NCBI GenBank assembly: GCA_902524385.1
Contig: CABZCZ010000008.1
Span: 1 to 64,000 of the forward strand
From: an uncultured Alphaproteobacteria bacterium
Lineage (GTDB): Bacteria > Pseudomonadota > Alphaproteobacteria > HIMB59 > GCA-002718135
DNA: 64,000 bases
Direction: 5' to 3'
Part shown: positions 1 through 64,000 of the stretch, in pieces
Position numbering within the stretch: position 1 is the stretch's first letter
How the letters are laid out: each line of letters starts with the position of its first letter
Program-made: the position numbers and the translations under genes
Notes under the pieces: model-generated
Told to the model about the DNA's origin: nothing
The model's database searches: none
Seen by the model: the letters and a program-made list of their open reading frames with translations, nothing else

Positions 1-2
1 CT

Positions 3-115
3 GAAGAGTCTGGTATTAAAACAGCTGCTATTTATTCTAAAGAAGATCGTTTTGCTATTCACCGATTTAAAACGGATGAAAGTTACTTAGTTGGTGAAGG
101 CAAAGGTCCAATTCA
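3..115 (+). pseudogene. Pyruvate carboxylase N-terminal fragment (chimeric join)
   Basis: The frame starting at base 3 reads like the start of the biotin-carboxylase domain of pyruvate carboxylase, with the stretches AAIYSKEDRF, HRFKTDE and YLVGEGKGPIQ. Homology stops at about base 115, where the DNA switches to a 36-bp piece identical to a gene near 9.5 kb and then to dapB on the other strand. The frame runs on without meaning to a stop at 189-191. There is no start, no biotin-attachment region and no place for the other 1000 or so residues. It is a fragment, most likely joined here by amplification or assembly error rather than a resident gene. The family call is fairly sure; the cause of the join is inference. 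Confidence 0.6.
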
Positions 116-151
116 AATTTCTATTTCATTTATAATTTCTTTAACCCCCTC
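116..151. repeat. 36-bp exact inverted copy of bases 9495-9530
   Basis: These 36 bases are the exact reverse complement of 9495-9530, inside the BON-domain lipoprotein gene, where they encode a normal part of a BON domain (GVKEIINEIEI). Here they sit between the pyruvate carboxylase fragment and the broken end of dapB. Only short bases of shared sequence (a run of G at the dapB side, AATT at the other) surround the joins. This looks like template switching to a nearby inverted site. Confidence 0.75.
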
Positions 152-779
152 TTGTGACAGAAAAGCCGATGTCACCTTTTTTTCTAGATGATAGTTTTTT
201 TGTACGATCTAAAACTTTTGATTTATTTAATTTAGTTTTTCTTCCCTCAGCTGCATGTTCACCCAGAGATAATGCAGTTCCGGAAGGAGCATCTTTTTTA
301 TGTTTATGATGAGTCTCAGCAATTTCAATATCATAATCAGTATCTTTTAGAGCTGATGCTGTTTGTTTTACTAAGTTAAATAGTAAGTTAACGCCCAAAC
401 TCATGTTAGAAGACATGAGTATAGGTATTTTTTTTGAATAACTTTTTACTTTCTTTGTTTGTGCATCCGTCATTCCAGTTGTGCCAATAACAACTGCCTT
501 TTTATTTGCAGAGGCGATCTTAAGATTATCCAAAGTAGACTCAGGTGTTGTAAAATCAATGATGACGTTTGAAACTTTGATTAATTGAGCTGCATTAGCT
601 GTAACTAATTTTGCAGAGTGTATACTTGAAACTTTGTTTAAATGTTTATTTATATCTTTATGTTTTTTGTGTTCAAAACCACCGACAAATTCTAAATTTT
701 CATTTTGTAAAATTTGTTTCGATATTTCCTGACCCATTCGGCCAAGACAACCTGCAACTGCTATTTTAATTTTTGCCAT
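141..779 (-). CDS. dapB: 4-hydroxy-tetrahydrodipicolinate reductase DapB, 3' end lost
   Basis: DapB reduces 4-hydroxy-tetrahydrodipicolinate with NAD(P)H in the lysine/diaminopimelate pathway. The N-terminus has the Rossmann nucleotide loop AVAGCLGRMGQ (about residues 7-17), a later IDFTTPEST, VIGTTGMT, and the catalytic-loop region ETHHKHKKDAPSGTAL (about residues 155-170). Family members run 250-270 residues; this stops at 212, just after the conserved SVTRGG, where the natural sequence would continue into the C-terminal dimerisation strand. The stop lies in the 36-bp foreign piece, so the truncation comes from the join at 116-151. The gene follows dnaJ by 41 bases, the usual alphaproteobacterial order. 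In the real chromosome dapB is probably intact. Confidence 0.9.
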   Translation of the reverse strand: MAKIKIAVAGCLGRMGQEISKQILQNENLEFVGGFEHKKHKDINKHLNKVSSIHSAKLVTANAAQLIKVSNVIIDFTTPESTLDNLKIASANKKAVVIGTTGMTDAQTKKVKSYSKKIPILMSSNMSLGVNLLFNLVKQTASALKDTDYDIEIAETHHKHKKDAPSGTALSLGEHAAEGRKTKLNKSKVLDRTKKLSSRKKGDIGFSVTRGG

Positions 780-820
780 AAAAACTTCTTATACTTTGGT
801 GATTGTAAGTTGAAAAGAAA

Positions 821-1954
821 TTAAGTTAAATCTTCCCAGACTTCTTTTAATTTTGAGAAAAAACCTTGCGATTTTGGGCTATGTTTTTTTGATGTCCCAC
901 CTTCATTTTCAAACTCTCTCAAAATATCTTTTTGTTTGCTATTTAAATTGACTGGTATTTCAACGTTTGCTTGCACATACATATCTCCCCTTCTACTTTG
1001 TCGAAGTATACTCATTCCTTTGCCGCGAAGTCTAAATTGTGTCTCAGATTGAGTTCCCGCTGGAATATTAAGTCTAGCTTTTTTTCCTTCAATGGTTGGA
1101 ACCTCTATTTCACCGCCTAGAATAGCCGTTGTTATGGAGATTGGTATTTCGCAAAAAAGATTTTCTTCTTCTCTTTCAAAAAGTTTGTCCTTTTGAACTT
1201 CAACAAAAATATATAGATCTCCATTACCTGCACCTCTTTCACCAGGCTCTCCTTCTCCAGCTATTCGAATTCTTGTGCCTGTATCAACACCAGCAGGAAT
1301 AGTAACAGAAATTGTTTTTTGCTTTTTTATATTCCCTGTTCCTGAACATTTAAGACATGGATTTTTTATACTTGAACCTTCTCCACCACATGTAGGGCAT
1401 GGTCTTTCAATTGAAAAGAATCCTTGTTGAGATCGAACTTTTCCTGCACCACCACAAGTAGAACAAGTACTTGGTCCAGATTTATCCGCACTTCCAGTTG
1501 CAGCACAAGCATCACAACCAACGTATGTAGGTATTCTTATTTGTGATTTCTTTCCAGTAAAAGCTTCGAATAGTGAAACGGACATGTTGTAGCGAAGGTC
1601 ACTTCCTCTTTGTGGACCTCTTCTTCTTGATGATTGTCCTCCGAAACCTCCGCCAAAAAATTCTTCAAAAATGTCAGAAAAGCCACCAGCAAAATCTCCA
1701 AAGCCTTGCGCTCCACCCATGCCACCTTGTCTAAAAGCATCATGACCGTATTGATCGTAAGCTGATCTTTTTTCTGAATCTTTTAAGATCTCGTAGGCAG
1801 CAGCAGCTTCTTTGAATTTTCTTTCAGCAGTTTTGTCATCCTTGTTACGATCAGGATGATATTTCATGGCTTGTTTTCTATAAGCTTTTTTTATTTCGTC
1901 ATCACTAGCATTTCTTTGAACACCTAGTATCTCATAGAAATCTTTATCAGCCAC
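821..1954 (-). CDS. dnaJ: Chaperone DnaJ (Hsp40)
   Basis: Co-chaperone that delivers unfolded clients to DnaK and stimulates its ATPase. At 377 residues it is a full-length type I DnaJ: J domain with HPD at residues 33-35, a Gly/Phe-rich linker (about 75-115), four zinc-binding CxxCxGxG-type repeats ([32 protein letters not shown], about 147-208) and the C-terminal substrate domain. The first repeat has Ala in place of the first Gly. It starts 28 bases after the dnaK stop and is presumably read from the same transcript. Confidence 0.97.
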
Positions 1955-1982
1955 ATCTCCTCCTTACAACAATTATGGAGTG

Positions 1983-3905
1983 TTAATCTTTTTTATCTTC
2001 GTCTACTTCTTCAAATTCAGCGTCTACAACCTTTTCATCTTTTGTATTATCAGCTGATGGCTCAGCGCCAGATGGATCTGGTTGTTGACCAGCACCTTGA
2101 GGGTTTTGTTTATAAATTGCTTCACCCATTTTAAGAGACGATTGAACCAGTGCTTCAGTTTTAGATTTTATAGCTTCTAAATCCTCGCCGTCTTTTACTT
2201 TCTTAAGCTCTTCAATATCCTCTGTGATTTTATTTTTATCAGCCTCAGGAATTTTATCTCCGTGCTCTTTTAAGTTCTTTTCAGTTTCATTAATTAAACT
2301 ATCAGCATGGTTTCTAGTATCAACAGCTTCTCTCTTCTTTTTGTCAGCTTCAGCATTTTCTTCTGCTTCTTTAACCATTTTTTCAATCTCTTCATCTGAT
2401 AATCCTCCAGAAGCCTGGATCTTGATTTGTTGTTCCTTTCCAGTTGATTTGTCTTTAGCCGAGACGTTTACAATACCATTTGCATCGATATCAAAAGTTA
2501 CTTCAATTTGAGGCATTCCTCTTGCTGCAGGTGGAATACCTACTAAATCAAACTGACCAAGTAATTTGTTATCAGCAGCCATCTCTCTTTCTCCTTGGAA
2601 GACTCTAATTGTTACTACACTTTGATTATCTTCAGCTGTAGAAAATACCTGACTCTTCTTTGTTGGGATAGTTGTGTTTTTATCAATAAGTTTTGTAAAT
2701 ACACCACCAAGTGTTTCAATACCAAGTGATAAAGGTGTAACATCAAGTAATAAAACATCTTTTACATCACCTTGTAATACTCCTGCTTGAATAGCAGCAC
2801 CAGATGCAACAACTTCATCTGGGTTAACACCTTTATTAGGTTCTTTACCAAAAAAGTTTTTTACTATCTCCGTTACTTTAGGCATTCTTGTCATACCACC
2901 AACCAAAATAACATCGTCAATTTCAGCAGCTTGTAATCCAGCATCTTTGAGTGCCATTTCACAAGGTTTTAAACTTTGGTTTAAAAGCTCACCTACAATA
3001 GCTTCTAGTTTTGCACGTGATAATTTAATTGTTAAATGTTTAGGGCCGGATTGATCTGCCGTTATAAATGGCAAGTTAACTTCTGTTTCAGTTGAACTTG
3101 ATAATTCAATTTTTGCTTTCTCAGCAGCCTCTTTCAAACGTTGAAGTGCAAGTTTATCTGATCGTAAATCAATACCATTATCTTTTTTGAATTCATCGGC
3201 AAGATAATCAATGATTTTAAGATCAAAATCTTCACCGCCAAGATGCGTATCGCCATTGGTTGATTTAACTTCAAAAACACCGTCACCAATTTCTAAGATA
3301 GAAATATCAAATGTACCTCCACCAAGATCGTAAACAGCAACTGTACCAGTTTTCTTTTTATCTAAACCATATGCTAACGCTGCAGCAGTAGGCTCGTTAA
3401 TAATTCTTAAGACTTCTAGCCCAGCTATTTTTCCAGCATCTTTTGTTGCTTGCCTTTGAGCGTCATTAAAATACGCAGGAACTGTTATAACTGCTTGTGT
3501 AACAGTGTCTCCTAAATAAGACTCTGCGGTCTCTTTCATTTTTTGTAAAATAAATGCACTAATTTGACTTGGACTATATTTGTCTTCACGTGCTTCTACC
3601 CAAGCATCACCGTTATCACCTTTTACGATTTTATAAGGTACTAATCCACTGTCAGACTTAACAGCTTCATCCTCAAATGTTCTTCCTATTAATCTTTTTA
3701 TGGCAAATAAAGTATTTTCAGAATTAGTTACTGCTTGTCTTTTAGCTGATTGTCCAACAAGTTTTTCTTTTGTGTCACTGAATGCTACCATTGAAGGTGT
3801 TGTTCTTCCACCCTCAGAGTTTTCAATTACTTTTGCTTCCTTACCGTCCATTACTGCAACGCACGAGTTTGTAGTACCTAAGTCAATACCAATTACTTTT
3901 GCCAT
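1983..3905 (-). CDS. dnaK: Chaperone DnaK (Hsp70)
   Basis: ATP-driven Hsp70 chaperone, 640 residues, the usual length. Visible marks are the phosphate-binding [13 protein letters not shown] at the N-terminus, [13 protein letters not shown] near residue 195, [10 protein letters not shown] near 335, the interdomain linker [13 protein letters not shown] and an acidic tail ending EEVDEDKKD. The 132-base gap upstream separates it from grpE and contains a strong match to a heat-shock sigma promoter, so dnaK-dnaJ can be induced on its own as well as from upstream genes. Confidence 0.98.
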
Positions 3906-3954
3906 ATTTTTTATCCTCTTTACTTAATTATTTACCAATCTACATTGGCTACAT

Positions 3955-3985
3955 TAGATATGGGAAAAAAGTTTTAAAATACAAG
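3955..3985 (-). promoter_or_regulatory. Heat-shock sigma (RpoH-type) promoter of dnaKJ
   Basis: On the minus strand CTTGTA (3985-3980), 15 bases, then CCCATATCTA (3964-3955) matches the RpoH consensus CTTGAA ... CCCCATNTA in both boxes and spacing. Transcription would begin near 3948, about 43 bases before the dnaK start. The hslVU operon at 13.7 kb has the same element with the same spacing. No CIRCE operator is visible here. Confidence 0.7.
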
Positions 3986-4037
3986 GATGTTTGGTGTTTA
4001 TATTAAAAAAAACCAAGTAATTTAAAGCTTTTTATGA

Positions 4038-4703
4038 CTATTCTCTACTCTCATTGTCAGGATTATCTTCTTCTTTTTCTTCTTTAGGTTCTTCTGTTTT
4101 AGTGACTGGTTTTTTGGAAACCCCAACCATTGCTGCCCTGAGTAATCGATCATGCATTGTATAGCCAGATTGGACTTCCTGTACTACTGTTCCTTCTTCA
4201 ACATCATTATTTTCAACTTCCATGATTGCCTGATGAAAATTATGGTCAAATTTTTGATTTATAGTTTCAATTTTTTTGACTCCATGTTTTTCAAGAGTAC
4301 TTTCATATTCTTTAAGCACCATTTTTAAACCATCGATAAGATTTTTTATACTTTCTGAATGATTTTCATCCTCTGGTAAAGCGTCTAACGCTCTTTCTAA
4401 ATTATCTCCAGGCGATAGTATGTCTCTTGCTAAATTTATGCTGCCAAATTTAATGGTTTCAACTTTTTCTCGTTCAAATCTTTTTCTAAGATTTTCCATC
4501 TCAGCGAGTAATCGGATTTTTTCTTCTTTCAGTGTTTCAATTTCCTTTACTAAATTGTCTTCTTCTGAATTTTCATCTTCACTTGTCTCTTCTGTATCAA
4601 TGTCTTCTTGATTATTATTGTTATCTTCTTCATTTTCAATATTTTTAGTATCAGGTTCTTTAATTTCTTCTTGTTGGTTATCTTCTTCTTTTTTCTCAAC
4701 CAT
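4038..4703 (-). CDS. grpE: Nucleotide exchange factor GrpE
   Basis: Releases ADP from DnaK. The 221-residue protein begins with about 65 very acidic, low-complexity residues (Glu/Asp/Asn), then a long coiled coil around MENLRKRFERE, then the beta-domain with GVKKIETINQKFDHNFHQAIMEV and GYTMHDRLLRAAMVGVSK, which is the family signature. The C-terminus again is acidic. The start overlaps the hrcA stop by one base (TAATG), implying translational coupling. Confidence 0.95.
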   Translation of the reverse strand: MVEKKEEDNQQEEIKEPDTKNIENEEDNNNNQEDIDTEETSEDENSEEDNLVKEIETLKEEKIRLLAEMENLRKRFEREKVETIKFGSINLARDILSPGDNLERALDALPEDENHSESIKNLIDGLKMVLKEYESTLEKHGVKKIETINQKFDHNFHQAIMEVENNDVEEGTVVQEVQSGYTMHDRLLRAAMVGVSKKPVTKTEEPKEEKEEDNPDNESRE

Positions 4704-5749
4704 TAATCAATCACCTTTCCAATAATTTTTGATGTATAATCAACAAGAGGAACTATTTTGGAGTAATTTAGTCTTGTTGGCCCAACTACACCTATGGCTC
4801 CTATAATTTCTTGATCATTATTTTTATATGGGGCCATTACCATAGAAAGACCAGAGTGTTTAAACAAAAAATTTTTAGATCCAATAAAAATCTGAACTCC
4901 TTTTGCTTTTCCTGCTGTTTCTAATATATCTACAAAACTAGATTTTTTCTCGATTTCATCAAAAAGATTTCGAATTTGATCTAAATCTTTCGAAACAATT
5001 TCATCTTTTAATAAATTTGATTGACCATGAAGAAAAATATAAGGATTTTTACTATTAGGCTGAGTTTCAATAATACCTTGTTGAATTAATTTTGAAGAAA
5101 TTGATTCTAACTCATTTTGTGAATTTTTTATTTCAGATTGAATTAGTCTTTTGATTTGTGAAATGTTTTTATTGGTAAACTTTGATGTAAGGTAATTTGA
5201 AGCCTGTATCAATAATGAACTATTATATTTACCGTTATCTTCAATGATGCGATTTTCTACTTCTCCGTTCTCATAAGCAAGAATAAGCATTAATTGAGTA
5301 CTATTAAGCCTTATGAATTCGACATGTTTTAAGTTTTTTTGAAATTTTGGTGCAATAACTATTCCTGCATAACTCGACAATCCTGAAATTGCCTTGGAAG
5401 CAACATCGAGCACCTCTTCATAAGATTTTCCCTTTGTTAAACACTGTTGTTTAATATTTTCTTTATCTATTTTTGAAATTCTTCCAAACTCTAACAGTCC
5501 GTCGACAAAAAACCTCATACCTTTCTCGGTAGGCATTCTTCCAGCTGATCTATGTGGTGCATATAGAAGCCCTTCTTTTTGCAAATTTGATAAAATGGAT
5601 CTAATAGATGCTGAGGAAAGATTTAAACCTCCCATCTTCATAATTGTTTCTGATCCAGCTGGAGACCCAGTTTTAAGATATGACTCAACTAATTTTTTGA
5701 AAATTAATTTCGATCTATCATTAATTTGTGCATATACATTATCAGACAT
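4703..5749 (-). CDS. hrcA: Heat-inducible transcription repressor HrcA
   Basis: HrcA represses chaperonin genes by binding CIRCE operators and needs GroEL to stay active. The 348-residue protein has the N-terminal winged helix (SPAGSETIMKMGGLNLSSASIR, about residues 31-52, then LYAPHRSAGRMPTEKGMRFFVD), a GAF-like middle region and the closing IGAIGVVGPTRLNYSKIVPLVDY. It heads the hrcA-grpE pair and is divergent from rph across 47 bases. I see no CIRCE repeat in front of hrcA, grpE or dnaK, so its target is probably groESL elsewhere. Confidence 0.95.
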   Translation of the reverse strand: MSDNVYAQINDRSKLIFKKLVESYLKTGSPAGSETIMKMGGLNLSSASIRSILSNLQKEGLLYAPHRSAGRMPTEKGMRFFVDGLLEFGRISKIDKENIKQQCLTKGKSYEEVLDVASKAISGLSSYAGIVIAPKFQKNLKHVEFIRLNSTQLMLILAYENGEVENRIIEDNGKYNSSLLIQASNYLTSKFTNKNISQIKRLIQSEIKNSQNELESISSKLIQQGIIETQPNSKNPYIFLHGQSNLLKDEIVSKDLDQIRNLFDEIEKKSSFVDILETAGKAKGVQIFIGSKNFLFKHSGLSMVMAPYKNNDQEIIGAIGVVGPTRLNYSKIVPLVDYTSKIIGKVID

Positions 5750-5796
5750 AAGAATTTTATTTAAAAATAATATTTATCTACTATTATTAAATTTAT

Positions 5797-6507
5797 ATGA
5801 GAAAAGATAGATCCTTCAATCAAATGCGTGAAATTTCATTTGAGAAAAACGTTAATATTCATGCTGATGGTTCATGCTTAGTAAAATTTGGAAATACACA
5901 TGTCCTTTGTCTTGCAACAATTGACGAAAAAGTTCCTCGCTGGTTAAAGAATACTGGGAAGGGCTGGGTTACTGCAGAATATGGTATGCTACCAAGGTCA
6001 ACAAATACTAGAATGGACAGAGAGGCTGCAAAAGGAAAGCAGTCTGGTAGAACACAAGAAATACAAAGGTTAATTGGGCGTAGCTTAAGATCTATTGTAG
6101 ATCTTTCAAACCTTGGAGAGCGTCAAATAAAAATAGACTGTGATGTTATTCAAGCAGATGGCGGGACAAGAACCGCATCTATCAGCGGAGGGTTTATTTC
6201 TTTATATCTGGCAATAGAAAAATTGAAAAATAATTATAATCTGCAAAAACCAATTATTAAAAACTTCATAGGCGCAGTGTCAACTGGAATAGTTAATAAT
6301 AAATCGATTTTGGATTTAGACTATAATGAAGACTCTGCAGCCCAAGTCGATGCCAATTTTGTAATTTGTGGTTCAGATGAGATATCTGAGATACAAGTTA
6401 CAGGTGAAGAATTTTTTTTTAACGATAATCAGTTTGTAGAAATGTTTTCACTTGCAAAAATTGGAATTAAAGAAATAATTTCTAAGCAAAAAGAGGCGTT
6501 GAAATAA
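5797..6507 (+). CDS. rph: Ribonuclease PH
   Basis: Phosphate-dependent 3'-5' exonuclease that trims tRNA 3' ends. At 236 residues it is the usual length. Clear motifs are [16 protein letters not shown] at the start, [14 protein letters not shown] (about 57-70), [19 protein letters not shown] (about 86-104), [19 protein letters not shown] and [17 protein letters not shown] with the acidic metal site. It is the first gene of a plus-strand pair with rdgB, one base apart. Confidence 0.97.
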
Positions 6508-6508
6508 A

Positions 6509-7090
6509 TTGAAGAATTTATTATTTTTTTCAAATAATAAGAACAAAACAATTGAAATAAAAAAAATTTTTAAAAAATTTAATCTCGAAATTCTTTCCTT
6601 AAGTGATTTAGAAATAAGCGATGAGCCAGAAGAGAATGGTCAAACTTTTGAGGAAAATGCAAAGATAAAATCAGACTACGGATTTAATAAAACTGGCTTT
6701 CCTTGTTTTGCCGATGACTCAGGAATATGTATTGAAAGCTTAGACTGGAAACCAGGCGTTTTTTCAAAAATATATTTAAATAATTTCAAAAGTAATGAAG
6801 CATGTTTTGAAAGTATTATTAAAAGTAATAAAAAAAACAGTAAACAAGATGCTTACTTTAAAACTTCAATAAGCCTAACAGTTAAAAATAATCAAAACGT
6901 AATATTTAATGGCAAGATTAATGGAAAAATTTCTGATCAAGCCAAGGGGGAATTTGGTTTTGGTTATGATCCGATTTTCATTCCTGAAAATTATAACAAA
7001 ACATTGGCTGAATTAAGCACTAAAGAGAAAAATGAAATTAGTCATAGGTCTATAGCGGTAAAAAAATTAATCAATTTTTTAACTAATTAA
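6509..7090 (+). CDS. rdgB: XTP/dITP pyrophosphatase (RdgB/HAM1)
   Basis: Removes non-canonical purine nucleoside triphosphates such as dITP and XTP. The 193-residue protein begins with FFSNNKNKTIEIKKIF (family SxNxxK), has EENAKIKSDYGF, CFADDSGICIESLDWKPGVFS with the catalytic acidic pair, GFGYDPIFIPE and the closing SHRSIAVKKL. It starts with TTG two bases after the rph stop; an ATG of the right length is not available. Its last codons overlap the convergent lipoprotein gene by eight bases. Confidence 0.93.
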   Translation: MKNLLFFSNNKNKTIEIKKIFKKFNLEILSLSDLEISDEPEENGQTFEENAKIKSDYGFNKTGFPCFADDSGICIESLDWKPGVFSKIYLNNFKSNEACFESIIKSNKKNSKQDAYFKTSISLTVKNNQNVIFNGKINGKISDQAKGEFGFGYDPIFIPENYNKTLAELSTKEKNEISHRSIAVKKLINFLTN

Positions 7091-8411
7091 TAACAACGGA
7101 ATTGCCATTATCTATTTTTAATATGTTAAGGTCTCTTTCAATCATATTATTTTTAAAATAAAAATTTCCATCAACACCATTAAATTTTTTATTAGGATTA
7201 TTTAATAAGTTTACTACATCACCTAGTTTGTAGTCTTTTGAATAAATGAAGTTTATTAAACCTATTAGATCATATGGAAGCGTTGAGATTCTTAATAACT
7301 CATCACCATATATTTCAATATAATTGTTGATGATGTTAATTCTGCTTATTTCAGGAACACCAGGAAATATAGCTCCTTGTAAAGAGGGTTCAAAAAAAAA
7401 TGTTTTATCATCTATCACTCCAGTCCCCATAAACTGCACAATATTAGGATCTATATCATAGTAAGGAAGAAGAGGTGCAACCTGTAATAAATTCAACCCG
7501 TAATCAGCAATCAAGATGTGAGTAAAATCATAGTCACTTGTAGTTTTAAATTTTTCTAACTTTTTTAATCTTTCTTTCGATTTTTTATCTCGCTTTGAAG
7601 ATAAAATTTGTTTTTGCCTATTCAATTCATATTTTCTCAATTCATATTTTCCCAATTCTTTTATTGATTCTCTTACATTTGATAGTCCATCTTTATATGA
7701 AGATCTGTTAACTAAAATTGCTGGGCTTTCAAAAATTATATCATCAATTAGACTGTTTATTAGATATCCGTATTCATTTTCAGGATAAAGTATCGCTAAT
7801 TTTGCATCATCATTTAAATATAGCATAAGTTGTGAAAGTTCGTTTTGTGGAAAAAAATTTATTAAATAAACACAATCTTTTGCTAATGAAGATTTAGAGG
7901 AGTAGGAAAAGAAGATTACTTCGTGAATACAATAATTATTTAAAATATTTGAATACTTAGATTGTATTGGGCCTAGAAAAATCTTTCCCGGTAATAGATT
8001 TTTTTCTATAATTTTTGTTAAATCATTTTCATTATCAAAAAACTCTATTTGTATAACTACATCATTTGTGCCAAGGTTATAAATTCCTAATTCATAGATA
8101 TTCAAAAATTGTTTCGTTGTTTTTTTATCATCATCTTTTGCAAATAAAGCAATAATCGTTTTATCTAAAACAACATTGTCTAAACTCTTATTTTGGTTAT
8201 CTTGTTTATTTTCTTTTTTTTCAATCAAATTTTTTTCACGCTTAGTATCAATTGATTTTTCAGAAACAGTTGTTTCTTGGGTATTTTTTCTATCTTGTTT
8301 AGATAAATTTACTGGAGTACATGAAATTATAAATATAAATACATAGATAATGCATAATATTACTAATGGTCTCTCAATTGTAGCAACACCTATTGGCAAT
8401 TTAGATGACAT
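7083..8411 (-). CDS. LpoA-like penicillin-binding protein activator lipoprotein
   Basis: The body resembles the periplasmic-binding-protein fold of alphaproteobacterial LpoA-like proteins (FLGPIQS, SYKDGLSNVRES, DFTHILIADYGLNLLQVAPLLPYYDID, FMGTGVIDD). Such proteins are thought to stimulate peptidoglycan synthases from the outer membrane. A hydrophobic stretch (about residues 17-29) ends in IISC, a lipobox with Cys30-31 as the lipid site. A Lys/Glu/Asn-rich linker follows. The start is uncertain: ATG at 8411 or TTG at 8399 both precede the signal peptide, and either one overlaps the divergent rsmI gene. Gene order beside rsmI and a BON protein supports the call. Confidence 0.75.
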   Translation of the reverse strand: MSSKLPIGVATIERPLVILCIIYVFIFIISCTPVNLSKQDRKNTQETTVSEKSIDTKREKNLIEKKENKQDNQNKSLDNVVLDKTIIALFAKDDDKKTTKQFLNIYELGIYNLGTNDVVIQIEFFDNENDLTKIIEKNLLPGKIFLGPIQSKYSNILNNYCIHEVIFFSYSSKSSLAKDCVYLINFFPQNELSQLMLYLNDDAKLAILYPENEYGYLINSLIDDIIFESPAILVNRSSYKDGLSNVRESIKELGKYELRKYELNRQKQILSSKRDKKSKERLKKLEKFKTTSDYDFTHILIADYGLNLLQVAPLLPYYDIDPNIVQFMGTGVIDDKTFFFEPSLQGAIFPGVPEISRINIINNYIEIYGDELLRISTLPYDLIGLINFIYSKDYKLGDVVNLLNNPNKKFNGVDGNFYFKNNMIERDLNILKIDNGNSVVIN

Positions 8412-9192
8412 AACCTACAGGGCTGTAAAAACACTTGGAGAATGTGATATAATTATTTGTGAAAATCCTAAACACTCTCTTAAACTACTAAATAAATTAG
8501 GCATTAAAAAGAAATTAATAGCTTTACACGATTATAATGAGCATAAAATTATTGATCAGATAAAAGTTGTATTAAGAAATAAAAATTGCGTTCTAATTTC
8601 TGATGCAGGATCGCCACTTATTTCAGATCCTGGATATAATTTAGTACAATATTGTATTACAAATAATATAAGAGTTACATCTGTGCCTGGCCCCTCCTCT
8701 ATTGTATCGAGTTTACAGTTATCTGGATTACCAATATCAGAATTTGCTTTTTTTGGTTTTATTCCAAAATCTAAAAAAAAGATGGAAGATCTTTGTAAAA
8801 TTATTTCTCAAGAAAAAAGGGCTTGTGTACTTTTTGTCTCAAGTCATAAATTAATTGATTTTTTAGATTGCCTAAAAAAAATTATGGCTGATAGATCAAT
8901 TTCAATATGTAAAGAACTTACAAAGGTAAATGAATTCGTTTTTAGAGGAACTCCAATCGATGTGAAAAATAAGATACTAGAAGATAAGGAAAATATTAAA
9001 GGAGAATTTGTTGCTGTTATTGATAGACAAACATCAAAAAATCAAGATTTTGACAACATTGATTTGTACAGCGAAGAATTAAAAAAAATGGCTACAAAAT
9101 TTTCTTTGACCGACATCGTCAAAATAGTACATAAATTTACAAAAATTAATAAAAACAAAATTTACAAATGGTTGTTAAAATTAAAAAAGTAG
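8350..9192 (+). CDS. rsmI: 16S rRNA (cytidine1402-2'-O)-methyltransferase RsmI
   Basis: Methylates the ribose of C1402 in the ribosomal P site using SAM. The 280-residue sequence has LSIVATPIGNLDDITYRAV at the start, VLISDAGSPLISDPG (about 88-102), VTSVPGPSSIVSSLQLSGLP and FFGFIPKSKK, the standard tetrapyrrole-methylase-fold motifs. Start at 8350 gives a short leader before the conserved IVATPIG; an internal start is not obvious. Its 5' end overlaps the minus-strand lipoprotein gene by up to 62 bases. Confidence 0.95.
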   Translation: MHNITNGLSIVATPIGNLDDITYRAVKTLGECDIIICENPKHSLKLLNKLGIKKKLIALHDYNEHKIIDQIKVVLRNKNCVLISDAGSPLISDPGYNLVQYCITNNIRVTSVPGPSSIVSSLQLSGLPISEFAFFGFIPKSKKKMEDLCKIISQEKRACVLFVSSHKLIDFLDCLKKIMADRSISICKELTKVNEFVFRGTPIDVKNKILEDKENIKGEFVAVIDRQTSKNQDFDNIDLYSEELKKMATKFSLTDIVKIVHKFTKINKNKIYKWLLKLKK

Positions 9193-9776
9193 CTAAAATT
9201 TTATTTATTCCAATGTTTTTGATTTTTGCATCTATTAATTATGGATGTTCGCCAGCAAGCGTGCTTGCAACAGGCGGGGGCAGTGCAATGGTAGTTGCTG
9301 AGGGAGAAAGATCTCTTGGCACGGTAGTAGATGATGCAACTATTAAAGTAAATATTGCAGCTAAATTTTTAAATGCGGGGAACAATCTTTTTGTAAATAT
9401 AAATACAAGTGTTTTAGAAGGTAGAATTTTATTAACTGGACTTGTTGATAATCAAGAAATTAGAATTGATGCAGTAAGATTAGTTTGGGAAGTTGAGGGG
9501 GTTAAAGAAATTATAAATGAAATAGAAATTGGAAATAGAACAACATTGAAAGACTATGCTAGTGATTTATGGATTAATACACAAGCAAGAGCTGTGGCTG
9601 CTAAAACCGTTGGGATCAAAGCAATTACATTTAATTTTGAAACTATCCAAGGTAAAATTTATGTAGCGGGTATTTCAGCGCGCCCAGATCTGTTGGATGA
9701 AATGATTGTTGCACTTAAAAACATAAAGGGTGTTAATGAAATTGTTAACTATGTAATTATAAGAGAGAAACTATAA
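9168..9776 (+). CDS. BON-domain outer-membrane lipoprotein
   Basis: A 202-residue protein with a basic N-terminus, hydrophobic core and lipobox INYGC (Cys27), so probably anchored in a membrane facing the periplasm. Two BON domains follow, about 50-120 (TIKVNIAAKFL ... VLLTG-like RILLTGLVDN ... VEGVKEIINEI) and 130-200 (GKIYVAGISA ... IKGVNEIVNYV). BON proteins of the YraP/DolP type bind phospholipid and help outer-membrane integrity. It overlaps the rsmI 3' end by 25 bases. Bases 9495-9530 inside it reappear inverted at 116-151. Confidence 0.85.
   Translation: MVVKIKKVAKILFIPMFLIFASINYGCSPASVLATGGGSAMVVAEGERSLGTVVDDATIKVNIAAKFLNAGNNLFVNINTSVLEGRILLTGLVDNQEIRIDAVRLVWEVEGVKEIINEIEIGNRTTLKDYASDLWINTQARAVAAKTVGIKAITFNFETIQGKIYVAGISARPDLLDEMIVALKNIKGVNEIVNYVIIREKL
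9495..9530. repeat. 36-bp source copy of the inverted repeat at 116-151
   Basis: This stretch encodes part of the first BON domain in frame and looks native here. Its exact reverse complement occurs at the dapB/pyruvate-carboxylase join near the left end of the window. Confidence 0.75.
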
Positions 9777-9777
9777 T

Positions 9778-10128
9778 TTACCTTAAGCTTCCAATTTTTT
9801 CTCCAGCTAAAATATGAACATGAAAATGTGGAACCTCTTGTCCACCATCCTCTCCTGAGTTTGTTATCAACCTATAACCAGTGTTTTCAACATTAATATT
9901 ATTTATTACATACTGTACACTCTTAAAAAAAGATGTGATATTTTTATTATCTGCATTTTTTAAAAAATCAGAAAAAGTTGTACAAGGAAATTTTGGAATA
10001 CCTAAAACATGTATCTTAGCTTGGGGATTAATATCGTTAAAAAATAAACTGAACTCATCTTCATAAATTTTATCACAAGGAATTTCTTTTCTTAGTATTT
10101 TTGCAAATATATTATTTTCATCATACAT
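9778..10128 (-). CDS. HIT-family nucleotide hydrolase (HinT-like)
   Basis: Histidine-triad protein, 116 residues, likely a purine nucleoside phosphoramidase/AMP-lysine hydrolase. It begins NIFAKILRKEIPCDKIYED, has NPQAKIHVLGIPK and the catalytic triad region EVPHFHVHILAGEK (His-x-His-x-His) near the C-terminus. It lies one base from the convergent BON gene and six bases after hisE, a common alphaproteobacterial order (hisE-hinT). Confidence 0.92.
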   Translation of the reverse strand: MYDENNIFAKILRKEIPCDKIYEDEFSLFFNDINPQAKIHVLGIPKFPCTTFSDFLKNADNKNITSFFKSVQYVINNINVENTGYRLITNSGEDGGQEVPHFHVHILAGEKIGSLR

Positions 10129-10134
10129 AATATT

Positions 10135-10407
10135 TTATTTTCTTTTGTCTAATTCCTTGTAGATTTCATTCATAGTAATTTTTTTTGACTTTAACAGAAT
10201 TAGAAGATGATAGATTACGTCAACAGCTTCTTCAATTGTTCTTTTTTTTGATCCTTTTAAAAAATCTATAATTAATTCAGAGGTTTCTTCTCCAAATTTT
10301 TGAGCTATTTTTTTCGGCCCTAGCTTTAATAACTTATTGGTGTACGAATTTTTTTTTCTTGTTTGGACTCTTTTATTTATTATTTCGTATAATTCCTCAA
10401 TTTTCAT
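10135..10407 (-). CDS. hisE: Phosphoribosyl-ATP pyrophosphatase HisE
   Basis: Second step of histidine synthesis, hydrolysing PR-ATP to PR-AMP. Ninety residues with the MazG-like fold; LGPKKIAQKFGEETSELIIDFL (residues about 28-49) carries the metal-binding acidic residues, and EEAVDVIYHLLILL follows. It is the last gene of the his block. The separate HisI partner is not in this window. Confidence 0.93.
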   Translation of the reverse strand: MKIEELYEIINKRVQTRKKNSYTNKLLKLGPKKIAQKFGEETSELIIDFLKGSKKRTIEEAVDVIYHLLILLKSKKITMNEIYKELDKRK

Positions 10408-10412
10408 AAAAT

Positions 10413-11168
10413 TTAATCTCTAATGTTTATATTTTTATCTTTTAAGTAATTCTTTACTTCTTTAATGCTTATTTCATTAAAATGAAAGACTGAGGCAGCT
10501 AATAATGCATCGGCCTTACCTTTAACTACACCGTCATAAAAATGATCTAGTGTTCCAACTCCTCCACTAGCTATTAGAGGTATTTTTAAAAATTCTGAAA
10601 CCTTGCTTAGTAGCTCATTGTCAAAACCAGATTTTGTGCCATCCTTGTCCATTGAAGTTAAAAGAATTTCGCCGGCTCCTAGATTTTTAACTTTTTCTAT
10701 CCAACTTAAGGCAAGTAAATCAGTTTTCTTAGTGCCGCCATGAGAATAAACAAACCAATCATTATTGTGTTTTTTTGCATCAACAGCAACAACAATGCAT
10801 TGATTCCCAAAATATTCAGATGCTTGTTTTATAATATTTGGGTTTTTAATTGCTGCAGAATTTATAGACACTTTGTCTGCACCAGCTTTAAGTAAAGCTT
10901 GTATATTTTCTATTGATGAAATTCCACCGCCAACTGTAAGGGGAATAAAAACCTCATTTGCAGTCTTTTTCACTACATTAACCATAGTATCTCTATTTTC
11001 TAATGATGCACTTATATCCAAGAAACATATTTCATCAGCTCCATTATCAGAATAATGTTTTGCTTGCTCAACAGGATCTCCTGCATCGATTAAATTTAAA
11101 AAATTTATACCTTTTACAACTCTTCCATTTTTAACATCTAAGCATGGGATGATTCTTGTTTTTACCAT
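10413..11168 (-). CDS. hisF: Imidazole glycerol phosphate synthase, cyclase subunit HisF
   Basis: TIM barrel that, with HisH, makes imidazole-glycerol phosphate and AICAR. At 251 residues it has [16 protein letters not shown] at the start (catalytic Asp11 region), [42 protein letters not shown] with the second catalytic Asp, and LIASGGVG. It starts one base after the hisA stop. AICAR released here feeds the split PurH encoded at 56-58 kb. Confidence 0.97.
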
Positions 11169-11169
11169 T

Positions 11170-11910
11170 TTAATTTAGAATTTTTTGCGCTTCTACTAAA
11201 TCAATCTTTCCTTCATAAAAAGATTTGCCTGAAATTATTCCTTCAATGTTTTTTGTGTTAAGTTTTTTTAGATTTATTAAATCAGAGTAATCTGTCAAAC
11301 CCCCTGCTATAATAATTTTTTTATTAAATTTTTTAATCAGGTTTATTTTTTTTAAAAAATTATTAACAAAATCTAAATTTAAACCTTTTAGCATTCCATC
11401 ATTTTGAATATCTGTAATTACATATCCTTTAATTTTTGAGTTAGTATAAATATCAAGAATATCTTTTATTTTCCTTCCTGAATTTTCATCCCACCCATTT
11501 ATCATTATGTTATCTTCAAGAATATCTAATGATATATATACTTTTTCCACATACTTATTTGATAAAATTATAACTTCATTTGGTTTTTCAACAGACATTG
11601 AACCAATAATCAAATTATTTATTCCAGCCTCAAAATACTTTTTTGCTAAATCTAAATTTCTAACCCCTCCACCTAATTGTATTGGTATTGAGATTGATTT
11701 TCTAATTTTCTTTATTGTTTCAAAATTTACATTTGATCTACCAAATGCAGCATCTAAGTCAATTAAGTGTAATTTTTTACAACCAATTTGTTCAAAATAT
11801 ATAGCTTGTTTTTGTGGGTCTTCATTGTAAACAATGCTGGAGCTATCTTTCCCTTTAGAAAGTCTAACACATTTATTATCTTTTAAATCAATGGCTGGTA
11901 TAATTTGCAC
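11170..11910 (-). CDS. hisA: ProFAR isomerase HisA
   Basis: Isomerises ProFAR to PRFAR in histidine synthesis. The 246-residue TIM barrel has [15 protein letters not shown] with the catalytic Asp8 region, [42 protein letters not shown] with the second catalytic Asp and [12 protein letters not shown]. It starts with GTG overlapping the stop of the preceding acetyltransferase gene by one base (TAGTG). Confidence 0.95.
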
Positions 11911-12452
11911 TACAGATTTTTATAGTAATAATAACCTTTAATAAAGCTTCCATTAATATATGCATAGTATGGATTTTCGCCCCATTTAATATAACTTTTG
12001 CCTGTAAAAAGTTTTATTGCTGCATCTTGTGTTTCTCTTACAGCTAATTGTAATGATTTAATATTGTCTTCTTTTGCAATTTGTTCAGTATGATCAATCA
12101 TTCTTTTAGCCAAACCATAACCTCTTGCCCATGGAGCAACGAATTGTCTTCTTATACGAGCAATATTTTTCCTAGACTCAATATTAGGAGCTTCATATGC
12201 AAGTTGGAGGGTTCCTGCTATTACCCCATTAAGTCTACCTACTATTAGCTTAATGTATTTATCATTAGTTCTTTTAGTCCAGTATTCGGTTAAAATATCT
12301 CGTGTAGGAACTCTTAACCAACCAAAACCTCCTCCAGCTTTAATTGCTTGTTCGGTAATATTACATAGATCTGCTAAATCTACATCTGTAAGAGTTTCAA
12401 TGTTATCGATTGATATATTAATTTTTTCTTTTAATTGTGTAGACATGTTCAT
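11910..12452 (-). CDS. GNAT-family N-acetyltransferase in the his operon
   Basis: A 180-residue acetyl-CoA-dependent transferase. The core reads LIVGRLNGVIAGTLQLA, then IRRQFVAPWARGYGLAKRMIDHTEQIA, whose ARGYGLAKRM is the acetyl-CoA loop (usual R/Q-x-x-G-x-G/A), then LQLAVRETQDAAIKLFTGKSYIKWG. It sits between hisH and hisA with ATGA and TAGTG overlaps, a position seen in other alphaproteobacteria. Its substrate is not known and nothing here ties it chemically to histidine. Confidence 0.85.
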   Translation of the reverse strand: MNMSTQLKEKINISIDNIETLTDVDLADLCNITEQAIKAGGGFGWLRVPTRDILTEYWTKRTNDKYIKLIVGRLNGVIAGTLQLAYEAPNIESRKNIARIRRQFVAPWARGYGLAKRMIDHTEQIAKEDNIKSLQLAVRETQDAAIKLFTGKSYIKWGENPYYAYINGSFIKGYYYYKNL

Positions 12453-13078
12453 GCTCTAATAAATTCTTTTAATAAGTTTAATCCTTGGGAGGAACTTTTT
12501 TCAGGATGAAACTGAACGCCATATATATTTTCTTTTCCAACAATTGAAGCAAAATTTATTCCATACTTAGTTTCTGCCAAAATATTATCTTTTTGAGCAC
12601 AATCAAAATAATAAGAATGAACGAAATAATAATCATTTTTATTAAAGATTAAGTTGTTATATTTTGAGTTTGTTGGATTTACCAAGTTCCATCCCATATG
12701 GGGAAGTTTTAAATTATCTCCAGGTAACAGTTTAATTTGACCGTCTATCCAACCTAAGCCTTCATGGACTCCATTTTCTTCACTCATATTAGCTAACATT
12801 TGCATACCAACACAAATCCCCAAAAATGGCTTCTTTTTTATTAATGCAAACTCACAAAGCTCGTCTATTAAGCCATCAGTTTTTTTTAAACCATTCATGC
12901 ATGTAGAAAACGCTCCTTGACCAGGCAATACAACATGAGTTGAATTTTTTACATCATTCAGTTTTTTTGAAATTAAAACGTCAACTTCAATATTGTTGTC
13001 ATTTGCTATCTTAACTAAAGATTTTTGTGCAGACAAAACATTGCCTGAACCGTAATCGACGATAGTGATCTTTTTCAT
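12449..13078 (-). CDS. hisH: Imidazole glycerol phosphate synthase, glutaminase subunit HisH
   Basis: Class I glutamine amidotransferase that supplies ammonia to HisF. ITIVDYGSGNVLSAQKSL opens the protein, HVVLPGQGAF gives the oxyanion region, KPFLGICVGMQML holds the nucleophile Cys (about residue 90), and YGVQFHPEKSS has the catalytic His-x-Glu. I place the start at ATG 13078 (MKKITIVDYG) because the longer frame to 13132 adds 18 residues that lie inside hisB and match nothing in the family. Overlaps the GNAT gene by ATGA. Confidence 0.95.
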   Translation of the reverse strand: MKKITIVDYGSGNVLSAQKSLVKIANDNNIEVDVLISKKLNDVKNSTHVVLPGQGAFSTCMNGLKKTDGLIDELCEFALIKKKPFLGICVGMQMLANMSEENGVHEGLGWIDGQIKLLPGDNLKLPHMGWNLVNPTNSKYNNLIFNKNDYYFVHSYYFDCAQKDNILAETKYGINFASIVGKENIYGVQFHPEKSSSQGLNLLKEFIRA

Positions 13079-13085
13079 TAAAAAA

Positions 13086-13673
13086 TTAAAGAGTGCCTTT
13101 TGATGATGGTATGTTGTCTTTTCTTCTGTCATCTATTTCAACAGCAAATCTTAAGCTTTTAGCAAAGGCTTTAAAGCATGATTCAATTATGTGATGATTG
13201 TTTTTCCCATACAGGTTTTCAATATGTAAATTACATTTTGATTCATTTGAAAAGGCTTTAAAAAATTCATGGAATAGTTCTGTATCCATTTCTCCAATTT
13301 TTTTTAAGCCAAGGTTAACATTCCAAACAAGCTCAGGCCTTCCACTTAAATCAATAACACATCTTGATAAACATTCATCCATTGGAACATATGAAAAACC
13401 ATATCTATTTATTCCTTTCTTATCATCCACTGCTTTGTTTATAGCTAGAGCAAATGCGTAAGCTGTATCTTCAACTGAATGGTGAAGATCAACATTTGTA
13501 TCTCCTTCACATTTTAAATCTATATCTATCAAGCTATGATGAGATAATAATTCCAGCATATGATCAAAAAAACCAATTTGTGTTAAAATTTTAGATTGGC
13601 CACTGCCATCTAAGTTAACTTCACAGGTTATCTTTGTTTCTTTAGTGTTTCTCTCAACTTTACCTTTTCGCAT
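13086..13673 (-). CDS. hisB: Imidazoleglycerol-phosphate dehydratase HisB
   Basis: Manganese enzyme that dehydrates imidazole-glycerol phosphate. The 195-residue, dehydratase-only form contains GFFDHMLELLSHHSLIDIDLKCEGD (His metal ligands), DLHHSVEDTAYAFA, DECLSRCVIDLSGRPELVWN, HHIIESCFKAFAKSLRFAV and the closing SSKGTL. It is the first gene of the minus-strand his block and divergent from hslV across 81 bases. Confidence 0.97.
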   Translation of the reverse strand: MRKGKVERNTKETKITCEVNLDGSGQSKILTQIGFFDHMLELLSHHSLIDIDLKCEGDTNVDLHHSVEDTAYAFALAINKAVDDKKGINRYGFSYVPMDECLSRCVIDLSGRPELVWNVNLGLKKIGEMDTELFHEFFKAFSNESKCNLHIENLYGKNNHHIIESCFKAFAKSLRFAVEIDDRRKDNIPSSKGTL

Positions 13674-13717
13674 TTTTGCCTAATATCAGTGAAATATGAT
13701 TTATTCTAGGTAAATTA

Positions 13718-13747
13718 CTTGATAAAAATAATTAAATAGCCATCTTA
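13718..13747 (+). promoter_or_regulatory. Heat-shock sigma (RpoH-type) promoter of hslVU
   Basis: CTTGAT at 13718-13723, 16 bases, then CCATCTTA from 13740. Spacing to CCAT equals that in the dnaK promoter. The predicted start of transcription (about 13752-13754) almost meets the hslV ATG at 13755, so the message may be leaderless or nearly so. Confidence 0.55.
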
Positions 13748-13754
13748 TGAAAGA

Positions 13755-14303
13755 ATGAAAAAAAACATTATTAAATCTACAACAATCGTAGGAATTAGAA
13801 AAGATAACCTCGTTGTTATTGCAGGTGATGGTCAGGCCAGTCTTGGTAATACCGTAATGAAATCTAATGTTAAGAAAATTAGAAGACTTGGACCTGATGA
13901 ATTGGTTATTTCTGGGTTTGCTGGATCTACTGCAGATGCATTTGCTTTATTTGAAAGACTAGAGGGAAAATTAGATCAATATAAGAATCAACTTAAAAGA
14001 GCATGTGTAGAGTTAGCCAAAGATTGGAGAACAGATAGATATCTAAGAAGATTAGAAGCAATGATGATTGTAGCTGATAAAGATATAAGTTTGTTATTGT
14101 CTGGTACTGGTGATGTAATTGAATCTGACGATGGAATACTTGCAATAGGTTCTGGAGGTCCATACGCAAATAGTGCTGCTAAAGCATTGATGAAAAACAC
14201 AAATATGAATGCTAAAGAAATAGCTTTAGAGTCGCTTAATATTGCTGCAGATATTTGTATCTATACAAATCATAATATCATTTCTGAAACAATCGAGCTT
14301 TAA
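13755..14303 (+). CDS. hslV: ATP-dependent protease peptidase subunit HslV
   Basis: Proteasome-like threonine peptidase of the HslVU complex. The mature N-terminal threonine lies in the [11 protein letters not shown] segment (family T-T-I/V), then [45 protein letters not shown], and [19 protein letters not shown]. At 182 residues it is normal length. It forms an operon with hslU two bases downstream and is preceded by a heat-shock-type promoter. Confidence 0.96.
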
Positions 14304-14305
14304 AT

Positions 14306-15619
14306 ATGGAATCCAGTTTTAGTCCAAGAGAGATTGTTTCTGAATTAGATAAGTTTATTATAGGTCAGAATAAAGCAAAAAAAGCTGTTGCTGTTGCTTT
14401 AAGAAATAGATGGAGAAGAAAACAACTTGATGATTCTTTAAAAGAAGAAATTGTACCAAAAAATATTTTAATGGTTGGTCCAACAGGTTGTGGAAAAACA
14501 GAAATATCAAGAAGACTCGCTAAATTAGCAAACGCACCTTTTGTTAAGGTTGAGGCGACTAAGTTTACAGAAGTTGGTTATGTCGGAAGAGATGTTGAGC
14601 AAATAATAAGAGATCTAGTTGAAATAAGTATTACAAAAACGAAAATACAAATGGGTCAAGAGGTTAAGGCAAAAGCAGAAAAAAATGCAGAGGAAAGAAT
14701 TTTAGATGTTTTGGTTTCTAAAAGTTCAACACCTGCTACTAGAGATAATTTTAGAAAAAAACTAAGATCAGGTGAATTAAATGATAATGAGGTTGAAATA
14801 CCAGTTTCAGCTAATGCAAATTTAAGTTTACCAACCATGGACATACCTGGCATGCCTGGTTCTCAGATGGGTATGATTAATTTAGGCGATGTTTTTGGAA
14901 AAGGTTTTGGCAATCAGAAGAAAATGAAAAAAATGAGTGTCAAAGACTCTCATGCATATTTGTTAAATGAGGAAACTGATAAACTTTTAGATAAAGATAA
15001 AATAAATTCAAGAGCATTGGATGATGTAGAGCAAAATGGTATCGTTTTTATAGATGAAATAGATAAAATTACTTCTAGAGCTGATAGAAGTGGTGCGGAT
15101 GTTTCAAGAGAAGGTGTTCAAAGAGATTTATTACCACTTATTGAGGGAACCGCAGTTACTACAAAATATGGTGTTGTAAATACAGATTATATTTTGTTCA
15201 TTGCCTCCGGGGCGTTTCACTTATCAAAACCATCAGACATGCTACCTGAACTTCAAGGTAGATTGCCAATTAGGGTCGAGCTTGATAGTCTTAGTAAAAA
15301 AGATTTTAAACTTATTCTTACTGAAACACAAAACAGTTTGATTAAGCAGTATCAAGGACTTCTTGGAACAGAGAGGGTTGATTTGAAATTTGAAGAAGAT
15401 GGAATTGATACCATCGCCTCTCTGTCAACAGAGATAAATCAGAATGTGGAAAATATAGGCGCCAGAAGACTCCATACTGTAATGGAAAAACTACTTGAAG
15501 AGGTTAGTTATACAGCCTCAGATATAGGCCCTACAGAAATAATAATTAATAAGGAATACGTTGAAAATAGCTTAGGAGAACTTATTAAAAGTCAGGACTT
15601 ATCAAAGTTTATATTGTAA
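14306..15619 (+). CDS. hslU: HslUV protease ATPase subunit HslU
   Basis: AAA+ unfoldase that feeds HslV. The 437-residue protein has [30 protein letters not shown], Walker [15 protein letters not shown] (about 53-66), the pore loop [13 protein letters not shown] (Gly-Tyr-Val-Gly), the inserted I domain (about 110-230), Walker [12 protein letters not shown], sensor [11 protein letters not shown] and a C-terminal tail DLSKFIL that docks into HslV. Confidence 0.97.
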
Positions 15620-15648
15620 AGCTCATTTAATTTTTTAAAAATTATAAA

Positions 15649-16983
15649 ATGAGTCTTTTTAAAAATATAAGAATTGAGCTGTTTGTTCTTTTAATAATTA
15701 CTTTAAATGTTTTTATATCGTTTAATTTAGATTTAGGGCTGTATAACTATTTTAAAGATTTCAATAAAAGTCTTAATAGTGTTTATTTAAATGAATTTTT
15801 TGTAGACATAACAAGGCTTGGAAGCTCGTCTTGGTATTTTGCAATTTCTATTATTGGATTTGGTGTTGTTTATTTAAACAATGGATTGAGTTTTATAAAG
15901 GTTGAGAAACAAAAAAAAATAAGTAATTTTTTTATATCCTCTTTTTTTTATATTTTGATAGTTGGAATTGTAACACAAGTTCTGAAGCATATTGTTGGTA
16001 GACCAAGACCCAATCACACAAATTTTGAGGATTCTTTTGGTTTTAATTTTTTTACTTTCGACTCAAATTTTCATTCCTTTCCATCAGGTCATTCCTCAAC
16101 TATATTTATAGTTTGCTTTATTCTTATTGCTACTTTTCCAAAACTAAAATATTTTTTTTATTTTTTAGCATCAGTTATTGCCTTGAGTAGAGTTGTTGTT
16201 GGTGCTCACTTTTTTACTGATATTGTTGCTGGTGCTATATTAGCACTTATATCTTTCAAAATTATAAATACAATCTTAGAAAAGAAATATACCCAATATA
16301 AATTTTCAAAATTGTTGCCTGAAAACAATTCAGAAATTTATAATTATGTATTATTTTTGGTAATTAGTTGCCTGTTTATTACTTCAGGACCATCCATAGA
16401 TTTATATATTTCAGGTTTGTTTTACTATGGAGCGTCACAGTTTGCTTTACAAAGTTTGGATTTAACCTCAATATTGTTTAGAGATATTTTATTACCACTA
16501 ATACTTATTTATATTTTAATTTTACCAATAGTTGGACGTTTCACTAAAATTGATAAAGTTTTTTTTAATTATAAATTTTCTATCAAGGAAATAGTTTTGT
16601 TGTGGGGTTCTCAAATTATTGGAGTATTAATTTTTGTAAACCTGATACTTAAAAATTTATGGGGCAGGGCTAGACCAAATGATATTTTACAATTAGGTGG
16701 AAAAGAAACTTTTTCCCCATGGTATGAAATTACTAGTGTCTGTGGAAGTAATTGTTCTTTTGTTTCAGGCGATGCCTCTGTTGGGTTTTCAGTTATAATT
16801 CTATATTTAATTACTAAAAAGATAATTTTTCTCTATACAAGTATTGTTGTTGGTTTTGTATTGGGTTTAATTAGAATAATGGCTGGTGGTCATTTTTTAA
16901 GTGACGTTTTTTTTGCTGGTTTATTTATTGTTATTCTTAATATAATTTTATTTGAATTATATAAAAAATATTATGTTAAATAA
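15649..16983 (+). CDS. Membrane protein with two fused PAP2 phosphatase domains
   Basis: A 444-residue polytopic membrane protein with two copies of the PAP2 fold. Copy 1 has all three motifs: KHIVGRPRP (about 112), SFPSGHSS (about 144) and SRVVVGAHFFTDI (about 182). Copy 2 has KNLWGRARP and IRIMAGGHFLSD but its middle motif is FVSGDAS, where the usual PSGH histidine is replaced. Related enzymes remove phosphate from lipid A or undecaprenyl pyrophosphate in the periplasm. It overlaps the ArnT-like gene by 11 bases, which points to lipid A or cell-surface lipid work. The substrate is inference. Confidence 0.85.
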   Translation: MSLFKNIRIELFVLLIITLNVFISFNLDLGLYNYFKDFNKSLNSVYLNEFFVDITRLGSSSWYFAISIIGFGVVYLNNGLSFIKVEKQKKISNFFISSFFYILIVGIVTQVLKHIVGRPRPNHTNFEDSFGFNFFTFDSNFHSFPSGHSSTIFIVCFILIATFPKLKYFFYFLASVIALSRVVVGAHFFTDIVAGAILALISFKIINTILEKKYTQYKFSKLLPENNSEIYNYVLFLVISCLFITSGPSIDLYISGLFYYGASQFALQSLDLTSILFRDILLPLILIYILILPIVGRFTKIDKVFFNYKFSIKEIVLLWGSQIIGVLIFVNLILKNLWGRARPNDILQLGGKETFSPWYEITSVCGSNCSFVSGDASVGFSVIILYLITKKIIFLYTSIVVGFVLGLIRIMAGGHFLSDVFFAGLFIVILNIILFELYKKYYVK

Positions 16984-18358
16984 AATTCTACTGCCATCAG
17001 TTATTATATTATTTTTATTAAAAATAGTTGCTTTAAATTTTACTACTTTTAATTTGTTTGGTGATGAAGCACAGTATTGGTTATGGTCAAAAGATATTGA
17101 CTTTGGTTATTTTTCTAAACCTCCTTTTTTGTCTTGGATAATAAGAGTTTATACGGAAATCTTAGGTAGTGGTTTTGTTTCATTAAAACTTCTCCCATCA
17201 CTTGTTTATCTATTAATTGCTTGGAGTATTTATAATCTTTTAATTAACACTGGATTAAATAAAAAAGAGTCATTTTCAGGTTGTTTAATTTTTTTATTTA
17301 TACCTGCTGTTTCTTTTTCATCTTTTATAATTAGTACTGATCTTTTTTTATTATTATTTTGGACACTTTCACTCAATCAATTAATTAAAATAAATAATGA
17401 ACAAGATTTAAAAAATTTTATACTATTAGGTATTTTTCTAGGGTTGGGGGTATTATCAAAATATGCAGCTATATATTTTGTAATTTGTTTATTAGTTTTA
17501 ATTTTAATTGATAAAAGATTTAGAAAGGTTTTTTTAGAAAATTTATCAGGCTTTACTTTAACTTTTTTATCTATGTTAATAATTATCGTACCAAATATCA
17601 TTTGGAATTTCAATAATGGTTGGATAACACTAAAACATACTTCGGATAACGCAAATTTTGCAAATATTGAAATAAATTTCATTAGAGGTTTAGAATTTTT
17701 GTTATTTCAAATTATAATGTTAGGTCCATTTATAGTTTTAGGTGGATTATTTGGATCAAATAAATGGGGTTATATTCAAAAAATTTTTCTAGTATTTTCT
17801 ATACCTATAATTTTAATTGTTTTGATAGAGGCCATTATTGTAAGGGCTAATGCAAATTGGGCTGCTCCTGCTTTAATTTCCTTGTTTGCTCTTTTATATA
17901 TTAGAATTAATAAATCTTTTTTAAAGATAGCCAATATCATATTTAATTTTGCTGTCTGTTTTATTCTTTTTATGATGATTGGAATGAGCTATCCCTCTAA
18001 AATTTTTGACCGAATAAGTGGTATAAATGATTATGTGCTAAAAATTTACAGTAACTCTTCTAATGGTGTTATAAAAAATATGGTAGTTTCAGATCGGCTT
18101 TTGTTTTCAAGTTTTAATTATGAATTAAGAGATAAGGATATTAATTTCTATATGCCGCATAAAGAAGGAGATGAAATAACTAATCACTTTAAAATAGTTT
18201 CTCCTCTTAGTAAAAATATAAATGAGAACTTTACTTTAATTGGAAGCCCCTCAGATATAAATTATTTAGAGAATGAATATAATCTACTTAAAATAAATTC
18301 CCCCGATCAGAAATTTACAAAAAGAAAACTTGATGTTTACGAGGTTGTGTTTGAATAA
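16973..18358 (+). CDS. ArnT-like glycosyltransferase (GT39/PMT_2 family)
   Basis: A polytopic membrane glycosyltransferase of about 461 residues that would use a polyprenyl-phosphate sugar. The first periplasmic loop holds FGDEAQYWLWSKDIDFGYFSKPPFLSW, the DE-x-Y and conserved aromatic/Pro motif of this family. About ten hydrophobic segments follow, then a soluble C-terminal domain of some 90 residues. I chose ATG 16973; an in-frame TTG seven codons earlier lies deeper in the PAP2 gene. Bacterial relatives decorate lipid A or proteins; the acceptor here is unknown. Confidence 0.85.
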   Translation: MLNKILLPSVIILFLLKIVALNFTTFNLFGDEAQYWLWSKDIDFGYFSKPPFLSWIIRVYTEILGSGFVSLKLLPSLVYLLIAWSIYNLLINTGLNKKESFSGCLIFLFIPAVSFSSFIISTDLFLLLFWTLSLNQLIKINNEQDLKNFILLGIFLGLGVLSKYAAIYFVICLLVLILIDKRFRKVFLENLSGFTLTFLSMLIIIVPNIIWNFNNGWITLKHTSDNANFANIEINFIRGLEFLLFQIIMLGPFIVLGGLFGSNKWGYIQKIFLVFSIPIILIVLIEAIIVRANANWAAPALISLFALLYIRINKSFLKIANIIFNFAVCFILFMMIGMSYPSKIFDRISGINDYVLKIYSNSSNGVIKNMVVSDRLLFSSFNYELRDKDINFYMPHKEGDEITNHFKIVSPLSKNINENFTLIGSPSDINYLENEYNLLKINSPDQKFTKRKLDVYEVVFE

Positions 18359-19004
18359 GTTCCTGTTTTTTTTTGTTATATTTGTAACTAATACGTCTTT
18401 TGCATATAATTTCATTGCAGAATATAAAATTAGCACAACGGGACTTAAAATTGGTCATTTTAGTTGGTCATTAAATGTTAATGATAATGTTTATCAAACA
18501 GAAATTAATTTGAAAAATTCTGGCATTTTTTCACTCTTATATAAGTTTGAAGGAAGTTATCTTTCATCTGGAATTGTTGAAAATAACATATTTAAAACCA
18601 AGAATTATGAACAGTTTTGGAAAACAAATAAGAAAACAAAAATAGTTAAAATGTTATTTGATGATTATTTAATTGAATTAAAACAAGAGCCCATAGAGAA
18701 AGGGGTAGCTAGAGTAAACTTAGAAGGTTTATATTTGTATTTTGATCCAATCACATCCTTTATAAATATTTTAAATGGAGAAAATGAAGCAAAAACTATT
18801 GATGGGAGAAGAATTTATAGACTTAAAAAAAAAGAAGATGAGGATGGAAATATAATTTTAGAAATTGAAGACTATGTAAATATTTGGGCTGATCATAAAA
18901 GAAATGATTTAAAAAAAATTGAATTTTTTATTGAAGATGATTTGCTTCCATATGAAATTCTTATTCATTTTAAAGAAAGAGTATTTAGGTTAGAAAGGAT
19001 TTAA
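18351..19004 (+). CDS. DUF3108 family exported protein
   Basis: About 217 residues. A start at TTG 18351 gives NKFLFFFVIFVTNTSFA, a clean Sec signal peptide ending at Ala. The mature part is beta-rich: FIAEYKISTTGLKIGHFSWSL, GIFSLLYKFEGSYLSSGIVE, YLYFDPITSFINIL, resembling DUF3108 proteins of the bacterial envelope whose role is unknown. It overlaps the glycosyltransferase by eight bases and the convergent Smr gene by four. The frame is open from an upstream TTG at 18330, which would spoil the signal peptide. Confidence 0.7.
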   Translation: MNKFLFFFVIFVTNTSFAYNFIAEYKISTTGLKIGHFSWSLNVNDNVYQTEINLKNSGIFSLLYKFEGSYLSSGIVENNIFKTKNYEQFWKTNKKTKIVKMLFDDYLIELKQEPIEKGVARVNLEGLYLYFDPITSFINILNGENEAKTIDGRRIYRLKKKEDEDGNIILEIEDYVNIWADHKRNDLKKIEFFIEDDLLPYEILIHFKERVFRLERI

Positions 19005-19540
19005 AACTTTTTTTTTCTTAAATAAACATAAAGGGCTCCATCCCCTCCATGTTCAAAACCTGCATCTTGATATGTTAAAATATATTTCTTAAGATCGTCT
19101 TCATTTATCCAGTTAATTATTGAGTTTTTAATCTTTCCATAGAAAAGTTTGGGGCTTTCGTCTTGCTCATTTTTAATTTTTTTATGAACACCCTTTCCAG
19201 TAATAATAAGCAAACATCTTTTATTCTTATTATAATTTTTTTTCACCTCACTTAGAAATTTTTCATGTGCTTCGACTAAACTGTGGCCGTGCAGATCAAT
19301 TCTTCTATCTATATTAATTTTTCCCCGCTTAAGTCCCTTGTTAACTTCACCAAATGATAGTTTAAATTCTGAGCTACTAACTTTGTGTTCGGTTATTGTT
19401 TGTTTGCTGGTATTTTTAGTAATAGTTTTTTTATCTAATTTTACATTATTTTTATTAGTTGTTTTCGTTTTGACTATTGAGGCATCTTTTTTAAAAGGCT
19501 TTACACCCTTCATTTTTTTTAAAAAAAAATCTTCTTTCAT
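19001..19540 (-). CDS. Smr-domain protein
   Basis: A 179-residue protein with a Lys/Thr/Asn-rich N-terminal half and a C-terminal Smr domain, a putative nucleic-acid nuclease/binding fold shared with MutS2. Motifs: RRIDLHGHSLVEAHEKFL (D-L-H-G), LLIITGKGVHKK (TGKG) and FEHGGDGALYVYLRK. In alphaproteobacteria an Smr protein commonly follows tim44 and mltA. Here a T4-type lysozyme occupies the mltA place. Start overlaps that gene's stop by one base. Confidence 0.88.
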   Translation of the reverse strand: MKEDFFLKKMKGVKPFKKDASIVKTKTTNKNNVKLDKKTITKNTSKQTITEHKVSSSEFKLSFGEVNKGLKRGKINIDRRIDLHGHSLVEAHEKFLSEVKKNYNKNKRCLLIITGKGVHKKIKNEQDESPKLFYGKIKNSIINWINEDDLKKYILTYQDAGFEHGGDGALYVYLRKKKF

Positions 19541-19968
19541 TATTTTTTTGTATAGTTTTTAATTAATTTCTTTACTCTTTCTGGTGTTTGTGAGTACCAC
19601 AAACTGTCTAACATCTCTAGTGATGCCATGAATTTTTGTTTTTTATTTAGAAAATAAAGCATTTTTTTAAATTTAGAGACACCTCTTGCTCCAAGCTGAA
19701 AAAGCATTTCTATTAATAATTCTTTCTCAGAAATTGTATGATTTTTTTTTATAAATTTTTTTTTGTATTGTTCGTGTGCTTTTTTAAAATCTATCTCAAA
19801 TAATTCTTCAAAATGTTTTTTTTTAAATTTTTTAATGTAATATTTATTATCCTTTTCTGTAATTAGATGACCATAGCCAATAGTATAAAATCCTAATTGG
19901 TCTTGATAAGGCTTATCAGAATAACCTTCGTTTTTTTTAATTCGATCTTTTAGTTCTTTATAGGACAA
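19540..19968 (-). CDS. T4-type lysozyme (glycoside hydrolase family 24)
   Basis: A 142-residue muramidase close to phage T4 lysozyme (164). Glu14, Asp23 and Thr29 align with T4 Glu11, Asp20 and Thr26 at identical spacing (NEGY ... YQDQLGFYTIGYGH), and LIEMLFQLGARGVSKF and SLWYSQTPERVKKLI match the T4 C-terminal helices. No signal peptide or membrane segment is present, so reaching the wall would need a holin-like path or lysis. It starts with TTG three bases after tim44 and overlaps smr by one base, so it sits in a housekeeping operon, in the slot usually held by the lytic transglycosylase mltA. Phage origin followed by domestication is inference. Confidence 0.88.
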   Translation of the reverse strand: MSYKELKDRIKKNEGYSDKPYQDQLGFYTIGYGHLITEKDNKYYIKKFKKKHFEELFEIDFKKAHEQYKKKFIKKNHTISEKELLIEMLFQLGARGVSKFKKMLYFLNKKQKFMASLEMLDSLWYSQTPERVKKLIKNYTKK

Positions 19969-19971
19969 ATA

Positions 19972-20553
19972 TTAAGTTTGAGTTAGTATCCATATAGGAC
20001 TAGAGGAATTTACTTGTTTTTCAAAAGTCCAGGTATCTTTATTTTTGCTAATAGAACCCTCGTCATTATTTAACATCTGTTCACTAATAAAATTAACCGA
20101 TATTGATATTGTGTTATTTTCTACTTTTGCATCAGCAATACCCTCTACAATAAGTGAGTAAAATTGTGATTCTGGATTGTTTGTTTTTTCATCAATCGCT
20201 TTTTCAAAAGCTGAATAAACATCCTTAGACACAAGATTTTTAAGTGTTTTTTTATCTCCATTGTTGAAAGATGAAATTATAATTTCAAAAGCTTTCTTGG
20301 CTCCATCAATAAACTCTCTGTGATTAAAATTATTTACTTTTTTATATACAACCTCAAGCTTTGTCTCATTATCCATTAGTGATGGTATTTCTTTAACCTC
20401 TTCTTTATTATTGGTTTCTTGAGGTTTTGGCTCTGAAATATTTTTTTGAAATCCTGTTCTTTTTCCTAGGACACTTCTTAATCTATAAATAATAAACCCA
20501 GCAATAGCCGCAAAAATTAGAATATCAAAAAATTGTAGATCGCCGTAAATCAT
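19972..20553 (-). CDS. Tim44-domain inner-membrane protein (TimA-like)
   Basis: A 193-residue protein with one N-terminal membrane helix (FFDILIFAAIAGFIIYRLRSVLGKR, residues about 8-32), a short polar linker and a C-terminal Tim44-like domain (FIDGAKKAFEIIISSFNNGDKKTLKNLVSKDVYSAFEKAI). Alphaproteobacterial homologues are the likely ancestors of mitochondrial Tim44; their job is membrane-protein handling or unknown. In Caulobacter-like genomes secB lies between dnaQ and this gene; here the gap to dnaQ is only 30 bases, so secB is absent from this place. Confidence 0.88.
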   Translation of the reverse strand: MIYGDLQFFDILIFAAIAGFIIYRLRSVLGKRTGFQKNISEPKPQETNNKEEVKEIPSLMDNETKLEVVYKKVNNFNHREFIDGAKKAFEIIISSFNNGDKKTLKNLVSKDVYSAFEKAIDEKTNNPESQFYSLIVEGIADAKVENNTISISVNFISEQMLNNDEGSISKNKDTWTFEKQVNSSSPIWILTQT

Positions 20554-20583
20554 ATGATTTTTATATAATAACTTTTTTAAATA

Positions 20584-21258
20584 TTAATAGTTAAATTTTT
20601 TCCAGAGTGGATTTTTTAGTTTTTTTAACATTTCTTTGTGAGCAAGGCAGTCTTCTTTATTAACTTCTATAATTTTGGTTTTTGTTTCGTTTTTATTGCT
20701 AATTTGTGTGTTTTTTTCTTCAATGTTTGAGTTCAGCTCCATAGAAAACTGCTTACCTCCTCTTAATTCTAAATAAACTGCGGCTAAAAGCTGGGAGTCA
20801 AGTAGGGCTCCGTGAAATGATCTATCTGATAAATCAATGTTAAACCTTCTACACAAATAGTCGAGATTGGCTATTCTTGTATTTAGAACTTCTCTTGCAA
20901 GAGAAACGGTATCAACTACTGGGTTGTCTAAATGAGGTAATCTTAAGATTGATAGCTCATTATTTATAAAACCTAAATCAAATGATGCATTGTGAATTAT
21001 TAATGTGTCATTTTTCAAAAAATTCAAAAGCTCCTTATGGTTTTTTTCAAATGGTTTTTGTTGATTAAGAAAATCATCCGAAAGACCTACAATGTTTTTT
21101 GCTTCTTCGCTTATGCTTCTATTTGGTTTACAATAAAATTGGAGTGTGTTTCCTGTAGGAACGTAGTTTTTGAGTTCCACACAACCAACCTCAATTATTC
21201 TGTCACCAGTCTTATAATCAAGGCCTGTGGTTTCTGTATCAATTACTACTTCTCTCAT
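20584..21258 (-). CDS. dnaQ: DNA polymerase III epsilon subunit (proofreading exonuclease)
   Basis: 3'-5' exonuclease of the replicase. Of the 224 residues, REVVIDTETTGLDYKTGDRIIEVGCVEL gives Exo I (Asp-x-Glu), TLIIHNASFDLGFINNEL gives Exo II, and HGALLDSQLLAAVYLEL gives Exo III with His and Asp. The C-terminal 50 residues are Lys/Glu/Asn-rich, presumably the part that contacts the alpha subunit. It lies next to coaE in the usual origin-side order. Confidence 0.95.
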   Translation of the reverse strand: MREVVIDTETTGLDYKTGDRIIEVGCVELKNYVPTGNTLQFYCKPNRSISEEAKNIVGLSDDFLNQQKPFEKNHKELLNFLKNDTLIIHNASFDLGFINNELSILRLPHLDNPVVDTVSLAREVLNTRIANLDYLCRRFNIDLSDRSFHGALLDSQLLAAVYLELRGGKQFSMELNSNIEEKNTQISNKNETKTKIIEVNKEDCLAHKEMLKKLKNPLWKKFNY

Positions 21259-21266
21259 TTTTATAA

Positions 21267-21857
21267 CTAAAGTTTGCTTATTAGTTTATTAATCTTAATT
21301 TTATAATCCTTTAATGTCGAGTTGTTATAAATAACATAATCGGATTTCTTTTTTCTTATTACGTCTGATGTTTGAGATCGAGTTACATTTTTAAACTGGT
21401 TTTCGGTCATTTTTCTTGTTTTTTTTAATCTTGTTAATCTTACTTGTTTTGAGGCTATTACCGATATTACTTTGTGGAACTGTTTCTCTAAATTGTTTTC
21501 AAATAATAATGGTATATCAATAAATACTAATCTAGTTTTTTTCTCTTTTTCTTGTTTTATAAAATCAGACCTTTTTTTTCTAACTATCTTAAATATGTAT
21601 AACTCGAGCCTTTTTCTTATGTGTTTATTTTCAAAAATAATTTTTGATATAATTTTTTTATCTATATTTTTCTTTGAAATGGACTTTGACAAACCTATAG
21701 TACTTAAATAAGTAATAAATTTTTTATCAGGGTTTTTATATATTTTAGCTACCTGCTCATCTGAGCTATGAATTTTAAAACCTTTTTGTTTTAATTCATT
21801 ACAAAGGGTAGATTTACCTGATCCTATACCACCTGTAATTGCTATGGTTTGCGTCAT
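21267..21857 (-). CDS. coaE: Dephospho-CoA kinase
   Basis: Last step of coenzyme A synthesis. The 196-residue P-loop kinase shows IAITGGIGSGKSTLCNELKQKGF at the N-terminus, SSDEQVAKIYK (family D-x-D/E variant), RLVFIDIPLLFENNLEKQFHKVI and a lid region rich in Arg/Lys. Its start overlaps the aroE stop by one base (TAATG). Confidence 0.94.
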   Translation of the reverse strand: MTQTIAITGGIGSGKSTLCNELKQKGFKIHSSDEQVAKIYKNPDKKFITYLSTIGLSKSISKKNIDKKIISKIIFENKHIRKRLELYIFKIVRKKRSDFIKQEKEKKTRLVFIDIPLLFENNLEKQFHKVISVIASKQVRLTRLKKTRKMTENQFKNVTRSQTSDVIRKKKSDYVIYNNSTLKDYKIKINKLISKL

Positions 21858-22639
21858 TAAATTTTTTTGTAAATTAAGTTAAGCATTTTTTGGTCTACAG
21901 ATGGGTTTTTACCAAACCACAACTTAAAACATGGCTTGGCTTGTTCTATCAACATTGATATCCCATGAATTTTCTTATTCTTTGGAAAATGTTTAAGAAA
22001 TGTTGTGTTTTTTGGATTATAAACAATATCGCTTACGATTGTAGATTTGCTAATAAATTTTAAGTGTTTTTTTAAAATGGGGTTTATTGGCGTGGTATTT
22101 ATTATTAAAAAAACCCCATCAAGGTATTTTTCAAGATCGCTAAATGTTTTTGTATATTCAGCCTTATTTGAATACTTAATTTTTCTCTTAGATCTGTTAA
22201 AAATTAAAATTTCCTTAAAACCTCTCTTCTTTAAAACATAATGAATAGCGTGTGATGCGCCTCCATAACCTAGAATAACAACTTTTCTATTTTTGGTTTT
22301 TTTTATATTTGGTAGTGTTTTGTAATATCCTGTCCAATCAGTGTTGGTTCCAATTTTAGTTTTTTTATTTGTTACACAATTCACAGCACCAATTTTTTTT
22401 GCATGAACATCTATTTTATTAAGATGTTTGATAATTTTGTTTTTAAATGGAATGGTTACATTCAGTCCGATTGTATCTTTTTTTTTCAAAACCTCTTTTA
22501 TTTTTCTATGAAAGTTTTTTTCTGTAAGCTCTAAATATCCGTATCTTGCATTAATATTATATTTTTTAAACCAATAGTTAAATATTGTTGGTGAAAGACT
22601 TTTGGACGCCTTATCCCCAACTACGTAAAATTTTTTCAT
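21857..22639 (-). CDS. aroE: Shikimate dehydrogenase
   Basis: NADPH-dependent reduction of 3-dehydroshikimate in aromatic amino acid synthesis. The 260 residues include KSLSPTIFNYWFKKYNI (substrate site SxSP), GLNVTIPFKNKI with the catalytic Lys, GAVNCVTNKKTKIGTNTDWTGY with the NTD motif, VVILGYGGASHAIHYVL as the nucleotide loop, and SMLIEQAKPCFKLWFG. Overlaps maf by ATGA. Confidence 0.94.
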   Translation of the reverse strand: MKKFYVVGDKASKSLSPTIFNYWFKKYNINARYGYLELTEKNFHRKIKEVLKKKDTIGLNVTIPFKNKIIKHLNKIDVHAKKIGAVNCVTNKKTKIGTNTDWTGYYKTLPNIKKTKNRKVVILGYGGASHAIHYVLKKRGFKEILIFNRSKRKIKYSNKAEYTKTFSDLEKYLDGVFLIINTTPINPILKKHLKFISKSTIVSDIVYNPKNTTFLKHFPKNKKIHGISMLIEQAKPCFKLWFGKNPSVDQKMLNLIYKKI

Positions 22640-23226
22640 TTTTTTGAATATAAATAATCTAGCAGGTTAAATAAAGGTAATCCCATAACATTAAAATAAT
22701 CTCCTTTTATGTTCTCAATAATATTTGGCCCTAAACTTTCTATTTGATAACAGCCTACAGAACTTAGTATTTGTTTACCTGTTTTTTTTAGATATATGTT
22801 TATTTCACTTTTTTTAAGCTTTCTTATTTTAACATGAGTTTTTTCGTAATTTTCCCAAATCTTATAGCCATTTAAACAAATAGTTAAACCTGATACTATT
22901 AAGTGTTCCTTTCCTGATAGAGACTTTATTTTTTTTTTGGCCTTCTCGATAGAATTTACTTTATCTAAAATTTTGCCATTGTGATAAATGACAGTATCAC
23001 AGCCTAAAACAATCTTATTGGAATATAGTTTTTGTCTGCTTACACTTCTTGCTTTTTCATAAGAAAGTTTTTTTGCAAAAATTTCAGGTCTTGTCTTTCT
23101 ATTGATATTTTTTTTAATTTCTTCTTCGTTGCAGTTTGGTTTTTTTTGTATGAAATTTAATCCTGCATTTTTTAATATTTTGTATCTAGATTTACTTGAA
23201 CTAGCTAATATAAATTTTTGGTGCAT
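22636..23226 (-). CDS. maf: Maf-like nucleoside triphosphate pyrophosphatase
   Basis: Hydrolyses dTTP, UTP or modified nucleotides; a house-cleaning enzyme. KFILASSSKSRYKILKNAGL at the start is the Maf signature, followed by LSYEKARSVSRQ, VLGCDTVIYHNGKILDKV with the catalytic acidic residue, LSGKEHLIVSGLTI and GCYQIESLGPNIIENIKGDYFNVMGLPL. I set the start at ATG 23226 (MHQKFILASSS); the frame is open to 23259 but the extra 11 residues are unsupported. First gene of a minus-strand group facing the candidate origin. Confidence 0.92.
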   Translation of the reverse strand: MHQKFILASSSKSRYKILKNAGLNFIQKKPNCNEEEIKKNINRKTRPEIFAKKLSYEKARSVSRQKLYSNKIVLGCDTVIYHNGKILDKVNSIEKAKKKIKSLSGKEHLIVSGLTICLNGYKIWENYEKTHVKIRKLKKSEINIYLKKTGKQILSSVGCYQIESLGPNIIENIKGDYFNVMGLPLFNLLDYLYSKK

Positions 23227-23647
23227 AAGTGTGTTAATAAAAATTATAGTTATAAACACTATTAAATGTAATTGAAATTTAAGAAATAGTTCTTTTGTTT
23301 TAAAAATGTGTTGTCAACAACTTAATAACTTGTCTGAATATTATAGGCTGGGTATTAATAAATTTATTATACAAAATTAGTAACAAGTTATTAGAAATTT
23401 ATTGCATTGCAAATTATTTAAAAATAATATTTTTTTTCAATATTCTTTAGATTAACATATTTGTTAGGGTTGTTATTCATATGTTGGTAAGTAAAGAATG
23501 ATATAATAATAAACCATTAATTAAGCTTTTTAACATTACAACTAACACTACAATTAAATATATAAATTATATATTTATTATTATTTTGACATTAACAATA
23601 ATTTTGATTATTAAAATATTTCATTTCTAAACTACCTCAACAGCATT
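23227..23647. other. Candidate chromosomal replication origin (oriC)
   Basis: A 421-base non-coding gap, the longest outside the island, of nearly pure A+T between divergent maf and rho. In Caulobacter-type chromosomes the maf-aroE-coaE-dnaQ side and the rho-mnmE-mnmG-parAB side flank the origin. Four 9-mers are one base off the DnaA box TTATNCACA: TTATTAACA (minus, 23232-23240), TTATAAACA (23250-23258), TTATACAAA (23367-23375) and TTATTCATA (23473-23481). An 11-bp inverted repeat (23323-23333 and 23383-23393) and a long A/T-only stretch (about 23552-23590) suit a structured, easily melted region. No perfect DnaA box is seen. Confidence 0.55.
23323..23393. repeat. 11-bp inverted repeat in the candidate origin
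   Basis: TAATAACTTGT at 23323-23333 and its exact complement ACAAGTTATTA at 23383-23393 are separated by 49 bases. The 11-base dyad TGTTGTCAACA lies just left of the first arm. These may be protein-binding sites at the origin. Confidence 0.5.
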
Positions 23648-24904
23648 ATGAATTTACAAGAATTAAAAGGAAAAGAACCCCAAGAGCTTTTAAAGCAGGC
23701 AGACAAGCTTGGTATAGAAAATCCTTCGTCTCTTAGGAAGCAAGATTTGATGTTTGCAATTTTAAAAACAATTGCTGAGGAAGGTGAAATAATTACTGGT
23801 TTAGGGGTGATTGAAATTATGCAAGATGGTTTTGGTTTTTTAAGATCTTCAGAGTCAAATTATCTTCCAGGGCCAGATGATATCTATATTTCTCCATCAC
23901 AAATTAAAAAATTTAGCTTAAGAACAGGTGATAGCGTTGAAGGTGAAATCAGATCTCCAAAGCAAGGGGAAAGATATTTTGCTATAACTAAAATTAACAA
24001 AATAAACGGTCAAGAAACTGAGTTAGTTAAAAATAGGGTTAACTTTGAAGACTTAACACCTTTGTATCCTGAAGCAAGGTTTAAACTTGAACAAGAAAAA
24101 CCTATGCCGGATAACACAGAAAGAATAATTGACATTATTGCTCCTCTTGGAAAAGGACAAAGACAACTAATTGTTGCACAACCTTTTACTGGTAAAACAA
24201 TAATTATGCAAAAAATTGCTAATGCTATAACTGCTAATAGTCCAGACGCTAAACTAATTGTTTTGTTAATTGATGAAAGACCAGAAGAAGTTACAGATAT
24301 GCAGAGATCTGTTAAAGGTGAAGTAATTAGTTCAACCTTTGACGAACCTGCTTCACGCCACGTTCAGGTTGCTGAAATGGTAATTGAAAAAGCTAAAAGA
24401 CTGGTTGAATATAAACATGATGTTGTAATTCTTCTTGATTCAATCACCAGGCTTGGAAGAGCCTACAATACTGTTGTTCCATCTAGTGGAAAGGTATTAA
24501 CAGGTGGTGTTGATGCCAATGCTTTACAAAGGCCGAAAAGATTTTTCGGAGCTGCAAGGAACGTAGAAAAAGGTGGATCTCTTACAATTATTGCTACTGC
24601 TTTAATAGATACAGGAAGCAGAATGGATGAAGTTATATTTGAAGAATTTAAGGGTACTGGTAACAGTGAAATGGTCCTAGATAGAAAACTTAGTCAAAAA
24701 AGAACTTATCCAGCTTTTGATATTGGTAAGTCAGGAACAAGAAAAGAAGAATTATTACTTGATAAAGGTGAGCTTGGAAAAATCTTTATTTTAAGAAAAA
24801 TACTAGCCCCAATGGGCAGTACAGAAGCCATGGAGTTCTTGTTAGATAAAATGAAAAATACAAAAACTAACAATGATTTCTTCCAAAGTATGGGAACTAA
24901 ATAA
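23648..24904 (+). CDS. rho: Transcription termination factor Rho
   Basis: RNA-dependent hexameric helicase that ends transcription. The 418 residues start [21 protein letters not shown], then the cold-shock-like RNA-binding fold with [27 protein letters not shown], Walker [16 protein letters not shown] (about 178-192), [16 protein letters not shown] and the ring-closing [11 protein letters not shown]. First gene of the plus-strand rho-mnmE-mnmG-rsmG-parA-parB series. Confidence 0.98.
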
Positions 24905-24967
24905 ATATAAATTTTTTTATAATCTTTCTTATTTACTTAATATCATCTTGGGTTTAATTCCCAAAAA

Positions 24968-26254
24968 ATGAAACCTTCCAAAGAGACAATTTTTGCTCTT
25001 GCTACACAAAGAGGTAAATCAGGTATAGCCGTCTTTAGAATTTCAGGAAAAGACTCTCACAAGTTAATAAAATCAATATCTTCTAAAAAAAAATTTAAAA
25101 CAAACTTTGCTACATTAAATAATTTATTAGATGGAAAAATCGTTGTAGATCAAACACTAACAACTTTTTTTAAATCACCAAAAAGCTACACAGGGGAAGA
25201 TATGGTAGAAATATCTTGTCATGGAAGCATTTCTGTAATTAACAAAATAACCAAAACCCTATTAAAAAAACAAATCAGGCTTGCTCAGCCTGGAGAGTTT
25301 ACAAAAAGAGCTCTAATGAATGATAAGCTTAGTGTTTTAGAAGCTGAAACAATTAATGATTTAGTTAATGCAGAAACAGAAAATCAAAGAAAGATTGCCA
25401 TTGGTAATTTAAGTGGAAATTTAGATAAATTTGTTAATGAAATATCAAATAAACAAAAAAAACTTCTAGCGGATATAGAAGCGATTATTGATTTTGCTGA
25501 CGAAGACCTTCCTAAAGAAATATACAAAGGCATAATAGAACAAAATAAGAACATATACAAACAAATTGAAAAAATTATTAAAAGATCGAATTTATCTATG
25601 CAAATACACAATGGTTTTACAATAACTATTATTGGAAAACCTAATACAGGAAAGTCTTCCTTTATAAATTATATTAATAATAAGGAGGTTTCTATTGTCA
25701 CCAATATACCAGGAACAACTACAGATTTAGTTAGCTCAACATTAGATATTCAGGGAGATAAATACACTTTTATTGACACGGCTGGAATTAGAAAATATAA
25801 AAATTTAATTGAAAAAATAGGTATAGAAAGAACGTTAGAAAGTGCCGAAAAGTCTGATTTAAATATAGTTTTTCTCAATAATAATGAGAAGAAAAACTAC
25901 AGTAAAATTAAATCAAAAATATTTGTTAAATCAAAATACGATACTAATAAAAGAAAAATTCATGGGGTACTAAGTATTTCATCAATATCAGGTTATGGAA
26001 TTGAAAATCTTATTAAGACCATATCTTCAAAATTAAAGAAGAAACCAATTTCTGGACCAGTCTTTTCACGTGAAAGACATATAGAAGCCCTAAAAAAATC
26101 CCTTGTATTACTTAAAAATCTAGATTTAAAAAAAATAGATATTGCTTCAGAAAATGTTAGAAGATCAATTATGTATATTGATGGAATTAATCAAAGATTT
26201 GATATTGAGAAAATTTTAGATATAATATTTAGTGATTTTTGTATTGGTAAGTAA
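24968..26254 (+). CDS. mnmE: tRNA modification GTPase MnmE
   Basis: With MnmG makes 5-carboxymethylaminomethyluridine at tRNA position 34. The 428 residues have KETIFALATQRGKSGIAVFRISG, the folate-binding AQPGEFTKRALMNDKLSVLEAE, the G domain from about 215 (IIGKPNTGKSSFINYI, TNIPGTTTDLV, DTAGIRK) and the C-terminal Cys motif FCIGK. A weak hairpin (24948-24964) lies just before the ATG. A parS palindrome is inside the 3' part at 26064-26075. Confidence 0.96.
   Translation: MKPSKETIFALATQRGKSGIAVFRISGKDSHKLIKSISSKKKFKTNFATLNNLLDGKIVVDQTLTTFFKSPKSYTGEDMVEISCHGSISVINKITKTLLKKQIRLAQPGEFTKRALMNDKLSVLEAETINDLVNAETENQRKIAIGNLSGNLDKFVNEISNKQKKLLADIEAIIDFADEDLPKEIYKGIIEQNKNIYKQIEKIIKRSNLSMQIHNGFTITIIGKPNTGKSSFINYINNKEVSIVTNIPGTTTDLVSSTLDIQGDKYTFIDTAGIRKYKNLIEKIGIERTLESAEKSDLNIVFLNNNEKKNYSKIKSKIFVKSKYDTNKRKIHGVLSISSISGYGIENLIKTISSKLKKKPISGPVFSRERHIEALKKSLVLLKNLDLKKIDIASENVRRSIMYIDGINQRFDIEKILDIIFSDFCIGK
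26064..26075. promoter_or_regulatory. parS centromere site 1
   Basis: TTTCACGTGAAA, the 12-base palindromic core of the ParB-binding parS consensus, is perfect here, inside the mnmE coding sequence. Outer bases (CT ... GA) depart from the 16-mer. A second copy is 191 bases downstream and parAB follow within 3 kb. Confidence 0.75.
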
Positions 26255-26266
26255 TTTCACGTGAAA
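26255..26266. promoter_or_regulatory. parS centromere site 2
   Basis: The same perfect core TTTCACGTGAAA lies directly after the mnmE stop. Its GTG is also a possible mnmG start (26261), which is one reason to favour the ATG at 26273 as the real start. ParB bound here could affect mnmG expression. Confidence 0.78.
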
Positions 26267-26272
26267 AGAAAC

Positions 26273-28138
26273 ATGGACAATAAATTTGATGTAATTGTGA
26301 TCGGTGGAGGGCATGCAGGCGTAGAAGCAGCATGTGCATCTGCAAGAACGGGATCAAAAACAGCCTTAATTACTCATAAAATTGAAAAAATAGGGGAAAT
26401 GTCTTGTAATCCTGCAATTGGAGGTCTTGGAAAAGGCCATCTTGTAAAGGAAATAGATGCTTTAGATGGAATAATGGGCAAAGCTACAGACAAATCCTGT
26501 ATACAATTCAGAATGTTAAACTCCAGCAGGGGTGCTGCTGTAAGGGGGCCAAGGGCTCAAACAGACCGAATTTTATATAAAAAGGCCATAAATGAAATCA
26601 TATCTGCACAAAAAAACCTTCAAATTATCGAAGGATCTGTAGAAGACTTAATTGTTTCAAAAAATCAAGTAATGGGGGTTGTATTAGGTGATAACAAAAA
26701 AATATCTTCCAAATCTGTTGTTTTAACTACAGGTACATTCTTACAAGGCTTAATAAGGGTAGGCTCTGAGAAGCTAGAAGCGGGAAGGGTTGGAGATAAG
26801 CCCTCAATAAAGCTTGCAAAAAGACTTAAAGAACTAAAGTTTTCAATAGGCAGATTGAAGACAGGAACACCACCAAGATTACTTAAAAAAACTATAAAAT
26901 TCAATGGCTTAGATGAACAACACCCTGATAAAAAGCTTATTCCATTTTCTTTTATCAACAAAGATATCCACATTCCTCAAATATCTTGTTTTATTACCCA
27001 TACTAATAAACAAACCCACAAAATAATTGCTCAGAACCTCAATTTATCACCAATGTATTCAGGGGAAATACAATCAATGGGAGCTAGGTATTGCCCCTCT
27101 ATTGAAGATAAGATTCATAAATTTAAAAGTAAATCATCACATCAGATTTTCTTGGAGCCAGAGGGATTAGAAAGTGAATTAATATATCCAAACGGAATAT
27201 CTTCTTCTCTTCCAACTGAAATCCAAGAACAGTTTGTTAAGACTATAAAAGGTTTAGAGAACGTTACAATTACACAACCAGCTTATGCAATTGAATATGA
27301 TTTTGTTGATCCACAAGAATTAACACACTCACTTGAAACAAAAAAAATAAAAAATTTATTTTTTGCAGGACAGATAAATGGAACAACTGGATACGAAGAA
27401 GCGGCTGCGCAAGGTATAATTGCTGGTATAAACGCCTCTCTTAAAACAATATCCTATAAAGAATTTATAATTCCTAGATCCTCAGGATATATAGGTGTTT
27501 TGATAGATGATTTGGTTACAAAAGGAACTAAAGAGCCATACAGAATGTTTACTTCTAGGTCTGAATACAGACTTCTACTTCGGGCCGATAATGCTGATTT
27601 AAGATTAACACCCCTTGGAATTAATGTGGGTTGCGTTGATATAAGCAGACAAAGAGAGTTTGAAAAAAAATCAAGAAGGATAATTGAGGGCTTTAAATTT
27701 GTTAAAAATCACAAATTCTCCCCAGACGCCCTTCTTAAAAAAGGAATAAAAATAAATAAAGACGGGAAGAAAAGAAATATTTTAGACCTCTTATCTTTTT
27801 CTAACGTTACAACCCTTAAGCTGAAAAAAATCATTCCTGAATTAAATGATTTAGAAGAAGATGTAATAGAACAAATAGAAATTGAAGCTAAATATGCAGG
27901 TTATCTTGATAGACAAAGGATGGATATAGAAGATTTTGAAAAAGAAGAAAATTTGGCAATTCCTAAATCAACTAATTATAAATTAGTTGGAAGTCTGTCT
28001 AATGAGATAGTTGAAAAATTATCAAAAATTAAACCACCTACCCTTGGAGCAGCTTCTAGAATATCAGGTATAACACCAGCTGCTACTATAGCTTTACTTA
28101 GATATATTAAAAAAAATAAAAATAAAAAAGCTGCATAA
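26273..28138 (+). CDS. mnmG: tRNA uridine 5-carboxymethylaminomethyl modification enzyme MnmG (GidA)
   Basis: FAD-dependent partner of MnmE. It opens [15 protein letters not shown] (FAD loop), has [65 protein letters not shown], and [23 protein letters not shown], all strongly conserved, with a C-terminal helical region ending [18 protein letters not shown]. The ATG at 26273 leaves the usual short lead before the FAD motif; a GTG four codons earlier is embedded in parS. Confidence 0.97.
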
Positions 28139-28139
28139 T

Positions 28140-28745
28140 TTGAACAAAAATTCTGTAATAAATAAATACAATCTTAGTAGAAAACAAATTGATTTAATTG
28201 ACAATTACATAAAGAAATTAAAAAAAAGTAATAAGATACACAACTTGGTAGGGCCATCTACAATTGATGTTGCTTGGGATAGACACATTAATGATTCATT
28301 GCAATTGTCTACATTTATTTCGAAAAAAAATGCATCTATAGTAGATCTTGGTACTGGCGCAGGTCTACCAGGAATAATCTTACATATATTCGGACACACA
28401 AACATATTATTAATTGACTCTAAAATGAAAAAAATAAACTTTATTAAAGAATTTGCACACGAAAACAGCTTAGAAATTAAAACTATTTGTACAAGAGTTG
28501 AGAAAATCAAAAATCAAAAATTTGATTTTATTGTTTGCAGGGCTTTTGCACCATTAATAAAATTATTAGATTATTCACGTTTTTTTACTAAAAAAAATAC
28601 ATCATTACTTTTTCTAAAAGGAAGAAGTGTTAAGAAAGAAATTGAAGATGCAAAAAAATTATTTAACTTCAAATGCGATTTGTATCCAAGCAAAAGTGAA
28701 GGTGATGGTTTTGTGTTAAAAATAAACAAATATAAAAAACTGTGA
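28140..28745 (+). CDS. rsmG: 16S rRNA (guanine527-N7)-methyltransferase RsmG (GidB)
   Basis: Methylates G527 of 16S rRNA using SAM. The 201 residues include HNLVGPSTIDVAWDRHINDSLQL, SIVDLGTGAGLPGIILHI (SAM loop), LIDSKMKKINFIKE and DFIVCRAFAPLIKLL. It starts with TTG one base after mnmG, and its stop overlaps the GTG of parA by four bases. Confidence 0.94.
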   Translation: MNKNSVINKYNLSRKQIDLIDNYIKKLKKSNKIHNLVGPSTIDVAWDRHINDSLQLSTFISKKNASIVDLGTGAGLPGIILHIFGHTNILLIDSKMKKINFIKEFAHENSLEIKTICTRVEKIKNQKFDFIVCRAFAPLIKLLDYSRFFTKKNTSLLFLKGRSVKKEIEDAKKLFNFKCDLYPSKSEGDGFVLKINKYKKL

Positions 28746-29515
28746 AAAAAATAATTTCTATATCTAATCAAAAAGGTGGTGTCGGAAAAACTACAACAAC
28801 AATAAATTTAGCAACCTCTTTAGCTGCAGTTAAAAAAAATGTTTTAATTATAGACGCTGATCCACAAGGTAATGCTAGTACAGGACTTGGACTTTCCTAT
28901 GACGATAGAAAGCCATCAATTTATGAAATGATTCACGAAAAAAAACTTTTAGCAGAGGGTATAAAAGACACATTAATACCAGATCTTAAAATCATTGGTG
29001 CAAATACAAATTTAGCTGCAGCCGAAGTAGAGCTCACAAATTTTGAAAACAGAGAGTATGTTTTTAAATCAATATTTTCTGAAATTAATAATTTTGATTT
29101 TATTTTTGTAGATTGTCCTCCAGCCCTTGGTTTACTAACAATCAATTCACTAGTAGCTTCAGATACCACTCTAATTCCTCTTCAGTCTGAGTTTTTTGCT
29201 CTTGAAGGTCTTTCAGCTTTAATGCAAACGATCAAATTAATTCAACAAAACTTCAACAAAGGTCTACAAATAGAAGGAATATTATTAACAATGTTGGACA
29301 AAAGGAATTCATTAAGCTCTTTGGTTGAGAAAGATGTGAGACAGCATTTTGGAAACCAAGTATATAAAACTACCATTCCGAGAAATGTGAAAATATCTGA
29401 GGCTCCAAGTCACGGCAAACCAGCATTGGTATACGATACACAAGCCGCAGGCTCTTTGGCCTATATAGAGCTTGCAAAAGAAGTAATTTTAAATCAAAAT
29501 AAAAACTATGAATAA
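28742..29515 (+). CDS. parA: Chromosome partitioning ATPase ParA
   Basis: Walker-type ATPase that moves ParB-parS complexes. IISISNQKGGVGKTTTTINLA carries the deviant Walker A with the signature Lys, VLIIDADPQGNASTGLGL the A' motif and FIFVDCPPALGLLTINSL Walker B. 257 residues, GTG start. It overlaps rsmG at the front and parB by eight bases at the end. Confidence 0.96.
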   Translation: MKKIISISNQKGGVGKTTTTINLATSLAAVKKNVLIIDADPQGNASTGLGLSYDDRKPSIYEMIHEKKLLAEGIKDTLIPDLKIIGANTNLAAAEVELTNFENREYVFKSIFSEINNFDFIFVDCPPALGLLTINSLVASDTTLIPLQSEFFALEGLSALMQTIKLIQQNFNKGLQIEGILLTMLDKRNSLSSLVEKDVRQHFGNQVYKTTIPRNVKISEAPSHGKPALVYDTQAAGSLAYIELAKEVILNQNKNYE

Positions 29516-30347
29516 AGAAAACAAGCTAGGAATGGGCCTAGGAGCTCTTTTATCAAACACAAACAATAATTCTGAAAACATCAATGGAATTCAAAAAATA
29601 AATATATCACAAATAACCCCCAATCCTGCTCAACCTAGGAAAAATTTTAAAAATGAAGACCTTAAGGAGCTTTCATCTTCGATTAAAAATCAAGGATTAA
29701 TACAGCCTATAATTATAAAGCCAACAAAAGACGGTCAATACCAGATTATTGCCGGGGAAAGAAGGTGGAGGGCGTGCCAACTAAATGGAATGCATGAAGT
29801 AGAATGTGTCATTAAAAATCTAGATGACACAAATGTTTTAGAGGCTGCTTTAATTGAAAACATCCAAAGAGAAGACCTAAATGTTATTGAAGAGGCTAAT
29901 GCCTACAAAGGATTAATCGATATCAAAGGTATCAACAACGAAAGCCTCGCTAAACTAATTGGTAAAAGCTCAAGCCATGTTTCAAATATCTTGCGCCTTT
30001 TAGAGCTTGATATAAAAATACAACAAATGGTGATAAATGGTGATTTATCTATGGGTCATGCGAGAGCTCTTATTGGTGTACCCGATGCAATTAATAAAGC
30101 TAAAGAAATAATTGAGAAAAAACTTAGTGTAAGACAGATAGAAAAAATAACATCCAAATTTAAAAAAAATAAAACAAAAAAAATTTTAAAAGACCCAAAT
30201 ATAGATGATCTCGAAAAAGAGCTTTCAGACAAAATAGGTCTAAAAACATCTATCCAATTTAATGACAATGGATCATCAGGATCACTAACTCTTTATTACT
30301 CTGATTTAAATCAATTAGATGATTTAATGAAAAGACTTAAGCAATAG
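29508..30347 (+). CDS. parB: Chromosome partitioning protein ParB
   Basis: CTPase clamp that loads at parS. The 279 residues start GMGLGALLSN, then ISQITPNPAQPRKNF, the CTP-binding QIIAGERRWRACQLNGM (about 83-99) and ENIQREDLNVIEEA, then a helix-turn-helix (ESLAKLIGKSSSHVSNILRLLEL) and a C-terminal dimer domain. Two parS sites lie upstream at 26.1-26.3 kb. Its 3' end overlaps the convergent holA by 11 bases. Confidence 0.96.
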   Translation: MNKENKLGMGLGALLSNTNNNSENINGIQKINISQITPNPAQPRKNFKNEDLKELSSSIKNQGLIQPIIIKPTKDGQYQIIAGERRWRACQLNGMHEVECVIKNLDDTNVLEAALIENIQREDLNVIEEANAYKGLIDIKGINNESLAKLIGKSSSHVSNILRLLELDIKIQQMVINGDLSMGHARALIGVPDAINKAKEIIEKKLSVRQIEKITSKFKKNKTKKILKDPNIDDLEKELSDKIGLKTSIQFNDNGSSGSLTLYYSDLNQLDDLMKRLKQ

Positions 30348-31275
30348 TAATTTTTTTAATATTCAAAAGAAAACGAAGACCAACAACCAAAGATAAACCA
30401 CCTTCTTTTCGTAAAATACTTTCGGTCGATGAAAGTAATTTTAAAAGCATTTTTTTCTTTTTAGAATTATATTTTCTATAAACATCAATTAAATAGTTTT
30501 TTTCTTTAAATAAATACAATGGAATTTTTTTTTTATATTCATCCTCACTATTACAATCTATGATAAGCTGGCAGAAAAATTTACTATAATAATAGAGCTC
30601 GTTTACATCTGAGTTATTTATAATCTTATCTCTATAAAGCCTTATAATCTCCCTATTTTTTTGAAATAAATTGAAGAAAATTTTTTCTTTTCCAGATTCA
30701 TCAACAGTTAATATTTTTTTAATTTTATCCAATGTTATGTCTTGTTTGCCCAAATCCCTCACTTTAATTAAGTTTTTTTCAAAGAAAATATATTTACTGT
30801 CTAATTTATCAATCAAGAACCAGTAAACATCCTGTGAAATCTCTAATTTATTTTCTATTAAAAATTTATTTAAAATTTTTATTTTCGAATTTTTGTCCAA
30901 TTCATAGCAGTCAATCAGATAAGATTCTTTATCAACAGTAAACAAATTTTTGATTTTTTTAATTTTTTGTGAATTTTCCTGCAAAAATATAAAATGACTT
31001 TCTGATGATCTTAAACTATCCAAAGCTTTTACATCTATTCCTTTATTTCCATTGACAATGTATATGCTTTTATCGCCAAAAAGCCCAACTTCATCTGCAA
31101 AATCATTAATTGTATCTATATTTTTTATTTGAACATTTCCTTCTTTTTTAAAATCCTCAACAATTATTATTTTTATTTTTTCCATAAGTGTTTTTTCGTT
31201 ACCACTTATAAAATAAAATTTTTTCTTTAGAAGAGATGCTTGGTCCATAAGTATGTTTAAGGAATTAATTTTCAT
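30337..31275 (-). CDS. holA: DNA polymerase III delta subunit HolA
   Basis: Clamp-loader subunit that opens the beta clamp. About 312 residues, poorly conserved like all delta subunits: FYFISGNEKTLMEKIKIIIVEDF at the start, the ADEVGLFGDKSIYIVNGNKG region for clamp contact, then helical domains. The assignment also rests on position between lptE and parB, the usual alphaproteobacterial order. The ATG at 31275 forms an ATGA overlap with the lptE stop, better than the TTG at 31281. Confidence 0.85.
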   Translation of the reverse strand: MKINSLNILMDQASLLKKKFYFISGNEKTLMEKIKIIIVEDFKKEGNVQIKNIDTINDFADEVGLFGDKSIYIVNGNKGIDVKALDSLRSSESHFIFLQENSQKIKKIKNLFTVDKESYLIDCYELDKNSKIKILNKFLIENKLEISQDVYWFLIDKLDSKYIFFEKNLIKVRDLGKQDITLDKIKKILTVDESGKEKIFFNLFQKNREIIRLYRDKIINNSDVNELYYYSKFFCQLIIDCNSEDEYKKKIPLYLFKEKNYLIDVYRKYNSKKKKMLLKLLSSTESILRKEGGLSLVVGLRFLLNIKKITIA

Positions 31276-31760
31276 GAACAACTATCTAAATCCCTATCCG
31301 TTATTAAAGAAACAAATCGATTTAAGTTTTCAGTTATAGCCAATTGATATTTTTTTTCTAAAGATGAATCAGTGCCATAATTATAGCCTGAAGACTTTGG
31401 GATTATTGAAAAATAAGACACCAATTCTTTGTCAAAAGTTATACAGTTTTTTTCATTTAAGATTAAAGTGTAAATAAATTTAAGTTCATATCTTAATTTT
31501 GATGTAGCCTGATTTGTTTCTACAGACCTTTTTATTTTATTTTGCTCAATTTTGATTAAGAGGCTAAAAAGAACTTCTTTTTTGTTGCCAAAAAACATTG
31601 GAAGGTATGAGTTCATAAAATTGATATCTAAACCTGAGGTGCTAACATCTGTTTTTTCATATAAAGGATTTATAAGATTTTTGTCTTCTTTATAAACGAA
31701 GTCAATATCACTACAGGATATAATAAACATAAATATAGTGACGAAAAACAGCCTTTTCAT
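31272..31760 (-). CDS. lptE: LPS-assembly lipoprotein LptE-like
   Basis: A 162-residue lipoprotein: [15 protein letters not shown] is a lipobox signal with Cys16. The mature sequence is weakly conserved but has the LptE size and beta/alpha pattern ([29 protein letters not shown]), and it lies between leuS and holA, where lptE belongs. LptE plugs LptD and helps place lipopolysaccharide in the outer membrane. The call leans on position; sequence alone would only say lipoprotein. Confidence 0.7.
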
Positions 31761-34270
31761 TTAATAACCAAATTTATAATCTTGCCAGGAACATAGATCT
31801 CGCGCACAACATTTTTACCATATAAATTTTTTTTAATTTTATCATTCAGCTTAACAATTTCTAAAACTTTTTCTTTAGAAAACTTATCTTCAATCTCAAT
31901 TATTTCTTTTGTCTTACCATTTATTTGTACGGCAATTTTTATTTCTGATTTTCTTATCACGTCTTCTAAAGGCCAGGTTTCATTAATACATAATGTTTTA
32001 TTTCCTAGACTTGACCATATTTCCTCACTTATATGAGGTACAAATGGTTGTAAAATAATTGATAATTTTTCCAACGACCATTTAAAGTTATTTTGTGACA
32101 ATTTATTTTTTAATAATGCATCATTAAGAATGTTTACAAATTCATATATTTTTGCAACTGATTTATTAAATTGAAACGCTTCTATATTTTCTGCTACTTC
32201 ATTAATAATAATTTTTAATTTATTTATGTCTTTAGAATTTCCATCGTTATATGATTGATGGTTTTTATATTTATCAACCAATTCATATAATTTGTTAATA
32301 AACCTGAAAGATGCTGCTATACCAGTATCAGTCCATTGCAAATCTCTTTCTGGCGGACTATCAGATAACATAAACCATCTAGCTGTATCTGCCCCATATG
32401 AGTTAATAATATCATTTGGATCAACAACATTTTTTTTAGATTTGCTCATTTTTTCAATTTTTCCAGTTGTAACTTCTTGATCATTATTATCTCTAAATAC
32501 TCCATTTACTATTTCAACATCCTTTGGTTCTAACCAATCACCACTTTCATTCTTGTAAGTAATGTGAGTTACCATTCCCTGTGTAAACAACCCCTTAAAG
32601 GGTTCGTCTAAGTTAAAATAATTAAGATCTCTTAAGGCTTTTGTAAAAAATCTTGAATAAAGAAGATGCAAAATAGCATGTTCAATACCACCAATATATT
32701 GATCAACTGGCAACCAATAATCTATATCCATTCTGTCAAAAGGTTCTTCTAATCTTGCATTACAATAACGAAAATAATACCAAGAAGACTCAAAAAAAGT
32801 ATCAAACGTATCTGTTTCCCTGATCGCTTTCAATCCTGTTTTAGGACAAACAGTTTCTTTCCAATCAGAGATATTGTTTAATGCGCTAGAAGATTCAGTA
32901 AACTTTTTGATATCTGGTAGTTTTACTGGTAACTCAGAATCTTCAACAGCTATTATCTCTCCATCTTCTCGATAAATTATAGGAATTGGACAACCCCAAA
33001 ATCTTTGACGTGAAACACCCCAATCTCTTAACTTAAAGTTTATTTTTCTCCTTCCAATTTTTTTCTTCTCAATATTTTCAATAATCTTATCCTTTGCATC
33101 ATTTATATTTAATCCATTTATAGAAGGTGAATTGATCATTATACCATCATCAGCAAAAGCCTCATCTGTGATTTTGAAATTATTTTCACTGATATTAGCT
33201 GGCTTAACAACAGGTATTACATCAAGATTATATTCTCTTGCAAAATCAAGATCCCGTTGATCATGTGCAGGGCAACCAAAAATTGCTCCTAATCCATATT
33301 CTTTAAGAACAAAATTAGCTATAAAAATTGGAAGTTTTTTACCCTCAATAAATGGATGTTTTGCAAATAGACCAGTATCAAAGCCCTTTTTAACTTTATC
33401 AGGATTTATGTTTTCACAATCTTTAATAAATTTTTTTAAACTTTCATTATTTTTTGAAATTTTAGTTATTAACTCATGATCACTTGAAATAGCTAAAAAA
33501 GTTGCTCCATAAATAGTATCTGGCCTTGTTGTAAATATTTTGATTTTTGTTTCAATTTCTGAAACATGAAAGTCTATTTCTGCTCCTATTGATTTACCAA
33601 TCCAATTAGATTGCATTATTTTAACTTTGTTTGGCCAATTTTTTAAATTATCCAGATCTTTCAAAAGCTCATCAGAATATTTGCTAATTTTTAAAAACCA
33701 TTGGGACAACTTTTTCTTTTCAATAACAGCTCCTGATCTCCACCCTCTACCATCAATTACTTGTTCATTAGCTAACACTGTTTTGTCTACAGGATCCCAA
33801 TTGACCTCAGCTTCTTTCTTATATGCAAGACCTGCTTTGAACATATCAATAAAAAACTTTTGTTCATGTTTGTAATATTCTGGATGACATGTAGCAATCT
33901 CTCTCTCCCAATCAAGAGAAAGCCCCATTTTTAAAAGTTGTTCTTTCATAGTTTTGATATTTTGATATGTCCAGCTTTCAGGATGTTTTTTCTCTGTTAA
34001 AGCAGCATTTTCAGCAGGAAGACCAAATGCATCCCATCCCATTGGGTGTAATACATTATAACCTTTCATTTTCTTGTATCTTGCTATTACATCTCCTAAT
34101 GTATAGTTTCTCACATGACCCATATGTATTTTTCCTGATGGGTATGGAAACATTTCTAAAACATAAAACTTTTCTTTATTCTCATCTCGCGAAGTCTGAA
34201 AAATTTTATTTTGTGACCAAACATCCTGCCACTTTTTTTCAACTACTTTATGATTGTATCGCGGTGACAC
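31757..34270 (-). CDS. leuS: Leucyl-tRNA synthetase
   Basis: Class I synthetase of 837 residues. [20 protein letters not shown] gives the HIGH-type motif (HMGH), [13 protein letters not shown] follows, an editing domain with [12 protein letters not shown], the tRNA/zinc-region [30 protein letters not shown] as the KMSKS loop and the C-terminal anticodon and tail domains. It overlaps lptE by four bases. Confidence 0.98.
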
Positions 34271-34273
34271 TTT

Positions 34274-34882
34274 TTAACTTGATTGTAGTTTTAATTTTTT
34301 TGCTTTATTTAATATCGCGTTTTCTATCTTAATATTATTTTCTTTTTCTATTTCTTTATTTATCCACGTAGGAGTTTTAAATTCTTGACAAAATGATACC
34401 ACTTTAAGATTCTCAGTATTTAGATTTATACCTGTAATAAAAATATTAAGTTTACAACGTTCTTTTTCGTTACCTGATGTAGAATACCAATCAGTAATAA
34501 TCGTACCTCCAACTTGATCAGCTGAGCTAAGAGGCATAAAATCAATTGTCTCTAATGCAGCCCTCCAAAGATATGGATTTACTGACATTGCAATCACCCC
34601 GGCTGATGTGTTTTTTTCCTTACCATTATCACCCAAAATGCCTGCAACAGAAATGCCGCCTTTCCCAAATAAGCCACCACCTGACTGAAGTCTGGTTTCA
34701 GCATCACGCATCGCCAAATCTTTGTTTATTCCGGAATTAAATACTGTTCCAGATCTATTTATTATCTCGCCAGTTGTTTGTGCCTTAGACCACAATTCAT
34801 CCATTTCCTCTTCACTTTTATTGCTGTTACAAGAAAAGATAAAAATTAATAAAAAAAGGATAATTAATCGAGTTAAAAACAT
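34274..34882 (-). CDS. DUF3576 family lipoprotein
   Basis: A 202-residue lipoprotein with signal RLIILFLLIFIFSC (lipobox Cys18). The mature domain has LWRAALETIDFMPLSSADQVGGTIITDWYS, typical of DUF3576 proteins found next to leuS in alphaproteobacteria. Probably periplasmic or at the outer membrane; molecular role unknown. It ends three bases before leuS begins on the same strand. Confidence 0.8.
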   Translation of the reverse strand: MFLTRLIILFLLIFIFSCNSNKSEEEMDELWSKAQTTGEIINRSGTVFNSGINKDLAMRDAETRLQSGGGLFGKGGISVAGILGDNGKEKNTSAGVIAMSVNPYLWRAALETIDFMPLSSADQVGGTIITDWYSTSGNEKERCKLNIFITGINLNTENLKVVSFCQEFKTPTWINKEIEKENNIKIENAILNKAKKLKLQSS

Positions 34883-34926
34883 TGAATATAATTATTGTAT
34901 AGAAGACTAAATGTAAAACATAAAAA

Positions 34927-34952
34927 AAACGGCACTCGTTAAAGTGCCGTTT
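34927..34952 (-). terminator. Rho-independent terminator of the porin gene
   Basis: A 10-bp perfect stem (AAACGGCACT / AGTGCCGTTT) with a six-base loop, 22 bases after the porin stop, followed by a U tract on the minus strand (A run 34922-34929 on the plus strand). It is also T-rich on the other side, so it could work both ways. It is the only GC-rich terminator hairpin I can see in the window. Confidence 0.88.
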
Positions 34953-34974
34953 TTAAAAGATATAAAACCTTTAA

Positions 34975-36021
34975 TTAAAATGCCATGTTAGCACCGATGT
35001 ACCATGCAGATCCATCAGTTGATGAAGTACCTTCATCACTTGCTTCTGCTGTAGTGTAACCAAGAATTGCAGTCACACCAGCAGCCACAGCGTAAGATAC
35101 ACTAGCTGAAGTTACATCTTTTGAGTCATCAGGTCCAGAAACAGAACCAATTGAGCTATCTTGTGCGTCACCAGAAGCGATACCAACATTAAATGTTAAA
35201 TCACCTGTTACGTATTTAATACCAGCTTTTACAACGTCACCTGCGATTTCATTACCAGATGCAGCACCAACACCAGCTTTGTTACCATCAGCAAAACCAA
35301 CAGCAACAGTTAAGTCACCAGTTACAGCACTTAAACCAATATGGAAACCACCAGTATCATTTGCTACTGCAGTACCAGTTTTTGATCCATCTATTTCAGA
35401 AAAACCAGCACCAATTGTTACAGCGCTGTCACCAAGATCAGTTACATAAGTAGCACCAATCGCAACGTGACCATCAATTCTGTAAGTTGCAGTAGCAGCA
35501 GCACCACCATCTGTTGAAGCTGAGAAAGACATTTTTAGACCATCAGCTAAGAAGTCAGAAGCAGTGTGATACTCAATACCTTGTTTAGATGCACCAGTCA
35601 TAAAGTCTAAACCAGTTTCTGCTGCGTTAGTAGTTGCGTAAGCAACACCTTCCGCACCAGCTGAACCTGGAACAGAAATATCATGTGAACCAGATGCGTT
35701 ACCAGCATTTAATACATCAAGTTTAGATCCATCAGTAAATGCTAAAGTAAAACCAGCGTCTTCATCAGATGATCCGCCACCAGCTTCGTTCATAAGCATA
35801 AAGCTTGATGAGATAGTCATACCACCGTCAGTAGTTTCTGATAAAGATACAGTAAAGTTGTTATCATTGATCTGTGCGTTTGTATCTGTTCCACTAGTTG
35901 GTGAATCAAACTCAAGACCAGTTTGGTGGTTACCACTCATAGTAGCTGTTACAGCTTCAGCAACTGAAGCAGCACCAAGCGTAGAAACTAGAGCAGTTCC
36001 CATTAATAGTTCTTTTTTCAT
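34975..36021 (-). CDS. Gram-negative porin-like outer-membrane protein
   Basis: A 348-residue beta-barrel protein. MKKELLMGTALVSTLGAASVAEA is a Sec signal cut after AEA; the rest is alternating Gly/Ala/Thr/Asp-rich strands (GHVAIGATYVTDLGDSAVTIGAGF, VTGDLTVAVGFADG) and the last residue is Phe, the outer-membrane insertion signal. Base use is clearly more GC-rich and codon choice more uniform than its neighbours, as expected for an abundant protein. Strong AGGAG ribosome site at 36027-36031, good promoter, structured leader and a strong terminator: a stand-alone, highly expressed gene. Confidence 0.9.
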   Translation of the reverse strand: MKKELLMGTALVSTLGAASVAEAVTATMSGNHQTGLEFDSPTSGTDTNAQINDNNFTVSLSETTDGGMTISSSFMLMNEAGGGSSDEDAGFTLAFTDGSKLDVLNAGNASGSHDISVPGSAGAEGVAYATTNAAETGLDFMTGASKQGIEYHTASDFLADGLKMSFSASTDGGAAATATYRIDGHVAIGATYVTDLGDSAVTIGAGFSEIDGSKTGTAVANDTGGFHIGLSAVTGDLTVAVGFADGNKAGVGAASGNEIAGDVVKAGIKYVTGDLTFNVGIASGDAQDSSIGSVSGPDDSKDVTSASVSYAVAAGVTAILGYTTAEASDEGTSSTDGSAWYIGANMAF

Positions 36022-36037
36022 AATTACTCCTTTTGAG

Positions 36038-36055
36038 TTAATGAATATTCATTAA
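36038..36055. repeat. 18-bp perfect palindrome in the porin leader
   Basis: TTAATGAATATTCATTAA is a perfect palindrome seven bases upstream of the porin ribosome site. It could be a repressor operator or, in the RNA, a hairpin that controls ribosome access. Confidence 0.6.
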
Positions 36056-36077
36056 ATACAAGAATCAAACTTGTATT
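36055..36077 (-). promoter_or_regulatory. Stem-loop at the predicted 5' end of porin mRNA
   Basis: AATACAAG (36055-36062) and CTTGTATT (36070-36077) form an 8-bp stem with a seven-base loop. The predicted transcription start is at about 36078, so the RNA would begin with this hairpin, much like the stabilising leader of E. coli ompA. Confidence 0.55.
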
Positions 36078-36084
36078 GAGGAGT

Positions 36085-36113
36085 GTAATATTTAAAAATT
36101 GAATAAAGTTCAA
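36085..36113 (-). promoter_or_regulatory. Housekeeping-sigma promoter of the porin gene
   Basis: Minus strand TTGAAC (36113-36108), 17-base spacer, TATTAC (36090-36085). Ideal spacing and the leader that follows support it. Confidence 0.6.
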
Positions 36114-36176
36114 AAAAAGCATAATGATTTATTATATTTTTTTTAATTATGTTGTTTTTTTACAACAACTATTATT

Positions 36177-36815
36177 ATGTTTAATATACAAAAATTCAAT
36201 GAAATTAGAGAAAAGCTGGAAAAATACAACAATTCTGGCAAAATTGTTGCAATTTCTAAAAACCACCCCTTAGAGAGTGTTCTTGAGGCAATTGATAAAG
36301 GCGTATACATTTTTGGGGAAAACAGGGTTCAAGAAGCAAAAACAAAATTTGCAAAAATTAAAAAAGATAATCCAAAAATTGAATTACACCTAACAGGGCC
36401 CCTACAATCAAATAAAGCAAGGGATGCTCTATTATTGTTTGATGTATTTCATACGATAGATAGAGAAAAAATCGCAAAGGAATTTTCAAAGTATCAGCAA
36501 TTGTTAGTAAATAAAAAATTTTTTGTACAAATAAATACCGGAAGAGAAAAAACCAAGAGCGGAATTTTTCCTGAAGATGTTAAAGACTTCCTCTTCTTTT
36601 TAAAAAATGAAATAAGCCTGCCAATAGAAGGTCTTATGTGTATACCTCCTATAGATGATGATCCAAATTATCATTTTAACCTACTCCAAAATTTGGCAAG
36701 AGAAAACAATAATCATAAGCTTAGTATTGGAATGAGTAGCGATTATGAGGCGGCACTTCCTTTTAAACCAACATATATTAGATTAGGAACTATTTTATTT
36801 GGAAAAAGAAATTGA
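36177..36815 (+). CDS. yggS: YggS-family pyridoxal-phosphate homeostasis protein
   Basis: PLP-binding TIM barrel that keeps free PLP levels in balance. The 212 residues show IVAISKNHPLESVLEAI with the PLP lysine, YIFGENRVQEAKTKF, ELHLTGPLQSNKA, QINTGREKTKSGIFPEDV and LSIGMSSDYEAALPFKPTYIRLGTILFG. Its stop overlaps the TTG start of the next gene. Confidence 0.94.
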   Translation: MFNIQKFNEIREKLEKYNNSGKIVAISKNHPLESVLEAIDKGVYIFGENRVQEAKTKFAKIKKDNPKIELHLTGPLQSNKARDALLLFDVFHTIDREKIAKEFSKYQQLLVNKKFFVQINTGREKTKSGIFPEDVKDFLFFLKNEISLPIEGLMCIPPIDDDPNYHFNLLQNLARENNNHKLSIGMSSDYEAALPFKPTYIRLGTILFGKRN

Positions 36816-37408
36816 AAAACAAAATAAATATATTTTCAGATAAAAAAACTAAATCTTTCTTAATTGATTTACTTCATGATTATGAATTATTTTTTTTAGA
36901 TCTTAATGAAATTCAAAAGCATCTTGATAATTCTGGGGCAAACATAATTTTTGTAAATGAAAAAGAAAGCACAAAGTTAATTGATTTTAAAAAATTAGGT
37001 GATAACTTCCTAATATTGTCAAATTTGAAAAGTACAAATCAGAACATTAACGATCAACTATTCAAAATTCCAAAATCAATTAATAATATAAAAAAAATAA
37101 TTGAAAATTTTGTAGAAAATTTAAAAATTAAATTTCATGATATAACTATTGTTAATGAAAAATTAACTAATATAAATAATAATTCTTTCTGTTATCTAAC
37201 AAAGTTAGAATCGGAAATTTTAACTTATTTAATTATTGAAAAAGAAAGTACAAAAAAACATATACAAGAAAACATTTTAAATATTAAGAGCTCAATTCAA
37301 ACAAACTCACTTGATAGTCATCTTACAAGAATAAGAAAAAAAATGTATAAAATAAAAACTGGTGTTAAAATAAAATCAAAAAGTGAAAAACTATTAATTG
37401 TGATTTAA
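36812..37408 (+). CDS. OmpR-type winged-helix protein with degenerate receiver
   Basis: The C-terminal half (about residues 125-198: LTKLESEILTYLIIEKESTKKHIQENIL ... NSLDSHLTRIRKKMYKI) matches the OmpR winged helix, with the L-E-x-E-I-L-x-Y-L start and the S-H-L-x-R-I-R-K-K recognition helix. The N-terminal 115 residues have the length of a receiver domain but no convincing phosphoacceptor Asp or paired acidic residues. It probably binds DNA without classical phosphorylation. Starts with TTG overlapping the yggS stop; the pair looks co-transcribed. Targets unknown. Confidence 0.65.
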   Translation: MKNKINIFSDKKTKSFLIDLLHDYELFFLDLNEIQKHLDNSGANIIFVNEKESTKLIDFKKLGDNFLILSNLKSTNQNINDQLFKIPKSINNIKKIIENFVENLKIKFHDITIVNEKLTNINNNSFCYLTKLESEILTYLIIEKESTKKHIQENILNIKSSIQTNSLDSHLTRIRKKMYKIKTGVKIKSKSEKLLIVI

Positions 37409-38001
37409 TTTAGCAGTTTTGGGTTTATTAATTTAAAAAAACTTTCGTCAAAATTTTCATTATAATTATGATCGAAAATTGATATCGAAAGAAATTCACT
37501 ATTTATAAAGACCTCTATTTTTCTTAGTATAACAGGGCTATTTTCGAAGTACACATTTATTAAGTACTTTGTTTCTTCTCTATCAACCCCACTTTTTTCA
37601 AGCATTATTTCATTATCTTTTAACACAATTTTACTATCTTCAAAAAAATATGGATTTCTAAAAATATCGTAAAAAAACCAAGCGTTAGTGTTTTTAGGAT
37701 TGAAAAACTCATCTTCTTCTAATTCGTAATTATAATACATAGCCTTATCCTCATCTAGAATTATTAAAATTTTTGAAGGTGATAAATATTCAGCTCTCAC
37801 TCTTTTTTCCCCAATGTAAACTCTTCCTTCAATTAAACTTTCATTATCATTTTGAATAAATGATGCAGAGAAATATTGTAGTGAATTCAAATAATCCAAA
37901 GTTTTAATTTTAATATTTGTATCGGATTCAACCTTGTATGAAAAAATTAAAAATAAAACAATATAGAAAAAACTTAAATATTTTTCATTTTTTAAGAACA
38001 T
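37405..38001 (-). CDS. lolA: LolA-like outer-membrane lipoprotein carrier
   Basis: Periplasmic chaperone that ferries lipoproteins to the outer membrane. From ATG 38001 the N-terminus YLSFFYIVLFLIFSYKVES is a signal peptide. The mature part has YLNSLQYFSASFIQNDNESLIEGRVYIGEKRVRAEYLSPSKILIILDEDKAMYYN, the LolA/LolB half-barrel pattern. ftsK-lolA order is typical of alphaproteobacteria. The frame is open to 38040, but the extra residues overlap the conserved ftsK end and spoil the signal. Overlaps the convergent regulator gene by four bases. Confidence 0.82.
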   Translation of the reverse strand: MFLKNEKYLSFFYIVLFLIFSYKVESDTNIKIKTLDYLNSLQYFSASFIQNDNESLIEGRVYIGEKRVRAEYLSPSKILIILDEDKAMYYNYELEEDEFFNPKNTNAWFFYDIFRNPYFFEDSKIVLKDNEIMLEKSGVDREETKYLINVYFENSPVILRKIEVFINSEFLSISIFDHNYNENFDESFFKLINPKLLN

Positions 38002-40219
38002 GTCTCTTGCCTGCATTGTTTGCTTCACTAATGATTCCATCTTCTTCCATTTTTTCTATAATTCTAGCAGCTCTATTGTAGCCTATTTGGAGATATCTTT
38101 GAACATAACTAGTAGAAACCTTTTGCTGTTTTATAACTATATCTACCGCTTTACTGTACAGCTCATCATTATTACTTGAAATTAAATCATCTTTAATTGA
38201 AGAGTTTATACCATCTTCTGAAAGAGATATTTCATTTTTATGATCAAATGTAGCCTGTTTTTTTATATGAGTCACAACTCTATCAACCTCATTTTCTGAA
38301 ACAAAACCCCCGTGAAGTCTTCTTATAATACCACCATTTTCCAAAAATAACATATCACCACTTCCTAGTAATTGTTCCGCTCCCATTTCGTTTAATATTG
38401 TTCTGCTATCAAACTTACTCGATACTTTGTAACTTATGCGACTAGGAAAGTTTGCTTTTATTGTTCCAGTAATCACATCAACACTAGGCCTCTGTGTCGC
38501 TGTAATTAGATGTATACCAGAAGCTCTTGCCATCTGAGCCAATCTTTGTACCAACGACTCTACTTCTTTTCCTGCCACCATCATTAAATCTGCCATTTCA
38601 TCAATCACAACAACTATGTAAGGCATTTTTTCTAGAAGAATTTCTTGTTTTTCAATTATCGGCATTTTCGAGTCATCATCGATTCCAGTTTGAACCTCTC
38701 TATAAAGTTTTCTTCCAGATGAAATAGTTCTAAGAACTTTATTATTATAAGAGTCTATATTTTTTACATTTAAAGAACTCATCAATTTATATCTGTTTTC
38801 CATTTCTCGAACCACCCATTTAAGTGCAAAAACAGCTTTTTTAGGGTCAGTTACAACAGGTGTTAACAAATGAGGAATATCTTCATAAATACTAAGCTCC
38901 AACATTTTAGGATCAATTAAAATTAATTTGCACTCATTGGGCTTAAATTTATACAAAATACTTAAGATCATTGTGTTGATTCCAACAGATTTACCAGAAC
39001 CAGTTGTTCCAGCAATTAATAGGTGTGGCATTCGTTCTAAATTTGCGAAAATACTTTTTCCAGATATGTCTTTTCCTAATGCAAGTCTCAGAGAGTCGTT
39101 TTCTATTTCAAATTCTTCTTCTGCAATTAAATCTCCAAATAAGACGCTCTCTCTTTTCTTATTTGGAATTTCTATACCTAAGCTAGTTTTTCCTGGTTGA
39201 GTAGAAATTCTAGCAGAAATAGATGACATTGCTCTGGCTATATCATCTGACAATCCTATAACTTTACTAGATTTTATACCTGCATTTGGAATAAATTCAA
39301 ACAAAGTAACAATAGGCCCACTACTAAAACCAATGATTTTTCCTTCAACACCATACTCAGAAAGTGTTTTTTCTAATTTTATAGCTGCTTCAGTATTTAT
39401 TTTATCTAGTTCTTTATTTTTATTATATTTAGAGTTAGATTTTGAAAGAAGTTCATTTGAAGGAAGACTAAAACTGAAGCTATCTAACTCAAGTTGCTTC
39501 TTAGGTTTAGCTTTTAGACTACTTTTGCTGGTTAAATCCACATAACTTCTTTTTTTAATTGTTGGTTCACTTCTTAGAGCTTTGTTAGTAGTTCTTTTTT
39601 TTAATTTAATATATTTTAGAACTCCAAATATAGAAAACATAAACTTTAAGTGTTTGAAAAGTTTTAAGAAAGAAAAAAAATTATTTAACCAAGAAAAATT
39701 TATTCCAAAAGATAATAGGACTAAAAAAATACCTAATAATAAAAGTATAAAATTAATAACAAAATAAATAAAAATATTTTCTAAAAAGCTTGAATTAAAA
39801 CCAGACAATGAATCAATAATAAATTGAGATATCAAGCCTCTTTCTAAATAAACGTCTTTAATTGATCTTAACGAAACATTGATAATCAACAATCCAAATA
39901 AGTTTGATAAAAACTTTAAAATTATAAGTCTAGTGATTACACCCAGAGAAAACTTAATTCCCTCAAGTGTTATAAAGAAGGCCAATAAATAACTTAGAGT
40001 GCCAATAAAAATTAATGAATAACTAGATAAATATGCACCAAATAATCCTAAAAAATTTTTAACATCATTTTCATTAATATTATCAGTTAATTGATTAAAC
40101 CCAGGATCTTCGGGATTGTATGAAAAAAGACTGGCAAGATATATCGAGCCAAATCCAATTAAAAATATTCCTACAATAAACTTAACAACAAAATTCCTAA
40201 AAGAACCATACTTGAACAT
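37985..40219 (-). CDS. ftsK: DNA translocase FtsK
   Basis: Pumps chromosome ends through the septum. The 744-residue protein has four N-terminal membrane segments (within about 10-200), a short basic linker, then the motor: LIAGTTGSGKSVGINTMI (Walker A, about 405-422), CKLILIDPKMLEL, YIVVVIDEMADLMMVAGKE (Walker B), and a C-terminal gamma winged helix (YSKAVDIVIKQQKVSTSYVQRYLQIGYNRAARIIEKM) that reads polarity sequences. Near the shorter end of the family because the linker is brief. Confidence 0.97.
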   Translation of the reverse strand: MFKYGSFRNFVVKFIVGIFLIGFGSIYLASLFSYNPEDPGFNQLTDNINENDVKNFLGLFGAYLSSYSLIFIGTLSYLLAFFITLEGIKFSLGVITRLIILKFLSNLFGLLIINVSLRSIKDVYLERGLISQFIIDSLSGFNSSFLENIFIYFVINFILLLLGIFLVLLSFGINFSWLNNFFSFLKLFKHLKFMFSIFGVLKYIKLKKRTTNKALRSEPTIKKRSYVDLTSKSSLKAKPKKQLELDSFSFSLPSNELLSKSNSKYNKNKELDKINTEAAIKLEKTLSEYGVEGKIIGFSSGPIVTLFEFIPNAGIKSSKVIGLSDDIARAMSSISARISTQPGKTSLGIEIPNKKRESVLFGDLIAEEEFEIENDSLRLALGKDISGKSIFANLERMPHLLIAGTTGSGKSVGINTMILSILYKFKPNECKLILIDPKMLELSIYEDIPHLLTPVVTDPKKAVFALKWVVREMENRYKLMSSLNVKNIDSYNNKVLRTISSGRKLYREVQTGIDDDSKMPIIEKQEILLEKMPYIVVVIDEMADLMMVAGKEVESLVQRLAQMARASGIHLITATQRPSVDVITGTIKANFPSRISYKVSSKFDSRTILNEMGAEQLLGSGDMLFLENGGIIRRLHGGFVSENEVDRVVTHIKKQATFDHKNEISLSEDGINSSIKDDLISSNNDELYSKAVDIVIKQQKVSTSYVQRYLQIGYNRAARIIEKMEEDGIISEANNAGKRHVLKK

Positions 40220-40266
40220 ATAGTTAGATTGTAATACATTTAGATTATGGTAATTCGAAGAAAATT

Positions 40267-41451
40267 ATGAAAGAAATTAAATCAAATATTAATATTATAG
40301 GTGGAGGCCTCATAGGAGCTGCAACAGCCTATTCACTTTCTAGACTTGGTAACGAAGTAGTTCTTTTAGAGCAAAAACCCAAGTTTGATCATAAAAAAAT
40401 TTCAGATAAAAGGACAACAGCAATATCAGAGGGTACTAAAAATTTTCTAAAAGAAATAAATATTTGGAATGAAATTGGTAAACATGCCGAACCAATAAAA
40501 AAAATTAAAATTATAGATAGAAATCTTTCAAACAAAATTTATTTTGATAACCAAAGAAGAAACTCTAATCTGGGATACATCGTAAAAAACGAATTTATAC
40601 TTGATGCTCTATATAAAAAATTACAAAGACAAAAAAATTTTAAAGTCTTTAATAATGTTTCCATTAAAGATATTTTTTATGAAGGAAATAGAATTGTAAC
40701 TAAGCAAAATAATTTTAATGTTAATACAAATCTTTTATTAGCATCTGATGGGAAAAACAGTTCTATTAGAAAAATTTTCAGAACACCAACCTATAATAAA
40801 GATTATAATAAAAAAGCAATTGTGATTAACTTTTACCATTCAAAGAGTCATCAAAACACTGCTTACGAATTCTTCTTCAAAAATGGCCCCTTAGCAATCC
40901 TTCCAATGCAAAGAGATAAGAACAACTTTCAAAGTTCCATTGTTTGGACAAACACTAATGAATTTATAAACTCTTTAATCTCTTTAGATGATAATAAAAT
41001 TAAATCTATTATAAATGAAAAAATAAAAGGAAGTATTGGTGAAATAAAAAAAATAATTACTAAACAAACCTTTCCTTTAAGGGCCCATTTAAACTCTAAA
41101 TTTTTTGAAAACAGAACTATTTATATTGGGGATTCAGCTCACTCATTTCATCCAATTGCAGGACAGGGTTGGAATCTGGGGATGCAAGATTTAGAAAGCT
41201 TATATAATCTTGTTAAAAAGTACAACTCTCTAGGCATCGAACTAGGAGATGAAATGTTTTGTAAAGAATTTCAGAAAAATAATTTTTTCAAAGCCTACAG
41301 ATTGTATCAAATCACAGATAAGGTTGATAGTGTCTTTAAATTGGACAATACAATTTTTAATAATGCACGATTTTCAGCTTTAAATTTAATTGAGAAAAGT
41401 AAAAAATTAAAAAATCAGATAAGTGATTTTGCAATGGGTGTTAATTTATAG
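40267..41451 (+). CDS. UbiH/UbiF-family FAD hydroxylase (ubiquinone synthesis)
   Basis: FAD monooxygenase of 394 residues. IIGGGLIGAATAYSLSRLGNEVVLLEQ is the FAD loop, RTTAISEGTKNFLKEINIW matches the UbiH family, LLLASDGKNSSIRK is the DG motif and IYIGDSAHSFHPIAGQGWNLGMQDLESL the GD/ATP motif. It would hydroxylate the ubiquinone ring; which carbon cannot be told. Single gene divergent from ftsK, overlapping the convergent LON-domain gene by 11 bases. Confidence 0.85.
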   Translation: MKEIKSNINIIGGGLIGAATAYSLSRLGNEVVLLEQKPKFDHKKISDKRTTAISEGTKNFLKEINIWNEIGKHAEPIKKIKIIDRNLSNKIYFDNQRRNSNLGYIVKNEFILDALYKKLQRQKNFKVFNNVSIKDIFYEGNRIVTKQNNFNVNTNLLLASDGKNSSIRKIFRTPTYNKDYNKKAIVINFYHSKSHQNTAYEFFFKNGPLAILPMQRDKNNFQSSIVWTNTNEFINSLISLDDNKIKSIINEKIKGSIGEIKKIITKQTFPLRAHLNSKFFENRTIYIGDSAHSFHPIAGQGWNLGMQDLESLYNLVKKYNSLGIELGDEMFCKEFQKNNFFKAYRLYQITDKVDSVFKLDNTIFNNARFSALNLIEKSKKLKNQISDFAMGVNL

Positions 41452-42034
41452 TTTTACTATTATTATCTTCAACGATCTCAAGTTCTAAAATTGAATGAAG
41501 TTTTTTATAAAAATCACTTAAATTCTTTGTTTCCAAAAGAACTTGTTTTTCAATGTCACTAAAAGGGGATATCATTGCTATAAACTTTATAATTTGATTA
41601 AAATCTATATTCTGTATTTCTTTTATGTTTAAGTTAATTTTTTTGACTTTAATATATTGGCTATACTTATCTAAAAGGTTGTTTTTTTGTTTTTCATTTA
41701 TAATGTTTTTATCTTCCTCAAAATCCAACATTTCAGCTTCAACCAACCTAAACTTATATTTTTTTTCTAATTCTTTCTTAACTTTAAAACAATTAGTACC
41801 CTGTAGACTAATTAAATATCGTCCGTCTGTTGTTTCACTAAAACTATGAATTTTTCCAATACAACCAATATTATAGAGTTTATTTTTTTCATCAGATTGT
41901 ATCATGCCTATACATCTTTCTTTTGAAAGTGCGTAGTCAACCATCTCAATATATCTTTTTTCAAATATATTTAGAGGTAAGCTTGTTCCTGGAAAAAGGA
42001 CAGCACCGTTTAAAGGAAAAATAGGGATTTCCAT
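41441..42034 (-). CDS. LON N-terminal-domain protein
   Basis: A 197-residue stand-alone LON substrate-binding domain without ATPase or protease: IPIFPLNGAVLFPGTSLPLNIFEKRYIEMVDYAL, CIGMIQSD, NIGCIGKIHSFSETTDGRYLISLQG, then a helical tail. Such proteins follow thioredoxin/YbbN genes in many alphaproteobacteria, as here (one base apart). Likely a peptide-binding adaptor; not proven. Confidence 0.88.
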   Translation of the reverse strand: MEIPIFPLNGAVLFPGTSLPLNIFEKRYIEMVDYALSKERCIGMIQSDEKNKLYNIGCIGKIHSFSETTDGRYLISLQGTNCFKVKKELEKKYKFRLVEAEMLDFEEDKNIINEKQKNNLLDKYSQYIKVKKINLNIKEIQNIDFNQIIKFIAMISPFSDIEKQVLLETKNLSDFYKKLHSILELEIVEDNNSKTIN

Positions 42035-42035
42035 T

Positions 42036-42902
42036 TTATGAAAACATTAATTGTGAGAGCCTTTTCCTATATTGAATAGTAACTCGATCAGTATTTCCAA
42101 GTACAGTAAAAAATTCTACCATTTTATTTTTTATACCATCCCTATTTTTTGGATAATTTTTTAGAAGTAATTCCATGCCATTTTCATATTCTTTCATTGA
42201 AAAATATTTATCTGATATTTCTAAGACTAAATCGATATTATCGGGTTCATTTTTAAGTTTAACAAGCAACTCATTAATATTTGGTCCGGATGAATTATTT
42301 TTCACAATTTCCATTTTTTTTAAAACCTGTTTAATGTCATTCTTTTCTTGCACATCTTTTTCTAATGAGCTAATGAAACTCTCAACCTCTTCAAATTGTT
42401 TAAGCTCGATCAAACACTCTAAATAAAAACAAATACCTTTAATTTCATCTGAGTTTTTACTAATAAATTCTAGAAGAGTGTCTTTAGTTTCTTCAAACTT
42501 ATTTTCAGCCATGGCGCTTTCTATTTCATTATAAAATTCAGTAAAGTCTTCATTAATTTTAGATCCTAAGCATTTTTCAATAAATTCAATAATCTGACCT
42601 TCAGGAATAACCCCTTGAAATGCATTAACAATTTGTTTATCTTTGAAAGCATAGACTGTAGGAATTGATTGAATTCTCAATTGCGATGCAATTTGTTGAT
42701 TTTCATCAATATTAATTTTTACTAAAGTTATTTTATCTCCTGATTTTGATACTATTTTTTCTAAAATTGGTGTTAATTGTTTACATGGACCACACCAAGG
42801 AGCCCAAAAATCAACAACAATTAGTTTGCTTTCACTTGCCTCAATAACCTGATCATTAAATTCTGCTTCAGTAACATCGATTATATTTGAATTCTCACTC
42901 AT
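42036..42902 (-). CDS. Thioredoxin-TPR protein (YbbN/CnoX type)
   Basis: A 288-residue chaperone-redox protein. The thioredoxin domain has VVDFWAPWCGPCKQLTPILEKI, so it keeps both active-site cysteines, unlike E. coli YbbN, and IQSIPTVYAFK with the cis-Pro. From about residue 115 come TPR-like helices that in YbbN/CnoX hold unfolded clients for GroEL and DnaK. It overlaps the YbaK gene by ATGA and is followed by the LON-domain gene. Confidence 0.9.
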   Translation of the reverse strand: MSENSNIIDVTEAEFNDQVIEASESKLIVVDFWAPWCGPCKQLTPILEKIVSKSGDKITLVKINIDENQQIASQLRIQSIPTVYAFKDKQIVNAFQGVIPEGQIIEFIEKCLGSKINEDFTEFYNEIESAMAENKFEETKDTLLEFISKNSDEIKGICFYLECLIELKQFEEVESFISSLEKDVQEKNDIKQVLKKMEIVKNNSSGPNINELLVKLKNEPDNIDLVLEISDKYFSMKEYENGMELLLKNYPKNRDGIKNKMVEFFTVLGNTDRVTIQYRKRLSQLMFS

Positions 42903-43411
42903 AAAGATTTGACTATACTATAACTATCTAGAGAAAAAATATAAATTTTTTTATTATTTTCAAGAAGGAAGTTTATAAACTCTGCAGTCTTTATACTTAT
43001 AGTTGTTGTATTAATTAGGGGGTGGAAGTTAATTATTTCACTGTTATAAAGTTTTTCATCTAAGTAAAACTCAACAACATTATTTTTGTCGTTAAGAAGG
43101 GCAAATGGTGAGACTGATCCTGGCTTTATACCCAAATATTGTTCTAAATATCCAGCATTAGCAAATGATAAATTCTTAGCATCGATAGATTTAGAAAATT
43201 GCTTTAAATCAACTTTTGCATTTTCATCACAACTAAAAAGAAAAAAATTATTTTTTTTATTTTTTAAAAATAAATTTTTTGTATGTGCCCCTTTAATTTC
43301 ACCTCTTAGATTTTCAGAATCTTCGACAGTAAATAAAGGATCATGATCATGAATTTGAAAATCTTTATTTTTTACACTAAGTAATTCAAATAAATCTGTC
43401 TTTGTAAGCAT
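42899..43411 (-). CDS. YbaK/ProX-type aminoacyl-tRNA deacylase
   Basis: A 170-residue editing enzyme that clears mischarged tRNA, probably Ala-tRNA(Pro). Motifs: HDHDPLFTVEDSENLRGEIKGAHTKNLFLKNKKNNFFLF with the catalytic Lys region, LGIKPGSVSPFALLNDKNNVVEFYLD (GxxxP loop), and INFHPLINTTTISIKTAEF. First of a three-gene minus-strand set with the thioredoxin and LON proteins; divergent from crtI. Confidence 0.87.
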   Translation of the reverse strand: MLTKTDLFELLSVKNKDFQIHDHDPLFTVEDSENLRGEIKGAHTKNLFLKNKKNNFFLFSCDENAKVDLKQFSKSIDAKNLSFANAGYLEQYLGIKPGSVSPFALLNDKNNVVEFYLDEKLYNSEIINFHPLINTTTISIKTAEFINFLLENNKKIYIFSLDSYSIVKSL

Positions 43412-43468
43412 AAATAATATTATATTTATTAAGAAATAAGGTATTTAAATACAATTACAAAATTAACA

Positions 43469-44944
43469 ATGGGAAAAAAAGCAGTAGTTATAGGAAGCGG
43501 TTTCGGAGGTATTGCGATTAGTTTAAGATTAAAAAAATTAGGCTATGACACAACGATTATTGAAAAACTAAACGAGCTTGGAGGAAGAGCAAGAGTTTTT
43601 GAAGTAAATGGTTTCAAACATGATGCTGGACCAACGGTCATAACAGCACCATTTCTTTTTGATGAATTGTTTAGTTTGTTTGGAAAAAAAAGAGAAAATT
43701 ATTTAAATTTTGTTCCTCTTGAACCTTGGTATAGGTACTATTTTCATGATGGCAAAACATTTGATTATTGTTCTACAGTCGAAAAAACTAATATAGAAAT
43801 TAGTAAATTTGATAAGAAAGATATAAAAGGATATTATAAACTTTTAGATCAATCAAAAAAAATATTTGATGTTGGGTTTACACAATTAGCTGACAAACCA
43901 TTTATTTCTTTTTTTAAAATGTTAGGAGTTATTCCTAATTTGATAATTTTGAAAAGTTATTTTACAGTATCTCAACTTGTAAATAGTTATCTAAAAAATC
44001 CATATCTTAGAAAAGCATTTTCAATCCATCCACTTTTAGTCGGAGGTGATCCACACACAACAACATCTATTTACGCCTTAATTCATTATTTAGAGAGAAA
44101 ATGGGGAGTATTTTTTTGTATGGGTGGAACTGGTAAAATCGTATCTGAATTAAAACAATTAATGATTGATTGTGGCATTAAAATTAAAACAAACACAGAG
44201 GCAAAAGAATTTATTGTTGAAAATGGTAGGATAACAAAAATATTAACAAACAATGAAGAAATTTCCAATATAGATTTAGTTGTTTGTAATGCTGATCCAC
44301 CCATGGTTTACTCCAAACTTTTAAAAAAACAAAATTTAAGAAGACCTGTATTAAAAGAAAAAAACTTATTGTATTCAATGGGACTTTTTGTTCTTTTCTT
44401 TGGTACAAAAAAACAATACCATAAAGTTGCTCACCATACCATTTGGATGACTAAAAGATTCAAATCTTTACTTCATGATATATTTAAAAATAAAATTTTA
44501 TCTGATGATTTTTCTTTATACATTCACAGACCTACAGCAACAGATAAATCATTTGCTCCAGAAGGTTGTGATAGTTTTTATGTTCTATGCCCAGTACCTA
44601 ATTTACAAGGCAAAATTGACTGGGATATTGAATCAGAAAATCTTAAAAATAAGATAGTTAAAGAATTATCACAAACAATTATGCCAGATTTAGAAAAGAG
44701 TATCACAGATGTTTTTTGGATGAATCCTAAAGATTTTAAAAATGATTACAATTCTATGCACGGAGCTGGTTTTTCTATAGCGCCGATCTTTACACAATCA
44801 GCTTGGTTTAGGTATCATAACAAAGATAAAAAAATTAAAAACCTATATTTTTCAGCAGCAGGCTCTCATCCAGGCGCTGGAATACCAGGAGTTCTTTCAT
44901 CAGCTAAAGTTGTTGAAAACATAATTAAAGCTGAATTAAAATAA
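43469..44944 (+). CDS. crtI: Phytoene desaturase CrtI
   Basis: FAD enzyme that takes phytoene to lycopene. The 491 residues begin AVVIGSGFGGIAISLRLKKLGYDTTIIEKLNELGGRARVF (FAD loop) and HDAGPTVITAPFLFDELF, and end with YFSAAGSHPGAGIPGVLSSAKVV, the CrtI signature. It is first in a crtI-crtB-crtY-blh operon and is 57 bases from the divergent YbaK gene. The upstream gap is A/T-only with no promoter I can single out. Confidence 0.96.
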   Translation: MGKKAVVIGSGFGGIAISLRLKKLGYDTTIIEKLNELGGRARVFEVNGFKHDAGPTVITAPFLFDELFSLFGKKRENYLNFVPLEPWYRYYFHDGKTFDYCSTVEKTNIEISKFDKKDIKGYYKLLDQSKKIFDVGFTQLADKPFISFFKMLGVIPNLIILKSYFTVSQLVNSYLKNPYLRKAFSIHPLLVGGDPHTTTSIYALIHYLERKWGVFFCMGGTGKIVSELKQLMIDCGIKIKTNTEAKEFIVENGRITKILTNNEEISNIDLVVCNADPPMVYSKLLKKQNLRRPVLKEKNLLYSMGLFVLFFGTKKQYHKVAHHTIWMTKRFKSLLHDIFKNKILSDDFSLYIHRPTATDKSFAPEGCDSFYVLCPVPNLQGKIDWDIESENLKNKIVKELSQTIMPDLEKSITDVFWMNPKDFKNDYNSMHGAGFSIAPIFTQSAWFRYHNKDKKIKNLYFSAAGSHPGAGIPGVLSSAKVVENIIKAELK

Positions 44945-44946
44945 TA

Positions 44947-45828
44947 ATGATTGATTTAAATCTCAATTCATCTGCTGATCTAAGAAAGGAAGGCAAAAGT
45001 TTTTATTGGGCAAGTTTTTTTTTACCAAAAAGTTACAAAAAAAATGCTGGCACACTTTATTCAATTTGTAGATATTTTGATGATATTGCTGATAAATATA
45101 GTGAAGACCAAACTATCTATCTCAAAAATTCAATTGAAGAAATAAAGTCTAATAAAAATAATAAAGTAAATATTTTTTTGCAAAAAAATGAAATTAACAA
45201 TTTAATTTTTATAGATTTAATAGAGGGATTAATTTTGGATCAGAAAAAAATAAGAATTCAAAACAAGGAAGAACTTATAAAATACTCTTATCATGTCGCT
45301 GGTACTGTTGGATTAATGATGTCTAAAATTATAGGAGTAAAACATAAAAAGGCAGCAAGATCCGCAATTGATTTAGGTATTGGAATGCAACTTACAAATA
45401 TAGCAAGAGATGTTTATGAAGATTCTAAAATGAAAAGAATATATTTACCTGCTAATTGGATACCTGATATATCATTAAAAAATTTAACTGATCTTCATAA
45501 CAAAAGTTCAGAAAAAGATGAAAGAATATCAAATGCAATTCATGAAGTAATAGGCCTTTCAGATAAGTTTTATGAAAATGGTTTTGCTGGTTTAAAGTAT
45601 ATACCTATTTCTACTAGACTAGGCATATTCATCGCGGCTAATATTTATAGAGGTATTGGCATTAAGATTAAATCCAATAAAAAGAAATACTTAAGAGAAA
45701 GAGTATATTTAACCTTATTAGACAAATCTTTAATTACATTTAAATCAATTTTATTTTTTATTTTTATCCCTTTTATGAAATATCAGTATAAAACAATTAG
45801 AGATAATCTCCCAAATGAAAATCTATAA
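44947..45828 (+). CDS. crtB: Phytoene synthase CrtB
   Basis: Joins two geranylgeranyl diphosphates to phytoene. The 293 residues hold FYWASFFLPKSYKK, the first Asp-rich motif YSICRYFDDIADKY, and the second, LTNIARDVYEDSKMKRIYLPANW. Two bases after crtI, 14-base overlap with crtY. The supply of geranylgeranyl diphosphate (crtE) must come from elsewhere in the genome. Confidence 0.95.
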   Translation: MIDLNLNSSADLRKEGKSFYWASFFLPKSYKKNAGTLYSICRYFDDIADKYSEDQTIYLKNSIEEIKSNKNNKVNIFLQKNEINNLIFIDLIEGLILDQKKIRIQNKEELIKYSYHVAGTVGLMMSKIIGVKHKKAARSAIDLGIGMQLTNIARDVYEDSKMKRIYLPANWIPDISLKNLTDLHNKSSEKDERISNAIHEVIGLSDKFYENGFAGLKYIPISTRLGIFIAANIYRGIGIKIKSNKKKYLRERVYLTLLDKSLITFKSILFFIFIPFMKYQYKTIRDNLPNENL

Positions 45829-46897
45829 AGCCGCAATAATTGGCTTAGGCCCTAGTGGTTTAGCTGTAAATAAAATTCTTTATGGAGAAAGCTTTAACGA
45901 AATCATTGCATTTGAAAGTGAAGATATAAACAAAAGAGATAATATTTTTGGTTTCTGGTTAACAGATTGGATGAAGCCTTTTGAAAAAATTATTGAAAAA
46001 AAATGGTACAAATGGACTATTGGTAACAAAATTATTGACGTAACACATACAAGTTTAGACAAACCCTATTGTGTCATTAGTTTTAAAACTTGGAAAAAAT
46101 TTTGCTTAGAAACAAAAAATAAATTAGAAATTATAAACAAGCAAGTTGTCAAATATTATCCTGAAAAAAATTACTTTAAAATAATCACTGCTGATGAAAA
46201 AATATATTACGCTGAAAATATATATGATTCACGATCAGCAAAAGAAAAAAAGGGTGAATTATTACAACATTTTTTTGGAATTAATATTTCTGTGTTAGAT
46301 AACACTTTTGATGAAAATAAATTAACCCTGATGCACTTTACGGAAGAAAATAATGTTTTACATTTTATGTATATCCTACCATTTAGTCACAATAAAGCCC
46401 TTGTTGAATCGACTGTCTTTTCAAAAGATGTTTTTCACAGTTCCTGGTATAGAGAAAAAATAAATCATTACTTGAAGGAAAACAATATTATTAAATTTAA
46501 AGAACAGAGTTCAGAAAAAGGAGTAATTCCAATGTTTTTTGCAGAAGAAAAAAAATCAGTTAATTCTAATATTTTCAACATTGGTATTAGAGGAGGTGCG
46601 TGCAAGCCCTCTACTGGATATGCGTTTTCATTTCTTATAAAACAAATTCAATTGTTAAAAAATTCAAAAAAAAATTATGTGAATATCCATAATTTTTTAG
46701 AAAGAAAAATGGATAAAGTTTTTATTAATTTTTTAAAAAACAACAGAGAAGATGGAAGGTCATTTATAAATCTTGCATCTAATCTAAATGGAAATGAATT
46801 CCAAAGCTTTATGATGGGTGAATCAAATTTACTTACTAAGTTAAAAATTATAAATAGTATGCCCAAGCTTCCTTTTATAAAACAATTATTTAAATAA
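45815..46897 (+). CDS. crtY: Lycopene beta-cyclase CrtY
   Basis: Closes both ends of lycopene to beta-carotene. Of 360 residues, KAAIIGLGPSGLAVNKIL is the nucleotide loop, FGFWLTDWMKPFEK aligns with the family W-x-x-W region, HFMYILPFSHNKALVESTVFS is the conserved middle and IGIRGGACKPSTGYAFSFL the late signature. It is diverged from the commonest CrtY sequences, but position between crtB and blh settles the role. Confidence 0.9.
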   Translation: MKIYKAAIIGLGPSGLAVNKILYGESFNEIIAFESEDINKRDNIFGFWLTDWMKPFEKIIEKKWYKWTIGNKIIDVTHTSLDKPYCVISFKTWKKFCLETKNKLEIINKQVVKYYPEKNYFKIITADEKIYYAENIYDSRSAKEKKGELLQHFFGINISVLDNTFDENKLTLMHFTEENNVLHFMYILPFSHNKALVESTVFSKDVFHSSWYREKINHYLKENNIIKFKEQSSEKGVIPMFFAEEKKSVNSNIFNIGIRGGACKPSTGYAFSFLIKQIQLLKNSKKNYVNIHNFLERKMDKVFINFLKNNREDGRSFINLASNLNGNEFQSFMMGESNLLTKLKIINSMPKLPFIKQLFK

Positions 46898-46898
46898 T

Positions 46899-47717
46899 AT
46901 GTTAGCCGACCTAACAATTTTAAATATTATTTCTTTTTTATTAATTTTTTTCATTGGTCTTCCGCATGGTTCATTTGATGGTGCAGTTGCTTCTTTAGTA
47001 GGTTTTAGTAACAGAATTCAATTTCTACAATTTATAATTTTCTACTTAATTTTATTTTTTTTAGTCATTTTATTTTGGTTATACTTTCCTATTATTTCTC
47101 TAACGATATTTATTATAATGACTATTGCCCATTTTGGATTATGTGATTGGACAAATTTTAAAGTAAATAAATATAAGTATTCTATAAGTTTTACTTATGG
47201 AATGACCATTATTTTTGGAATAATATTTTTTAACGAAGATCAATCTTTTTTGATATTTGAATATCTGACAAATAATAATATTTATTCAATCCAAAAATAT
47301 TTTTTCATCCCATATTCTTTAACATTATTATCTATAGTATATTTTATTTATCTCTCCTACTTTGAAAAGAAATTGCGTATAGGAATTATTGAAATTCTAT
47401 TTCTTTTATTAATTTTTTATTTTTTTGATCCATTACTGAGCTTTGCAATATATTTCTGTTTTTTTCACACTTACAAACATTTAAAACATCTTATTAAAAA
47501 TATTTATTTAAATTTAAAAAATAAATACTTTGTAATTTATACCACAATAATTTTTACAGTAATTTCTTGGATTGGAGGTTTAGGAATTGTTTACTATTTA
47601 ATTCAAAATTTATCATTATATGAGTCGATATTAAAAGTAATTTTCATTGGACTTGCTGCTTTAACGCTTCCTCATATGTTACTTGTTGATATTGTCTACA
47701 GAAGAAGATTTAAATAA
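46899..47717 (+). CDS. blh: Beta-carotene 15,15'-dioxygenase Blh (Brp-like)
   Basis: Integral-membrane enzyme that splits beta-carotene into two retinals. The 272 residues have about eight membrane helices and four conserved His stretches: GLPHGSFDGAV, TIAHFGLCDW, FCFFHTYKHLKHL and LTLPHMLLVDI, likely iron ligands. Starts two bases after crtY. Retinal is normally for a proton-pumping rhodopsin, often encoded next door; none is here. Confidence 0.94.
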   Translation: MLADLTILNIISFLLIFFIGLPHGSFDGAVASLVGFSNRIQFLQFIIFYLILFFLVILFWLYFPIISLTIFIIMTIAHFGLCDWTNFKVNKYKYSISFTYGMTIIFGIIFFNEDQSFLIFEYLTNNNIYSIQKYFFIPYSLTLLSIVYFIYLSYFEKKLRIGIIEILFLLLIFYFFDPLLSFAIYFCFFHTYKHLKHLIKNIYLNLKNKYFVIYTTIIFTVISWIGGLGIVYYLIQNLSLYESILKVIFIGLAALTLPHMLLVDIVYRRRFK

Positions 47718-47733
47718 ATCGTTTTCTCAAATA

Positions 47734-47762
47734 TTGACTTATAAATTTAAAGTGGTTATTGT
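47734..47762 (+). promoter_or_regulatory. Promoter of tRNA-Gly
   Basis: TTGACT (47734-47739), 17-base spacer, TATTGT (47757-47762); predicted start at about 47769, three bases before the tRNA. The tRNA therefore need not depend on crt/blh read-through. Confidence 0.6.
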
Positions 47763-47771
47763 GTAATTTAT

Positions 47772-47846
47772 GCGGGCGTAGCTCAGGGGTAGAGCGCAAC
47801 CTTGCCAAGGTTGAAGTCGAGGGTTCGAATCCCTTCGCCCGCTCCA
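47772..47846 (+). tRNA. tRNA-Gly (anticodon GCC)
   Basis: A complete cloverleaf: acceptor GCGGGCG pairs with CGCCCGC (47836-47842), D arm with AGCTCAGGGGTAGAGC, anticodon arm CAACCTTGCCAAGGTTG with GCC in the loop, T arm GAGGGTTCGAATCCC, discriminator T and an encoded CCA at 47844-47846. Three decayed partial copies follow at 49.8, 50.8 and 51.7 kb, marking it as an insertion site for mobile DNA. Confidence 0.96.
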
Positions 47847-47911
47847 ATAAACCCCACAAACTCTCTCTTTTGTCTGTTACGTTTTTTAAAACTTTTTAAT
47901 TTTAAATCCTT

Positions 47912-47936
47912 ATTGTGACACCAGTGTGACAGAAAA
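47912..47936. repeat. GTGACA direct-repeat motif after tRNA-Gly, copy 1
   Basis: ATTGTGACACCAGTGTGACA followed by GAAAA contains GTGACA twice, 11 bases apart (47915-47920 and 47926-47931). A related copy (21 of 25 bases the same) is at 49764-49788, just before a decayed tRNA-Gly piece. Possibly an integrase arm site or other att component. Confidence 0.4.
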
Positions 47937-47945
47937 AATAGTGTT

Positions 47946-48554
47946 TTACAGACTTCTAACTAATTTCTTAACTTTTAACATATGCTTATCGAATATTTTT
48001 TTTTCCATATCTGGCAAAACTGAATAAAACCGAATATATTTTGTTTTTAAACCACCTAATTTAAATACCACTTTCTTAATTCTTCTAAATGGTATGTTAT
48101 CAAAAATCGAAAAATTTTGGTAACTAATCATTGGGCCCCCGTAAGTAATCGAAATAATTCCAAGCTTACCCTTCATTGCTCCTGGAACAGGGTACCCATA
48201 GTTTTTAAAATATTTATTTCCTGGTATGAGAGATTTATACGAAAAAAACCATTTAGGATGAAGTACCCAATCTACCCAATTTTCTAGAATTGCATTAAGC
48301 CTTAAATTATGACAACTTCCGATTAACATCATGACAGAACATTTTTCTAATCTTTTTCTGTATTCAAGAACAAGTTTTGGAGGAGGGTTTATATTTTGAT
48401 TATAAAATGGAAGTTGCTCCTTTTCCTCAAAGAGATTAACCAAGTCAATTTCATGACCAAGTTTCTTTGCTTCATCTATAAAAGTATCTCTAATTGCTGA
48501 ATTAAAAGAATCTTTATAATTATGATGACCAAAAGCAATAAAAATTTTTTTCAT
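47946..48554 (-). CDS. Flavodoxin-fold NAD(P)H:quinone oxidoreductase
   Basis: A KefF/MdaB-type flavoprotein, about 202 residues: KKIFIAFGHHNYKDSFNSAIRDTFIDEAKKLGHEIDLVNLFE (FMN phosphate region), then MMLIGSCHNLRLNAILENWVDWVL and GKLGIISITYGGPM. It should reduce quinones or similar compounds by two electrons. I use ATG 48554 (MKKIFIAFG); the frame open to 48587 would run into the next gene. It is seven bases downstream of the ABM gene, and both lie at the tRNA end of the island. Confidence 0.8.
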   Translation of the reverse strand: MKKIFIAFGHHNYKDSFNSAIRDTFIDEAKKLGHEIDLVNLFEEKEQLPFYNQNINPPPKLVLEYRKRLEKCSVMMLIGSCHNLRLNAILENWVDWVLHPKWFFSYKSLIPGNKYFKNYGYPVPGAMKGKLGIISITYGGPMISYQNFSIFDNIPFRRIKKVVFKLGGLKTKYIRFYSVLPDMEKKIFDKHMLKVKKLVRSL

Positions 48555-48561
48555 TAAAATT

Positions 48562-48864
48562 TTATAATATTTTTGTAAACCCCTCAAATTCTGGATGACC
48601 TAAATAAAGATGTTTATTGCTCCCTGCATTTCTATGGGCTAGGCGAAATTCTTCTGATTTTGTCCAGTTAATGAAATCTTCTTCAGAATTCCATATGCTA
48701 TGAGAGGCATATAGGGTATATTCATCTGTAGTTTTACCTTTAATCAAGTTAAAGTTTTGAAACCCTGGAACTTTATCTAAATGTGTTTCTCTATTTTTCC
48801 AAACTTTTTCAAAATCGTTTTCTTTACCAATTAAAATCTTAAATCTATTCATTGCTACGAACAT
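48562..48864 (-). CDS. ABM-domain monooxygenase (IsdG/HmoA-like)
   Basis: A 100-residue antibiotic-biosynthesis-monooxygenase fold: FVAMNRFKILIGKENDFEKVWKNRETHLDKVPGFQNFNLIKG, YTLYASHSIWNSEEDFINWTKSEEFRLAHRNAG. The Asn, Trp and His pattern is shared with heme-degrading IsdG/HmoA proteins, and the size is right, so heme breakdown or a small quinol oxidation are both possible. Paired with the flavodoxin-fold reductase, which could supply electrons. Confidence 0.75.
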   Translation of the reverse strand: MFVAMNRFKILIGKENDFEKVWKNRETHLDKVPGFQNFNLIKGKTTDEYTLYASHSIWNSEEDFINWTKSEEFRLAHRNAGSNKHLYLGHPEFEGFTKIL

Positions 48865-49000
48865 ATTATTTATCTAATCGATAAAGGTTTTTTTAAAACA
48901 ATTATTTTTTTTCCAGATACCATATGTAATATTTGTTCTTTTTATATTTATTATCAATTTAGAATTAATTAATTTTTTTATTTAAATTAAAACTTTTTTA

Positions 49001-49672
49001 CTAAATCTTCAAATTACTAATTTTCTTGCTATTATTCTCATTATCAATTTTGTAATTTTTCTTTTTGGTATTAAGTATATTTGCAAAACTATGATTCACA
49101 TCTCTGTGACCAGCTTCATCATCTCTAATAACTTTAATAACATCTTTTAATTTAGAATTTAAGGGGAGGTTCCAGTAATTTATAGCTATTACGGGAGCTT
49201 TAACGTTCTCGATTTTACCTTCCTCTACCTCTTTTAGATATTCAGTGTAACTTATTACAGCTTCTTCCTCAAAATACCCAACAATCCTATGAGCAGTTCT
49301 TTGTGATAATAAATATATGATTAAATAAAAAATTATAAATATGAACTGTGCTAGTAAAATTATTATTCTTTCAATGAGTGTTGGTTGAGCGATTTTAATA
49401 AATGTCATTAGATGCATTCTTTCATTCTCAGCTTCATCAAGTAATGTTTTAATCCAACCATTATCATCTTGCATTTTTCGTAAAGACTTAAGGTGTATTA
49501 ACATACCTGCAACCATACCCGGCACAGCTGCAACTGTTTCTAAAACGACTGCTCTATGACCGTATTTTTTTCTAAAAAAAGTATCAGCAAGAAATCTTAA
49601 GAATTTAGTAAATGCCAATGCAATTTTATCACTAGAATTTTTTGGTTTATGATGTTTAGACAAATATTCCAT
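49001..49672 (-). CDS. Alternative oxidase (cyanide-insensitive quinol oxidase)
   Basis: Di-iron ubiquinol oxidase that reduces oxygen to water without pumping protons. The 223 residues carry the ligand motifs LETVAAVPGMV (about 43), DEAENERMHLM (about 81), YFEEEAVISYTEYL (about 133) and DDEAGHRDVNH (about 183), with a hydrophobic hairpin between 100 and 125 for membrane attachment. Stand-alone gene in the island, flanked by 136 and 283 non-coding bases. Bacterial alternative oxidases are scattered in distribution, which suits acquisition by transfer. Confidence 0.93.
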   Translation of the reverse strand: MEYLSKHHKPKNSSDKIALAFTKFLRFLADTFFRKKYGHRAVVLETVAAVPGMVAGMLIHLKSLRKMQDDNGWIKTLLDEAENERMHLMTFIKIAQPTLIERIIILLAQFIFIIFYLIIYLLSQRTAHRIVGYFEEEAVISYTEYLKEVEEGKIENVKAPVIAINYWNLPLNSKLKDVIKVIRDDEAGHRDVNHSFANILNTKKKNYKIDNENNSKKISNLKI

Positions 49673-49763
49673 ATTAATAATATAGGCACTAATTATCCAT
49701 ATACATCAGGTAAAAAAGGTTATTTAAAGCTTAGAATTAATTTTTTTAAGCTTTCTTGTTATT

Positions 49764-49788
49764 ATTGTGCCAAGAGTGTGACATAAAA
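49764..49788. repeat. GTGACA-type motif, diverged copy 2
   Basis: ATTGTGCCAAGAGTGTGACA followed by TAAAA matches 47912-47936 at 21 of 25 positions and precedes a decayed tRNA-Gly copy by 53 bases. It supports the idea that tRNA-flanking DNA was duplicated by insertion events. Confidence 0.4.
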
Positions 49789-49841
49789 GCTTAAAATAAT
49801 TTATAATCGAGAAATTCCTTCAAAAACAATAATCTAATCCT

Positions 49842-49872
49842 AACCTTGCAAAGGTTGAAGTCAAGGGTTCGA
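49842..49872 (+). repeat. Decayed tRNA-Gly copy A (anticodon to T-loop)
   Basis: Thirty-one bases match tRNA-Gly 47798-47828 at 29 positions, spanning the anticodon arm, variable loop and half the T arm. The middle anticodon base is altered (GCA for GCC) and the 3' acceptor is missing. A fossil att-type remnant in a 283-base non-coding gap (49673-49955) that holds nothing else I recognise. Confidence 0.8.
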
Positions 49873-49955
49873 TTTTTTTTCTTTTACTAATATTAAATTT
49901 ATTTTCATTTTTATAAACTGTTATATTATTCTTTTTCTATAATTTATAATCAAAC

Positions 49956-50699
49956 ATGATAAAAATTAAAGATATAGCAAAAATGCAATGGAAAGATTAT
50001 CAATCAAATACCCCTGGAACTTTCTTTGCTAAAAATAAGAAAGAATTAAGTATTGAGGATGCGTACTCTATACAATTAGAATACACTAAACTAAGATGTA
50101 TTGATGGTGATATTGTTTCAGGTTTTAAAGTAGGGTGTACAGGTACTGGTGTTGTTGAACAATTTGGTTTTTCAGGACCTATATACGGACATATTTTTGA
50201 AAGTGAGATATACTCATGTGGTAAAGAAATAGAATACAAAAATTTTACTAATTTATCTATTGAAGGAGAAATGGCTGTTATTGTTGGAAAAAATTTAGAA
50301 ATCGTTTTAGCATTTCCTGTAATAGAACTTCATAATTTTGTGTTTCGCGCAAAAAAAATCTCTCTCTCTGAACTTATTTCCAATAACGCAATTAATGCTG
50401 GTATTATTATTTGTAATAAAAGTAATTTTAAACCAATTAATGATTGGTCTAAATATAAATCTCTCTCCATAAAAATTAATAATAATTTAGTTGATAAAGG
50501 TAACTTATGGGCCACTTCTGGAGGTGCTTCCGAGTCAATTTGTTGGTTAAAAAATAAATTAACTGAAAATAGATTATCCTTAAAACCAGGAAATTTGGTG
50601 CTTACAGGGACACCTCTTTCTCTGCATACTGTAAAAATAGGAGATCATATTAGAATTATGTTAGATGATTATGAATTTGTAAACTGCAAAATTATTTAA
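49956..50699 (+). CDS. FAH-family hydratase (2-keto-4-pentenoate hydratase-like)
   Basis: A 247-residue protein of the fumarylacetoacetase C-terminal fold. LRCIDGDIVSGFKVGCTG, SGPIYGHIFES, LSIEGEMAVIVGKNL (acidic metal ligand), NAGIIICN and LKPGNLVLTGTPLSLHTVKIGDHI resemble MhpD-type hydratases and decarboxylases. These act in the breakdown of aromatic ring products, but no other gene of such a pathway is nearby, so substrate and role are open. It is the only plus-strand gene in this part, between two decayed tRNA-Gly copies. Confidence 0.78.
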   Translation: MIKIKDIAKMQWKDYQSNTPGTFFAKNKKELSIEDAYSIQLEYTKLRCIDGDIVSGFKVGCTGTGVVEQFGFSGPIYGHIFESEIYSCGKEIEYKNFTNLSIEGEMAVIVGKNLEIVLAFPVIELHNFVFRAKKISLSELISNNAINAGIIICNKSNFKPINDWSKYKSLSIKINNNLVDKGNLWATSGGASESICWLKNKLTENRLSLKPGNLVLTGTPLSLHTVKIGDHIRIMLDDYEFVNCKII

Positions 50700-50804
50700 A
50701 AATATAAAATTTTACAGTTATTTACTATAGAAATTATAAGTGAAGAGTTAGTCTTGTTTTTGAAGGCATATATTTTGAAAGCATTTTCACTAGTAATACT
50801 GCTC

Positions 50805-50830
50805 GGTTCAAATCCATTCGCCCACTCCAA
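50805..50830 (+). repeat. Decayed tRNA-Gly copy B (T-arm to CCA)
   Basis: Twenty-six bases match tRNA-Gly 47822-47847 at 23 positions, from the T loop through the acceptor 3' strand to CCA. This is the part usually copied at att sites. It is in the 238-base gap 50700-50937, with no other feature visible. Confidence 0.8.
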
Positions 50831-50937
50831 CGTTTCTGCTGTTTTACACACAAACAATAAATCATAATAAGTTCTCAGTCACAGATAAGTCACACTAAGT
50901 TGTTAATTAAATAGGTTTTATATTTTATCTAAAGTTA

Positions 50938-51522
50938 TTAGTTATTGTTGAAAAAAATATATTGATCAATATTGGGATAACTTTCTTTAAATTTAGAGAA
51001 TATAATACCCCATTCTTTTTCTGTTTTTATACATAGGTGTATATTTTTTCCATCTTCAAAGTATTTTGATGCCGGTTTTGTAGCTATAACTAAAAACACA
51101 AACTTATTTGCCAGCTTAAAAAGATTATCGATGAATACCATTACATCATCTTCAGGTATGTGCTCTACTACATCAGTACTTATTATTCCATCTACTTTTT
51201 TGATAGGTATTAGAGAGTATTTTTCAACAGCAGGATCGTATAGAAATACATCTTCTACACCCCAATATTCTTGAATGTTTTTAAATGTTTGGTTTGGGAA
51301 GGTTATTTTGTTGTTATATAGCAAAGCTTTTCCACAACCATAATCAATAAGTGTTTTACTGTTACTTGAATGAATTATCTCTCTTATTTTATGAACCCAT
51401 TTAACTAATGAATAACCAAGGAATGTTGCAGAGCCTGACAACTTTTCTGTTCCATTAATATGAAAATTTTTATATTTTTCTATTATTTCATAATAATTAC
51501 TTGAATATTTATCCTCTGACAT
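50938..51522 (-). CDS. SAM-dependent methyltransferase
   Basis: A 194-residue class I methyltransferase: TLIDYGCGKALLYNN is the SAM loop (D/E-x-G-x-G-x), YDPAVEKYSLIP the second strand and VDGIISTDVVEHIPEDDVMVFIDNLFKLANKFVFLVIATKPA the post-I and motif III region. Related small methyltransferases are common in phages and surface-sugar islands. The acceptor cannot be told. Confidence 0.75.
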   Translation of the reverse strand: MSEDKYSSNYYEIIEKYKNFHINGTEKLSGSATFLGYSLVKWVHKIREIIHSSNSKTLIDYGCGKALLYNNKITFPNQTFKNIQEYWGVEDVFLYDPAVEKYSLIPIKKVDGIISTDVVEHIPEDDVMVFIDNLFKLANKFVFLVIATKPASKYFEDGKNIHLCIKTEKEWGIIFSKFKESYPNIDQYIFFNNN

Positions 51523-51706
51523 TTCAATTTTAGATTTTATACACTTTAATAAAATGTTAAATGTTTTTTATTACTAGCAATCTTATAACTTTTTAACTTA
51601 ATATAGAATAATTTTTCACTCGACGCTTAACATTATATTTATTCATTATCTTAACAAAAAACATAATTATTTTTTAAAAGAAATTGAATGTCTTACTCGT
51701 ACTTAG

Positions 51707-51769
51707 CAATATTTCCAAGTTTGAAACGGTGGTTCGAAATCCTTCGCTCGAACTAATAAACCTCCCAAA
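51707..51769 (+). repeat. Decayed tRNA-Gly copy C (anticodon stem into downstream flank)
   Basis: About 63 bases align with tRNA-Gly and its downstream flank, with one gap: the stretch TTCGAAATCCTTCGCTCGAA and the following CTAATAAACC, which matches the native CCAATAAACC after CCA. Roughly three quarters identical. Sits in a 295-base non-coding gap (51523-51817) otherwise empty. Confidence 0.7.
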
Positions 51770-51817
51770 TATCTAAACTGAAACATTTTTTTAATATTTT
51801 AAACATCTATAGCTTAA

Positions 51818-52618
51818 TTATAATATTGCGTATAAGTTAATTACATTTTCAATTTTATTATTTTCAAAGTCAAACTCATTATTTAAATCATTAATGTTAT
51901 ATATTTTATAAGAGTTTGATTTTAGAAAATTTATTATATCTATTTTATTTTCCTCTCTGACCTCAATAATTATTTTTGGTTTGTGTTCTTTTATAAGATC
52001 TTCTGCTCCTAGCAGTACCTTAAAGTCCTCACCCTCTGTATCAATTTTAATTGCATTTAGTTTTTTTTCCAACTTGTTTAAAAACAATGTATTTAATTTA
52101 TAAACGTTAGTTTCTTGACCTTTTTTACTAAGCATACCGCCTTTACTCATATAAGATTTTTCTGTAGTTATTTTAAAGTTTGATTTACCATCAAAGTTTG
52201 AAACTGCTCCTAATATAGTTGACGCGTTGTTAGAAAATCCATTTAGTCTTAAATTTGTAATTAATCTTGATAAATTCATAAAATATGGTTCAAAACAAAT
52301 AACACTATTTTTTGGATTAGCTTTTAAAGATGTAATTGTATACAACCCAGTGTGTGCTCCTACATCAATAACTACACCCTCATCCTTTGTAATTTCAAAC
52401 CACAAGTCTAACTCTTTTAAATCATGAGACCCTCTCCAAAAATGCTTAACTACAGAAGAGTCGTCATTAATTATATTAAGCATAAAAAAAGATGTCTTTG
52501 AAATCTTAAAATTATAGACTCCATTATGAGGTGGAAATTTATTTAGCTGAGTTAAGCTTAAGTTTTCGTATTTAATATCTTTGTGCAAAGATTTAAATTC
52601 AATTGCTTCTTTAGACAT
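51818..52618 (-). CDS. FkbM-family methyltransferase
   Basis: A 266-residue SAM methyltransferase of the FkbM type: DEGVVIDVGAHTGLYTITSLKANPKNSVICFEPYFMNLSRL gives the SAM site and FEP motif, LNAIKIDTEGEDFKVLLGAEDLIKEHKPKIIIEV the family K-x-D-x-E-G-x-D/E catalytic region. These O-methylate sugars or polyketides; in marine islands they mostly accompany surface glycan genes. Flanked by decayed tRNA copy C and a 191-base empty gap. Confidence 0.87.
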   Translation of the reverse strand: MSKEAIEFKSLHKDIKYENLSLTQLNKFPPHNGVYNFKISKTSFFMLNIINDDSSVVKHFWRGSHDLKELDLWFEITKDEGVVIDVGAHTGLYTITSLKANPKNSVICFEPYFMNLSRLITNLRLNGFSNNASTILGAVSNFDGKSNFKITTEKSYMSKGGMLSKKGQETNVYKLNTLFLNKLEKKLNAIKIDTEGEDFKVLLGAEDLIKEHKPKIIIEVREENKIDIINFLKSNSYKIYNINDLNNEFDFENNKIENVINLYAIL

Positions 52619-52809
52619 ATTTGTTAATTAAGTTATATTGAATAAGGTTGAAAATTAAATAATTAATATAAAAAAAAATGTTATAATTTTTTTAAAAAAA
52701 TAGTTATTTTACTTATAAAGAATTAACAAATAAATTAAAAGTTGCACTTAAGATAGTAGAGCTTTTCTAACTTTTCACCACAACCGAAAGGACTGCGAAA
52801 TAAGAATGT

Positions 52810-53406
52810 TTATTTCCTAATTAAATTTATATTAAAACTTATAACAATCCTTTCTTCATTACTGAGATTAGGATTTACTGAATGATCCAAATAGCTAGGA
52901 AAGAGAACTAATCCACCTTCCACAGGACCTACTGCATTTACCATAGCATTTAAACTGTTTGGTTTCGTTGATAAAGGATGAAAATATATTGGGGCAGGTC
53001 TAGGATCATAAAAAACTATTTCACCACAATTTTTAGGCGCTCTTACATAATAAGCAGCACTTATACTGCTATTTCCATGGTGATGTCTTGAATTAGAAGC
53101 TCCTCCAATATTTATTATTGCCCACATACTTGATATCTCAACTGTTTGTTTAGATATATCCCAATTCATATCATTTAAGGCCCTGTTGATATACGGTGAA
53201 ACCAAACGAATAAAATCAGTTACGTTTTTATCTTTCATATTAAAATCATTAGAGTGCCATCCTTTGACATTACTTTTAATTATTCCTTTGTCGTCTGCAC
53301 TATGTAATTTTTTAATGTAATGATATATTTCTTCATTGGTTTCTTTATAATTATCTATTTTGGAAACCCAAACAGGTGTTGAAAAGAAAAGATTAGGATT
53401 AGACAT
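52810..53406 (-). CDS. Putative 2-oxoglutarate/Fe(II) oxygenase
   Basis: A 198-residue double-stranded beta-helix oxygenase similar to proteins found in marine phages and bacteria: FFSTPVWVSKI at the start, MWAIINIGGASNSRHHHGNSSISAAYYVRAP, GEIVFYDPRP, GGLVLFPSYLDHSVNPNLSNEERIVISFNINL. The His in RHHHGN and in LDHSV with Arg in ERIVISFN are the expected iron and 2-oxoglutarate ligands. Substrate unknown. Faces the TPR-sulfotransferase gene across 49 bases. Confidence 0.82.
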   Translation of the reverse strand: MSNPNLFFSTPVWVSKIDNYKETNEEIYHYIKKLHSADDKGIIKSNVKGWHSNDFNMKDKNVTDFIRLVSPYINRALNDMNWDISKQTVEISSMWAIINIGGASNSRHHHGNSSISAAYYVRAPKNCGEIVFYDPRPAPIYFHPLSTKPNSLNAMVNAVGPVEGGLVLFPSYLDHSVNPNLSNEERIVISFNINLIRK

Positions 53407-53455
53407 GACTTATTTAAAGAGAAAATATATTTTAAATTTTTTTAGTAAATAGAAA

Positions 53456-55093
53456 ATGTCAAAAAATAACGATAACTATGAAGCATTAATTCATGACGGT
53501 ATTAAAAAAGCAAGGAAAGGAAAGCTCGATGAGGCAAAATTATCTTTTTTAAATGCCATAGAACTAAATAATAAAAATAATAAAGCCTATATAAACCTTT
53601 CAAATATATACATTTTACAAAACGAATTTAATAAATCTATAAAGTTATTAATTGATTATTTAAAAAATATATTTGATGAAGATATTTCCAATCAAGCTGC
53701 AAAAATTTGTTTTAAATTTAAATTCAGAAAAGATTTTAACAAATTAATTGAAATAACTAAATTATCAAATAACATTTTTAGAAAAGATAAAAAATACTTA
53801 TTCTTTATAAATGCACAATTTCATGAAGCTGAACAAAATTTTAATGAGGCAAAACAATCTTATAAAAATTCTATTTTATGCGATATCTTTTATTTTGATG
53901 CTTATATAAATTTATTAAATTTATATGAAATCACAAATGATATATTAAGTCTAAAGTTACTCATTGAGTCTGCTTACAAAAATTTTAAAAATACAGATCA
54001 AAAAAATATATTAAATTTTTTTGAAAGTCTTAGACTCAACAGGGAAAATAAGTTCCAAGAGTCAGCAAACTTTATTTTAAACTCAAATTTAGACACCGCA
54101 TTTAAGAACAATAAAAATTTCCAAATAAGACTCCTAAATCTTGAATCAAAAAATAATGAAAAATTGAAGAAATATAATGAAGCATATAATAACATTGAGA
54201 AAAGAAACAGCATTTTGTTAAATCTTAATGAAAATAAGAAATATAACAAAAGAAATATTATAGATACCATAGAAAAATATAAGCATTTTTTTGTTAAAAA
54301 AAATCTTAGTAAGATAATTAGTAGTAAAAATTATAATAAAGACAAAAACCTAATTTTTTTGGTGGGATTTCCAAGATCTGGAACAACATTATTAGATACA
54401 ATTCTAAGATCTCATTCGAAAATTAAAGTCTTAGAGGAAGAACCTTTACTATTAAATCTTAGACATGATTTTTTTAAAAGAAAAAATAATAATTTAACAA
54501 ATCTATTGAAAATTACTGAGTCTGAAAAAAGTTATATTAGACAAAATTATTTAAAAAAAATAATTTTAAATAAACTTGATGAAGATAAAATTATAATTGA
54601 TAAATTGCCTTTGTCAATTATTGAACTTGGATTTATAAAAATTATTTTTCCTAACGCAAAAATTATTCTTGCAATGCGCCATCCATGCGATGTCATTACA
54701 AGCTGTTTTTTTACATCTTTCAAAATCAATGATTCAATGATAAATTTCTTAAAAATTGATAATACCATTGATTTTTATAACAATGTCTTTAGTCTATTTG
54801 AAATCTACGAAAAGGAAATTAATTTTGAATATAAAATTGCAAAGTATGAAGATATTGTAAATAATTTCAAACATGAAATTACGTGTTTACTTAAGTTTTT
54901 AGGATTGGAATATGAAGCAAAACTTGAAAAATTCCACCTAACAGCATTAAACAGATCAAAGATATCCACACCCAGTTATAACCAAGTTATAAACCCATTA
55001 TATCAAAGCTCTATAGGAAGATGGAAAAATTATAAAAAAATAAGTAAACATAAATCCAAACTGAATAAATGGATTTTGAAATATGGATATTAA
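53456..55093 (+). CDS. TPR-sulfotransferase fusion protein
   Basis: A 545-residue protein: N-terminal TPR helices (about 1-270, e.g. DEAKLSFLNAIELNNKNNKAYINLSNIY) and a C-terminal sulfotransferase domain with the PAPS loop LIFLVGFPRSGTTLLDTILRSH (about 300-321) and the 3'-phosphate site AMRHPCDVITSCFF. It would transfer sulfate from PAPS to a glycan, protein or small molecule. Asn/Lys-rich composition. No signal peptide. It belongs to the island's surface-modification set. Confidence 0.85.
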   Translation: MSKNNDNYEALIHDGIKKARKGKLDEAKLSFLNAIELNNKNNKAYINLSNIYILQNEFNKSIKLLIDYLKNIFDEDISNQAAKICFKFKFRKDFNKLIEITKLSNNIFRKDKKYLFFINAQFHEAEQNFNEAKQSYKNSILCDIFYFDAYINLLNLYEITNDILSLKLLIESAYKNFKNTDQKNILNFFESLRLNRENKFQESANFILNSNLDTAFKNNKNFQIRLLNLESKNNEKLKKYNEAYNNIEKRNSILLNLNENKKYNKRNIIDTIEKYKHFFVKKNLSKIISSKNYNKDKNLIFLVGFPRSGTTLLDTILRSHSKIKVLEEEPLLLNLRHDFFKRKNNNLTNLLKITESEKSYIRQNYLKKIILNKLDEDKIIIDKLPLSIIELGFIKIIFPNAKIILAMRHPCDVITSCFFTSFKINDSMINFLKIDNTIDFYNNVFSLFEIYEKEINFEYKIAKYEDIVNNFKHEITCLLKFLGLEYEAKLEKFHLTALNRSKISTPSYNQVINPLYQSSIGRWKNYKKISKHKSKLNKWILKYGY

Positions 55094-55468
55094 TTGATTA
55101 GAAAAATTAAAATCATCTCATCAACACTTCTTCTTAGCTTTGAAAATTGAGATTCTGGAAAGTATTTAAATTTTTTTGTATCCGGGCATGATAGGAATTA
55201 GGAAATTTGAAAGTTTACAGGATGCTATAAAAAGTTAATTATTGGCACAATTGCTGATCTAATAAGTCTGATTATTTAGTTAAATTTAGATCACTTACTT
55301 CAGCAGGAAGGTGTATATCACTTATTCGTGAGTTTTCATATCAAAGCGTAGAATTAATAATACTTAATTTAAGTTATAAAAAAACTCTATTAAATTTTTA
55401 TAAAAAAAAAGAGGATACATTTTAGAGAAATCTAAGCTAATTCAGAAGTAAAATAATTTTTAAAAATA
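55094..55468. other. 375-base gap with decayed coding remnants
   Basis: No complete gene. On the plus strand one frame is open at 55258-55425 without a clear start (FRSLTSAGRCISLIREFSY in the middle), and a short piece just upstream in another frame reads IGIRKFESLQDAIKS. I do not recognise either. The look is that of a gene broken by several frameshifts and stops. The stretch closes with an AAAGAGG-like purine run at 55404-55414. Confidence 0.4.
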
Positions 55469-56299
55469 ATGAGATATCTTTATTCAGTGTTTAGTTTTAG
55501 TATAAATAATTTATTAGTTTACAAACTTAATATAATGCAAAAACCCATAGTCATTTATACAGACCATATAATGAACAGAACCCTATGTTATAATTTTGCA
55601 ATAGGTTCTGACTCTCTTTTGTGCCATGTAAAAAATTTTAAGGAATTTGATAAAACTATAGCAACTTATGGAGTACTAAGGGGAACTCTTGAAGTAATTA
55701 ATAAAGTTAAAAATTTTTATTATATGGATCATGGTTATTTTAATCAATCAGAAAGAATATTTGAAAATAAATTAACTAAAGTAAAAAATATGGATGGTTA
55801 CTTTAGAATTGTTTACAATAACTTTATACACAATGGTAAGGGTAATTTCCCAAGTGATAGACTAAGTAAACTAAATTTAAAAATACTGGATCAAAAAAAA
55901 ACAGGTAGTTATATAATCCTTTCTGAACCATCCGAAACTATGAAAAAAATGTATAACGTGCCTAAGTGGACTGAAGAAACAACACGATTAGTTAAAAAAT
56001 ATTCTGATAGAAGAATTGTAGTTCATAATAAATTGTCAAAAAAGCCATTAAATTTATTATTAAAAGATGCGTGGGCATTTGTAAGTTTGCAATCTACAGC
56101 TGGATTTATAGCAATGTATAACGGTGTTCCCTCATACTTTACAGACAAAACCTTAAGTCACATAGGTAAAATACAAAACATAGAAAATCCTATTATAGAC
56201 TATAAAATTTTTAATAATTTAGCATATGGTCAGTGGACCCTTAAAGAGATAGAAACTGGAGAAGCTTGGGAAAATATTTTAAATAATATCTCTAGTTAA
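55469..56299 (+). CDS. Unrecognised protein, possibly glycosyltransferase-like
   Basis: A 276-residue protein I cannot name with certainty. PIVIYTDHIMNRTLCYNFAIGSDSLLCH, FYYMDHGYFNQSE, YIILSEPSETMKKMYNV and LLLKDAWAFVSLQSTAGFIAMYNGVPSYFTDKTLSHIGKI look like the C-terminal donor-binding half of capsule-polysaccharide or glycosyltransferase-B-type proteins (the LQSTAGFIAMYNGVP stretch). No signal peptide. A start at ATG 55535 (MQKPIVIYTD) would remove 22 weakly supported residues. Its setting after a sulfotransferase supports a surface-sugar role, but that is inference. Confidence 0.6.
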   Translation: MRYLYSVFSFSINNLLVYKLNIMQKPIVIYTDHIMNRTLCYNFAIGSDSLLCHVKNFKEFDKTIATYGVLRGTLEVINKVKNFYYMDHGYFNQSERIFENKLTKVKNMDGYFRIVYNNFIHNGKGNFPSDRLSKLNLKILDQKKTGSYIILSEPSETMKKMYNVPKWTEETTRLVKKYSDRRIVVHNKLSKKPLNLLLKDAWAFVSLQSTAGFIAMYNGVPSYFTDKTLSHIGKIQNIENPIIDYKIFNNLAYGQWTLKEIETGEAWENILNNISS

Positions 56300-56306
56300 T
56301 TGCGAT

Positions 56307-56459
56307 CTATTCTTTAAACTTAAAATATTTCTTAATTATTTCTATTGTTTTAATAATTCTATAATTATGTTGATCAAAATTTCTTCTACCTGATGTAATT
56401 TTAGGATAATCTTTGATTAAAATTTTTAAATATTTTGGAATTTTATTTTTTTTATTCAA
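56307..56459 (-). CDS. Possible 50-residue small protein after purH
   Basis: A TTG at 56459-56457 overlaps the purH stop (CATTGA on the minus strand) in the same way as other coupled pairs in this genome and opens a 50-codon frame ending at 56307. It is very Lys/Ile-rich with the stretch SGRRNFDQHNYRIIKTIEII. No family recognised and no ribosome site seen. It may be a real small gene or chance in AT-rich DNA. Confidence 0.35.
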   Translation of the reverse strand: MNKKNKIPKYLKILIKDYPKITSGRRNFDQHNYRIIKTIEIIKKYFKFKE

Positions 56460-57373
56460 TGTTTAAAGAGTCTGTTTTTTGTGAAATACAACGATATTTT
56501 ATTTTTTATTGAAAAAGAAATTACTACATTATCATTTATTGAGCCTGCAGGCTGTGCTACAGCATTGCATCCATTCTTATTGAGTAGATTTATACTGTCT
56601 ACAAAAGGAAAAAAACCGTCTGAAGCACAAACAAAAATACCTTTATTAAAATACTTATTCATATTTTTAATAGCATGATATAATGCATCTACCCTGTTTG
56701 TATGACCATGGCCTAAACCTAAGGTTTGTTTATTTCTAGATAAAACAATAGCGTTTGATTTTAAATGTTTTGCAACTTTCAATGAAAAAATTAAATCATC
56801 AATTGATTTAGCTGAACCCTTTTTATTTGAAACCAAACTCAAAAATTTTCTATTAATTGGAACCAAATCAGCAGTTTGATAAAGATCTCCAAATAAAGTC
56901 GATCTATATTCAAGGGTTATTTTTTTTATATTGGGTATTTTTAGTATTATCAAATTTTTCTTTTTTTCTAAAATATTAAGCGCATCTCGGTCGAAATCTA
57001 AAGCAACAATCATTTCGAAAAAATTTGCGTGAATTCTCATTGCAAGACTAGAAGTTACTTTTCTATTAAGCAAAATTATTCCTCCAAAAGCACTTTTAGG
57101 ATCACTTTCATAGGATTTATCAAAAGCAAGCTCAATATTTTTTGCTGAAGCTACACCACAAGGATTTGTATGTTTTAGAATTATAGAAGTAGGTTCAAGA
57201 AATTCTTTTAAACATTTTAATCCACTATCAAGATCAATTAGATTATTATAACTTATTTGCTTTCCACTAATCTGATAGTTAAAAACTAAATTTTTTTTAT
57301 CACTAATTAAAAAACCTTTTTGATTTGGATTTTCTCCATACCTTAATTTTATTCTACCGTTTTTACTTTTCAT
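56456..57373 (-). CDS. purH: PurH, C-terminal part: AICAR transformylase domain
   Basis: The second half of PurH, which formylates AICAR with 10-formyl-THF. Present and intact: RIKLRYGENPNQKGF, SIILKHTNPCGVASAKN with the catalytic Lys-His, DPKSAFGGIIL, HTNRVDALYHAI, CASDGFFPFVDSI and QPAGSINDNVVI. The 305 residues end normally (LFKH). It opens with its own ATG overlapping the end of the N-terminal part in the +1 frame; removing one A from the AAAA at the joint would give a single continuous PurH. Either a real gene split or a one-base error in an A run. Confidence 0.88.
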   Translation of the reverse strand: MKSKNGRIKLRYGENPNQKGFLISDKKNLVFNYQISGKQISYNNLIDLDSGLKCLKEFLEPTSIILKHTNPCGVASAKNIELAFDKSYESDPKSAFGGIILLNRKVTSSLAMRIHANFFEMIVALDFDRDALNILEKKKNLIILKIPNIKKITLEYRSTLFGDLYQTADLVPINRKFLSLVSNKKGSAKSIDDLIFSLKVAKHLKSNAIVLSRNKQTLGLGHGHTNRVDALYHAIKNMNKYFNKGIFVCASDGFFPFVDSINLLNKNGCNAVAQPAGSINDNVVISFSIKNKISLYFTKNRLFKH

Positions 57374-57962
57374 TTAGCCAATTAGAAATAATTTTATCAT
57401 ATTGTGCTGTTTGTTTAAAAACTTTAAGAGCCATTTTTTTTCTAAAAATAATGTCAGTTTCTCCTTTATTTTTGCTCAAATTTGTTACTAATTTTTTATA
57501 ATCCATAATGTCAATTATTGGCGTTATGTACTTAAAGTTTTTTCCTGCAGCTCTTAATAAACTTGGCCCACCAATATCTATCATCTCAATAATTTGATCA
57601 TTATTATTTTTTTTCAAATATTTCCTAAACGGATATAAGTTAACTACTACAATATCTATTTCAGGCATGTTTAACAATTGAAACTGTTTTTTATGAATTT
57701 TATCATCCCTAATGTAAAGTAATGAACTATATATTAATGGATTCAATGTTTTAACTCTACCTCCAAACATTTCCTTAAAATTTGTGAGTTTTGAAATATC
57801 TTTACATCTGAACCCCAATTCACGAATTTTATTTCCAGTAGATCCAGTAGATATAAAACTGTAATTAAATTTGTTTAAGCTTGAGCAGAGATACCTTAAA
57901 TTTTTTTTCTCAAATACGGATATTAAAGCAAATTTATTTTTTAGATTTTTTCTAAGGACCAT
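57363..57962 (-). CDS. purH: PurH, N-terminal part: IMP cyclohydrolase domain
   Basis: First half of PurH, which closes FAICAR to IMP. The 199 residues include FALISVFEKKNLRYL, SFISTGSTGNKIREL, FGGRVKTLNPLIYSSLLYIRDD, EIDIVVVNLYPF and MIDIGGPSLLRAAGKNFKYIT. Two normally invariant stretches are changed: KTLHP is KTLNP and the following VHGG-type motif is IYSS. Whether it is active is open. It overlaps the heparinase gene by 22 bases and ends in the frame-shifted joint with the next gene. Confidence 0.85.
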   Translation of the reverse strand: MVLRKNLKNKFALISVFEKKNLRYLCSSLNKFNYSFISTGSTGNKIRELGFRCKDISKLTNFKEMFGGRVKTLNPLIYSSLLYIRDDKIHKKQFQLLNMPEIDIVVVNLYPFRKYLKKNNNDQIIEMIDIGGPSLLRAAGKNFKYITPIIDIMDYKKLVTNLSKNKGETDIIFRKKMALKVFKQTAQYDKIISNWLNEK

Positions 57963-59473
57963 TTTTCTGTAATCTTTTTATCTGATAATACACCTTTAAT
58001 CACAATTTGTTTAGTTGGTTTCGTAATATTATTGTCAACTAATATACTATCCTCTATTATAAGTTCTGAATTACTTTTAAATAGCCATATGTTGTTCATT
58101 TTTGTTTTTAAAATTATATTTTTTTTATTATTTGTAAAATTTAAAATCATTTCATTTGCTAGGTGAAATCTAATGTGGTAGATCAACCTATTATTGATAT
58201 CTTTATAGGAAATAAAACTATCCTCACCCATTAATTTATTTTTATTTTTATAAATAATTAATCTTCTTTTGATTATTTTATTAAATTTTTTTAAATATCC
58301 ATTATGTGATCCTTCAAATACCTCTTCTTGTTCATTAGCTTCTTTTCTAAAGGCTACTAATTGGGGAAATTTAATATGCGGGTTGTCTTCCTTTATTTCA
58401 CTAATATTAGTATTTTGTAAAATAATAGTAGAATGAGCGGCGCTATACCTCAAATATTCAGGATTTTTACCAAAACTTTCTGAGGCTCCACAATTTGTAA
58501 GTATTTTCTCTCCAAAACCGCTTAATTCAACTGATAGAGTTCCAGCACTCAAGTTAGAACTAATCATATCCGAGTTGGGCTGTACCACATCAAAAAAAAT
58601 TTTTTTATTTTTATCTGAGTAAAATGCAATTCCATTATTGATGTTTGAAAATTCTCTTTTTTTTAAATAACTCTCTTTGTTTAAAGATTTGTAGATATTA
58701 TTTGTATAGATATTATTAGTACCATTAAATAGAGCTAGAGAACCATCTAAATGAAAATATTCATTTAATATTGATGTCATTTTAAGAATTACCTCATCAA
58801 ACGCATTTGATTTTTTTGATTTAAAAAAAAGTAAAATATTTTTTATTTCGACAAGATTATTTACAAACTTGGAATGCTCCAAGAAATTATAACTTTTATG
58901 CATGCCAATTTTATCAATCTGTTTATCAACAACAAACTTAATATAATCGATTTCTGTTTTATTGACTTTTTTTAGGAGAGAGCAAGACAACAAGTATGCT
59001 ATTAAATCAAATGAAGTAAATTCTGTTATTTTTTTCGATTTGAAATCAAATAAAATTCTTTGAATATGAAAATAGATTATAAAATCTAATTTTCTCTTAT
59101 CATACTCTTTTGATGGGGAATTTATATATTCATAGTTATACAAAAGATTTATCAGTCTTTTAGATGATAAATCTTCTACCCAAGGAAAGCCTAACTTATT
59201 TTTGTATAATTTATGCCACTTAAAGATTACTTTTTTTGATAAATTTATACCCATTTTACCACCAAGTTTATTTGAGAAATTTAAAAAATCAAAACTATGA
59301 ATATTTTTATTTTTGTAAGTATAAAAATTTTTTTTAAAAATAAATGATTTAATTTTATTGTGATTTGTAAAATCTATTTTCCTAAAGTTTAAATCTAAAT
59401 AAGATAAATTTTTCTTTGAATTAAACTTAGAAGTTATAAATATAAATATTATTTTCTTTATTATTAAAATCAT
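57941..59473 (-). CDS. Heparinase II/III-family protein
   Basis: A 510-residue protein that, by position (rsmB-heparinase-purH) and by motifs, belongs to the heparinase II/III-like family of alphaproteobacteria. The C-terminal beta part has GSLALFNGTNNIY, NNGIAFYSDKNKKIFFDVVQPN, LSVELSGFGEKILTNCGASE, YLRYSAAHSTIILQNTNISEI and FEGSHNGYLKKFNKIIKRRLIIY. It may act on an acidic polysaccharide in the envelope; substrate unknown. More Lys/Asn-rich and diverged than most relatives. Overlaps rsmB by ATGA. Confidence 0.8.
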   Translation of the reverse strand: MILIIKKIIFIFITSKFNSKKNLSYLDLNFRKIDFTNHNKIKSFIFKKNFYTYKNKNIHSFDFLNFSNKLGGKMGINLSKKVIFKWHKLYKNKLGFPWVEDLSSKRLINLLYNYEYINSPSKEYDKRKLDFIIYFHIQRILFDFKSKKITEFTSFDLIAYLLSCSLLKKVNKTEIDYIKFVVDKQIDKIGMHKSYNFLEHSKFVNNLVEIKNILLFFKSKKSNAFDEVILKMTSILNEYFHLDGSLALFNGTNNIYTNNIYKSLNKESYLKKREFSNINNGIAFYSDKNKKIFFDVVQPNSDMISSNLSAGTLSVELSGFGEKILTNCGASESFGKNPEYLRYSAAHSTIILQNTNISEIKEDNPHIKFPQLVAFRKEANEQEEVFEGSHNGYLKKFNKIIKRRLIIYKNKNKLMGEDSFISYKDINNRLIYHIRFHLANEMILNFTNNKKNIILKTKMNNIWLFKSNSELIIEDSILVDNNITKPTKQIVIKGVLSDKKITEKWSLEKI

Positions 59474-60738
59474 TTTAATTTTTTTAGAAAAGCTGCAAAG
59501 TATCCATCAATATTATAGTCAAAAATTACATCAGGGACAGTTATCATAAAATTATTTTTAATAAATTTTGAATAATTTTTTTTATTTTCTTTTAATTTGA
59601 AATTTGAGAGAATAAAATTATTATTTAGTTTAAGGAATTTTTCAACTTGATTAACGGTTTCAATCTGTAAAAAAGAACAAGTCATATAAATTATAAATCC
59701 GTTTGTATTCAATAAGAATGATGCTTTTTCTAACATATTTTCTTGTAAAGAAAGCAGTTTGTCAAAATCAGGACCTTTGTTTTTAAAAAATATTTCTGGA
59801 TTTCTCCTTATTGTTCCCACTGCAGAACAAGGAGAATCAATTATAACTATGTCATACAGTCTTTTATTGTCTAATTGAATAAAATCTTCATTTAAAATTT
59901 TGGCGCTTAATTTGAGTCTCTTTAAATTAGTTTTAAGAGTTTGAATTCTATTTTTGTTTTTATCATTCAAGACAACATTAAGTTTTTTGGATAAAATTTG
60001 AAAAGATTTTCCACCTGGTGCAGCACAGGCATCAAGAATTACCTTTTTTTTATTCATTTCTTTAAAATTATACAATGGAAGAAAGGAACTAAAATCTTGT
60101 ACCCACCAATCACCTTTAACAAAAGAATTTCTATTCTGAAAATTTTTTTCATCCAATAAAAAACCAGATAATAACGATGTTTTAAATAACTTAGCATCAA
60201 ATTTCTTTAACCTTTCTTTATCTTTAAAAACAATGTGAATGTTTGGTTCCTTATGAAAATTTTCTAAAAATTGTTCTTTTTCATTATCAGTCAAATAAGT
60301 AGTCTTTTTCTGAAACCATAAAGGTAAATCACTAAAATTAATTTTGATTTGTTTCAAATCATTTTTACTTCTAGCTATTTTTTTTAAAGTTGAATTTATA
60401 AGACCAGGATATAATTTTAGTTTTTTTGCTATTTCAACCGAACAATTTATGACTGCATATTCCTTAAAGTTTAAATATACAATTTGGGTTATTGCACTAA
60501 TTAATAAGATTTTCTCCTGATCTCTTAATTTTTTTTTTATAAATTTGTCTATTATTTTTAAACAATGTAAATGTAACCTCATTGAGTTTAAAGTTACGTT
60601 GTGTAAAAAAGCTACATCTTCTTTTTTTTGTTTATTAATTTGTTTTTTAATTAAAGAATTATTTAGTGTTTTATTAAATTTATAAATTGAAAATAATATA
60701 TTATGAATTTCAAATCTTATTTTTACGCCTTTGATCAT
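59470..60738 (-). CDS. rsmB: 16S rRNA (cytosine967-C5)-methyltransferase RsmB
   Basis: 422 residues with an N-terminal NusB-like helical domain (about 1-135) and a C-terminal SAM domain: VILDACAAPGGKSFQIL (motif I), IVIIDSPCSAVGTIRRNPEIFF with the PC motif, and GFIIYMTCSFLQIETVNQVEKFL with the catalytic TCS Cys. First gene of the rsmB-heparinase-purH series; divergent from tdk. Confidence 0.92.
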   Translation of the reverse strand: MIKGVKIRFEIHNILFSIYKFNKTLNNSLIKKQINKQKKEDVAFLHNVTLNSMRLHLHCLKIIDKFIKKKLRDQEKILLISAITQIVYLNFKEYAVINCSVEIAKKLKLYPGLINSTLKKIARSKNDLKQIKINFSDLPLWFQKKTTYLTDNEKEQFLENFHKEPNIHIVFKDKERLKKFDAKLFKTSLLSGFLLDEKNFQNRNSFVKGDWWVQDFSSFLPLYNFKEMNKKKVILDACAAPGGKSFQILSKKLNVVLNDKNKNRIQTLKTNLKRLKLSAKILNEDFIQLDNKRLYDIVIIDSPCSAVGTIRRNPEIFFKNKGPDFDKLLSLQENMLEKASFLLNTNGFIIYMTCSFLQIETVNQVEKFLKLNNNFILSNFKLKENKKNYSKFIKNNFMITVPDVIFDYNIDGYFAAFLKKLK

Positions 60739-60806
60739 TACTTCATAAATTTATATTTATTTGAAATAACTATATAATAAATAATAAAAATAAAATATAT
60801 TGAGTT

Positions 60807-61358
60807 ATGCGAGGAAATCTTGAGACAATCGTTGGGGCAATGTTTGCAGGTAAAACAAGTGAATTACTTAAGAGAATTCTATGGGCAAAACATCAAAATA
60901 AAAAAATTATAGTAATTAAACCTAGTATTGATAACAGGTACTCTAATGAAAAAATTATCACCCATAATGATTTGAGCCACGAGTGTTACGCAATGAATGA
61001 TTGGAAAACAACATTAAAAAAATTTACTTTTGATAAAAACGCAGTTGATATGGTTTTCTTAGACGAAATTCAGTTTATGGATACAAAAGATACATTAAGT
61101 AATGTAGAAATAATATTGAATAAAGGTATAGATGTTGTTTGTGCAGGTCTAGATCAAGACTCAAGAGGAAAGCCTTGGGAAACATCTTCGATGTTACTAG
61201 GATTGTCTGATAAAATAGTAAAGATTTATGGTTTTTGCAATGTATGTGGTTTGGAGGCAACCAAAACTTTTAGAAAAACATCAGGTGGTGAAAGAACGCA
61301 AGTTGGGGCAGCAAATATTTATGAACCCAGATGTTTAAAGCACTGGGAGCCTCAATAG
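60807..61358 (+). CDS. tdk: Thymidine kinase (type II)
   Basis: Phosphorylates thymidine for salvage. The 183 residues show ETIVGAMFAGKTSELLKRI (P loop), MVFLDEIQFM with the catalytic Glu, CAGLDQDSRGKPWETSSMLLGL, and the zinc Cys CNVCGLEATKTFRKTSGG. Stand-alone, 68 bases from divergent rsmB and three bases from the convergent acs. Confidence 0.95.
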   Translation: MRGNLETIVGAMFAGKTSELLKRILWAKHQNKKIIVIKPSIDNRYSNEKIITHNDLSHECYAMNDWKTTLKKFTFDKNAVDMVFLDEIQFMDTKDTLSNVEIILNKGIDVVCAGLDQDSRGKPWETSSMLLGLSDKIVKIYGFCNVCGLEATKTFRKTSGGERTQVGAANIYEPRCLKHWEPQ

Positions 61359-61361
61359 TTT

Positions 61362-63284
61362 TTATTTATTTTTTCTATTATCAATCAAATCATTCACAAC
61401 TGACGGGTCTGCTAGTGTTGATGTGTCTCCTAAATTATCAAAATCATTGGAAGCAATTTTTCTTAAAATTCTTCTCATAATCTTGCCCGACCTAGTTTTT
61501 GGCAAACTTGCAGTGATGTGTATAAAATCGGGTGTTGCAATTGGACCAATTTTTTCTCTAATAGTTTTTTTTAAATCTAATTCCAAATCTTCTGACGATT
61601 CTACACCGACTTTTAAGGAAACATAACAATATAAGCCATTACCTTTGACATCATGAGGATAACCAACTACCGCTGCTTCAGATACATATTTATGAGAAAC
61701 AAAAGCACTTTCTATTTCTGCTGTACCTAGATTATGACCAGAAACAATAATTACATCATCGACTCTACCAGTAATCCAATAGTAACCATCTTCATCTCTC
61801 TTACATCCATCACCAGTAAAATATTTTCCATCAAATTGTGAAAAATATGTATCAATAAATCTTTTATGGTCACCATAAACTGTTCTCATTTGACCAGGCC
61901 ATGATCTTTTCATACATAACATTCCTTCACATTCCCCTTCTAGTTCTTTACCATTTTTATCTACAATACATGGTTCAATACCAAAAAATGGTTTTGAAGC
62001 TGAACCAGGTTTTAATTTTATAGCACCAGTTTGAGGAGATATTAATATCCCTCCAGTTTCAGTTTGCCACCAAGTATCAACAATTGGACAATTTGAATTA
62101 CCTGGAACTTCAAAGTACCATTTCCATGCTTCTGGGTTAATGGGTTCACCAACTGTTCCTAAAAGCTTTAATGATGATCTACTAGTTTTAGTTACGTAAT
62201 CATCGCCCTCTCTCATTAAAGCTCTAATTGCAGTTGGGGCTGTATAAAAAATATTTACTTTATGTTTATCAACTATTTGCCAAAATCTTGAGAAGTCTGG
62301 ATAGTTTGGAACTCCTTCAAACATTAAAGTCGTAGCTCCATTAGAAAGAGGTCCATAAATAATGTAACTATGACCAGTTATCCATCCTATGTCCGCAGTG
62401 CACCAATATATATCGCCATCATTGTAGTTAAAAATATATTCATGAGTCATTGAAGCATAAACTATGTAACCACCTGATGTATGCATTACCCCTTTTGGCT
62501 TACCTGTTGATCCTGATGTATATAAAATAAATAATGGATCTTCAGCATTTAAAATTTCTGGTTCACAAAAATCATTAACTTCTTTAAGAACATCATCATA
62601 GAATAAATCTCTATCTTTTATCAATTCTATTTCTTTATTTGTTCTTTTAATAATTAAACACTTCTTAACATTAGGACATGTTTCCAATGCTTTATCTGTT
62701 GTTAATTTTAAAGGAATAGTTTTACCACCCCTTACTCCTTCGTCAGCGGTTACAATATACTCTGATTTACAATCTTTAATTCTACCAGCAATAGATTCTG
62801 CGGAGAAACCTCCAAATATAATTGAGTGTACAGCTCCAATTCTTGCACAAGCTAACATTATAAATGCTAACTCAGGTATCATTGTTAAATATATGGTTAC
62901 TCTATCACCTTTTTTAACACCAATTTTTTTAAGTACATTTGCTGCTCTTGATACATTTAATAACAGTTCTTTGTAAGTTATTTTTTTTGTTTCATTCGGT
63001 TCATCACCCTCCCAAATTATTGCGATTTTATCAGGATTACTTTTAGCATGTCTATCTATACAATTATAAGATACATTTAGATCACCATCTTCAAACCATT
63101 TAATGCCTACATCATTTTTAGAAAATTTTACATTTTTGATTTTTGTAAACTTATATACCCAATCCACCCTTTGCGCTTGCTCAGCCCAAAATTCATCATT
63201 ATTTCGAAGAGAATGATCATACATTGAAGAATATTTTTCTTCATTAACTATTGCACATTCTAGCCATTCTTTTTTAATTTCCAT
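61362..63284 (-). CDS. acs: Acetyl-CoA synthetase
   Basis: Activates acetate to acetyl-CoA via acetyl-AMP. The 640 residues carry [50 protein letters not shown], the AMP motif [55 protein letters not shown] and the regulatory acetylation-site Lys in [13 protein letters not shown]. Likely serves acetate scavenging. Single gene. Confidence 0.97.
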
Positions 63285-63340
63285 ATTAAGAGACTAATTC
63301 TTAATTATTTAAATATCAACAAGTAATTATTTATTTTAAG

Positions 63341-63745
63341 CTAATTTGACATTTTAATTATTATATCCCATTCAGTTTTTTTTAAAGGCATCACTGACAG
63401 TCTGCTTTGTTTAACAAGAGCAATATCTTTTAACTTACTATTTTCTTTTATTTGATCGAGAGAGACTGGGTTTCTTAATTTTTTTGTTGCTCTAACATCA
63501 ACCACAACAAAACGTTCTGTTTTATCAGTAGGATCTGGGTAATATTCTTTAACAACCTTAAGAATACCAACAATATTTCTTTCTGTTACTGAGTGATAAA
63601 AAAAACATAAGTCATTTTTTTTCATTTTTTTTAAATTATTTCTAGCTTGATAATTTCGGACTCCATCCCACATCGATGTACCTTCTTTGACTTGATTATC
63701 CCAAGACCATGCATTAGGTTCAGATTTCATCAACCAATATTTCAT
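63341..63745 (-). CDS. EVE-domain protein
   Basis: A 134-residue PUA-like EVE domain: KYWLMKSEPNAWSWDNQVKEGTSMWDGVRNYQARNNLKKMKKNDLCFFYHS, then RNIVGILKVVKEYYPDPTD and VKQSRLSVMPL. EVE domains bind modified bases in DNA or RNA; stand-alone bacterial forms near tsaD are common but their role is unclear. Confidence 0.88.
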   Translation of the reverse strand: MKYWLMKSEPNAWSWDNQVKEGTSMWDGVRNYQARNNLKKMKKNDLCFFYHSVTERNIVGILKVVKEYYPDPTDKTERFVVVDVRATKKLRNPVSLDQIKENSKLKDIALVKQSRLSVMPLKKTEWDIIIKMSN

Positions 63746-63784
63746 TTTAATATTCTTTAATTCAAATTTTTTACAAGATTAATT

Positions 63785-64000
63785 TTATAATACACTTCTT
63801 ACTCCTAATCTAGGCATTGGTTTAAAAAATAAATCATTTCTGTCTTTTTTATAAAATTTCATACATGTCCATGCAATCATTGCAGCATTGTCTCCCATCA
63901 TTTCTTTTATAGGATAATAAATTTCAATATTTTTCTCGACGAAAAAATTTTCTATTTTACTTCGAATATATTTATTATTTGACACTCCTCCTACTACAGA
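63785..64000 (-). CDS. tsaD: tRNA N6-threonylcarbamoyladenosine synthase TsaD, 3' end
   Basis: The last 71 residues of TsaD, running off the right edge. VVGGVSNNKYIRSKIENFF is the conserved VAGGVAAN-type motif, followed by YYPIKEMMGDNAAMIAWTCMKFY with the DNAAM metal/adenosine region and the closing PRLGVRSVL. TsaD builds t6A at tRNA position 37. The start and the HxxxH metal motif lie outside the window. Confidence 0.92.
   Translation of the reverse strand, partial: SVVGGVSNNKYIRSKIENFFVEKNIEIYYPIKEMMGDNAAMIAWTCMKFYKKDRNDLFFKPMPRLGVRSVL

Follow-up and report, generated by a model that had tools for sequence, protein, structure and literature searches.

Evidence for an inherited fission of purH at its domain linker in a marine clade of the order HIMB59

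PurH (ATIC), in which an IMP cyclohydrolase (IMPCH) domain is followed by an AICAR transformylase (AICARFT) domain, is almost uniformly bifunctional outside archaea (PMC3261824, PMC6797443). In the window, i.e., the whole 64,000-nucleotide stretch of alphaproteobacterial DNA analyzed here, the two domains lie in different reading frames that meet at a short overlap. An initial annotation of this DNA proposed three explanations for the joint: an indel error, slippage on a run of A, or a true fission of the gene. Which of these accounts for the locus, and do related organisms share it? Among the papers searched, no published case of PurH fission in bacteria was found, and two papers on HIMB59, including PMC10734472, make no mention of purH in their main text.

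Two half-genes and their joint

Both genes are located on the minus strand. The upstream gene, purH-N (57363-57962), has an ATG start and a TAA stop and is predicted to encode a stand-alone IMP cyclohydrolase of 199 amino acids (the PurH2/PurJ half). The downstream gene, purH-C (56456-57373), also starts with ATG and is predicted to encode a stand-alone AICAR transformylase of 305 amino acids (the PurH1 half). These assignments are based on Pfam domains, motifs and fold. The purH-N protein matches MGS (PF02142) and AICARFT_IMPCHas (PF01808, positions 1-59), and the purH-C protein matches PF01808 at positions 77-310; thus, the MGS-like IMPCH and AICARFT domains of the PurH/ATIC family are both present above the Pfam cut-offs.

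Direct reading of the minus strand places the two frames at an offset of +1, with an overlap of 11 nt, ATGAAAAGTAA (57363-57373), at exactly the coordinates that the initial annotation gave. The overlap holds the start codon of purH-C (57373-57371) and the stop codon of purH-N (57365-57363). At the joint, the upstream frame reads ...TGG CTA AAT GAA AAG TAA and the +1 frame reads TAA ATG AAA AGT AAA, so that the purH-N product ends in WLNEK and the purH-C product begins with MKSKNGRIKLRYGENP. The TAA that adjoins the purH-C ATG on its 5' side (57374-57376, minus strand) is in the purH-C frame, and a ribosome could therefore change frames only within the 11-nt overlap. Loss of one A makes PurH continuous again, as had been claimed.

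The frames break within the interdomain linker, a stretch of some 15 codons bounded by the final cyclohydrolase helix (model residues 171-195) and by the transformylase motif RYGENP. The position of the break in a linker that occupies about 3% of the gene, together with its recurrence in 51 of the 79 genomes of the genus that have the gene (see below), is more than chance.

Each half retrieves ATIC both by sequence (phmmer against solved structures) and by fold (Foldseek). AlphaFold models of the two halves, whose confidence is moderate (mean pLDDT 66-67), were used solely to demonstrate the match of each half to an ATIC domain. The purH-N model aligned to the N domain of human ATIC with a TM score of 0.80 and to the unfused protein ForH (PDB 6NKO) with TM scores of 0.72-0.79, normalized by query length, at 25-27% identity, and the purH-C fold resembles the C domain of Mycobacterium tuberculosis PurH (3ZZM).

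Split and intact PurH in relatives

In a first search of the family, covering 60 relatives, some genomes had one full-length match and others had two partial ones. A census of the genus was then based on frame length, with split loci defined by a C-terminal frame of 303-330 amino acids and intact loci by a single frame of 500-523 amino acids. The gene was found in 79 of 102 genomes, being split in 51, intact in 27 and truncated in one. All proteins with at least 65% identity to that of the window were split, and every complete one with 63% identity or less was intact.

The same joint, which the initial annotation had suggested looking for in relatives, is indeed present there. The distance from the conserved Trp codon to the Tyr codon of RYGENP was 3n in 30 of 30 intact loci and 3n+1 in 41 of 41 split loci (exactly 40 nt in 39 of them); these locus counts include several genomes represented twice, and 30 of the split loci are distinct in sequence. 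None of the 41 therefore has both PurH domains in a single open reading frame, all having two frames with the +1 offset. Most of the named split genomes are single-cell assemblies. They include AG-891-K05 (locus L041), a 98.8% complete genome serving as reference for GCA002718135-1.A, a genomospecies with a wide distribution (PMC10734472). Judged by this locus, the host of the window most likely belongs to family GCA-002718135 of the order HIMB59 (AEGEAN-169), whose members are abundant in the ocean.

The joint was read base by base in the 30 distinct split loci, each of which has a purH-N stop and a purH-C start, as expected of unfused PurH2 and PurH1. Of these loci, 29 start purH-C with ATG and one, L017, with GTG; the T and G of the start codon and the A that follows are invariant. 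Intact relatives differ at the corresponding residues (W-F-N-K, W-F-R-Q, W-F-S-K, W-L-S-N, W-F-N-I and others), and the constraint thus arrived together with the split. Judged by this conservation, the purH-C start codon is real. The purH-N stop is TAA or TAG and shifts among the split loci, giving overlaps of 8, 11 or 17 nt; the overlap is within 8-17 nt in 29 of the 30 loci, and the conserved GTG of L017 would likewise give 17 nt. Only L017 among the split loci lacks ATG at the conserved site, and it has an in-frame ATG 27 nt upstream; for these reasons its true purH-C start is uncertain.

In a PurH tree that combined concatenated halves with intact proteins, the 30 split sequences formed one clade (support 100/100) that lay within the intact diversity of the genus, and the sister family, also intact, fell outside. 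The heparinase-like gene located upstream, which is not itself split, recovered the same clade (100/99). The simplest history suggested by these trees would be a single fission followed by vertical descent, with no reversal seen.

Motifs of both activities are kept in all 30 distinct split loci: GR[VI]KT, [VI]NLYPF and IDIGGP..KN for IMPCH, and RYGENP, KHTNPCG, TNRxDA and SDGFFPF for AICARFT. The longer form RYGENPNQ and the AICARFT motif RLFKH are likewise conserved in split purH-C. The catalytic residues of PurH/ATIC are accordingly present for both IMPCH (human Lys66, Tyr104, Asp125 and Lys137) and AICARFT (RYG, KH, NRxDA and FFPF); the list of IMPCH and AICAR-contact residues was taken from PMC3261824, and motifs were matched to human residues by eye. 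In close pairs, dN/dS was mostly 0.1-0.25 for each half, resembling intact PurH, with the closest pairs having too few changes to judge. Both halves are under purifying selection.

We also searched more widely for independent splits, checking every listed genome with two hits outside the genus. With these checked, and with part of the single-hit genomes examined for length, no other PurH split within a contig was detected among 303 alphaproteobacterial genomes with a match, or among 389 pseudomonadotan genomes with a match, the two surveys overlapping in some genomes. These results and the literature (PMC6797443, PMC3261824) agree with the earlier remark that such a fission would be unusual for bacteria. 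Several two-hit genomes were rejected as independent splits: G322 and G344 have two full PurH copies each; in G158, G229 and G286 the PF01808 pieces are on different contigs; and in G524 and G545 the second hit is a divergent homologue on another contig. As a separate observation, this divergent homologue, which occurs beside a normal PurH in two genomes of the pseudomonadotan family f167 (G524:C51:15399-16364 and G545:C1:122795-123751), covers nearly the whole PF01808 model, with E-values of about 1e-20 to 1e-22.

Origin and expression of the split genes

Of the three explanations proposed initially, the strongly supported one is true fission into a gene for the cyclohydrolase and one for the transformylase, in view of the single clade, the conserved start, the selection on both halves and the retained motifs. 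We consider it highly probable that the locus arose by an inherited, in-place fission at the domain linker, resulting in a separate IMP cyclohydrolase and AICAR transformylase, whose catalysis is predicted.

The strongest competing explanation is that full-length PurH, alone or beside the halves, results from a programmed frameshift or from transcriptional slippage where the two genes meet. The frames do overlap, a +1 shift would join purH-N to purH-C, the DNA is AT-rich, and many split members have runs of 4-6 A. However, programmed shifts call for a conserved site, and transcriptional slippage for A runs longer than seven (A>7; PMC3711429), and the runs found here are shorter. The stretch open in both frames is only 8 nt in L039, ATGAATAA, with a longest A run of 2, and in L049 it has no A run longer than 2. 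No conserved slippery site was found in the junction sequences, which vary, and no recoding-type motif was seen in them by eye. Because the A run is not conserved and the stop position depends on the lineage (8, 11 or 17 nt, TAA versus TAG), slippage on the A run, as initially suggested, is very unlikely. In addition, the invariant ATG/GTG start is not something that frameshifting would require.

It is even less probable that the frameshift is inactivating and that purH is decaying, with one or both halves being relics. An interrupted frame in a normally single gene is what decay would produce, but no complete locus has a shortened half, the catalytic motifs are kept, dN/dS stays far below 1 for purH-N and purH-C alike, and additional stops are absent from the clade, in which the C halves are 65-87% identical to that of the window. 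Finally, a sequencing or assembly indel error is a natural thought where a short A run differs by one base and the case was first met in a single assembly. It is ruled out by the recurrence of the joint in dozens of species that were sequenced independently: the +1 offset is shared by 41 of 41 split loci, which come from many different single cells and species, including the reference genome AG-891-K05, and differ in local sequence. The offset is absent from intact relatives, many of which are likewise single-cell assemblies.

How might the fission have occurred? Among the 30 intact loci listed, 16 already have an out-of-frame +1 ATG in the linker, which suggests a single net +1 change as the route. 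In the ancestor of one clade in a marine genus of the HIMB59 order (AEGEAN-169), a net +1 frame change in the PurH linker, i.e., one base inserted or two lost, would have brought the cyclohydrolase frame to a stop a few codons downstream. The same change would have put a pre-existing out-of-frame ATG, contained in Asn/Asp-Glu codons (AAT GAA), into the transformylase frame, and a single mutation could in this way have produced two complete single-function genes. We infer that each gene is translated into its own product and that each half is catalytically active. Both products are presumably made from one mRNA, with purH-C translated by reinitiation or by direct initiation at the overlapping ATG.

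The neighborhood is consistent with a common transcript. Four genes form a run on the minus strand: rsmB (16S rRNA m5C methyltransferase; 59470-60738), which is the first gene, a heparinase II/III-like gene (57941-59473) common to split and intact relatives, purH-N and purH-C. They overlap by 4, 22 and 11 nt, respectively, and cotranscription is therefore likely. A 276-amino acid ORF on the plus strand (55469-56299), convergent with purH-C, had no Pfam match at E 0.001.

Coupled translation of purH-N and purH-C is plausible, and on balance we lean toward it. Short overlaps favor termination-reinitiation and are enriched among subunits of complexes (PMC10666635), and in the split loci the downstream start overlaps the upstream stop, an arrangement conserved in relatives. 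Yet the predictive band for termination-reinitiation is -8 to +10 nt (PMC10666635), and most split overlaps, at 11 or 17 nt, exceed its -8 nt limit; coupling is for this reason considered plausible only. In a simple motif search, no Shine-Dalgarno-like motif was found before purH-C; very few of the 66 longest ORFs in the window have one, so its absence there says nothing. Translation in this AT-rich genome, which has 28% GC, seems to start largely independently of such motifs. A further proposal, that the halves pair through the old interface as an obligate heteromer, with the overlap selected to set subunit ratio or assembly, would make this a two-subunit PurH; we regard it as unlikely.

Returning to fission at the linker, where an AT-rich linker contains an ATG out of frame, one indel may be enough to split a gene with neither function lost. 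A fission of single origin with many intact sister species would offer a direct test of the role of fusion in flux, ratio and stability. For annotation pipelines, the practical consequence is that purH should not be called frameshifted in this widespread marine clade.

Comparison with known systems

The split genes share with bifunctional PurH/ATIC the two domains, their order and the catalytic motifs, and have the same upstream neighbor as intact relatives. They differ in that PurH/ATIC is encoded by one gene, whereas here two overlapping genes in different frames are separated by a break in the linker. ForH resembles purH-N in its single-domain fold and size, but is a lone homologue; we take it to belong to formycin biosynthesis.

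The purH-N/purH-C pair can also be compared with coupled overlapping genes (PMC6728339, PMC10666635), which are likewise co-directed, have the downstream start inside the upstream end and often encode subunits of one complex. The usual overlap in such pairs is 1 or 4 nt, in contrast to 8-17 nt here.

Separate PurH domains are functional elsewhere. The domains of the human, chicken and S. lugdunensis enzymes function separately (PMC3261824, PMC6797443), and the human enzyme showed no channelling (PMC6797443). The unfused PurH2 of Archaeoglobus fulgidus, AF1811, is active and allows growth of an E. coli auxotroph (PMC6797443, PMC3261824). Like AF1811, purH-N would be a PurH2-type cyclohydrolase without a transformylase. 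Unlike archaeal PurH2 and PurH1, the halves described here are bacterial, lie side by side with an overlap and appear to derive from in-place fission of a fused gene. Unfused PurH halves are thus already known in archaea, and the new element would be the in-place split, with overlap, in bacteria.
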